Positions 1-53,754 of a stretch of DNA of 53,754 nt are shown here, piece after piece (position 1 is the first letter of the stretch; each line of letters opens with the position of its first letter). The position numbers and the translations under genes were made by a program. The stretch is taken from NCBI GenBank assembly GCA_016098155.1, contig JAAAJB010000208.1:1-53754 (forward strand). The letters are read 5' to 3'. The DNA comes from Actinomortierella ambigua (lineage: Eukaryota > Mortierellomycota > Mortierellomycetes > Mortierellales > Mortierellaceae). Under the pieces are notes generated by a model. It saw only the letters and a list, made by a program, of their open reading frames with translations. It was not told the DNA's origin and made no database searches.

Positions 1-2588
1 CATCACTCTGGTTGACCCCGCGTCCTTGTGCGTACATGAATCCAAGGTTGAGTTGTGCATCGGCTACTCCTTGTTGCGCCGCCTTGGTGTACCACTTGAC
101 CGCCTCAACATCACTCTGGTTGACTCCGCGTCCTTGTGCGTACATGAATCCAAGGTTGTATTGTGCCGGGGAAAACCCTTGCTCTGCTGCCTTGGTGTAC
201 AACTTGACCGCCTCAACATCGCTCTGATCCACTCCGTGTCCTTCCACATACATCAGTCCAAGGTTGCATAGTGCGGGGAAATAACCTGCTATCCTGCTGT
301 ACAGCTTGGCTGCCATAACATTACTCTGATCAACTACGCGTCCTTCAACATGCATGCAATCAAGGTTGTCTTGTACGTTGGCATCCCCTTGCTCTATTGC
401 CTTGGTGTACCATTTGACCGCCTCAACATCATTCTGATCGACTCCAAGTCCTTCTGCGTACATCAATCCAAGGTTGCATTGTGCAATGGGAATCCCTTGC
501 TCTGCTGCCTTGGTGTACCACTTCACCGCCTCGACATCATTCCGATCGACTACTAGTCCTCGTGCGTGCATCAATCCAAGTTTGAATGGTGCACTGGCAT
601 CCCCTTGTTCTGTTAACCACTTGACCGCCTTAGCATCGCTCCGATCGATTGCTCGCCCTTGACCATACATCCATCCTAGGAAGCCATGCGCGCCCGCACC
701 CTCTTGCTCTGCTGCCCTCGTGAACCACTTGGCCGCCAAGCCTAGACCCTGATAGGTTTGTCTGTCTTGCTTACACAGCATACTAGACAACTAAAAATCG
801 TCGAAAAAAATTCCGGTAAGAAAGATTCAGGAATGGTTGTCATTGTGCCGGCGGATTGGAGAGAGAACACCATCATCACACTATCAACTTTTCGAACTTT
901 GTTTTCAACAACTTATCGTACCAACATGGTCAACTTGGTGCGCCATTTGACCTCAATGGTGACACATGAATGTCGCTCCAGGTGCGCCTGTCCTAGCCAT
1001 AACTGCGCTGCCGGATTCCCTTGCTCTGCTGCCAGAGTGAGCCATTTGAGTGCCTGCTCATCGCTCTGGACCACCCCCCGCCCAAGAGCGAACCATTGCC
1101 CAAGGATGGTCTGAGCTTCATGGTGTCCCTGCTCAGCTGCCATCTCATACCATCGAGCTGCCTGGGAAGTATCTTCCTTGACTCCATAGCCTTCGGTGTA
1201 CATCTTCCCAAGTGTCATTTGTGCTTCTGCGCTGCCACCATCAGCTGCTTTACGATACCATGTCGCAGCCTTGAAAGCATTTCTCGAAACAAAGCCATGC
1301 CCGTCCTCATACATTCGAGCGATTCGTATCTGCGCCACCACATTCCCGCCATTGGCTGCCTTGCGGTACCACCAAAACGAGTCTCGCTCACTCTTGACAA
1401 CGCCTCGCCCATGACCATAAATCCATCCGAGAAAGAGCTGTGCATCGGTGTTCTTTGCTTTGGCTGCCGAGCAAAAATAGGTCACCACGTCGTCATCCGT
1501 CTGTGGCAAACAACCAACGTAGTCATCATGGTTCTCAGGTATCGCTTCCTGTTCTGATCCTTCGTCACCGCGATTGTGGGCTTCCGGTACATGTGCCAAT
1601 CCAGTTCCGCTACTACCAAGATCAAGAAAGTCCCCATCTGCATCGGTGCTCGCTTCGGCGGATTCATCCTGTACCAGAATTACAACGCCAGCGTTCGGTC
1701 GATCGCATGGATCATGGGCCCAGCAGCGCTCAACCCACGAGCGGTATTCGAGCGGAGTCTCAACAGGCAGTTGTTCACGACGACCATTCTTGACATGAAG
1801 TGCAATCAATTCATCGTCGTGCTGGTCTTTAAATGGTCTTGTGCAGTCGGCCGCCATCTCCCACATCACCACTCCTAGAGCGTACACATCCGACTTGGTT
1901 GAGTACTTAGGCTTGTCTGCAGAAAGTAGCTCTGGGGCTAGCCATCGAAGTGTCCCTGCAGCACCTTTCGATGTTTGACCGCTGGCGCTCGACGCTGCAC
2001 TGGCCATCGACCGGATCTGAGCCAATCCAAAGTCAGCCAGCTTGACCTCCATGTGCTTGGTCAGGAGCACATTGGCACTCTTGAGGTCGCGGTGGAGGAC
2101 TCCTTCCTGATGGATGTAGGCGAGCCCTTGAGCAATCTCATGAGCGAGCCGCCTCTTGGTCACCCAGTCGTCGCATGCGAGATGGCCATTGTTGATAGCC
2201 TGTGTGAGACTGCCTTTCTCGGCCAGTTCCATGAGGATGTAGATGCTGTCGTTTTGCTCATAGATTCGGTAGAACTGGATGACGTGGCGGAAGCGCAGCC
2301 TCTGGAGGACCACGATTTCCTTGTCGATAGTCTTTCTGTCAAGCTCCGACTGACTGAGGAAGAATGCCTTGGCTGCACAGGGCTGATCTCCATACTGTGC
2401 TTGGTGGACGACACCGAACGTTCCTGAGCCAAGCTTGGCTCCTAGAACGAGCAGAGAGTGCTAGTGGATAGAGTATCATGGCGTCAGAGAGGAGCCATGT
2501 ACGCAATCTATTCTTTTGGGTTTGTCACACGCGGACGTAAAGAAATAAACGTTTTGCTCCTTACAGTGAACGAAGGTTTGGCTTCCAT
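1..2588 (-). CDS. Protein kinase with Sel1 repeats, copy 1 (runs off left edge)
   Basis: Best model is complement(<1..748, 922..2433, 2565..2588). The kinase domain has a glycine loop (GSGTFG), the ATP lysine in CAAKAFF, HRDLKSANVLL, DFGLAQ and an APE motif (LAPELL); this is the tyrosine-kinase-like group that signals by Ser/Thr phosphorylation. An acidic linker follows, then 36-residue Sel1 (TPR-like helical) repeats that normally bind protein partners. Exon 1 is a 24-nt candidate (MEAKPSFT). It joins in phase only if the acceptor is the AAG just before CTT at 2433; a nearby TAG acceptor would shift the frame. The reading frame stops at 913, but Sel1 coding resumes at 748 and stays open to position 1. 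A phase-0 intron 749-921 (GTACGA...CAG) bridges the two; a broken gene is the alternative. The coding frame closely matches the copy at 24187-28054. Confidence 0.75.
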
Positions 2589-4059
2589 TGAGGCTGTAAG
2601 ATGAAGGAATGTGTTAGAATGGAAATGGAGATGACAGTTGAAGGCGAATGAGATGAGGCACTGCTCTGTCCGACTTTCTGAACTGTTTGACGTCATCCAT
2701 GGTTACACCAACGCTACATAGACAGCGAGGGTCAAACTCATGTTGTGAAGGAGAGTCCATGGTTGGGCTGGATGTGGGTCTCCCTCGCGTACGTAGAAGG
2801 CTGACCACCTAAGCCCTGGCGCGCGAATTACGCGTCTGACATGAATGACCATGACCACCACCCAAAGAGGACTACAATGCAAATCAAAAGAATCCCCAAT
2901 CTCTATGGTTATCTGCTGTTGAACTGTGAAACTGAACATGAGGCCCACTTTCTTCGTCAATTTTCCTCGTATGAACTCTTATTGCCCGCGTCTCCATGCG
3001 TCTTGACCCAGTTACCCTCCTCCCCTCCCCACCTCTGAACCCTTTAATTCCATCTATCCTTGTTCCTTCAGTAAGGTCTCATAGACCGAGAGACCAATGA
3101 TGAAATCGCCTTGCTTAAGGATCGTGATCCGATGTCGTAGAGAGGAGCAGCCCGCCGCGCCAGATCTTAGGACAACTCACCACAAGCTGATTGACTCACC
3201 GTTCATGGGTGTCGGTGGTATGCTGGCCATCCATTGATTTGCCTCTTTGGACTGCCGAGATATGTCCACTAAGAAACTCCTCTTCCTCTCTTCCCATACA
3301 CATACGTTCTGGAGATGATGTAACAAGCAAAATCTGAATTGTGGTTGCTAATGGAATGCTTGTTCGTGGCGTGGTGCTGATTCTTGTGTTCTCATACGAA
3401 TTACGGCCCCCCCCCCCTCCCCAAAAAAATTCCTTGGAAAAACTGCAGGGCAAGAATCGCAACAAACACCCGGCGTCTTTACCGCGTACATGAGTTTGTT
3501 TTTTTACTTTATGTCCCGCCTCTACTTTGTGTGCAAGATACTGAAAGCCATCACTTACTACTCCACCCCACCCCCCGAGAATTTGCTTGTGCTTGTTTTC
3601 TGTACACTTTCGACTATCTCCTCCTGATGTACTATGACAAGTATTATCCCTGTACAGGAGGTAGTGGTTGATCAGAATAGGGTTATAGTATGTGACCACT
3701 TGGTATGCAACTACGCTGGAGTGGCGGGGAGGAGAAGGAAGAGAAGAGGGAGCAGGAGCAGTGAGGGTTCTCGGTCGTCAGATTGGGCACCGGACGACCC
3801 ACACAACAATGAAAGAGATACCTCGCAAGAGAGAGCGTCTTGAGAAGGATGGAAGTGTGGAAGGGGGGGGGCAACTGTATCAACACTTGAAGGACAGTGG
3901 ATGGACATGAGCAGCAGTCAAAGCGCGATGTATCCTACCATTTGATGGAGTTGAAATTTTGCGGAGATAATCGGAAAGAGCACATGCACAAGTGTTACAC
4001 TAAGAATCCTCATTGGCTCCGAGCGTTCAAGTTCTCCTCGGACGCTTGCTAAGAGGGGT
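2589..4059. repeat. Duplicated 5' flank of the kinase-Sel1 gene
   Basis: No convincing gene is present. The stretch aligns over nearly its full length with 28055-29422, the same flank beside the second kinase gene. Its distal part (about 3460-3600 and 3830-4059) also aligns with 22040-22290 and 22638-22760, the flank of the second RAD18 fragment. The segment presumably holds the kinase promoter and 5' leader. Reading frames here carry scattered stops and differ between copies, which argues against a conserved protein. Confidence 0.6.
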
Positions 4060-4669
4060 CGATGATGCTATTCGTAATGATGAAGATGATTCTTTAGACC
4101 CTTTTCCTGCTGCCACATCACCATCGCTGTCGCTTTCACCGCCGTAACTGTTGCCATAATCGCCGTCATATCATCGTCATTCCGGTCTCCATGACCATTC
4201 TTGCCTGATCGCGCCTCTAACAGCTCCTGGTCTTTCTTTTCTCTCTTGATCGAGTCTTGAACTGTCTTGAGAAGTGGCTCTCTACGGAAGAAAGGAAAAG
4301 CAACAGCGGCTAAAATTTAATGCGATCCTCTTCCTCTCTCGTTGCCACCAAAATTAAAAGACTGTGTATATGGAAGCGTAATCAATTCTTTTACCTGCAA
4401 TCCACAAAACAGTTGGCGACTTCTTCAAGGGCGACATTGCGCCGAATCCATGCAGTGTTGGCACTCTCGCGGCATGCAGGGCATGCGGATTCCTTGTCGA
4501 GATGCCGGCGAAGACAGGCACTGCAAAATGTGTGATGGCAATTGAGCATCACGGCTCCTCGCAGAAACTCGCGGCAGATGGGACACCGCAAATGACTGTC
4601 CAGTTCTCCTAGCTTCGAAAACCCGGCAGGCCAATCCGAAGGATCGCTGACCTGTGGTTCCGACTGCAT
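4060..4669 (-). pseudogene. RAD18: RAD18 5'-end fragment (RING exon), copy 1
   Basis: Exon 1 (4395-4669) encodes 92 residues with the RAD18 start: LGELDSHLRCPIC, then a complete C3HC4 RING (CPIC, CHHTFC, CSAC, CPAC). RAD18 is the E3 ligase that ubiquitinates PCNA in post-replication repair. A donor at 4394 and a TAG acceptor at 4282 lead into exon 2 (KTVQDSIKREKKDQE...). That exon has lost one G in the GATATGACGGCG segment relative to the copy at 22700-23338, so it shifts frame and ends early. The SAP, UBZ and RAD6-binding parts of a normal ~400-500-residue RAD18 are absent. The RING exon alone could still make a small RING protein, but the broken exon 2 argues for a relic. Confidence 0.7.
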
Positions 4670-5304
4670 GGTTTCTTAATCTTTATGAATTCTAGACAAT
4701 TCGCTGTATGCTGAAAAAGGAACAAGATTCAAAATGCATTTGAATGGGAGAAAGGGAAGGGGCTCTCTTTTCGTGGGGGCGAAATAGTCAAGCCACCGAC
4801 TGAATCCTGTAGGACGGCGGATCCAAAGAGAACAAGTTCATCGCCTGCTGGGGCCGTGGCGCTCGTCGTTGTTGGAGCTGATGGAACCGTTTAGCTGTTT
4901 TCTCTCCTATGTGACCTAGAGAACTATCTGAGAGAGCAGATTCTACCTACTCGACAGTGATTACCAAGGCGGGTCGACAGGCAGGACAATTGGAGATAGA
5001 GAATGTAGAGGAACGAGGTAGGCCACGTTCATGCTCCGAGAGAGCCGATGTACAACAACGATAGCAAGATAGTGCTGCATTCGGTTAGAGTCGATCAGAA
5101 ACGATATGGTACAAGATCAACGGGAATACGAGAGAGAGAAATAGCTACTCTGACAAATGAAGCCAAACGATGGCAGTTCTCGAGCTTTGTCCTAGCCCAG
5201 CTCTCCATCTTTTAATATACACAAGAAACCAACTCTCTTTCCATGAAAACGGGAGAGCACATCCCATCCTAGCGTCGTTGCATGCGGAGTGTGTTAGGAA
5301 GATA
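4670..5304. other. Gene-free stretch; first half is RAD18 upstream region
   Basis: Positions 4670 to about 4925 align with 23339-23617, upstream of the other RAD18 fragment, so the duplicated unit includes the RAD18 promoter. From 4926 to 5304 I see no gene, RNA or repeat that I can support. Confidence 0.45.
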
Positions 5305-5385
5305 TAAAGCCTTTATTTAACATATTCATTATATTCATTCGGTCGCATTGATGTCTGGCTTGCCAACACCTAGAGGGCCTGGAGT
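5305..5385 (-). repeat. 3' end of an unknown gene, shared with 9841-9920
   Basis: This block matches 9841-9920 almost base for base. On the minus strand both copies read as a last exon ending in PLGVG.PDI...TE then TGA, followed by an AATAAA-type poly(A) signal. The homology stops at a shared CTCCAG that looks like a splice acceptor. At this copy the block is fused directly to the 3' half of a nuclease-like gene on the opposite strand. Confidence 0.5.
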
Positions 5386-5902
5386 AACTCTCTCAAGCCG
5401 AGAGTTAGAGCTTCTAGTAATAGAAGCGGCAAAGAAGAACGAGGGGCCCAATGTCACCAAGGCATTGGATGACAGGATGAAGTTCTGCAAGTTGACGAAG
5501 GATATGCATGACCACATCCGTGTCGACACCAGGCACAATGTTCGCAAGAGCATTGTGACCTTTGGCATGCAAATCTCAGGTGTGAAAGCCACCTTTTTTA
5601 CTCTGCGGCAGCGTGATGGTAGATTCTACCAGCTCTGCTCCGAGGGGAGCGAGACGCTTCCACCTACTTGGATGGATCAAGCCGACACTAATTGTGTCAT
5701 ACGAACTCTGAGCAAAGTGCTCACCGTTCGCAAGGCGCTCTTATCGATGGCGAATGATGTGTCCGAGTTCACGGCAGGCATGGTGGACGACTCCGATACT
5801 AGCAGCGGCGAGGACTTTGCAGCGGCCACCATGACGAGCCCACAGTTGATCCCCTCGTCTCCCCCTCTCACTCCTGATCAGCCATTCAGGCTACAACTGT
5901 AG
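5348..5902 (+). pseudogene. Nuclease-like gene, 5'-truncated copy C
   Basis: From about residue 16 to the end (184 residues), this reading frame is closely similar to the C-terminal ~175 residues of the intact copy at 12101-14201. It includes ELELLVIEAAK, the DDRMK...DMHD helix and the HNVRKSIVTFG segment. The N-terminal two thirds are missing. The first 15 residues come from a foreign block (5305-5385) read on its other strand, so the ATG is probably fortuitous. The acidic residue expected in the VDGIV motif upstream of IEAAK is lost, so a PD-(D/E)XK active site would be incomplete. An AATAAA lies at 5936-5941, as after copy A. Confidence 0.7.
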
Positions 5903-6164
5903 GTTGGTGTTATTTCCTTCCTTCTGTTTGAAAAAAATAAAAACTTGTGAATACATATCAGACATGGGGTCACTACGAAGATTGCTGTAAACCAAGCTGA
6001 GAAGTGAGGGCTGGTGGTCGCAGCCCAGGATACTGAAGCAAAGAAATTCCAGTCTTACGTATACATGCCTAATTAGATCACTATTGTAATCTCTGATAGC
6101 ATACGCTCTTTTTCTTTTTTTTTTCTTTTCCAAAAGGCATTCAGTGTCCCAAGGCAAAGGAAAT
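5903..6164. repeat. 3' flank of copy C, shared with copy A
   Basis: The sequence to about 6056 matches 14202-14361 downstream of copy A. From 6057 it matches 21549 onward. The two partner segments lie 7.19 kb apart near copy A but are contiguous here, so this is an uninterrupted version of the copy A locus. Confidence 0.75.
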
Positions 6165-6660
6165 CTAGGAATCAGAGTATAACATATAGTCGCCTTCTAT
6201 GTGGGTAAACAAAGCAGTTTTGGGCCTCTCCATACTTCTTCTCCATTCAAACCAAACTTTTCCTTTGATAATACATTTTTCCATCTGTCCTCGCTCATTG
6301 AGCCTCACGAAAGGTAAGCGGCCATCATCTGGTACCTTTTGGACAAGGTCACGCAGCGCCCAGAAGGCGTACCGCCCTTGGTACCACGCGAATGATAGAC
6401 ATGTGTGTCCTGGGCCAGTAATGACGGAACGTTTTGCAACCGCTTGGCCATTATTATCGTTCCTTTGCTTCAAGCACAGTATTCGTAAACTAAAAAGAAA
6501 GCTTGTACGGACGGGCTGGCAGTTCTGATAAACCCAACTTACTCGCCGATCTGGAGTTCCAGTGCCGCTTGCATCTTGATAGTGTACGCTGCAACACGGA
6601 ACCCCATAGCGAGCCTCTCGCAATGGCGGCGAGGAGGGAGCGATTATATCGCTTTGGTAG
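6165..6660 (-). pseudogene. Relic of a nuclease-family N-terminal header plus unknown tail
   Basis: On the minus strand, 6490-6640 reads VAAY...MQAALELQIGE, a stop, then VGFIRTASPSVQ. This matches residues around VAAYVLRMQTASDL...GYVVFVKAASPS at the start of exon 3 of copy A. The downstream minus frame (about 6165-6450; RYAFWALRDLVQ, PDDGRLPFVRLNERGQ) is unlike copy A but is repeated at 21600-21940, so it may be a different C-terminal module on the same header. I do not recognise it. The in-frame stop within the header indicates decay. Confidence 0.45.
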
Positions 6661-6675
6661 CGGTGTTGCTGTTAT

Positions 6676-7545
6676 CGCTGTGCTTCCGTTGCAGCCGCTC
6701 AAGATGTCTGCCCGTCTTGGTCATTATCTTTGCCATTTCTCCTTGTCTGCTCTCATTCTGGCACGGTGTAGGTTCGAAGCTAGGCTACGTTCGAGTGTCC
6801 TCGACAGGAAGGCTGGTAAAGCATGGAGAGCTAATAGTTGAACACTTAGGCTTCATGGCGCCATCCCTCCAACACAAAAACAGATGTCCATCAATTGGCT
6901 ATTACGCAGTGATAGTGGCATGTCTGTAGCATGTGTGATCCTCGAGTGGTAGCTTGGGAAAAGCCTTCACTCCGAGATCGACCTGATTACATTATGGCCA
7001 TGTGAGGACAAAGTAACGGCTAACGATCGACAGCGGCTGTGCTACAGATAAGCCCCCCCCCTCATGGCCGATGTGGTGCCTTGTGATAGTAGCAGAGGTG
7101 TCTACGTCGTCGGAAGTTCATTCGTGATCGAGGAAACAGCGCTACATATACCAGTGAGGATGAAGACGATAGGAACAGAGTGCCGAGAAGGAAGGGTGTT
7201 GCTGAGAGGGTCACCGCCGTGGGCTGTCTCCGTTTGCCTCCCCCTTCTACCTAGCTCAGCATCCCCCTCCACAACAGTTTTCATAGACCATCATGTACAC
7301 CTATTTGGTGCTTTCTAGTAATGACATGTGAGCATTTGCCACTCTAAACCTCACACACACACACACACACACACCTCCATCCATCCTCCCTCACAGCTCT
7401 CTCACAGCTCTCTCACAGCTCTCTCACATCCCTCTATTTCTCACACACTGCGTTGAAACAATCACCTCGCTCGCAAGTATTATAAAAATCATATTGCACT
7501 TCGTGGGTACGTGTGGGGCTGCAGACTAGGCCTTGCTTTACGGCA
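6676..7545 (+). repeat. Left arm of an imperfect inverted repeat
   Basis: This arm pairs with the reverse complement of 10484-11275. Shared landmarks in order are a CCGTTGCAGCCGCTCA block, a CATGGCGCCA block, CACCTATTTGGT, CACACACTGCGTTG and GACTAGGCCTTGC. It contains an AC microsatellite (7352-7374) and three tandem 11-bp units TCACAGCTCTC (7391-7423). The arms enclose copy B of the nuclease-like gene. No convincing coding frame is seen within the arm. Confidence 0.65.
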
Positions 7546-7594
7546 CGAGAACTCTGGTCGCAGTCTATTTTACAGAGAAATAACAACGCAAACC

Positions 7595-9116
7595 CTAAAG
7601 TCCCAGCCAGGGTGGCCGATCAAGAGCAGACGAGGGAATCAGCTGTGGGCTCGTCATGGTGGCCGCCGCAAAGTCCTTGCCGCTGCCAGTATCAGAGGAG
7701 TCGCTCGCCAAGCCCGCCGTGAACTTGGATACATCACGCGCCATCGAAAAGAGCGCCTTGCGGACGGTAAGCACCTTGTTCAGAGTTTGCATGACACAAT
7801 TGGTGTCGGCTAGGTCCATCCAAGCAGATGGAAGCGTCTCGCTCCCCTCGGAGCAAAGCTGGTAGAATCGGCCATCGCGCTGCCGCAGAGTGAAGAAGGT
7901 GGCATTCACGCCCGATATTTGCATGCCGAACGTCACAATGCTCTTGCGGACATTATGCCTGGTCTTGAGACGGATGCGGTCGTGCATGTCCTTATTCAAC
8001 TTGCACAGCTTCATCCTGTCATCTAATGCCTTGGTGATATTAGGCCCTTTGTTCTTCTTTGTTGCTACCATAACTAGAAGTTCTAGCTCTCGGCTCGCGA
8101 GAGTGACTATGCCATCAACTTCATGCCCTGCAATCCGGTGTGTGTCACGCGAGCGATCCAGATTCCGCCGATACATCGAGGCTTGGGAGGGGACCTTCCC
8201 CGGCTGGAACTCAACCTTTGGTGGGCTCTGCAAGGCATCTGCGAGGAAGCTCCATAGGCGGTTCACTATCCAGGACTCTGGATAGCCCTGACACACGACC
8301 ATACTCGCTCCACGGTACACTTTCAGAAGCTGATGCACGCTGTTGTACACCAGGCACTGAAAGTCGTCGGCGGGCTTCTCCTGCAGGGAATCGCCCACAG
8401 CCCTCCACCCTTTCTCGGCGAACAGCTCTAGCAACTCCTTAGGATCCATGTTGAAGAGCTCCAGATAGGCTACTTCCGCCGCGGTCAACATCGGAAGCTG
8501 CTCGCCCACCCTGTCGACGAGCACCCTTTTTAGCTCTGCTTGGTCTCTGGCGTCTGGGAAAAGGTCGATGACGGCGTCGGGGTTCTCGATGACAAATGAA
8601 TGCAGAGGGCATTCATAGTGGACGTCCCTTATAGCCCCGAAGAGCACGCGGTCAAAGGGCGCGCCCGACGGCATCAACCAATCTTGTCCTCGGAACCGGT
8701 CGAAGTTCATCTGGAAGAGAACTTGCATCTGAGCGATCTGGGTGAGCGATAGATGATTCCCACTGCCGCTGCCGCTGCCGCTGCCGCCGCTGCTGTTGCT
8801 GTTGCTGTTACTGGAACTGGAACTGCTGCCGTTGCTAGAGTTGTCGTCTGACACCCCCTCAGAGTCATCATTGGATTCATCTCTGCTCTCATGACTCGAC
8901 TCTTGGGCGTCTCTGTCACCCCCAACTCGTCTTTTGGCTGATGGCCGGCGATCCTCCTAAAGGGGAAAATATTTAAAGTAATAAAAGCGGTGCACGACAG
9001 AGCGCGAGATGTTGGCCCGCTTCTCCACTGCGTATCATACATTAGTGTACCCGGCAATACCCATCCTTCTGGATGCGTACCTTGTTTGGATCTTGAGACG
9101 GGCGCTTGAGAGACAT
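7595..9116 (-). CDS. Putative PD-(D/E)XK nuclease-like protein, copy B
   Basis: Model is complement(7595..8956, 9081..9116), 465 residues. Exon 1 encodes MSLKRPSQDPNK and its intron runs from 9080 to 8957 (GTACGC...TTTAG); gene structure and sequence match exons 1-2 of copy A. A Ser/Asn/Gly-rich linker leads to the conserved body (NHLSLTQIAQMQVLFQ..., RFRGQDWLMPSGAPF). The last 180 residues hold HEVDGIVTL, then a slightly altered LELLVMVATKK where copy A has LLVIEAAKK. The catalytic Glu of the putative E-x-x-K is therefore replaced by Val. Relative to copy A it lacks intron 2 and about 150 residues of the N-terminal header, yet stays in frame. Function is unproven; a relation to REase-type effector or transposon nucleases is inference. 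Confidence 0.7.
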
Positions 9117-9384
9117 GATGTACGTATCAGTGGAAAGCCTAACAGAAGAAAGTGCACCCGTGTGTGTACGTGTTTATGTAGAAATCAATCAGTCGCGATG
9201 AGATTTAAAGGTTAGATTATGATGATGCAATATGTGCGTGCTTTAGAAAGATCTTTAGCGAATGTAGTGCAGGTCGGCAGGGTGGCGAATGGGATGCTGC
9301 CATGCGGTGAAGAAAAACACGTGAGCACTTTTGCATCCATCTTTGATCCCAATTGCACCCTCACATCTCTCACTCTGAGTCAAA
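9117..9384. other. Upstream region of copy B
   Basis: This is the presumed promoter and leader of copy B. I see no gene or defined element in it. Confidence 0.3.
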
Positions 9385-9545
9385 ACGACTAGCCTTGTTC
9401 ACAAGGATTCTAAGCCTACATACAAAGGTAATGGTAGCTTCCGTGAAGGGCCAAGCATGGTGTTCTGTACGGATCGTTTGTAGATGTGAGCTGGGGTTCT
9501 CCGTGGGTACATGTGGGGCTGGAGATTAGGCCTTGCCGCTATTTC
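9385..9545 (+). repeat. Third copy of the inverted-arm end sequence
   Basis: This block is in direct orientation with the end of the left arm (7500-7545: GGGTACGTGTGGGGCTGCAG, then GACTAGGCCTTGC) and inverted relative to 10484-10610. With 7500-7545 it gives copy B direct repeats on both sides, in addition to the larger inverted arms. Confidence 0.55.
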
Positions 9546-9579
9546 CTTCCCTGCAAAATAAATTAGAATGTAACTAGAG

Positions 9580-9690
9580 TTCTGGTGCGTTTGCATCTCA
9601 ATAGCGTACGCTGCAACGCGAAAACTCCATAGCGGTGAGTAAGCTGCGTTTGTCAGAGGGGGTCGCTCAGGACGTTCTTCACGCTGAATT
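9580..9690. pseudogene. Strand-switched relic of the nuclease-family header
   Basis: The minus strand at about 9560-9640 reads RVAAYAIEMQTHQN...YILIYFAGKE, similar to the exon 3 start of copy A. Immediately beyond it, 9645-9690 on the plus strand (GTCGCTCAGGACGTTCTTCAC) matches copy A at 12706-12735, in the opposite orientation. The two halves are adjacent but inverted with respect to each other, as at 6430-6610. Confidence 0.45.
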
Positions 9691-9840
9691 GGGGCATCTC
9701 ACATTAGCATATCATAAATGTGTGTTTCTCCATTGCCCTCAAACCTTTTGTATCATTGCCAGTAAATCTTTTTAGGCCCCAACCTGTGAGAAATCCGTTG
9801 AAGCACAAAGTACTTGACAAGAAGAGTATGTAGAGAAGAA

Positions 9841-9920
9841 ATAAAGCCTTTATTCAACATATTCATTATTTTCATTCAGTCACACTGATGTCTGGCTCGC
9901 CAACACCTAGAGGATCTGGA
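9841..9920 (-). repeat. Second copy of the unknown gene 3' end
   Basis: It matches 5305-5385. On the minus strand it encodes PLGVGEPDISVTE and a stop, followed by AATAAAGGC. Here it is preceded by a good polypyrimidine-CTCCAG acceptor, so this is the better candidate for the original context. Confidence 0.5.
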
Positions 9921-10202
9921 GAAAGAAGAGTGTAATGGTTAGCAAACAGAAGAGGCAAGCACAACAGTACGCTCCCTTGATGCTACTGTCCCACACAACG
10001 TGGAGGTCCCCGTCATCCAACGATGAAAACGACCGCAGATAGGAGGAGACTTCTGACACCATAGCCGCCATCCCCGAGAGGACAACAGCATCGGTTGCAG
10101 CGAAGGTAATATGGCAAGAGGGCCGACCAGGGCGAGGCATAGTCTATAGCCCTCACCTACCAAAGGGGCAACCGACTGCAACAGATCCGAGTTCGGCAGC
10201 AA
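9907..10202 (-). other. Possible upstream exon of the unknown gene
   Basis: Minus-strand frames read through about 80 residues in two phases; one contains SEVSSYLRSF and DDGDLHVVWDSSIKG. It lies just upstream of the acceptor at about 9915, so it may belong to the gene whose 3' end is duplicated at 5305. I do not recognise the product and cannot join the exons in one phase with confidence. It may be a relic. Confidence 0.2.
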
Positions 10203-10483
10203 TGCCGCAGACCAAGACTTTTACATCTTTGGACGCAGAGAGGGGCCTCCCTCTTCACTGAAACTATATGGTGTCTGCTCGTCCCACCGAGAAGTGGACC
10301 CGAGAACAGATGGGGTCATATGGAGGGCATGTCCCTCATGGACCCACGAGTCTGACGGAAAACAGGCTGCTCAAAGCGGAGAGGCGATGGCAAAGGGGGC
10401 CTGCTCAAAGTTCAACACTCCTCAGGTTGAAACCCTGAAGAGGGGTCGTAGCATGATGGGGCTAGACTAGGGGCCATCTAAGG
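10203..10483. other. Unassigned stretch
   Basis: Moderately GC-rich sequence between the unknown gene fragment and the right inverted arm. I see no supported feature. Confidence 0.25.
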
Positions 10484-11275
10484 CAAGGCCTAGTCTCGAG
10501 CTCACATGTACCCACGAAGAACCCCAGCTCACATCTGTAAACGGTCCGTACAGAACGCCATGCTTGGCCCTTCACGGAAGCCACCATTACCTTTGTGTGC
10601 AGGATTATGAAGTGCGATGTGATTCATGGAATCCTTGCGAGCGAGGTTGATTATTCCAACGCAGTGTGTGAGAGATAGAGGGATGTGAGAGAGCGTTGAG
10701 AGAGGATGGATGCAGAGGTGTGAGAAAGGATGGACAGAGAAGTGTAAGGGAGGATGAACAGAGAGGTGTGAGAGAGGATGAACAGACAGGTGTGAGAGAG
10801 GAGAGAGAGAGAGAGTTGAGAGAGTGTGTGTGAGAGTGGCAAATGCTCACATGTCATTTACCAAATAGGTGTACAGAAGCGAGCTTTACTGCCATCACAA
10901 GACATCACAGCGGCCATGGAGGGGCTTATCTGTAGCACGACCGTTGTCAGTCGTTGGCCGTTACTTTGTCCTCAGATGGCCATAATGTCATCAGGTCGAT
11001 TTGGGAGTGAAGGCTTTTCCCAAGCTGCCTCACATCCGACAGACATGCTACCACCACTACTGATAGCCAATTGATGGACATCTGCTTTTGCGTTGGAGGG
11101 GTGGCGCCATGAAGCCTGAGTGTCCAGCTATTCGCTCCCCATGTTTTGCCAGCCTTCCTGTCGACGACACTCGAAAGTGGCCCAGCTTCGAACCAGAATG
11201 AGAGCAGACAAGGAGAAATGGCAATGAATATGCCAAGAAGACAGCTAGACACCATGAGCGGTTGCAACGGAAGGA
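10484..11275 (-). repeat. Right arm of the imperfect inverted repeat
   Basis: Reverse complement of 6676-7545 with diverged microsatellite content: GA-rich tandem units at 10660-10830 correspond to the AC and TCACAGCTCTC tracts of the left arm. The outer end near 11275 matches the outer end near 6676. This makes a roughly 4.6-kb structure from 6676 to 11275 with copy B inside. Confidence 0.65.
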
Positions 11276-11287
11276 AATCCGTTTGCC

Positions 11288-11329
<42 letters not shown>

Positions 11330-12100
11330 TCCCTCTCTCACTCTCACTCTCACCCTCACTACTGGAACAGTCAGCAATGATTTTATCCGCACGACAAGTA
11401 GCCATACTCACCCATAGTAAACAGGGACATCTTAAAACACTCTTGTATACTTTCTCTCTCGTAGTGTGGGCGCGGTAGATAACAGAAAATGGATGTTGGC
11501 CGTCATATGCCATCCTCGGCTACCAGCAGTTTCAGGAGGCGGGAAACTTTTGCACCGCCAAGTCCCCCTCTCTCTACCTCATACTGAAAGTGTCTAGTTC
11601 CTGCCTCATTGCGCCAGTTGCCATAAGCTGGCCTCTTTCTGGTACTAGTTGTGTGTTTCTCGTCACGCCTTATCCTCTCCAACTCGCGGCATGTTCCTAG
11701 CATGTCTGTGAGACGAGATACATGCAGACGCGATGAGCCCCCAGCTGAGTGATGTTTGTGTGTGTCCCCGCCATTTTCCCACACCTCTCTTTCCTCTCCC
11801 AATAGTCGACACTTAAGTCCACTACGCCTTGTGGCCGATGTGCTCTCTTGCACCCTTTCCTCCTGCGCTTTGACCCCCCCTCCCTTTCGTCTCTACTCGT
11901 CAACGACCGAGACACAGTTTTCACGATGAGGGAGGCCGAATCGCTGGCTGCCGGCTTTTGCCTTTTTCTTTCTCGCTGCACTCGCTCGCCCAACTTTGCA
12001 CTAAAGCTTCCATCCAAGCCTACTTTGTTTTTTGCCTCTCTTTCTCTCCTTCCTCACACTCCTCCACTGTTCCTTCCACTCGCACACACACACACACAGT
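11276..12100. other. Upstream region of copy A, with a TC microsatellite
   Basis: A (TC)n run occupies about 11297-11326 and an AC run 12082-12096. Sequence just before the copy A ATG is CT-rich, as in the other leaders of this genome. No gene is supported. Confidence 0.35.
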
Positions 12101-14201
12101 ATGCCTCCAAAGCGCCCATCACAACTTCCAAACAAGGTGCGCATCCACACAGAATAAATGAGTATTGCCGGATACACTATTTTATGATATGCAGTGGAGA
12201 AGTGTGCCAACATCTCGCGCTCTGTCGCTCACCAGATTTTTTCTTTCAAAATTTTCCCCCTTAGGTGAATCGCCGGTCAACAATCAAAAGACGAGTTGGG
12301 AATGACAGAGGCGACCAAGAGTCGAGTTATGAGAGCAGAGATGAATCCGATGACGATTCCGAGGAGGTGTCGGACGACAGGTCTGACAAGGAGCAGCTGG
12401 ATGGCGCAGACCACGTATCAATGGAAGAGGTACGTTGCGAATAAAGACATGTATGAGCCGGATGAGTATCGACGGAATGTTTTTTAACCACTTGGCCATT
12501 ATCTTTCCTTTGCCTTAGGCACGGCTGTCGTTCAAACTCGCACAAGCAATCCGCGGGAGACGGCCCACTAAACTGCAGGTCAGTGTTGCAGCGTACGTTC
12601 TCAGAATGCAAACGGCTTCAGATCTCGCAGTCGATGGGTACGTTGTGTTTGTAAAGGCTGCCAGCCCGTCTGCCCGAGCGGTCAACTTGATTTCCGAATG
12701 GGAGTCTCTCAGGACGTTTTTCACTGGCGACAGCCAGCGAAGACACGCCAAGGTGGCAGAACTGGTCAATTTGCCAGTTCTGATAGAACTGTTCAAAAGG
12801 GCGCCTGCACTGGATGAGCAGATGGTTGAGGCAGCGTCCATGCCGCCACCACCTCCTCCTACAACGACGGTGCATACAAGATCGTCATCAAGGGCTCTAG
12901 CGTGCAAGATCAACACCAGCAGTGGTGGTGGCAACAACGGCCAGGGTTCCAGCAACACCAACGCCAACAGCAACAAGGGTTCCAGCAACACCAACACCAA
13001 CAGCGGCAGCGGCAGCGGCAGCGGCAGCACGAAACATCTATCGGCCACGCAGATCGCGCTGATGCAAAACCTCTTCAAGAGGAACTTTGACCAGTTCCGA
13101 GGACAGGAGTGGTTGATGCCGTCGGGCGCGTCCTTTGACCGCGTGATATTCGAGGCTACCAAGGACATCCACTATGAATGCCCTCTGCATTCATTTGTTA
13201 TTGAGCACCCTGACGCTGTCGTCGGCCTTTTCAAAGACGCCAGCGACCAAGCTGAGCTGAGAAGAGTGCTCATTGACAGGGTGGGCGAGCAGCTGCCGAT
13301 GTTGTCCGCGGCGGAATTAGCTTATCTGGAGCTATTCAACATGGGTCCCGTGGAGCTGCGAGAGCTGTTCACCAAGAAAGCGTGGGGCGCTGTGGGCGAT
13401 TCCCTTCAGGAGAAGCCCGCCGACGACTTTCAGTGCCTGGTGTACGAAAGCGTTCAGCAGCTTCTGAAGGTGTACCGTGCAACGAATATGATCGTGCGTC
13501 AGAGCTCTCCAGAGTCCTGGATAGTGAACCGCCTATGGAGCTTCCTCGCAGATACCTTGCAGAACTCACCACAGGTTGAGTTCCAGCCGGGAGAGTTTCA
13601 CTCTCAAGCATCGATGTATCGGCGGAATCAGGGACGCTCGCGTGACACACGCCAGGTTGCAGGGCACAAGGTGGATGGCATAGTAACCCTCATGAGCCGG
13701 GAGCTAGAGCTTCTAGTAATAGAAGCGGCAAAAAAGGACGAAGGGCCTAATGTCACCAAGGCATTAGATGACAAGATGAAGCTGTGCAAGTTGGCTAAGG
13801 ACATGCACGATCGCATCCGTCACAAGACCAGGCACAATGTTCGCAAGAGCATTGTGACATTCGGTATACAAATTTCGGGCGTGAATGCCACCTTCTTCAC
13901 TCTGCGGCAGCGCGAAGGCCGATTCTACCAGCTCTGCTCCGAGGGGAGCGAGACGCTTCCACCTACTTGGATGGATCAAGCCGACACCAATTGTGTCATA
14001 CGAACTCTTAGCAAAGTGCTCACCGTTCGTAAGGCGCTCTTGTCGATGGCGCTTGATGTGTCCAGGTTCACGGCAGGCTTGGTGGACGACTCCAATACCA
14101 GCAGTGGCGAGGACGTTGCGGTGGCCACCATGACGAGCCCACAGCTGATCCCCTCGTCTCCCTCTTTCGTTCTTGATCAGCCACCCACGCTGCATCTGTA
14201 G
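12101..14201 (+). CDS. Putative PD-(D/E)XK nuclease-like protein, copy A (full length)
   Basis: Exons are 12101-12136, 12265-12429 and 12519-14201; all junctions are phase 0 with GT-AG introns, giving 627 residues. Exon 1 encodes MPPKRPSQLPNK and exon 2 is acidic and Ser-rich. Exon 3 opens with a header (FKLAQAIRGRRPTKLQ...VAAYVLRM...FFTGD), then a Pro tract and an Asn/Ser/Gly linker, then the conserved body. In the C-terminal third, D453 (HKVDGIVTL), E469 and K472 (LLVIEAAKK) have spacing compatible with a restriction-endonuclease-like active site. That reading is inference, since the core is E-x-x-K rather than E-x-K. AATAAA follows at 14207-14212. The long acidic/linker N-terminus with a nuclease-like C-terminus resembles the layout of Crinkler-type and transposon-derived fungal proteins. 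This is the most complete copy in the window. Confidence 0.75.
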
Positions 14202-14596
14202 AAAAAATAAAACCTCTTGTCCTTGTAGCCAAGCCTTATATTCATCAATGTGTAAATACATCTCAGACATGGAGTCATTATGAAGATTGCTGCATAACCA
14301 AGCTGAGAAGTGAGGCTGGTGGTCGCAGCCCAGGATACTCAAGCAAAGAAATTCCTGTCTTCACCAATCAACTACAGGACTTTTTAAATAATTGGGACGA
14401 TGTTGTCTAAAATTTGGGACGTCCAAAACGGGAATTTGAAACAACCACAGAGTTTTGGTAGATCATACAATATCCTTACACAGCCCATGCCGCCTGAGTA
14501 GGACGAAGAGTTGTGACCTTGAGAGATAGCGATGGAGTCTATTAAATGAACCGAAAAAAAGAATAAAAAAAGAACGAGAAGAGCGCGATTTGGGTA

Positions 14597-15311
14597 GTGC
14601 ATAGCCTTCGTCCTCCTTCCTCTATTTTTCGACACATAGCCGCCAACTTGCGCCTCGCTGTCGAATCATTCGTTGCTGCTGGATATACCTCTGTGGTCAT
14701 GGCATCACCTACCGCTAATACAGCCAAGCTTGTGATGCTGTCTGCTGAGTACATATCCCTTCTCTGCGCGTTCTTCAAAACGCGGTTGGGAAGCATGCGC
14801 AGAGTTGGGAAAACGTTGCCCTTGAGGCCTATAATTGTCAAGGCAGAGTGCCTCAAGAACGGGCTGCCTCGATAATACGATGGCTAAATCACTGGGATAT
14901 CGCGATACCAAGTACCGCTCCATCGTCCTCATCTGGTTTGTCCTCGCCTGCCATGCCCCCGCCTCCCTCGCCCTCGTCCGGCTCGGGTATCCACCTTCAA
15001 TTCATCAACGTACCATCGTGGAGCGCGGGTCCCAAGCGGTACGAGACCACGCACAGGAACGTCGATTGTCCGTTGAGGAACTTCAACAACCTCAAGGTGT
15101 AGGCGACTGGGGTGGAGGTAGCAAAGGCCGACACGAGGTTCGCGAGGTTTCTTGTCGATATATCCAACAGCTCCCAAGGCCGACTGTTTCAAGAAAGGCA
15201 AGCGATCATCATCCGGTGGCTCTTGGACAGGGCCACGCAGCGCCGAGAAGTTGGACAGTTTCTAGGCCAACTGGTGCTACGATACACACTGACTCTATTT
15301 CTGTATCATAG
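14597..15311. pseudogene. Degraded coding relic, strand uncertain
   Basis: On the plus strand, frames joined across one stop near 15103 read FINVPSWSAGPKRYETTHRN, then ADTRFARFLVDIS, then QERQAIIIRWLLDRATQRR. A similar QERAASIIRWL occurs at 14850. The minus strand is also open (VQEPPDDDRLPF...KKPREPRV) and resembles the tail of the relics at 6165-6450 and 21600-21940 (DPIQEAPDDGRLP). I cannot tell which strand was coding and do not recognise the family. Its presence inside the inserted segment and in the flanking modules suggests it belongs to the same mobile gene pool. Confidence 0.3.
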
Positions 15312-15675
15312 GTCCAGCCCAGCCATAAACACTAAACCAAAAAGATCCTGGATAATAAAACATCAGGTCCGCGAGTTTTGCTGCCTTTTCCACTGACAGA
15401 ACCTTCTTTATGAATGCTTCAATCAATGGCTCAAGCTGCTTCTCTTATGCTTTTGTATACGCAGATCGAGGAGCCGCGACTAGGCTTTGAGCTGCAGCGG
15501 ATGTTTTCTCCTTCTGGCTACTAGCGCAGGCAGAAACATTACTTTGTTGAGCAGCCTGGAAGTCGCGAAAATTCATCAATGAACGCAAGCGGTCATGTTT
15601 GGAGGTCTTGGATTCGGCGATATGATGCTTGTCGGTCGACTCGACGCCTGTGCCATGGTGGCACAGTAGTGCTTA
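15305..15675 (-). pseudogene. Possible coding relic with one in-frame stop
   Basis: The minus frame reads through about 120 residues (SLMNFRDFQAAQQ..., SLVAAPRSAYTKA, a TAA stop near 15455, then EKQLEPLIEAFIKKVLSVEK). Amino-acid usage looks protein-like rather than random, with amphipathic helices. No family was recognised. The stop and the lack of a start make it a relic at best. Confidence 0.25.
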
Positions 15676-16082
15676 GATTGCAATCACTCATCAACATAGA
15701 TATGACTCTGCTCTAGTTAGGCAAAACAGCAATGACAATAAAGACTCTTTTCTTCACGTGTTCTCCTCTTTGTCTACTTTTGTACGTCCTCTCCAGGATG
15801 GTGTGCTGGATTAGCGTGGGTCGATAGCTGGTCTAGTCGTTATGTTTGACACAGTACGGCCCTTCCTTCTGGCAGCGCTGTTCCTCTAGATCTCGCATGT
15901 GGACTAGCATCTCTTGGAACATGGTTGGCAACGTGCAGGTGGATGACTCGGTTGAAGCACAGGGATGATTTGAACCTTTGAACCACCCTCTTTCGAGGTT
16001 AGCTTCCCATTGCCACTAAAAATTCTCCTATCACGTTACACGCTGTGTGATAGATAATCCTCGGTTTGATCATCTGATTTGA
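15676..16082 (+). promoter_or_regulatory. Presumed promoter and leader of the Fanzor-like gene
   Basis: About 400 bases with no coding signal precede the ATG at 16083. No TATA box or repeat stands out. Any structured guide RNA gene, if present, would have to be sought here or in 21441-21548 by RNA data. Confidence 0.25.
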
Positions 16083-19000
16083 ATGAACATCACATCATCC
16101 ATGGCGACCCGTACAACTATTGTCTTGGCGCCAGTTCGCGCACCTGTTCCCCCCAAGTCTCGCGGACATCAACCTGATCCCGGCACAGACCCTCCTCCAA
16201 ACAGAATCCCGTTCCAACAACTGATTGATCTCGAATCGCCACATTGGAACAATCAGCCGAACCAAAAGCATTTTCAAACGCGCATCAACCAGGCACTTTT
16301 GGATTGCGAGCAGAATGACGGAGAATCGGTGCAAGGGACCTCAGACCCTCTTAACGATGCATTTGTTGACCCCGAGCTAAGAGACGGTCGCGAAAGAACC
16401 TACCATACCGTGGCAGGTTTGCTGAGGCATGGCCTTATCGTCACTCAGGACGACTCGCGGCGGGACGTGTCAACATTTATCAAGAGGCATTTTTTGGGGG
16501 AGACATCGGAGTACAGACTACAGCTAGACATCCACAACGAAGGCACAGAAGAGATCATGGCAGTTAAATGCCCTCCCAATACACGACTCCTCTTCTCGCA
16601 CCTTGCGAGTACACTTCACGCCAAGATCTACATCTTTTCGAACCGAGCAGCACCCCGCCTCTATGGATCTCCTGAGGCCAAGACAGCATGTGCTTTCCTT
16701 CACGTCGTGGACTCGTTCTTAGGAACCAGTGAGTACCTGACTCTATCTTTCGCCAACCACAAGACAAAGCGGATGCTGCGGAGGCAGAGTGTCACTGCAA
16801 CGACCCAACAGCCACGGTCTGCCCCACCTGGTTACCCCGCCCAATATCGTGAGACACAGCGCGCACGCCATAAGGCATCACCCTTTGATCATTCTGATGC
16901 AGCACAGAACGAGCTGATCCACTCGTTCGAAATAGCTTGGTAAGAGCAGCATGTGATCTTTTCCACATCAAATTACACCTCCACTGCCTTTTTCATTACT
17001 TCTAAAACATGGTTTGTGCAACATGTTACAGCATAGATCACATGAAGCAGAAGTCGACACAGCGCATCCAGCCGCTTTTTCGCAGAAGGAGGAGAGGCGG
17101 CAGTGGCACGCCATCCGAAGAGCGGCTGGCTGAGGTCAAGGCACAATTGTATGAGGAGTTGACTTGCACGAATACCGCACCACGAGGACTATATACAACA
17201 GCAATGGCGATACACCGCAGACATACAGGCAAGAGCTCGCAATACGCTCATTTTAGAACCGAGACATTAGATGCAATCGCATCTATCTTCCAAGAAAAAC
17301 GTCAAGCTCGCTTAAAACCAAATGACCGTGCATTGGCCCTTGATGACGAATGTCTCGCGCTGCTATTTTGGCTCAACATTTTCGGCGACAAGTTTGACGA
17401 CGTTTGGAGCGGAGTCTACAACAACATTCTCCTGGGAGCCGTGACGCCCACAGAACAGCCTTCGCGTCCAGAAGCAAAGGATAGTGATGACGACGACGAC
17501 GACGACGACGACGACAACGATGGCGATGGTGATGATGATCGGAAGAAGGTTGAGACTCGCACCTGTACGGCAACCTTGAAGCAAACATTGCGCCCCGAAT
17601 TGCGTGACAACCCAGTCGTTTTGTCGCGTATAGTGGAGCTACTTGAACAAATGCAATGTGCCGCCACTAATCTGGAGGATGAAATTTATGAACTCGTTCA
17701 TAAAGAACTTTTGGTGGTATCTATATCTATATCAGCGAATTTCTTAAAGATTAAGCAAAATTATTTTGTCAGTCCTTGCAGAAAAACTCACCTACATATA
17801 CCTATTTGTAGCTCGCTAGTGGCAACATGTGGAGTGATAATCCAGGATCCTTCGATCTGAGCACACTGCTACCACCTGGTTTCGAGCTGGGGACGCCCGA
17901 GCGCACTTTAAGTGTCGCTCCCTTGCCAGATGGGCTGCAAGACGAGGTGGAAGCCGCCATTAAGAGCAAAAGTGGTTCAGAGCTTGTGAATCTTTTCTCC
18001 CAAAACCATCTCAGCAAACTTGCTCACCACTTCAGCAGCTCGACAATGGATGGCCGCCTCCATATCGAGAGTGTTGACGGTACTTCACCCTCGTTCTGGA
18101 CTCGCCTTGCCCAAAAAGTTTTTGCAGCATCCAGCTGCCAGCCGCTGCAGTCCCGGAGTGGGATGTCAAAGACGGGGGAAGCCCATATCCGACAATGCAG
18201 CACAATGATAAACAACCTGCTGCATGGGTCGGTGTATACAAAGAGTTTGGACTATTTGCTTCGCTTCTTGCTGCGGGCATGGCTGGCCCCATGTCGTGAG
18301 GCTTCCAACAAGGAGCGCAGGTCAAAGCATGTCGGCGACAAGAAGGCTCTGGTACAAGAGCGGTTGGAAAGGCGGGCCGGGCGACTCACACCATCACACT
18401 GGAGACACGCCATGCGAAAGCTATGCGACGAGCTCGCTGATTGTGACCAGGTGGACAGCATTGCACAAACAAGGCGAGAATCGGCCATCCGAAGACGTCG
18501 GCGTCTGATGCGGGACATTGCTGCTCTCTCCAAGAAAGACCCGGGACAGAGGTTTTGGGACCAACATCCCATCAAGCCCCTTGACGACTCGGCGCATCTT
18601 GATGATTTCGAAGCGAGAGGCGAACACGACCCACCTGATGGCGACGATAGCGACGACGATGACTCGCCGGAGTTGCTCCAAGAGGATCTTGATCATAAGA
18701 TGCTCATTGACAAGACTACGGAGGCGTCGGTGGAGTTGCTCCAAGTAGGTCTTGACCACAAGATGCTCATCGATAAGACTACCGAGGCGTCGGCCACCAG
18801 CTCTCCGGCGACAATGCATGCGGCATCGGAATCGACTCCAACGACATCACCCTCAGTCAGAGAGCCCTCTCGCAAGCAACTGCAATCTCTGCAAGTTGTG
18901 CTAAGAACCCTGATAGAGTCACCGTCACCGCTCGCACAATACTCGCTTGAGGATGTGAAGAACGCCGTGTATAAGGACCACAATTTTGCTGAGGCCGAGC

Positions 19001-21440
19001 TAGAGGTCGTCCGAGACTTGGCCAACAAATTGAGGCCGTTTTGCCCACGTCGCTGCTTGAACGACAGTGAAGACGGGTACCGTCAACACTCACCCAACGC
19101 TGCCTTGCGAGCTCCCATTATTGTGTTGGCGAACGCAGTTATGCGCGCTATGGGCCATTCCGACTTTACACGGCGAATATGCCCTCACATTGCTGCAGGA
19201 GACACCCATGCACTTCACCTCGGCCCTCAGCAGTTGTTCGAGACACTATGTGCTTCGTCCCCTCGTCATTTTGACGTGCAGAATGCAGACAACAATCCAA
19301 TCACAAATACGACGGACGTAACGGCGGACAGAAGGAATAAAAGATGCCTCATGGAGGCATTTTTTGACATGACCAAAATCGACTCTATTTGTGGGCGACA
19401 TGGTCTCAAGTTCAACAATCGGTAAGTCAAAAACCAAAAATTTGTTTTTTTTCACGTGGCAAGTTGTCCGAATATATTTTTTTGATGCGACTCTTATAAT
19501 ATTTGCCCCCATAATCTTTGCTGCAGCATTCTTTTCTCCGACACGGACACCCTTCATCTTGTCGGAAGGCAGACAACAACCGACGACGATCCACTTCGAC
19601 ACCCAATCACTAGCAACTATCAATCAAGGTGTGCATCGAACGATGGAAAGTGGCGCCGCCTCTGGCAGGAGCAGGAGAGACAGGGTCTTACCCAGGAGGA
19701 TGTAGCGCAAAGGATTGCTGAGGCCAAGGAGAATGCCGATACAATCAAAAAGCAACTGGATGCATCACGGAGAAGGTTTAGGCAGCTGCAGAGTCAAGCC
19801 AAAGGGGCGATTCAGATTTTCAATGAGGACAAGAAAAACCGCAACAACTTCATCAGCATGAAAGAGCATCAGCAAGACGCGAGACGTGCTAGCAAGGATG
19901 TGTCGAGGCTTGTGGAAGCGCGATCCAACGCCAACAAAGAAGCCTACTTCTGGCGGAAGATTGAATCGGCAGCTAAAGCAGCCACGAGACTTGGCAAGAA
20001 GACCGTGGCCAAGAAGAAGAAGACCGTGGGTCCAACAACTCCGTCTTGGAAGTCTCCAGGGTCAGAAGATGTTCCACAGCATATCGATGCTTCACCTCTT
20101 TTAGGGAGCCACGGCCAGTATTCTTCTTCTGGTAGGAAGAATGTTGTTGTATGTTGGACCGAGGATCCTGGCGTGCGTGTTATGTCCCACAATGTCCCCA
20201 GGACCATTGAGGAGTTGCAGAGATCCGTAAACCAGTTCGAGGCCTTGCAGAGTAAGTCACAGAATGAGGAAATGATACGCCCACTTGCGTCCCCTACGTG
20301 TGTTCTAATATATAGACATTGAATTTGAATCTAGATCTGGCTACATCTGCAATGGATGTTGACACTGAAGACGATGGTAACGACTTGCCTGGGCCCAACA
20401 AGACAACGACTTTGGAGGCACGGTCTCATTCAGAGGTAGTGGCGGCACTCAAAAGGGCGCAAGCAATGAAACTTCCTGCGGCAACCAAGGTGACAGCCAA
20501 GCACCTGAACCAGGTCTCTTTCACCACAAAATTCATGAAGACGCGTGAGCGAGCATTGGCAGACCCCAAGAACGTTGCTGCCAGCAACGCATTGAAAGCC
20601 GTGTCCACCAAGGAGGCAGCCTTGTCTTCAGCCACCACCATCGCCCAAATCGACAAAGCAGCTGGCATTCGTCGTTTGGCCAAAGACGAACTTCGGAAAT
20701 TCAACGATTCTCGAAACCTGAAGAAGTTGAGACGGACCAAGCGCCATCGCAATAGTCGAGCGTTGGCAAAGATGGCGAGCCATGTACGAGACAACGCCAC
20801 CAAGCATGCTCTCAACCAACAGAAGCCGGAGCCTGAGCACGAGTCCATGCCATCGAGCGTTGATCAAACCACGGGATACTGCAGCAACTGCGAGGAATAC
20901 GAGATGCAAAAAGTCACCTCTGGATGTTTCCAGCACCCCACCAGCTGCGTCAAGCACAGGCCCCAAGTTGTTCATATCGGCTTCGTCGGAGATTCAGGGA
21001 GTGGCGTTGGATCGCGCATCGGAGGGCATGTGCGCCGAGGTGGAGGTCAACTGCGTGCTGCACACCGGCAGCATGCAGTCGTGGCAATAACAGATGAATA
21101 CCTCTCCAGTCAGAGGTGCCCGCTGTGTTTTGAGCGAACGCGACCAGCACGTTCACGCCGAAAGAAACGCGACGGCAGCATCAAGACAGTATTAGTCAAA
21201 GGATCCATGGAATGCCGAAACCACGACTGCTCATCGTTTTGCTGTGGTTACACTACAAAGCCACGAGATTCCCAAGGGTCCTTCAACATCGGCACCAACG
21301 GCTACAGCCTGCTAACAACTAAGAGGCCGTTGGATTGCTTCTCAAGATATGAATACCAGCGTCTGATTGCTGGAGCCCAAACCCGTGCCCAACTCCAAGC
21401 CTCAGGAGCGATGGACACTCCCCAATGGGGCTACTTTTAG
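16083..21440 (+). CDS. Fanzor-like (TnpB-lineage) RuvC nuclease, 1660 residues
   Basis: Five exons: 16083-16939, 17032-17716, 17812-19421, 19527-20251 and 20335-21440. Introns are 83-105 nt, GT-AG, and phases join with no stop. The C-terminal third shows RuvC-I TEDPGVRVMS (D1264), RuvC-II TDEYLSSQRCPLC (E1547) with zinc-ribbon cysteines C1554, C1557, C1586 and C1591, and RuvC-III KPRDSQGSFNIG (D1604). This is the order and motif set of TnpB/Fanzor enzymes, which are RNA-guided DNA nucleases in characterised members. The remaining ~1200 residues include a 14-residue acidic, mostly Asp run (about residue 439), two near-identical LLQ..LDHKMLIDKTTEAS repeats (about 790-830) and a basic coiled region before RuvC-I; no other domain was recognised. 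Length is far above typical Fanzors. The first two exons could be a separate gene, but phase continuity argues for one. MATRTT at 16101 is an alternative start. Confidence 0.72.
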
Positions 21441-21548
21441 GTATTGCATATTTGTCTTGTTCCAATTTTTTTTCTTCCTTGTGCCAAATTTCTTACAAGC
21501 ATGTTCTAACTAATTTGTGACGTTGCTCTAATTTTCAAAAAACAGGAG
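21441..21548. other. 3' end of the inserted segment
   Basis: AT-rich downstream sequence of the RuvC gene up to the junction with copy A flank homology at 21549. It ends in CAAAAAACAGGAG. There is no clear poly(A) signal of AATAAA form. Confidence 0.35.
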
Positions 21549-22040
21549 TACGTGTACATGCCGAATTAGATCACTAATCTCTGAAAGGCATTCAGTGTCC
21601 CAAGGCAAAGGAAATCTAGGAATCGGAGTGTAATATATAGTCGCCCTCTATGTGAGTAAAAATGCAGTTTTGTGCTTCTCCATACCTTTTCTCCATTCAA
21701 ACCAAACTCTTCCTTTGATAATAAGTTTTCCCATCTGTCCTCGCTCATTGAGCCTCACGGAAGGCAAGCGGCCATCATCTGGCGCTTCTTGGATAGGGTC
21801 ACGCAGCGCCCAGAGAGCGTACCGTCCTTGGTGCGTCGCGAATGATAGACATGTGTGTCCTGGGCCAGTAATGACGGAACGTTTTGGAACCGCTTGGCCA
21901 TTATTATCGTTCCTTCGCTTTAAGCATGGTATTCGTTAACCAAGGAGAGCACTTGTACGGACGGGCTGGCAGTTCTAATAAACCCAAAGTACTCGCCGAT
22001 CTGGAGTTCCAGTGCCGCTTGCATATTGATAGTGTCAGAA
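21549..22040 (-). pseudogene. Second relic of header plus unknown tail
   Basis: Matches 6057-6590. The minus strand reads MQAALELQIGEYFGFIRTAS then PSVQVLSLVNEY, which extends the match to copy A (ASPSARAVNLISEW) further than the relic at 6490-6640 and lacks the stop seen there. Downstream frames (RYALWALRDPIQEAPDD..., VRLNERGQMGK) are shared with 6165-6450 but are not joined in one frame to the header. It is unrecognised and probably non-functional. Confidence 0.45.
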
Positions 22041-22277
22041 ATCCGACGGCTTCACCACGTACATGAACTTGATTCCACAATATGCGTGTCCTAACTCTAC
22101 ATTTTTGCAAGGCTCTGAAAGACAGCACTTACTACCCCTCCTGCCCAGAGAGTGAGTGTCTTGAAACGTATTGAAGTGTGGGAGGGGAGGCGACTGTATC
22201 AGCACTTGAAGGACGGTGGACGGATGAGTAGCTATTAAAGCGTGATGTATCTTACGATTTGAGGGTGTTGACGTGTT

Positions 22278-22652
22278 GCGGAGATAATTTGATTTTTTTT
22301 CACTAGTGTACAGGTTTATTGAGGCTTAGCAGCCTCGTCGAACTTCAGCTATTGTGAGGGCAATTTGGTTTTCTAAATATTTGAGGAGGTCCAGGGGTCC
22401 AAAGAGCTTGTTCTGATACACCGCATAGCGGTACATCTTCACACCTAGGATACCACAGGCGATGAGCTGGGTGTATGGGAGAAGGTCCGGCTCGCGGGGG
22501 CTCGCTCGTGGTCTGTCAAAGGAGAGTAGTGTACAAAGCTCCTCCTCGACCATGTGGTCTTGTGGGTGTGGTCACGCAGGATAGATCGCCAGGCGGAGAG
22601 CAAGGTGGGGCACAGGAAGACATAGTGGTTTTTGGTCGCGGAGATAATTTGA
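22278..22652 (-). mobile_element. 5'-truncated LINE-type retrotransposon insertion with target-site duplication
   Basis: A 345-bp insert (22293-22637) is bounded by 15-bp direct repeats GCGGAGATAATTTGA at 22278-22292 and 22638-22652. On the minus strand it ends in AATAAA (22315-22320) and a short poly(A) (eight T on the plus strand). Minus frames encode KNHYVFLCPTLLSAWRSILRD, then after a one-base shift EEELCTLLSF...LLPYTQLIACGIL, ending in a stop at 22326. This resembles the C-terminus of fungal non-LTR reverse-transcriptase proteins. The paralogous sites near 3970 and 29340 lack the insert. Together these features support target-primed retroposition. Confidence 0.75.
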
Positions 22653-22699
22653 AAGAGCACACGCACAAGTGTTACACCAAGAGTCCTCATTGGCTCCGA

Positions 22700-23338
22700 G
22701 CGTTCAAGCTTTCCTCAGGCTTGCTAGGAGGAGTCGATGATGATATTCGTAATGATGAAGATGATTCTTTAGACCCTTAGCCTGCCGCCACACCACCATC
22801 GCTTTCGCCTTCGCCGCCGTAACTGTTGCCATAATCGCCGTCCATATCATCATCATTCCGGTCGCCACGACCATCCTTGTCTGATCGCGCCACTAGCCGC
22901 TCTTGATCCTCATTTGCTCTCCTGACCGAATCCTCGACTGTCTTGAGAAGTAGCTCTCCATGGATGAAAGGTAAAGCAACAGCGGTTAAAATTTAATAGA
23001 TCCTCTTCGTCGCTCGTTGCCACCAAAAAGTAAAAGACTGTGAAAGCAAAACTATTCTTTTACTTGCAATCTACAAAACAGTTGGCGACTTCTTCAAGGG
23101 CGACATTGCGCCGAATCTGCGCCGTGTTGGCACTCTCGCGACATGCAGGGCATGCGGATTCCTTGTCGAGATGCCGACGAAGACAGGCGCTGCAAAAGGT
23201 GTGATGGCAATTGAGCATCACAGCCCCTCGCAAAACCTCGCGGCAGATGGGACACCGCAAATGACTGTCCAGCTCTCCCTGCTTCGAGAACCCGGCAGAC
23301 CAATCCGAAGGATCGCTGACCTGTGGTGCCGACTGCAT
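22700..23338 (-). pseudogene. RAD18: RAD18 5'-end fragment (RING exon), copy 2
   Basis: Exon 1 (23065-23338) encodes the same RING module as 4395-4669 with few substitutions; all zinc ligands are kept. Exon 2 homology continues (LLKTVEDSVRRANEDQERLV, then an acidic Gly-rich stretch) in better frame than copy 1. It meets a TAA where copy 1 has AAA in GGAAAAGGG, and the splice acceptor TAG of copy 1 is TGG here. The frame past the stop (KESSSSLRISSSTPPSK) is the Ser-rich linker expected after the RING. The rest of RAD18 is missing. Because the two copies carry different lesions, they probably decayed independently after duplication. Confidence 0.7.
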
Positions 23339-23849
23339 GGTTTCTTATTTTATGAATTCTAGACAATTCACTGTATGCTGGAAAAAGAACAGTATTCAAA
23401 ATGCACAAGAAAGAGGAATAGAAGAGAAAGGCGCGCATCCTTGTCGCGGGGCAGAAAAAACTCAGAAATTTTCTACCAGGTCAAGCCACCGATTGAACCC
23501 TGCAGCACGTCGTTGTGCGTACCCAATGAGAAAATCTTCGTAGCCTGTGCCGCGGCGCTCGTCTTTTTTGGAATTAATGCAACCATCCAGCTGTTTTCTC
23601 TACTGTATAATCCAGAGAATCCAGTCACATGTGAAGGGTCAAGCATCTCTCCAATGGTTAGGACTCCTTCATTCTGTCAAAAAAAAATTAGTCAAGAGTA
23701 ATAGGACATCGATCCAAGTAGTGTTGAAGGAACTTCATCTTCTCTTTAGCATCCTCATGGCTTTAGGCAGCAGCCTTCCTGTACAATACAATCACCCCCC
23801 TTTAATCCGGCTCAACACCGAGACCCCTCACTTAAGTCCGCACAAGGGC
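23339..23849. other. RAD18 upstream duplicate and unassigned sequence
   Basis: Positions 23339 to about 23617 match 4670-4925. From 23618 to 23849 there is no feature I can support. Confidence 0.4.
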
Positions 23850-24186
23850 TTTCTGAGCGGCAGCATATCCTTGTTCGGCTCCACGGCTGTACAGCATGAA
23901 AATGTCTTGAGCATCGGTCGTAGCTTGGCCGTCAAGGTAGGAAGGAGATGTCAGCCATTCAATATGAAGTGGACTCTTGGCTCACCCTGAGCGGTAGTCT
24001 TCTGTTACAAGTGCACAGAGGTCTTGCGCCCCTTAGATTCACTGCGAGATTAAGCTCGTACATAGATGTAATGTTGAGTAGAGTGACCTCATGGTGCTGA
24101 GCAGCGCTCCGCCCATACCACTTGGCCGCTTTAACATCGCAATGCTCAACTCTTTAATTAAGGTCATAGCACCACGCAGTGGCGTT
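23850..24186 (-). pseudogene. Decayed Sel1 tail beyond the kinase stop
   Basis: Minus-strand fragments still show Sel1 signatures: CDVKAAKWYGRSAAQHHE at about 24100-24150 and a degenerate LYSRGAEQGYAAQ at about 23850-23900. They lie in shifted frames after the TAA at 24187. The ancestral Sel1 array of the kinase gene was evidently longer and was cut short by mutation. Confidence 0.5.
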
Positions 24187-27100
24187 TTACGCATTTGCAT
24201 CCCCTCGCTCTGCTACCTTGGTATACCACTTGACCACCTCAACCTCACTTTGATCGACTCCTTGTCCTTGCGCGTACATCACTCCAAGGGTATGTTGTGC
24301 ATAGGTATGCCCTTGTTCTGCTGCCTTGGTGTACCACTTGGCCGCTTCAACATCACTCTGATCGACTCCTTGTCCTTGTGCGTACATGAATCCAAGACTG
24401 CTTTGTGAATTGGCATGCCCTTGCTGTGCTGCCTTGATGAACCACTTGACCGCCTCAACATCGCTCTGATCAACTCCTCGTCCTTCTACGTACATTACTC
24501 CAAGGTTGTTTTGTGCATCGGCATCCCCTTGCTCTGCTGCCTTGGTATACCACTTGACCGCCTCAACATCACTCTGATCGACTCTTCGTCCTTGTACGTA
24601 CATTGAACCAAGATCAATTTGTGCATTGGCATTCCCTTGCTCTGCTGCCTTGGTGTACCATTTGACCGCCTCAACATCGCTCTGATCGACTCCTCGTCCT
24701 TCTGCGTACATCAAACCAAGGGTGTGTTGTAACTTGACATCTCCTTGTTCGGCTGCCGTGGTGAACCACTTGACCGCCTCAACATCGCTCTGAGCGACTC
24801 CTCGTCCTTGTGAGTACATAGAACCAAGGTGCCATTGTGCATCAGCATTCCCTTGCTCTGCTGCCTTGGTGTACCACTTGACCGCCTCAACATCGTTCTG
24901 ATCGACTCCTTGTCCTTGTCTGTACATCACTCCAAGGCTGTTTTGTGCATAGGCATTCCCTTGCTCTGCTGCCTTGGTGTGCCATATGACCGCTTCAACA
25001 TCGCTCCGATTGACTCCTCGTCCTATTTCGTATATCAAACCAAGGGCGTGTTGTGCATAGGCGTGCCCTTGTTCTGCTGCCTTGGTGTACCACTTGAACG
25101 CCTCGACATCACTCTGAGCGACCCCTCGTCCTTGTGCATACATCACTCCAAGATTGTTTTGTGCATCAGCATATCCTTTCCCTGCTGCCTTTGCGAACCA
25201 GTTAGCCGCCTCAACGTCGCTCTGATCTACTCCTTGCCCTTGAGCGTACATCAAGCCAAGGATGAGTTGTGCATCGGCATCCCCTTGCTCTGCTGCCTTG
25301 GTGTACCATTTGACCGCCTCAACATCACTCCTATCGACTCCGCTTCCTTCCTCGTACATCACTCCAAGATTAAACTGTGCATAGACATTCTCTTGCTCTG
25401 CTGCCTTGGTCCACCACTTGACCGCCTCAACATCGCTCTGATCGACTCCTTGTCCTTGTCTGTACATCACTCCAAGGCTGTTTTGAGCATTGGCACTCCC
25501 TTGCTCTGCTGCTTTGGTGTACCATTTGACCGCCTCAACATCGCTCTGATCGACTCCTTGTCCTTGTCTGTACATCAAACCAAGGGTGTGTTGTAACTTG
25601 ACATCTCCTTGTTCGGCTGCCGTGGTGAACCACTTGACCGCCTCAACATCGCTCTGAGCGACTCCTCGTCCTTGTGAGTACATAGAACCAAGGTGCCATT
25701 GTGCATTGGCATTCCCTTGCTCTGCTGCCTTGCTGTACCACTTGACCGCCTCAACATCGTTCTGATCGACTCCTTGTCCTTGTATGTACATCACTCCAAG
25801 GCTGTTTTGTGCATAGGCATTCCCTTGCTCTGCTGCTTTGGTGAACCACTTGACCGCCTCAACATCGCTCTGATCGACTCCTTGTCCTTCTCTGTACATC
25901 ACTCCAAGGCTGTTTTGAGCATTGGCATTCCCTTGCTCTGCTGCCTTGGTGTGCCACATGACCGCCTCAACATCGCTCCGATTGACTCCTCGTCCTATTT
26001 CGTACATCAAACCAAGAGTGTGTTGTGCATAGGCATTCCCTTGCTCTGCTGCCTTGGTGTACCACTTGACCGCCTCGGCATCATTCTGATCCACGCCTCG
26101 TCCTAGTGCGTACATTGAACCAAGGTTGATTTGTGCATCGGCATTCCCTTGCTCTGCTGCCTTGGTGTACCACTTGACTGCCTCAACATCACTGTGATCG
26201 ACTCCTTGTCCTTGTGCGCAAATCATTTTAAGGTTGCGTTGTGAGTTGGCATACCCTTGCTCTGATGCCTTGGTGTACCGCCTGACCGCCTCAACATCGC
26301 TCTGATCGACTCCTCGTCCTAGCGCGTACATTGAACCAATGTTGATTTTTGCATAAGCAGAATTCGCTTGCTCTGCTGCTTCAGTGTACCACTTGACCGT
26401 CTCAACATCGCTCTGATCGACTCCCTGTCCTTGTGCGTACATCGAACCAAGGCTGTACTGTGCATTGGCATTCCCTTGCTCCGCTGCCAGAGTGAGCCAT
26501 TTGACTGCCTGCTCATCGCTCTGGATCACTCCTCGCCCAAGAACGAACCATTTCCCAAGAATAGTCTGGGCTTCATGGTGCCCTTGCTTGGCTGCCATCT
26601 CATACCATCGAGCTGCCTGGGACGTGTCTTCCTTGACTCCATACCCATTGGTGTACATCTTTCCAAGTGCAAGTTGTGCTTCTGCGCTGCCACCATCAGC
26701 TGCTCTACGATACCATGCCGCAGCCTTGGAAGCATTGCTCGACACGACGCCTTCCCCATTTTCGTACATTCGAGCAAGTCGTATTTGTGCTACTACGTTC
26801 CCACCGTTGGCTGCTTTGCGGTACCACCATAACGAGTGTAGCTCACTCTTGACAACGCCTCGCCCATGACCATAAATCCATCCGAGAAAGAGCTGTGCAT
26901 CGGTGTTCTGTGCCTTGGCTGCCTTGGAAAAAAAGGTCACCACATCGTCATCCGTCTGTGGAAAACAACCGACGTAGTCACCATGATTCTCAGGTATCGC
27001 ATCCTGTTCAGATCCTTTGTCACCGCGATTGTGGGCTTCTGATATATGCGCTAATCCGGTTCCGCTACTGCCAAGATCAAGAAAGCCCCCATCCGTATCG

Positions 27101-28054
27101 ATGCTCTCATCAGCGGATTCATCTTGCACCAGAATCACGTTGCCAGCATTCGGTCGATCGAATGGATTCTGGGCCCAGCAGCGCTCAACCCATTTGCGGT
27201 ATTCAAGCGGAGTTTCGTGAGGCAGATCTTCACGACGACCATCCTTGACACGCAGTGCAATCAATTCATCGTGATGCTGGTCTTTGAATGGCCTTGTGCA
27301 GTCGGCAGCCATCTCCCACATCACCACTCCTAGAGCGTACACATCCGACTTTGTTGAGTACACGGGCTTGTCTGCAGAAAGCAGCTCTGGTGCCATCCAC
27401 CGAAGCGTCCCAGCAGCACTCTTAGATGTTTGACTGCTGACACTCGATGCCACACTGGCCACACTGGCCATCGACCGGACTTGAGCCAATCCAAAGTCAG
27501 CCAGCTTGACCTCCATGTGCTTGGTCAGGAGCACATTGGCACTCTTGAGGTCGCGGTGGAGGACCCCCTCCTGATGGATATAGGCGAGCCCTCGAGCAAT
27601 CTCATGAGCGAGCCGCCTCTTGGTCACCCAGTCGTCGCAGGCGAGATGGCCTTTGTTGATAGCCTGTGCGAGACTGCCTTTCTCGGCTAGTTCCATGAGG
27701 ATGTAGATACGATTGTCTTCTTCACAGATTCGGTAGAACTGGATGACATGGCGGAAGCGGAGCCTCTGGAGGACCGAGATCTCCTTGTCGATGGTCTTTC
27801 GGTCAAGCTCCGACTGACTGACGAAGAATGCCTTGGCTGCACAGGGTAGATCTCCATACTGTGCTTGGTGGACGACACCGAACGTTCCTGAGCCAAGCTT
27901 GGTTCCTAGAGAGAGCAGAGTGTGCTAGTGGATAGAACATCAGAGTCAGAGAGAAGGCATATGTTAATAATCTATTTCGTTAAGCTCGTTGCACGCGGAG
28001 ATAGAAACAACCATGCGTTTAGATCATTACCGTGAATGAAGATTTGGCTTCCAT
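24187..28054 (-). CDS. Protein kinase with 25-26 Sel1 repeats, copy 2
   Basis: Model is complement(24187..27897, 28031..28054), 1244 residues. A 24-nt exon 1 (MEAKSSFT) is followed by LGSGTFGVV, CAAKAFF, HRDLKSANVLL, DFGLAQVR, MAPELL and DVYALGVVMWEM: a full tyrosine-kinase-like catalytic domain of about 260 residues. After an acidic linker come 25 complete 36-residue Sel1 units and one partial (consensus EAVKWYTKAAEQGNA.AQ..LGVMYAQGQGVDQSDV). The first four are diverged and the rest nearly identical. Sel1 solenoids are protein-binding scaffolds, so the protein is probably a signalling kinase with a large docking surface, acting in the cytoplasm. The exon 1 acceptor is ambiguous, as in copy 1. 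This copy is uninterrupted; kinase-Sel1 expansions are known in mucoromycotan fungi. Confidence 0.82.
24250..26520 (-). repeat. 108-bp tandem Sel1 repeats with a higher-order duplication
   Basis: About 21 near-identical 108-bp units encode the homogenised part of the Sel1 array. A larger block is duplicated inside it: the units around 24714-25045 recur 864 bp (eight units) away at 25576-26010, including the unusual EIGRGVNRSDVEAV.WHTKAA and FTTAAEQGDVKLQHTLGL variants. This indicates unequal crossing-over or gene conversion in units of several repeats. Confidence 0.8.
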
Positions 28055-29422
28055 TGTGGCTATAAGATGAAGGAATATGTTGAATGGAGATGGTGATGAG
28101 AGTTGACGGTGATGAGATGAGGCACTGCTCTGCCCGACTCTAAGCTGTTAGACGTCACCCATGGTTACACCAACGCTACACAGATAGCGAGGGCCAATCC
28201 CCTGTTGTGAAGGAAACCCCAATGGTTGGGGGACCTGGATCTCCCCTCACGTCCATAAATGGCTGACCACCCACGGCCCTGGTGCGCGAAATACGCGTCT
28301 GACATGAATGCATCCAAAGAGCACTACAACGCAGATCGAAAGAATCCTCAATCTCTATGGTTGTCAGATTTTGTTGAACTGTGAGGCCCACTTTCTTCAT
28401 CAGTTTTCCTCTTATCGACTCTCATTGCCAGCGTTTCCGTGCGTCTTTACCCTGTTACACCCCTCCCCTCCTCCACCTCTAAACCCTTCAATTCCATCAT
28501 CCTTGCTCCTTCAGTGAGGTCTCATGGACCAAGGAACCAATGATGATATTGCCTTACTTAGGGGTCGGGATCCGATGTCGTAGAGAAGAGCACCCCACCG
28601 CGCTTGATCTTGGACCAACGCACCACAAGTTGATTAACCCACCGTTTCTGGTTGTCGGTGGCATTTTAGCCCTCCATTGATCTGCTTCTTTCGACTGCTG
28701 GGAATGACCCAGTAAGCAACTCTTCCTCCTCATCCCCATACCCACACGTTCTGGCAAGAAATGTGGTGGCGTGGTGTTGATACCTGTTCTCATACGAAAT
28801 AGAGCCCCTAAAAGAAAGTCTGTGAATTAACTGCAGGGCAGGAAGCGCATCAAACATCCGACACCTTTTCCACGTACATGAATTTGATCCCACATTATAC
28901 GTTTCCTACCTCTACATTTTGTTTGCAAGGCTCTGAGAGACAGCACTTACTACCCCTCCGGCCCCGAGAGTTAGTTCGTGCTTGTTTCCTGTTCTCAACT
29001 ATCGACTACCATACCTAGTATTATTAATTTAGAAGAGGTAGAGGTCGAGCAGAATCGGCCTATCATATGTAGCCACTTGGCATGCTACTGCATTGGAGTG
29101 GGCGGGGAGGAGAAGGAATACAAGAAGAGGGAGAAGCATTGAGGGTTCTCTGTCGCCAGACTGGGCACCGGACGATCCACATAATCATGAAGGAGACACT
29201 CTGTAAGAGGGAGTGTCTTGAAAAATATGGGATTGTGGGAGGGGAGGTGACCACTTGAAGTACGGTGGGGAGACATGACCAGCTGTCAAACAAGTTAACT
29301 GTACGATGCAATATCCTACCATTTGAGGGAGTTGACATTTTTGCGGGGACAATCGGAAAGAGCACACGCGCAAGTGTTACACCAAGCGATTTCATTGGCT
29401 CAGAGCGCTCAGGTTTTCCGAA
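28055..29422. repeat. 5' flank of kinase copy 2, duplicate of 2589-4059
   Basis: Contains the presumed promoter and leader of the kinase gene. The homology to the left flank runs to about 29422, just before the RAD18 part would begin, and then stops. This marks the right edge of the duplicated island. No conserved coding frame is present. Confidence 0.6.
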
Positions 29423-30872
29423 GTACATACTGGGGTATTATTGCGTTCTCCTGGAGTGGGGATTCATTAATCGGCCTTAGCGAGCGATCGATGAATGAGA
29501 AAGGGTGCAGGGTGTATTGGTGGAAGAGAGATAGACAGAGAGACCCAGACATAAACAACAGAGATAGAGAGAGAAAGTAGAAAAGAATGATAAAAAATAA
29601 CAGAGTAAGAGTATGGCGACAGTGAGGGTACGAGGTGGGCAACCCAGAAAGATGAGATAAAAGACATGGGTATAATCCCCATCTCTCTTGCTCCATCGGC
29701 TAGGATAGCGAGGATACAAGGAAGCGGTTGACTCTACATTCTATGGATTCTATGGATTTTCTGTGGGACGCAAACGCGGCCAAAAAAATGCGGTGAAAAT
29801 AGTCAGGAAGCACAGCGACGCCATAATAATAGTGCACTCTTGTATATCCCTGGGTAACGCGGGTAAAGATATTCTACAGAGTGAACACATTTGTCTCGCC
29901 CGCCTTTTGAGTGCCTGCAGGTTGAATCATCGGGGGGGGGATTGACCCTCCACAAGGATAGATGCGATGCAATTGCCCCTACAACATCAAATAGAGGAGC
30001 AGCGAGCTGAGGTGAGCTGCATGCTTTCTTTCAAGATATCCATTGTCATTGGTATCGTCCACAAGAGGATGACCATCGATGTTTGTGAGTATTTGTTGTT
30101 GTTGTTGTGAATGTTGTTGGTGGTAGCCGACTTGAGCTGCGAGAGATTATTGGCGGGGCCCTAAAAATTGAAAGCAGCCTCGAGGACGACAGTCCTACAA
30201 CTAAACTGACATTCTGTGTTGACTTTTTGACTTTCTCTGCATTCATCGGCCTGCATCCACCTTCTTGCTCTACCTCTTCCCCGCCCTACCCCACCCACCA
30301 ACCCACCCTCTCCACCACCAATCTCCCCTTCATCGCCATCGGCCCCCCATCGTCGCTTGGACCATCATTTGTTGACCTCCGTAGCGGCGAGAGGTGTACC
30401 ATTTGAACTCATTTGCTGGTCCATCTTTTTTTTTTCTCTCATTCTCCCACCCTCTCTGAGCACACACCTTCAACTCACACACTCTTTATCCACTACACCT
30501 TGACCTCTCTTTCTCTAATCACTCCACTACTCGACTCACACTTTACTACAACTTCTCCCTCTCGGCGTCGACTTTGTTATTGCCTGGTGAGTGCAGAATG
30601 CACGATTGGGACCTTGGCTCTAATGTAGCTCAAGTCCTTGTACATTCGGTCTTTTTTCAGTTAGACTGAAAACAAACAATGCTGACCTCCGTAATACCAT
30701 TTTCCCCTCTCTCAACTTTTTTTTTCTTTTCCCTCCTCTTCCTCGTCTTCGTCCTCTTCTCCCTCTTTTCTTTGTCGCTTGTCACTCGCCCCATTGTCCT
30801 TGTCTCCTCCTCCTCCTCCTCCTCTCCCATCCATGCCCTTGTAGCTCGTAGCATCCCCTGACTTGTCACAGT
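29423..30872. other. Transition from repeat island to single-copy genome; F-box gene leader
   Basis: No paralogous copy of this stretch is visible elsewhere in the window. CT-rich sequence with a possible 5'-UTR intron (donor GTGAGT at about 30589, acceptor CAG at 30870) precedes the ATG at 30873. No other gene is supported. Confidence 0.4.
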
Positions 30873-31084
30873 ATGACCAACAAGCAAGATAATTGCGAAG
30901 CAGGAGGAGAACAGCGTGTGCCTAGGACATCCCAGAGCCTCGCATCCGCCCCACTGCGTCTGCTTTCTCACTCTTTCCACTCGACCAATGCTCATGTTGC
31001 TGCGACCCCGTCCTCGTCCTCCTCTGCTGCTTGTTCTTCGACGATACCTCCATGCCCCGAGCTCAATACCCCATCGGACTTGCA

Positions 31085-31116
<32 letters not shown>

Positions 31117-32652
31117 AGCAACAGCAGGAAGTCTTTCTTTATCCCTCGGAAGCACCTCTTCTTGGCAATCATGAGGATGATCGGGCTTTCGCCATGAACA
31201 TCGAGCCCATGGTCTTACAAGGGAGCGAACAAGGCAGAACCATTCATCCATCCCAACGACGACTCGAAAATCGCCCCTTGACTTTGATCTCGGAATCATC
31301 ACTCCCCCTGTCTCACGTTGCCGATGAAGACCTGGCAGACCTTCGTCCTCGGAAACGGCTTGATACCAAGAAGAGACCTCTCCAATTGGAGCAAGACCTC
31401 TTGCCACCATCTTCATTGCTATCGACCCCATCATCTCTGGCGTCACTCGATCCTCCCAAGACGCTGCTCTCTTTGGATACAAGCCATCTAGGACAAGGAT
31501 ATGCTCGGCTCGTCGCCCTGCTCCAGCCATATGACATCCGCATGGGAATTTTTGGCCAGTTGAGCCTTTTAGACATTTGCAGTCTTCAGCTGGTAAGTTT
31601 CTCTCCCAATCTACCACTCTTTTCTTTTCTTTTTTCCGAGTGAAAGAAGAAGCAGAGGATGATGTGAAGGTGATGGGGCGGCTATTTTGACCACCCCACC
31701 ATGTAACACGGATCGAGCATGACAAAAAAATTAGCAATTATCCTTAGAGTAGAATACCCCCCTCCTCACCCTTCCCTCCGAGGTGGGACGACAAGTGAGC
31801 TCTCTCGCTTTCTTCTTTTGGCTGAGGGAGAAGGGCCTCTGCATCTCCCCCGCATTTTTTTTCTCTGTATGTTGTTTACATTTGGGGAACGCCTTTGATA
31901 TGCGGGGAGGCAGATGAGAGAGGAACACACAACAATCAATCTGGGAAACAAAAAAAAAAGGACTGGTGGTGAGAACAACCGAAGGAGGGGGGGTGTGCCC
32001 AACCATGTGCTCTTTCCACTCTGGGAGGTAGAAGACAGGACAAAATAACCTTCGTCCATTGTAGCACACAAGGATCGCACAGAACAAATTCTTCTCGAGG
32101 CGTGTCCGTTCTTCGCGCTCACCTCCTCTCATTTTGGAAACCGAGACGCCATGTTATCTTTGCTATATACCCCTATCCCGTCCATCTTCTCTATACAATG
32201 CCCCAGTACATTTCATCATCGCACCAACTCTATAGGCCACAACAACGCACCCACACACATACACAGACACACATACAATCGCATGGGGCATCTGAGAGAA
32301 CACGGGCACTCTGCGTAGTTGCTCATGGTGAGGAATGCGGGGTTGTGGGAAAAAAGATGTTACAGCCTTATTGACAAGAGGGATGGGTGAAAGGAATAGG
32401 GAAGTAGCCACTTTTGGGAGATAACAGCAAAGAATGTTGGCTCGCAGATTGATAGGCGGGCCAGTGATCAAAACACAGTTTTAGTCTTCCCAATTTGTCT
32501 CTGGGACCTAAAAAAAACAAAAAAAGAAAAAAAACGCGGGGAAGTAAGACGGTAATCTTTCACCTTCACGCGTTTTCTGTGCTCAAATGCAAATCCCCGC
32601 AGAAGTTTACCCCGCACTGACATAGGGAGGAGGTTTGGTAGGTGGGAACGCC

Positions 32653-32689
<37 letters not shown>

Positions 32690-34521
32690 GCTAAACAAAC
32701 AATGAGACAGCCACCGATCTTTCTCTTTTATCTGTTTTTTTTTTCCCACAACTTCATGCGTATCCTATCTGCTCGCGAAAACTATCACCCATTCCTAGTA
32801 CCACCACAAACACAGCACATCTGACGCCATCTACTTTTCTTTTCCCTTCTTCCTCTTTCTCTCTCTCTCTTGTTCAGACTTGCCGTTTGCTACAATGGGC
32901 CACATCAGACCAGTCGCTGTGGAAGCAGCTAGCGCTCAATCTGATCCAAGGCGAGTTTTACTTTAACGTGCCACGCACACTGCCGCCCAAGGTGCCCAGT
33001 TGGAAGCACTTTTGCAAGCGCCACATGCTCCGTCAGAAAAACTGGCGTGAGGGTCTTGTGCAGGACGTCATTGCCTTGGACGACAACTACAAGAAGCTGA
33101 CGACGCTGCAGATCACGGCGCCCTACATCCTGACGGGCTGTGGCGATGGCCGCATCCACCTGTGGCACCTGACGGATCGCAAGCTGTTGCATCGCTTTAA
33201 TGTCCACGGTGAGATCACGTGGGTCGAACACCTCCAGGACCACAAGGTCGTGGCTGGTCTTGGCTACGACATTGAAAAGTGCAAGTCGCAGATCCGTCTC
33301 TTCTCGACAGAGTCTGGGGAGCAGATTGGGTTCTACGAAGAGCCCTTTTGGGACCTTGCCATTGCTGCCATCAACAGGACTTTTCTGGTCGCTTCTGATG
33401 GCGAGGGTCGCTTCACCGTATGGAACTGGAAGACTGGTGACAAGGTGTCAGACTTTCGCGTGCAACTCGAGGTATGTCTTTTTTTTCAGCGTCTCTCATC
33501 TTCTTTTATTTTATATTTTTATTCCGCAGTTGTTATCTCGACACCTGGTGGCATTCTTTTGACTTACGAGATTTGATATTCCCCCCTCCCCCGCACTCTC
33601 CCCCACCCCCTGTTTTAAAAAACATAGTCGTCGATCACGGAGGCCCTGTACTTCGTTCAGGACACCATTCTCGAGCTGCACTACGATGGTTTGATTCGGC
33701 TGTTCTCCATCACGGGCGAATGCTTTGGCAGGTTTACGCTGGACAACATCCTACCGAACCATCAAGTGTCGTTTTGCTGGCTTCACAACGACTTTTCGAT
33801 GGTCGTTTGGGAGGAAAGTAACACGATGGCACACATCCGACTGCCTCTTTTGCAGCAAGGTCACGAGCGAGCCATGCGCGCATCCAACCGCAACGACTCT
33901 ACATCTTTGAGATCGTCCTCGTCTTCATTATCAACAACATCATCATCATCATCCCTATCATCATCGTCATCTACTGTTCAAGCATTGAACCCATTTAACC
34001 GTCCCATCTCGCAGGAAGAGTGGGACACGCAAGGCGTCGAGATCTATTGGCGGCACCAGCTGCAACACACCTGTAACTTTGCAGCGATGGGTGGCGGTCG
34101 ATTCCAGCTGTTGTATGTGCAGATCTTTGAGAATATGATGGACCAGGTCCCGATCCGCGTACATTCCTTGAGGCACAACAATAGGTCGTCAGAAACCAAT
34201 GACTCGACTCTTCATTCACAGCAGCAGCCATCACAACTGTCACTACCTTTACCACCGCCACCACCACAACAGCGTCGATCTGCCATTACGGCAGCTTTAG
34301 GCGTTGGTGAGTCGGAAATGCACTCGACGACGATGCAAGAGAGTAGCTGGCAGCACCATGGCGAGTACGTGACAGCTCACAGCAACGATGCAGAGCTGGA
34401 GAAGATTATCCAAGGGCTGAGGCCGTCGCGAATCGACTGTGACCCCGAGTATATTGTCGTTGGTCTGCTGGAAGGTGGCATCCGCTTGCTACAATTTGCT
34501 CCCAAGGATGAAGACATGTAA
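30873..34521 (+). CDS. F-box and WD40-repeat protein
   Basis: Exons 30873-31592, 32878-33471 and 33628-34521; all introns are phase 0, giving 735 residues. The N-terminus is Ser- and Gln-rich (15-Gln run). The F-box (about 220-262: MGIFGQLSLLDICSLQL then TCRLLQWATSDQSLWKQL) straddles the first intron. WD40 blades follow: GCGDGRIHLWHL, SQIRLFSTESGEQIGF, VASDGEGRFTVWNWKTG and HYDGLIRLFSITGECFGRF. Such proteins are substrate receptors of SCF ubiquitin ligases: the F-box binds Skp1 and the propeller binds the target. Low-complexity Ser and Pro/Gln inserts separate late blades. The first intron (1285 nt) is about ten times the usual size here and holds a (TC)n run. The specific yeast counterpart is not clear. 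Confidence 0.85.
32654..32684 (+). repeat. TC microsatellite in F-box gene intron 1
   Basis: An uninterrupted CT dinucleotide run inside the 1285-nt first intron of the F-box/WD gene. Confidence 0.9.
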
Positions 34522-37500
34522 AATACACTGTAGTCTTATGTCGCATAAACCCCACCCTCATCATCACCACCACCAACTACTCTACAACCATACACACACA
34601 TACATACATACACACATTCATACACACCCTCCCTCCTCATTTGCCCTCTGGACCTGCCTATTGCTGGCTGACAAGCACATAATAAAAACATATCCAGCAG
34701 AAGATGTTTGCTCGCTGAGAAGTCGCCCAATTTTTGGCCGAGTGACTTTTTTAGCTGTGTGCGTATGCCAATGAAAGCCCTCTCCTCCCACCTCCTGTAT
34801 ATAGAGCATTGGAATGCATTGATTCGTCGATTTTTGATCCTCCTCTTCTGGGCGAACATGTCAGGATACAAAGAAGCAAAAAGATGCAACCTCCTCCTCT
34901 CTACCCAGAGACGCACCATCCTCTTTTTTTTTCTTTTGTTGTTTTTCTCCTTATCCTACATGGAAGAATGGTCAGTCCTCCTTCTCTCCCCTCCCCTTCT
35001 GTTCGCATACTGGGGCAATGTGCACCCTTTCCTTCCATCACCTCTTCTCTTCTCTCTCCTTTTTTTTCGGTGCAGAGATGGAACATCCTGGTGTAGAATC
35101 TGGCCCTTTGTTTCCTCTTTCTCCCTTCCCCCTCTCCCCACCCCATCCCCCGTTTCCTCCCTCCTAGTCTACCTACTCTCCCACTCCATCTTTCTACTGC
35201 GTGGAGTGAGAAAACGGCCTGCGGATCAACTGGAGCTAATAACAAACTGCATGTGCTAGTCGAGTAGATATGAACGATTTTAGCGGAGAGACTCAAAGCT
35301 GCAAGGGAAAAAAAAAGAAGAGGAAGAGGAAGAAAGAAGATGCAAGGAGGTCTATCTTTTTTTCTCTGACCTAAAACCTTTGGAAAGAAAGGAGGTCGAG
35401 TTTTCAGGAGCTACGATCCCGGAAGAGAAGGTGTTCTTTCTCGCGTTTTTTTTTCTGTTACATTATTTTTTTTTTTTACCGTCAAAGTTACAGGTCTTTT
35501 TTTTTTCGTGCATGGATGGCTCTGGCTCCTTATTTCCTCTGCCTCCCCTTTTCATCCCCTACGCCCAATTTTCTTCAACAATGGTCGGTTCGCTCCGCTA
35601 TGAAGAGAGGAGGGGGAGGCTGAATGACAAAAAAATAATAACGAGCAAGTTTTTTTTTTTTCTTGTTTACGTGTGCGTGTCATGTATATTCAGTACGCGC
35701 GTGGTGGGAGAAGGGGGGAGAAGGGAAAGAAAGGGGAAGGGAAAAAAAAGGGGACGAGAGGGTTGCGCCTGAATTTCTATGAAGTTGTACGCGTCCATTT
35801 TGACCTTGTAGCCCCAGTTTCTCTTGGGCTGCATTTTGGGCTGGAGAGGAGGGAGGTGAGGTTTAGAAGAAGGTCATCCGGGTTGGCATGGGAACAAAAT
35901 AAAAAAGATACAGGGGTGTACCTTTGTTCAGAAAGGTAGGTAGTGCAGAGAATAGATGTACGCGCTGAGCAAAGATCTTCCGCTGAGCAATATAGAAAAA
36001 CATACAAGAGAAGGAACAAGGTGGGGAAGGAAGTGCCATCAATGGGGCCCACCGCATAGTATGTGAGCCCTCACCGCGGCTCTTACCTCCCTTCCTCCTC
36101 CCCCCTCCTCTCTTCCCTTCTCGTCCCCCCCTTCCCCTTCCCCTTTGTATTGCCTGCGCATCTGTCTTTCCTTGACCCCCGAGGGTGAACGGTCCATGGT
36201 TCTTTTTTTTTTGTATGGATGGCCCATGCATTGGACTACATAAACAAACAGCTACAACTGACGGGCTGCAAACGATGTGCAATGCATCACAATTGAGGCG
36301 AAATGTACACAATCTGTTCTCTTCCTGCACCCCAACAACCCCCTGAACAAAAACAACAAGGGTTCGAGCTCCCCCAATCCCTTGTCCTCCCCTTCCCTGT
36401 TTTCCTCTGTGTTTGCATGGACGCATGGATGGATGTCTCCCACTTTACTGTGGACCCAAACGCAATGGCATAACAGCACATGTCCGGGCGTAGAGGCAAA
36501 CCAAGGGTTTTTTTTTTGGTTTCTGTTCGCTCAAATGAGATAATGTCCACACCAGGCCCCATTAAGTTTAGGAGAGCATGGAAGAGAGAGAATGAGAGAA
36601 TGAAAGGGACGGAGCGAGAGAACGAACGAGAGACAGACTTGGAGGGAGAGAGAGAGAGACAAAAAAAAAGGAGACACAGAAGAGCAGCGGACTTGTTCTA
36701 CCCTTTTCGCCTCAAAGGGTATTACAAAGTCGTTTGAAGCCTGCAGCATGCACTCCCCTATGATCACATCTACTCCATTACATTGTCGCTATGCAATGCA
36801 ATGTATCCAATTGCTAGCCCCACCATGCCCCGCCTGCTACCAATCTCCCCCCCTAAATAGGTGGGTTGTGCATTCATGCAAAAAGAAAAAAAAAAGACCA
36901 GCTTTCGCCTGTTTAGTTCATCTCTCCTTGTTTTCTTTTACTCTCCCCTATTCTCGCGTGTCTTTTTTTTTTTTTTTTACTGGGATCATCTTTGACCTTT
37001 GTTAACTGCGAACCTATTTTTTGTCTTCATTATTTTCCGGGCGTATTGGAGAAAGAAGAGCTGAGAGTAGCGAGAGTAAAAGAGGACCGAGGTGGCCGTG
37101 CATGGGAAACCCCGATTCCCACTCACCAATCAATGACCTTCCCCGCCCACCTCTTCTTTCTCCGTCCGTCCGTGCCTCCATGGATCTGGCACGAGCCAAG
37201 AATCATGATTACTACTTTTTTTTTTCGTGCTGTTTGCGCCTTATATGAAGGGGAAAGAGAGAGAGATGAAAAAAAAAAGAGCCACCTGCCCATTTTTTTT
37301 TTTTTTTGCTAGTCACTTGACATTGACGGCAAACTGTCGTGTATCCAATCTCAATTGAAGAAGACGTAAGACAAAGAGAAGAAGAAGAGGCGTATGTAAG
37401 TGCAGTATTGTGCACACAAAGGAGAGATAGTAGAATGAAGCGTTTTGAGTATAAAAACAGATCATCAAGTCTTTTTTTCTTCTTTTTGGCTAGTCCCTGA

Positions 37501-38277
37501 TGATGAAAAGAGACGATTTCTCTTATTGCTGCAGGCGAAAGAGATAAAGGTTGGTCATCCGTAGTAAACGTGAAGTAGGTGTCTTTCTTCTTTTTTTGTC
37601 ATCCAATGTGTGGGTTGAAGCCCCTTGTTTGCGAAATGCAAAGAAAAAGGACACACAGCAATGCCAACGATGTTTTTGTGCGCGTGTACACGCGCACGCG
37701 GCACTATGTTTACGTTTTTTTTTTTTGCCATTGCGGGAAGTGGAGTAAGTTGTTCGTTGTTTGTACCAAGGGGTGTTAGTGGTGGTGGAGGGGTGGGGGA
37801 AGGAGGACTACGAAGAGGAAATGATAGGAGGGGGAAAGAGGGGGGGGAGATGGAGAGGACACATCTGAAGAGAGAATATGTATGTATGTACATATACAAA
37901 CAACGCAGCAACTCCTTTGTTGCCGACCGAACAAGGGGCGAAGGGGGGTGGCAACACACATCCCATCCAGCGAACACAACAATTGCACCAAACTCAAACG
38001 TATATGCCCACAATGCAAAAAAGAAAAGACCCAACCCCTCTCCTTGTTTGGGAGTTTGTTCAAACTAGGCTGGGCTGTTTCGAGTTTGATTGTGACAACA
38101 GGAGGTGATATGTTTGTTCTGTTGCTGCTAAACACACTGCACACATACACATACACACACACACATACACAACAGCACACACTCAAACACCACGTACACA
38201 CGCGCGAGCGCGCGTCGTGTTGAAAGTGGTGGATCAAGACTGGAATGGAACAGAGTGGGTGCGAGAGGAAAGAGAAG

Positions 38278-38278
<1 letters not shown>

Positions 38279-38331
<53 letters not shown>
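38279..38331 (+). repeat. GA microsatellite followed by AGAC units
   Basis: A run of about 20 GA dinucleotides passes into three AGAC tetranucleotides. It lies in the gene-poor interval. Confidence 0.9.
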
Positions 38332-38332
<1 letters not shown>

Positions 38333-38426
38333 TTGGCAGAGAGTTGGATGGGGAGAGGGGAATCTCAAGCCCCCTGCCTTTCCCTAGTCCTTACTGTGCA
38401 GGGTGCCCGCTCAGAGGCATCTCACC

Positions 38427-38464
38427 AAGGGTAGACTGGGGTAACCCAAGTCCGATCTACCCTT
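38427..38464. other. Small hairpin with 9-bp perfect stem
   Basis: AAGGGTAGA pairs with TCTACCCTT; a second inner pairing (GGGT with ACCC) fits in the 20-nt loop. It is the only compact, non-repetitive inverted repeat I noticed in the gene-poor interval. It is not a tRNA and may be fortuitous. Confidence 0.3.
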
Positions 38465-40088
38465 TGTACTGTAATTGTTCAAAGGTAGAAGTAGAGAATG
38501 AGAGAGCAAGATAAATACGCGTACCTTTTTTTTCGATCCCATCCTATGCTGGGTAATAAACACAACACACCACGGAAATGTAGAGAGCACAGCTGAGATG
38601 TGGAGTAAGCAACCCGCCCAAAAAAGGATGGGGTGGGGTGGAGGTGGAGGTGGAGGAGAGACGAAAGGGGGAGGAGAGAGGGAGGAGGGGTGTGGGGGGA
38701 GAGAGTGAAGGGCCTTGATTTCGATCTGGGGATGGCGCTCAATCTGGTGGGCCTGGTGGGAGGAGGAAGGGCAGTTATACCCATGCATCCATCCAGTCTC
38801 CCTGGTAGGTCCGGCCCCACATCCGACCTTGTAGCTTATCCAAAGTGTCACCCGCTTGTCTTGTGTTTGCTCCCTAATTCGCCTGGATAACGGACTTGAC
38901 TTGTTGGAGAGTGAAAAAGAGAGAAAGAGAGAAAGAGAGAAAGAGAGTGACAAAGAAGAAGAAGAAGACAAAAGGACATGAGCGGGTTCCCAATGGCCCA
39001 AAATCAGAAAGTGGAGGAAGGGGTGGTGCCCAAAGGGGCGATCAGCATCAGCATCAGCAGCATCAGCATCAGCATAAGCATCGCACATCGCACATCATCA
39101 TCAATATCAGCATCACTGCGATACACACGCGTGAATGAGTTTGTGGGGGGAGAGGGGAGGGAAGGGAGAGAAGGAGAGATCGAAAGGGTGCTTGCTCTAC
39201 GTCTACATGTGTGCCCTGCAGTCCCATCGAGAGAAAGGATAGGAAAGGGGCGAGAAGAGGACGACGAGGGTGCAGTGGGTGCCATTCATTCATTCACCCA
39301 CTCGCTCATTCATTCCATTCATCCATTCGCGCGCTTGCTCTCCATTTCTTCATTGCCAGTACCTTTACCCGTGTACTCGCTGTTTGGAGTGCGGCGCTGC
39401 ACGCACTCGACGCACACTACATTACATACATTTACATACCACGCACACACCGACTCTTTGCTGGCTAGGCTCGGAGTGTGTATATGTGAGTTCTGTTCGT
39501 GTTCGTTTGAAAATTATTGTCTCTGTTGAAAGAGTGCGAGAGTGTATGTGTGTAACAAGGTATCGAATTGGATGGTGACCTTGTTTATTATTGAGTGCAT
39601 GTTCATGCCCATCTTTTTTACTCCGTCGTCGCACCCGGACCTATTCTTTTCTATCTTCTTATTCTGCTTGTCTGCTGCTTGCCTGCCTGTCTGCTTGCGT
39701 GCCTGCCTGCGACCTTTCTCTGTTTATGTGATTATGTTGTATTGTGTGTGAATGTTGTGGGATGTGTGTACATGCTGCTGTTTGCTTGCCACCTATTGAG
39801 CTTTTCTGTCTTTGAGCCGGCAACCAACTCTCCCATCCCTGGATCCAATGAGTTGGGGAGAGGGCTGGGGGGGACAAGCAAGTCCCCAATGGGAGGTTGC
39901 TCACAGACTCTGATGCCCAAAGCAGCTCTTTTTTCGTCCTTAGTCTCTCCTCTCGTAAAATAGGGTTAATGCAATCATTCCTCCATGTATCTCTCTTGAC
40001 CGTTGCTGGTCCTTTCCTTTTATTTCCTACTTCTTCTTTCTTCCCTTCTTTCTTCTTCTCTTTCTGTTTCTCACTCTTCCACTCTCTT

Positions 40089-40121
<33 letters not shown>

Positions 40122-40158
40122 TTTCTTCCCTTTCTTTTGCATCTCTTCTCTCCTCTCC

Positions 40159-42773
40159 TTATAAATATAAATCAACTAGCTACGGCGACGACAACGACGA
40201 CTTTCTTGTTGGCTCAAACTGGCTACTTTGCCTCATCCATATCCATCACGATTCACACTGCTCCGCTCCATCCCCTCCACCACTCCACATACTCAAAGCA
40301 TACATACTCACACAGCATACTCACGACTCGTTGTCATCAGTCCTCGCTCTGGTCAAGGTAATACTTCGCCCTATCCTCCTTTCTTCCCCTCTCTCCTCCT
40401 CCTCCTCGTCCTCGACCTCCGTCTCCTCTCTCTCTCTCCCTCCTCCTGCCAGGAACAGATGTTGGTCGGGATTGGAGCGCAACCATGGAGCAGTCCGCAT
40501 CACCCAAGCCTCAGGGTCCAATGGCTCAGACAGACCTACCTTGCTCTGCTCTGTCCTGCGGTGTCTCTGACTCTCCACTCATTCTCACACCCTCATTCTT
40601 GCACCCTCGCAACCATCAATCCTGCTCTCTTGTCGTTCTCCCTCTCTCCATCTCCCCACTCCCCTTTTCCTTTCCTTTCGACCATCTCTCTTTTGTTTGA
40701 TTCACTGGCACATGGTATGATGCCTTGCTGGAGTATGTTGCACATACACACACTTTAGGATCCTCCACTCATCCCTTTGGGTCGATTGTCTTCCGCTGTG
40801 TGAACCTCGACTATTCACCCCCCCCTCCTCCTCCTCATCATCCTACTCCTCACCCTCCTCGCCCTCCATTGGCTCAATGCCTCTTCCTCCAACCACCACC
40901 TCCTCTTCTCCCCTTGTGGCAATATGCCCGTTCATCCCTTCCGCTCTCTTGCTCTCCATCCTCTCTATCTCTCGCTCGCTCTCGCTCTCCTCCTTTTCAC
41001 TCCTATCCCCCTCCTATCCACCTACCTTCCCCCCCCCCGATCCTTTCTGCCTCTGCCTTTCCTCTAGTCCCCGTTCGCTACTCTACAAAACCCCTTCCCT
41101 CTCTCCCTCTCTCTCTCTCTCTCTCTCTGCGAATGCAGGCTGCACTGCCCAGTTCTGTGTTCTGCGCCTTTAATCTCTTGGCCCTTTCCCACATAGCCTC
41201 TATTTCGTGCATCATTCATTGTTCACAGACTGTGCCGACTTGCCTCCATCCTTGCATTGGTCAGATATCTCTGCGTCTACTTTCTTCATCCCACATCCTT
41301 CCTTGTTGCTTTCCAGCGTACATCCTCCAAGGCAAGGAGAGAACCAAAAAAAAAGACTCCCCTCTCCCCATCTCTCTCCTCAAACCTTGACCCATCTCAC
41401 TTGTTTAATTCTCAGTTGCCCCTGTTATCGCCCCCTGTCCAATGAACGCGTGGCTTCTTTTTCTTTCCTTGTTTTATCGTTCAGGTTTCATTTTTTTTTT
41501 TCACGGGCCACTCTGATGGACATCAGTCACGCACGCGCGTCTTCACTTTTTTTTTTCGTGTCTGGGTAGTGATTTGCACCAGTTCCTGGAAACTGCATTC
41601 ATTTACCTGCACCCGGTCTTTTCACAATCCCCCCCACAAATCCATAGATGCTCTCGTTTCTCCTTCTCTTTTATCTTCTTCTCTCTTTTTTTTCGTTCTT
41701 GTTGTTGTCAGCTATTCTCTTTAGGCCCAACCTCTATTTCTGCGCATCCTAGTCCACGTCCCCCCCTTTTCTCTTTTGTTTACCAGTCCTTGGTGTTCAT
41801 CTGTGTTGTGTCGGGGACCCCCCTCCTTCCCTCCCCTCCCCTCCTTCCCTTACCCCCCTTCCCGCCAATGCATCGTGTTTATGTTGGTCTATAATGCGTA
41901 CGAAGGGACACACCTTTTCCGTAGGGTCAACGTTTTGGTGGTATGGCTCTCCATCGAGCGCCACACCCTCGGTCCTTCTTTTCCCCCTTTCACTTTTACC
42001 TATCTCTGGAAGACCCTCGAATCATTTAAAGGAGTAGGAGCCATCTTACGGTGACTCGATTACCCAATACCGATCCATACTCCCCGACCATGGATGGATA
42101 AGATGCATCCAGGGATTTGGGTTTTCTTCTCACCCCATTCATGACGTACAATGTGGAGAAAGAGGAGAGATATTGAGAGCACACGACCAAATAGCGTAGT
42201 TTTCTTCCAATGGGGAGGAGGAAGAAAAGAGTTTGGTCGGTGGGTTTGACTCTATGAGAGTGGCTCGTTCGCACGGTGATCATGCTCAACACGGAATATA
42301 TAAGAAGAGGAAGAAAAAAAAAAGAGAGCAATTCATAGAGGGAAGAAAAAAAAATACAAGGGAGATAGAGAGATAGAGAGAGCAGAAGAGATAGAGAAGA
42401 AAAAGAAGACAAAGAGCTTGAGGGCGAAGCTAGGGGGGGATCTGCCGTCGAAAATAGAACGCAGACAACCATGTCAGTGTCCAGGAAAGAAAAAAAAAGG
42501 GACCGGCAGGTCGGGTGTGGCCATTGTTCTCGTTTATCCGATTTTAGCAGGAAGACGAAGATGGAGGGAGGAGGTGTACTTTTCTTTATTGTAGTTTACA
42601 ACAATGAACAAGAAGACAAAGGCACCCAGTATAGCGAGATACATGCTTGGAGAAAGTGGAAACAGAGAGACAGAGAAACATTGCATCTCTTGTACACATA
42701 GACTGAGAGAAAGAGGGAGGGAGAGAGAGGGAGGGAGGGGTGGGTTAGGCATTCACATTGTCCCTTTGTCCTT

Positions 42774-42818
<45 letters not shown>

Positions 42819-43260
42819 GTGTGTGTGTCTGTCTGTCTGCCTGTGCTGTCTGCGGCCTGTCCCTTTTTTTTTGTGTATTTATTTATTTATTTTGGATGGT
42901 CCCTCTTTCTCACTCATTCTCTCTTTTTCTCTTCTTTTTGCATTCTGTTCCCTCTCAAACTGTCTGATTTGTTCATTGTTACTTACAAACAATCTGCTTC
43001 TCTTTTTCTCTCTTTCTCTCTCCCACCTCTTTTTATTTGCACAACTCGCAGACTTTTCTCCTCTTCCCCAGCATCAAACAACCTCCGCCCCTTCTTCCCC
43101 CCCCTTCTCTCCTCTCTTTCAAGTCAACTGCTTGGTTTCACACATCTTCACACATTCTTCCCCTGTTTACTGACACTTCATCCACTTACCAACCACCAGG
43201 ACAACCAACTGACGAACAACAACAACAACAACTCCTACTACAACTACAGCAACATTCACC
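40159..43260 (+). promoter_or_regulatory. Likely STE12 promoter and long leader
   Basis: A TATA-like TTATAAATATAAAT lies at 40159-40172. About 185 bases later a splice-donor match CAAG|GTAATA occurs at 40358, and an acceptor CGCAG ends near 43052, just upstream of the ATG at 43261 (context CACCATG). A long leader with a 2.7-kb 5'-UTR intron is therefore possible. The interval is strongly CT-rich, with (CT)n at about 40091-40117, 41099-41129 and 42780-42810. This is inference; transcript data would decide it. Confidence 0.3.
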
Positions 43261-46200
43261 ATGCTCACAGCACTCTCTAGGCCACAGCAGCAGCAGCAGC
43301 AGCAGCAACCGCACTTCTTGGGCCATCATCACGCACACCCACACCTCGCTCACCACCACCACCACCCCCAACACCACCATGCACAGCAACAGCAACAGCA
43401 GCAATTGCAGCAGCAGCAACAACAACAACAACAACAACAGCTACAACTACAACAGCAACAACAACAACACATTCACCAGCACCAACACCATATTCATCAT
43501 CCATCTTCCTTGTCACAGCTACCTCAGCAACACCAACTACATCAACAGCAGCAGCAAGCTCTTCACCACCACCAACAACACCACCACCCTCAGCAGCAAC
43601 ACCAATCCACGTTACCTTATGACCACAATCCCACTAGACACCTGTATTCCCACCCTACTCCTCCTCCATCTTCTGCTTCCTCCTCCGTTTCATCTTCTTC
43701 TTCATACCCCACACCGATCATTCACCACCACCAACAACCGCCTCCGCCAGTACCTGCCTTCCCCCAGAAACAGCCACTCAAGAGCATCCCACTACAAGAC
43801 CGTGATCAGGATAAGAACCATCATGGCCACGACCCTCACCAGCCCGCACAGCAACCTAACGCATCCTCCCAGTCTGTCTTACCTCAGCAGATCACCCCGA
43901 TCGCGAAGCACAGCCCTAGCAGTGCCCACAACAATAGCATTGGTACTCCCAACGGTAACAGCAGCAACACCACCACCACCACTAACAACAGCAACGGCAG
44001 CATTAGTGGTAGTGTCAATGGCAACGGTGGTACCCCCTCTTCGATACCCCCTTCTACGCAAGGACGACTAGAGGAGATTGACCGACTGAGCGTCTTTCTC
44101 ACGACTGCACCAACCTATGAGTTGGAGATTGCACGGTTTGTGCTGCCGACGGGCGAAACCATCTCCTGTGTCCTCTGGAACGAGCTGTACCACATCACAG
44201 GCACCGATATTGTTCGCTCTCTCGTCTCACGCTTTGAGAGCTTTGGCCGGCCTGTCAGGAACATGAAGAAGTTTGAGGAGGGAGTCTTTTCGGACCTGCG
44301 CAACCTCAAGCCAGGGGCCGATGCCTGCCTCGAAGAGCCAAAGTCTCCTTTCCTAGAAATGCTCTACCGCAACAACTGTATCCGCACCCAAAAAAAGCAA
44401 AAGGTCTTTTATTGGTACTCGGTCCCGCACGACCGCCTCTTCCTCGATGCCATGGAGCGCGATCTCAAGCGTGAGCAGGCCGGTGCTGAACCTACCTCGC
44501 AGGCAGTGGCCGAGCCTGCCCTCTCCTGCACCCTCGAGACGGTCCGTGATCTGGTCGAACGCCTCTCACGCCGCACCATTGAGATGAATACGATCACCGA
44601 GACGCTGCAGACCTTTACACCAGAGGGTAAGAACACAACAACAACAATTAATCTTGTTTTTTTTATTACAATATTATTCCTTGCGCTACTTCAGAGAGGG
44701 GAGGGCCAACAACAAAACAACAATCAACAAACATGCTTTCTTTCTTTCTTTCTTTCCTTCTTCTCACCTCTCTCTCCTTTTCTCTCTCGTTCCCCCTTTT
44801 CTCTCTCCTTTCTCGTTGCGAATTGCAATTCCGTAGGAAGCAGTTTCTCAAGTACTCGCGTCGATGGCCATGGCTTGCCGCTGACCAATGGACGAGGCTC
44901 TTTTGGCCCTTCATCCGGCACGACTATGGGCAACCCCTCCTCTCCTGAGGATGCAGGGTATGTACACATTGGCACATATTTGACCGTGTTCACTGGTGAC
45001 CATAGCATCCAGTCTGCTTTTTTTAAAGACGACGACTACAACGACGACAAATTCTCATCTAATTATTTATTATTAATGTTGCTTTGCCTAAACAAATTGA
45101 AATAGGTCTGAGACTGACAGCAAGGCGTTGATGCTTCATGGTCAGGACGCTAACGGTGACAGTGCGGCCTCCAACACATCTCCCAATCAGGCGTTGTTTG
45201 GCAACTTTATGCTCTTTGAGGGTTCACCCACCTACAAGAAGCGACGCCGACGATCGACAGTGAACCCATCGCCACTGGCCGACTCGATGGATATCTCATC
45301 CTCTGCAGAGCACGATGGAGGTGCCATGGGCACAACTCTTCGGCTAGACATGCAAGGCGGAGGTATGGACTTTCACGATGGACGTGATCGTATGATGGGT
45401 GAGGACGGTAGCGGTAGCCGCTCCGGATCAGCCTGGCTAGGTTCAGACCTCCACATCCGATCAGCCTCTGGTGCTCGTGCCGGCCCCTTCCCCTTCCATA
45501 CACAGCAGCAGCGACCTGCTGGTCACCACCCCTCCAGCTCGGCATCCTCTGTCCATGGGTCATCTGGCGGTGGCCACTCAAGATCGTATGCCTGCCCCTT
45601 CCAGCCCTGTGGGCGTCTGTTCAAGCGCTTGGAGCACCTGAAGCGCCACTGGCGCACGCACACGCTGGAGCGACCCTATGCCTGCAATATCTGTTCCAAG
45701 CGGTTCTCTCGCAGTGACAATCTCGCGGCACATCGAAAGACGCATGACAAGTCGTGGAACAGCCAGGAGGGTTCGCCTACGGCCGATAACGGAACAGATG
45801 CAGAGTTGGACGGCATGGTGGGTAGCGGTCTCGGCGGCAGCGGTGGCTGCGACGAGGAAGGGCTCAAGGGCGATGTCATGCTTTCCACGCTCTCCTCGGT
45901 GGGTAAGCGACGCCGCCTTCAATACGGGGACGGAATGGGATCGATGAGTGATGACCGCGAGAGTGGTAGCGAACTCAGCAGTGATGGTGAGGGCGAGGAC
46001 GATGACGATGTTGATCTGGATGGTGATGAGGCGGTGACGCTGCAGTCGATGATGGAGGAGGTCGAGCGCGCCAAGCAAGAGCAACAGATGCAACAACACC
46101 AACAACAACAACATCATCATCATCAGCAGCAGCAGCAGCAACAGCAGCAGCATGTCAAAGTCGAGGCCATCGACCAAGTGCTCAAAGACACTCCCAGAGT

Positions 46201-47650
46201 CACCGTCACCAACCCTTCGGGGGCCGAGAAACCAAACTTTGGCACTGACGCTGTCATGTCCTCCTCGTCTACAGTCCACACGACGACCAAAGCCATCTCT
46301 GCCACTGGTATTACCACCACCACTGCTGGTCCAACAACTACTACCATGACCACTACTGCCGCCGCAGCCCCCGTCGTCCGTTCTACGGCCGCTGTCGAGG
46401 CATCGCACCCACTCGTGCCAGTGTTCCCTGGCGTGCCACTGTCGGCAGGTGCCAGCGGGTTCTTCATTGACCAGGCGATGCCACAGCTGTTCCCGCTGGG
46501 CGAGCATGACGAGGATGATGAGGAAGAGGCCACAGACATGGAGAAGCTGCGTTACACGTTCGAGTGGGGAATCAAGGCCGCTATCGACTCTGCACAGTCG
46601 CTCTCAGGGTCAGGGCTGTCAACCCCACCGGCGATGCCAACTTCCCCATTTGGCTATGGCTACCTGGGCCCGGGAGGCATGGTGCCCGATTATGGCATGC
46701 CCTTCAGCGCTGGTCACATGAGCTTTAGTGCTGCTGCCGCTGCTGCTGCTGCTGCTAGCCAGCAAGGGATCCCAATGTCGTCCGCAGCAGCAGCAGCAGT
46801 CTCCAATACTGTTACACCTGCTACTGCCGCTGTGGCTGTTCCTGTTTCTGTTCCTGTTGCGACAGTTGCTGCTTCGATGGCGTCCAGCACTGCGGTCCTG
46901 AGCGCTATGAGCGCCATCGCCGCTACGGCCACCACCGTCACGAGCACAGCAGCAGCCGCAGCAGCAGCAGCAGCAGTGACCCCGTTAGTTACTGCTCCTT
47001 CGATCGTGACTTGTACACCCTCACTGCCCACGGCTACGACCGCGACGACGGTCAACGCGACGACGATGGTACACACGCCGTCGTTGCCGCCGTCGCATCA
47101 TCACCAAGAGTACCTCGAGTATACGCTTGGAGGAACCCCAACCTTCCCACCGGCCACACCGACATCAGCCAATAGCATGTACACGTATGGTATGATGGAT
47201 CCGTCATCGATGGACCCGTCCCTTTTCCATCAGGCGTCGGCTACGGTCAATGGTGTTCCAGGCGGCATGCTGGGTATGCCAGCGTCGCGCTTCATTCCTG
47301 GGACGCCCATGGCTTTCTTTGGACGCTCTGCGGCGTCTTCGGCGCTGTCGTCGCCGATGAGCTCGACGTTCTTTGCAGCGGCGGCAGCGGCGTCAAATGT
47401 CGGGGCCACCAGCGGTGGTGGTGGTGGTGGAGGTGGAGGTCATAATCATGGCCACGTTCACTTACATGGCCATCATGGTCATGCGTCGCATGGTCATGTT
47501 CATGGCGGCGTGGGTAGCATCTCATCGTATCCTCTGCAGGCAGCCTCGATCCAGCCGCCCACGACTTCTTCGACGGCGGCTGCAGCTGCAGCTGTCGCAT
47601 TCGCGCAAGCGCATCCTCAGTCGTTCCAGAACCCGACGTCGCATGCTTGA
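43261..47650 (+). CDS. STE12: Ste12-family transcription factor with C2H2 fingers
   Basis: Exons 43261-44626, 44837-44957 and 45106-47650; phases join cleanly, giving 1343 residues. The N-terminal 130 residues are Gln/His-rich. The STE homeodomain-like DNA-binding domain spans about 268-402 ([59 protein letters not shown]). Two C2H2 fingers follow at 657-709 (C659/C664/H677/H681 and C689/C692/H705/H709), the arrangement found in filamentous fungi but not in yeast Ste12. An acidic stretch and Gln, Ala, Gly and His tracts fill the C-terminus and are probably activation regions. Ste12 acts in the nucleus downstream of the pheromone and filamentation MAP kinase cascade, controlling mating and invasive growth. 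At 1343 residues it is longer than the usual ~700, mostly through low-complexity insertions. Confidence 0.93.
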
Positions 47651-48356
47651 ACCAATACCGTCTCCTCCTTTGTTGTTGTTATTGTGATTTTTTTTATTAT
47701 TATTTTTGTGTGTTGTCTTATTCTTCATTGTCCTATACGTTTTTTTTCTCTTTCCCTCTATCTCACTGTCGTGTTTTTTATTTTCTCATCTTTTGTACAT
47801 TTACACCCTGGCATTTTGTTTGATCGCTTTTTTTTTTGTGTCTTCATCCTCATTTTTTGCTGTTACTATTTTTTTTTCACCATACCTCCCGCACCCTATG
47901 CCTTATTCCTTGGCTCGCGGTCTAGTCCTCCATTACTCTACAGCATGTTTATCCATATCGCCAGCCTCCTTATTGTAATGTGTAAACAGTTTCTCCTACC
48001 CTTATTTTTTTTCCTTTGTATGTTATGTTGTGACATATCTTTTTCAGACTCCAATCAATGCTTTCTTTGAAGGATGACTGTGTATGTACATTTTATGCTT
48101 CTCTCCCTCTCTCCCCCCCCCACCGCACCCCTTTTCACCTCCAAATATACAAACTCAACATGAATGAAAACAAGCCGTTTCAAGACAAAAAGCGAAGGTC
48201 AAAAAATACATGAGCTTTTTTTTTTTGTATATACAACAATGCTTTCCAGAAATGACTATACAACATGTGTACGCGTATGTGTATGGTGTGTGTTACAAAC
48301 TATCGATAGCGTTTGAGTGATAATATGATGGGAGAGAGGGGGGGGGCACTCTTTCT
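47651..48356. other. Convergent intergenic region, STE12 / NAXE
   Basis: The two genes converge here, so this holds both 3' UTRs. T-rich tracts follow STE12. I see no gene. Confidence 0.5.
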
Positions 48357-50142
48357 TCAGAGCACACTTTCAGAAACGACGTTGCGGATGAAATGTTGGT
48401 CCATTTGCTCACCCACGCCGTGTGCCGCAGGCTTGGACGATGATGACGATGATGGTGCGGGGGGCTTCCCGAGTCGCACGCACTGATCCGTGCCTGGATA
48501 CTCGGGAAGGTTGAGTCCCCACTTTTCGTCAAATTTCCTAAACGATGGGGGGGAGGGAGAAGATAATACAAATAAAAAAAAGGGTAAGATCTTTGCTCCT
48601 TTCTCTTTCCCTCTCCCTCTCATCCTCTTCCTACCCCTGCCTCGTCCCTACATGTAAGGGAAAAAAAACTTCCTCCCCCTTCCCCCTTACTTGGAGATGA
48701 AACGGCCGCCCAAGAAGTGATGGGGTCCACGGAAGGCTCGGGCGCCTTCTTTGGGAGCAGTCAGGGAGACGAGCATCTCTGGATGGAAGCTGTTGTTGAT
48801 GTTGCCCTTCTCGACATCCCATGCGGATGGAATATCAACTTTTTTTTTTGTCAAATACCCCGCGCCAGGAAAAGAAAAAAAAATTGGCCAGCGTTATAAA
48901 GATTATTACAACTCGAAATATTTTGATCCGTCCATTTTCCACATCAGAGGATTTCATTCATGGCCAGTAGACAAACTTACCTGATACGATCGGAAGCTTT
49001 GTCTTCTTGAGCGCCTCAATGACCGAGCCAAATGGTGGTCGAACTTCACCTGTAAAGCTGAACCCTATTTTTCAGAGTAGACATCAAATGGAAGTGTAAG
49101 GAAGGGTTGAGTAGCGGAAAGTCTCCCTCACCCGCCCCTTGTCCCCCACAACTTTTTTTTTTTACCCATCTCATATGCTGATCTTATTACCAAAGATGGC
49201 ATCGACGATAAGATCCGCATCGGCCAGACCATCTTCTGGCTTCTCGATGAATGGGATGTTGAGGTCTTGGCATTGTTTCATGAGTCCCTATATAGTTGTC
49301 AAGTTGAAGAAAGGAAGATATGTGTGAGAGAGGGGGGTGAGGGGTTGAGAGAACCTGGTGGTTTGTCAAAGAGATTGAAGGCACAAGAGGCAATAACCGT
49401 GTAAAAAAAACACATGTTCATGCGTGCGTGAAAGAAAGAAACAAAACAACTGTACAATATTGTGAGGCTTGTCGACCCGCTTGGGATAGTAGACCACGGG
49501 CTTGTAGCCAAACATGGATAGATGCCTTGCTGCTACCAGACCGTCCAGACCGTTGTTGCCTGTTTTTATTTTTCGAAAGTGTTTAGAGTGGAAAAGGTGA
49601 GTGAGAAACGGATACCACGGTGGAAGCAAGTGGAAAGAGAAGGGGTATTTCAGATGACATGGGAGTAGTGCTTCATACCTGGACCAGAGCAGACCAAAAC
49701 GCGCGAGTATTGGTTCTTGTCATAGACTTTGGTGATCGCCTGCGCGACACTGAAGCCGGCTTTTATATGGTCGTTGAGAAAAGAAAAAGATGGTGAGCAA
49801 AGGTCGTGATGACGGGGTTTCAATCCACCCCCCCCCTTCCACTCCCTAATATCGGCGGTCTTCCTATAGACGTAGAACTATATATGTATTTACCGAGTTC
49901 GACAAGCTGCTCAAAGGCAAACCGGCCACCCGAAGGCGACATGAGCTCGACATCAATAGCCTGAGCGGCCTTTTGGCTTAGATACTATGGTCAGAGAGTT
50001 GACGAAAAAAAAAAAAAAAAAAAAAAAAGTGGAACAGAGGATATGAAGCAGTTGAGTAAAACAGAACAAGTGGGGCGACAGTGATTGATAAAACCGCGAC
50101 AGTCGCCTTTTGCTGTGAGAGTGTTCATACCTTGATGGTCAT
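48357..50142 (-). CDS. NAXE: NAD(P)H-hydrate epimerase (YjeF N-terminal family)
   Basis: Eight exons on the minus strand: 50131-50142, 49894-49984, 49679-49759, 49456-49559, 49191-49287, 48981-49064, 48691-48838 and 48357-48537, giving 265 residues, the usual family length. All junctions are GT-AG and in phase. The protein starts [20 protein letters not shown] and carries the family motif [17 protein letters not shown] (glycine-to-leucine change from the common NNGGDG) and [19 protein letters not shown]. The enzyme converts R-NADHX and R-NADPHX, damaged hydrated cofactors, to the S forms that the ADP/ATP-dependent dehydratase repairs; it is normally cytosolic or mitochondrial. There is no obvious targeting peptide. 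Exon 1 is only 12 nt, so automated annotation may miss the start. A poly(A/T) run of 24 lies in intron 1. Confidence 0.92.

Positions 50143-53754
<3,612 letters not shown>

Follow-up and report, generated by a model that had tools for sequence, protein, structure and literature searches.

An oversized Fanzor1-like gene, probably encoding the RNA-guided nuclease of a mobile element, in Actinomortierella ambigua

Results

The window analyzed here comprises positions 1-53,754 of contig JAAAJB010000208.1 of Actinomortierella ambigua, and features lie on its forward (+) strand unless stated otherwise. Joining five predicted exons gives 4,983 nt with a single, terminal stop codon and a translation of 1,660 residues; the introns (92, 95, 105, and 83 nt) are GT-AG in all four cases. 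At the level of the sequence, this confirms the 1,660-residue protein with four small introns proposed in a preliminary description of the locus. Exon 1 (16083-16939; residues 1-285 and part of 286) covers an unrecognized N-terminal region, and exon 2 (17032-17716), which contains an acidic run, ends at residue 514. Exon 3 (17812-19421) encodes residues 515-1050 plus part of 1051, and with them most of the conserved blocks 511-740 and 871-1065. Exon 4 (19527-20251) carries RuvC-I and a coiled-coil-like stretch, a region for which the family profile retrieved coiled-coil chains from the PDB at weak E-values, and exon 5 (20335-21440) carries RuvC-II, the zinc ribbon, RuvC-III, and the stop codon. 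In the alignment, the sequence of relatives continues across exon junctions 1-3; junction 4 falls in a poorly conserved acidic stretch, where support comes down to the open frame and an identical join in P0001. This annotated ortholog (1,584 aa) has different introns and lacks residues 1-6, 287-306, 326-361, and 1051-1064 of the 1,660-residue model. The original exon choice is favored over that of P0001, most clearly at intron 3, because the Modicella protein P0002 carries corresponding stretches: it matches model residues 1048-1066 well (13/19 identical) and 322-364 fairly (14/43), and it hardly matches 284-310 (3/26), where its length is similar. A chance origin of the predicted gene is unlikely because the family is conserved and its catalytic profile specifically hits Fanzors.

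The triad D1264, E1547, and D1604 and the four zinc-ribbon cysteines that had been claimed for this protein were all found at those residues, and the RuvC and zinc motifs follow one another in the right order, in agreement with the TnpB/Fanzor signature proposed for it. The RuvC-I residue D1264 (codon 20164-20166, within DPG) is aspartate in 15/15 aligned proteins. E1547 (21096-21098), at the alternative-glutamate position of RuvC-II six residues before CxxC, is conserved in 13 of the 15, and each of the zinc-ribbon residues C1554, C1557, C1586, and C1591 (21117-21230) in 12. Residues 1603-1604 form the RD of RuvC-III, with the D1604 codon at 21267-21269; RD stands at that place in 11/15 proteins. 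The RuvC-II/zinc string of the window protein reads EYLSSQRCPLC from residue 1547, and the complete motif recurs in 12/15 proteins. Where E or RD is missing at the place, the protein model breaks off or diverges from the family at that point: in the 15-protein alignment, P0008 stops after E, and P0009 and P0013 diverge upstream of it. RuvC-I has the form D-x-G in the window protein and in 14/14 related proteins, being DPG in five, DNG in six, and DYG in four of the 15, with DPGV in the window. Across the genome, five of 17 loci retain E, the four cysteines, and RD in a stop-free stretch. This conservation bears on whether the protein could be a catalytically dead or non-nuclease relative, with a RuvC core that would serve to bind RNA or DNA, for example in element regulation. 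Such a role would suit the variable RuvC-I of the family and the long extra parts of a protein whose activity and fold are predicted. Nevertheless, the retention of the catalytic residues across the alignment and at the five genomic loci makes it very unlikely.

Published Fanzor motifs were also compared with the window protein. It has two Fanzor traits given by Yoon et al. (PMC10711439), namely DPG at RuvC-I and the alternative glutamate, with E six residues before CxxC. Every element of the motif of Bao and Jurka, D ... [TS][TS]xx-C4 zinc finger ... RD, occurs in the same order. The C4-to-RD distance of 11 lies inside their range of 5-50; the D-to-[TS][TS] distance of 285 exceeds their 125-275, which we read as a length variant and not as a failed motif. 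In P0004, this distance is 202, as derived from positions 805 and 1005. The TDG motif, which in Fanzor1 belongs to the WED domain, is absent from the window protein and occurs in 3/14 others at varying places, and no WED domain could be placed in the sequence.

A profile of the catalytic C-terminus, built from ten family members and searched against 177,635 PDB sequences, ranked SpuFz1 first (E 0.0051) and PpFz1 second (E 0.042), and the next three matches had E ≥ 1.8; by this profile, the closest solved relatives are Fanzor1 proteins. Comparison by hhalign with three Fanzor/TnpB-type C-termini of the same genome gave E 1.2e-5 and a probability of 81. The OrfB zinc-ribbon profile that the preliminary description had named as a check, Pfam PF07282 (TNB), stayed below its cut-off of 26.3 bits, scoring 17.8 with exon 5 and 20.6 with the trimmed domain. 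PF07282 matched 8/10 trimmed members at E ≤ 1 and, weakly, 3/7 whole proteins at E ≤ 0.1. PHROGs yielded weak "transposase" matches in three of ten trimmed members (best E 0.062), and NCBIfam gave no relevant match on four proteins. Full-length family profiles retrieved no Fanzor from the PDB, returning coiled coils, acidic stretches, and chance matches. Residues 1 to ~850 had no credible match in Pfam or PDB, and neither did three blocks ahead of RuvC-I, searched as profiles against PDB. By eye, residues 100-235 had suggested an OTU-like fold; this was dropped for lack of any PDB match up to E 10 and of support from Pfam. Similarly, blocks 465-740 and 881-1064 found no credible match among known domains, the best being Pfam FmrO at E 0.0038 in 1/7 members.

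Three protein searches, all with C-terminal parts as queries, identified 14 proteins in Mortierellaceae and Mucorales, 12 of which are 985-1,599 residues long. The preliminary description had suggested similar long, uncharacterized proteins in mucoromycotan proteomes, and these searches bear this out. Clusters of 12 (Mucor) and 41 (Rhizopus) member sequences, which may be copies or strains, were present, and family matches lie on at least 27 contigs of the genome, the window's contig included. A second A. ambigua record holds a near-identical protein that differs at 11 of 1,584 aligned residues; one difference falls at a splice boundary. No viral relatives of P0005 were found; a viral search with Fanzor/TnpB-type C-termini gave seven loci, and of the two read, L069 is a TnpB and L071 an unrelated protein. 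In our judgment, the family appears to be a divergent, oversized, transposon-borne Fanzor1-like lineage. The literature searched contained no earlier description of such an oversized lineage, to which Mucor MCi-2 may belong.

The gene sits in a putative mobile element of ~7,188 bp with one gene (14362-21549, with a 1-bp end ambiguity), delimited by its absence from a duplicated segment and by the ends of paralogs. The duplicated segment (5383-6585) has its junction after 6056, and its flanks are identical to the element flanks up to that junction at 38/40 bases on the left and 25/27 on the right, the latter match being equaled by 0/2,000 shuffles. Over their full length, the flanks of the duplicated copies are 10-16% diverged, and the right flank of copy A has an extra ~35-40 bp absent from copy B. 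Among four decayed paralogs aligned at the element's right end, homology stops there in two, at 21550 for C614 and at 21548 for C228 (the C228 match end is gapped), and earlier in C351 (21525) and C220 (21444). A block common with C208 begins 24 nt inside the left end, and the gene's stop codon lies 109 nt ahead of the right end. Neither a target duplication nor a clear terminal repeat was found at the element ends, and eight other ORFs of at least 120 aa scanned inside the element had no Pfam match to E 0.1. Alternatively, the duplicate could have lost 14362-21549 by deletion, the gene then being an ordinary resident locus. The single comparison site, the divergence of the flanks, and the missing target duplication and terminal repeat would accommodate this; however, the homology of two different paralog loci breaks off at one and the same right end, a block close inside the left end recurs at a third locus, and the family is dispersed in the genome. 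A deletion is thus highly improbable, and we infer insertion of the element as opposed to loss.

The left subterminal block (14386-14449), 83% identical in paralog locus C208, contains AATT(T)GGGAC twice (14390 and 14411). On the minus strand, a right subterminal pair (21459-21490, comprising 21459-21467 and 21481-21490) presents the motif in inverted orientation, a pattern picked after looking and with numbers within chance. Scored as a subterminal inverted repeat, the window's own ends gave a weak result (reached by 20/1,000 shuffles and 9/2,000 internal pairs), and the scores of five other end pairs were reached by 4 to 99 of 1,000 shuffles. Helitron ends were judged unfit by eye. The repeat at 15689-15976 was rejected as ghost elements and belongs to a longer dispersed repeat. 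A functional link with the gene family at 12519-14201 was also rejected: outside the window, a member near a Fanzor-type match occurs in C12 alone. By its position, and by analogy with SpuFz1 (PMC10432273), the element's 3' non-coding end (21441-21549) may be the site of a guide-RNA scaffold. From the anatomy of a Fanzor system, the right flank (21550-21570) would supply the guide, and the left flank (14350-14361), ending in GTCTT, would hold the TAM. Folding of the right-end RNA was neither unusual nor stable (z +1.13; 175/200 shuffles fold equally well), Rfam had no match in 21441-21549, and a guide-RNA structure comparison of three sequences gave a weak helix.

With C439 as outgroup, the window branch carries 20 changes (7/3/10 by codon position) and the C351 branch 63 (24/21/18), with 20 unresolved; with C228 as sister, the window branch shows 8/1/7 against 7/13/11. 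These plain counts, made without a formal test on at most ~170 codons, suggest that the window copy is under constraint. In the parts examined, every DNA-level relative seen carries stops, gaps, or cut ends, and none is intact there. Together with the near-identical protein of the second A. ambigua record, both observations would also agree with a retained, domesticated nuclease, in which case the element would be immobile and the lone intact copy of its subfamily would be retained because it serves the host, for example by controlling other elements. Against this stand the defined element limits and empty site, the matches on at least 27 contigs, and the Mucor and Rhizopus clusters, copies or strains as they may be; we regard domestication as unlikely. 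The preliminary description had proposed either an active element or a domesticated nuclease: the empty site and the two paralog ends speak for a mobile element, and no host role was seen.

Discussion

Fanzors are eukaryotic RNA-guided nucleases that have been described as compact, and Cas12 enzymes arose from TnpB and then took on large extra domains. The locus is best read as an oversized Fanzor1-like gene with a complete RuvC/zinc-ribbon signature, whose product probably serves a mobile element, the 7.2-kb stretch absent in the duplicate, as its RNA-guided nuclease. An RNase H fold, a guide RNA, a TAM, and cleavage by this protein are predicted. The last ~100 bases of the element, transcribed on into the right flank, would yield the guide RNA, and the guide-loaded protein would cut the joined flanks of an excised or unoccupied site, following the short left-flank motif. 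Repair off an occupied copy could then restore the element, so that the nuclease would help it persist. Because the other element ORFs of at least 120 residues have no Pfam match, we infer that the element is mobilized by an enzyme supplied in trans. The Fanzor core may start near residue 870, a guess from size and conservation, and the first ~850 unrecognized residues might add contacts or partners to it. A different possibility is that this extension is itself an unrecognized mobilization enzyme fused to the Fanzor core, making a single-gene autonomous transposon in which one polypeptide would both move the element and make the RNA-guided cut that copies it. The lack of Pfam matches in the other ORFs of that length within the 7.2 kb, and of a credible Pfam match in the extension, can be cited for this fusion, which we nonetheless consider distinctly unlikely.

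The locus also bears on what mobilizes Fanzor elements without a recognized transposase. If a lineage reaching two to three times the usual Fanzor length is conserved in two fungal orders, Fanzors would be able to carry large extra domains, as Cas12 enzymes do. The intact gene, its decayed sisters, the empty site, and the predicted guide offer a testable set.

Several features link the window protein to Fanzor1 (SpuFz1, PpFz1, and GtFz1), including DPG at RuvC-I, the alternative RuvC-II glutamate six residues ahead of CxxC, and RD at RuvC-III. Its zinc ribbon shares the second pair, G-x-x-x-C-x-N-x-x-C, with SpuFz1 and PpFz1. As with SpuFz1, the gene lies near the element's right end, and the 109 nt from its stop codon to that end are comparable with the 80 nt that separate the stop codon from the 3' inverted repeat at SpuFz1 loci (PMC10432273). 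In contrast to Fanzor1, the window protein lacks a TDG motif, has ~850 additional residues at its N-terminus, and shows a longer RuvC-I-to-zinc spacing; its gene has five exons, and clear terminal inverted repeats are missing from the element. Fanzor1 genes with several exons do occur in Chlamydomonas (PMC3627910). Fanzor1 proteins have 600-700 residues, and up to ~800, according to PMC11423790 and PMC10711439; at 1,660 residues, the window protein is about twice the longest given there, which upholds the earlier claim of a length far beyond known Fanzors. MCi-2 of Mucor circinelloides (Bao and Jurka 2013) is likewise a TIR-less Mucoromycota element, whose 6-kb 3' part encodes a Fanzor; likened by description, its 11 copies compare with the 12 member sequences (copies or strains) of P0004. 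It differs in its target duplications of 11-12 bp and in the partial Crypton transposase of some copies. TnpB of IS200/IS605 and IS607 shares the D-E-D RuvC, the zinc ribbon, and carriage by mobile elements, but it belongs to prokaryotic elements, is mostly 350-550 residues long, and typically has the canonical glutamate and a hydrophobic second RuvC-I residue (PMC10711439).

Gene model and protein family

The window contig belongs to a genome assembly of 33.8 Mb in 846 contigs, and its source species is very probably Actinomortierella ambigua (Mortierellaceae), judging from sequence matches. The top match of the window protein was P0001, an A. ambigua protein deposited as "hypothetical protein DFQ26_003042", with which it shares 1,573 of 1,584 aligned residues; one of the 11 differences lies at a splice boundary. 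Pieces of the A. ambigua protein DFQ27_005639 matched another contig, C338, at 86–99% (tblastn). The five exons proposed in the preliminary description (16083..21440, forward strand) join into a frame of 1,660 residues with a terminal stop only, and D1264, E1547 and D1604 were found where that description had placed them, together with C1554, C1557, C1586, C1591 and the RD at 1603–1604. Junctions 1–3 are spanned by sequence in relatives. This predicted exon set is preferred to the P0001 database model because Modicella keeps matching segments that the latter drops (1051–1064 clearly, 326–361 fairly and 287–306 hardly). Within exon 3, 18664–18789 is a tandem 63-nt repeat, with copies 84% identical, encoding a repeated ELLQ...LIDKTTEAS unit.

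Three protein searches, with queries that were all C-terminal parts and about 7,990 candidates with the most words in common scored in each, yielded 14 family proteins among the scored candidates, from Actinomortierella, Modicella, Mortierella, Benniella, Mucor, Rhizopus, Helicostylum and one unnamed source. Twelve, from Mortierellaceae and Mucorales, are 985–1,599 residues long, in keeping with the long uncharacterised mucoromycotan proteins mentioned in the preliminary description; the remaining two (649 and 695 residues) look partial. Counting the window protein, D-x-G at RuvC-I is present in 15/15 proteins, E-x6-CxxC in 12/15 and the C-terminal RD, in aligned position, in 11/15. P0008 stops after the glutamate and P0003 lacks the RD segment; P0009 and P0013 diverge from the family upstream of the zinc ribbon in the alignment. 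The core tree, which leaves 3 of its 12 internal branches open and places three long-branch rows with uncertainty, separates Mucorales from Mortierellaceae with support of 100/100 (root for drawing only), and the window protein adjoins Modicella. P0005 (labelled Rhizopus arrhizus) and P0007 (labelled Mucor circinelloides) are nearly identical, with end branches of 0.003 and 0.044, which would be explained either by a recent intergeneric transfer or by mislabelling of an assembly.

Element limits and neighbouring genes

Two diverged copies of one segment, A and B, lie inside the window: A 5383–6056 matches B 13682–14361 at 84.5% identity, and A 6133–6585 matches B 21584–22035 at 90%. At the junction, the copies are identical at 38 of the 40 bases that close the left flank and at 25 of the 27 that open the right flank (starting at A 6057 and B 21550); none of 2,000 shuffles equalled the right-flank match. 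Copy A reads ...CAGTCTT followed by ACGTATACATG..., and copy B reads ...CTGTCTT, then 7,188 bp, then ACGTGTACATG...; past the 27-base match, copy A carries about 35–40 extra bases before the match to B resumes. From this single empty site, we infer an insert.

The preliminary description had offered either an active element or a domesticated nuclease. The mobile element is supported by the empty site and by two of the four decayed paralogs aligned over the 3′ end of the gene, in which right-end homology is lost at 21550 (C614) and 21548 (C228, with a gapped tail); however, homology stops earlier in the other two, C351 (21525) and C220 (21444). On the 5′ side, the block common with C208 begins 24 nt inside the left end, and C254 has a blastn match from 14522 only. 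Neither a target duplication nor a clear terminal inverted repeat was seen at the element ends. Across the 53.7 kb of the window, the motif AATT(T)GG[ACG]AC has four occurrences, two close to the left end of the element and two, in inverted orientation, close to its right end; it was chosen post hoc, and the counts taken alone do not exceed chance. Between the stop codon and the right end there are 109 nt. The stretch 15689–15976 is a piece of a dispersed repeat with about ten other loci; it exceeds 1 kb at some of these, and no Fanzor-type match shares a contig with any of them.

The neighbouring genes at 12519–14201 (+) and 7595–8956 (−) are paralogs of an unnamed family with 28 genome matches, the window's included; they have no Pfam match over the cut-off and, judged by eye, look like PD-(D/E)XK-type nucleases. 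On contig C12, a Fanzor/TnpB-type fragment lies ~0.75 kb from a member of this family. The gene at 24187–27924 (−) encodes a fusion of a protein kinase with a long array of Sel1 repeats (24 stretches), and 913–2460 (−) is its shorter, diverged copy; the pair belongs to the duplication that yielded the empty site.

Copies and constraint

Family matches were found on at least 27 contigs including the window's, a lower bound because one search scored only 28 of 66 candidates. The glutamate, four cysteines and RD are kept in a stop-free stretch at 5 of the 17 loci examined (C338, C16, C781, C413 and the window), and C220 keeps these residues in fragmented form with a stop. Since C220 and C351 (L014 and L015) share flanks and the same internal deletion, joining window-equivalent 16677 to about 20920, they represent one decayed copy that was duplicated.

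Changes at codon positions 1/2/3, counted over at most about 170 codons and with no formal test, were, with C439 as outgroup, 7/3/10 on the window branch vs 24/21/18 for C351 (20 unresolved), 9/2/9 vs 20/8/17 for C220 (13 unresolved) and 8/1/7 vs 7/13/11 for C228 (11 unresolved); with C614 as outgroup, they were 2/1/4 vs 11/7/6, 3/1/4 vs 10/4/4 and 3/1/4 vs 3/5/5, respectively. As the window branch has fewer changes in every comparison, and few at second positions, these counts favour constraint on the window gene.

Proposed mechanism

By analogy with SpuFz1, as given in the excerpted text of PMC10432273, a putative guide RNA would be transcribed from the right end of the element into the flank and would then direct the window protein to the rejoined site. 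Right-end folding showed no unusual stability in a shuffle comparison (z +1.13), and a comparison of three sequences gave a weak helix. None of the eight other ORFs of at least 120 residues scanned inside the element matched a Pfam model at E up to 0.1. Movement would therefore depend on an enzyme supplied in trans or, in the boldest reading, on an unrecognised one within the N-terminal 850 residues of the window protein. This extension has no Pfam match over the cut-off (best E 0.0028, in an acidic run), and two blocks of it gave no credible Pfam or PDB match.

Comparison with known Fanzor proteins

The TnpB/Fanzor signature claimed in the preliminary description is supported: the residues occur in order and Fanzor1 proteins rank top in the PDB, but the window match to the Pfam TNB model stays under the cut-off, and at E up to 0.1 the model matched 3 of 7 whole family proteins. 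A catalytic profile built from the last ~130 residues of ten family members and searched against 177,635 PDB sequences had as its two best matches the solved Fanzor1 proteins SpuFz1 (E 0.0051) and PpFz1 (E 0.042), with the other three listed at E 1.8 or more; whole-family profiles found no Fanzor in the PDB. The aligned region common to the family profile and both proteins holds the second cysteine pair as G-x-x-x-C-x-N-x-x-C. In a profile comparison, the family matched three Fanzor/TnpB-type C-termini of the same genome at E 1.2e-5, and L005, the one tested of these, has TnpB-type chains nearest in the PDB. L001, L002 and L005 are Fanzor/TnpB-type C-terminal fragments elsewhere in this genome.

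In literature searches, with supplements outside the search, we found no paper on Fanzor in Mortierella or Mucoromycota or on an OrfB Zn ribbon in Rhizopus, and none on a giant or large Fanzor, including transposon and OMEGA work from 2024, or on an N-terminal extension. According to excerpted text, most Fanzor1 proteins have 600–700 residues (PMC11423790), with an upper length of about 800 (PMC10711439); of any longer cases encountered, only MCi-2, the Mucor circinelloides element of Bao and Jurka, could overlap, and the excerpt of PMC3627910 states no protein length for it. Because the D-to-zinc spacing is 285 in the window protein, against 125–275 in Bao and Jurka, and the Fanzor1 TDG motif was not located in it, the family is called, on sequence grounds, not a certified Fanzor1 but a divergent Fanzor1-like lineage.
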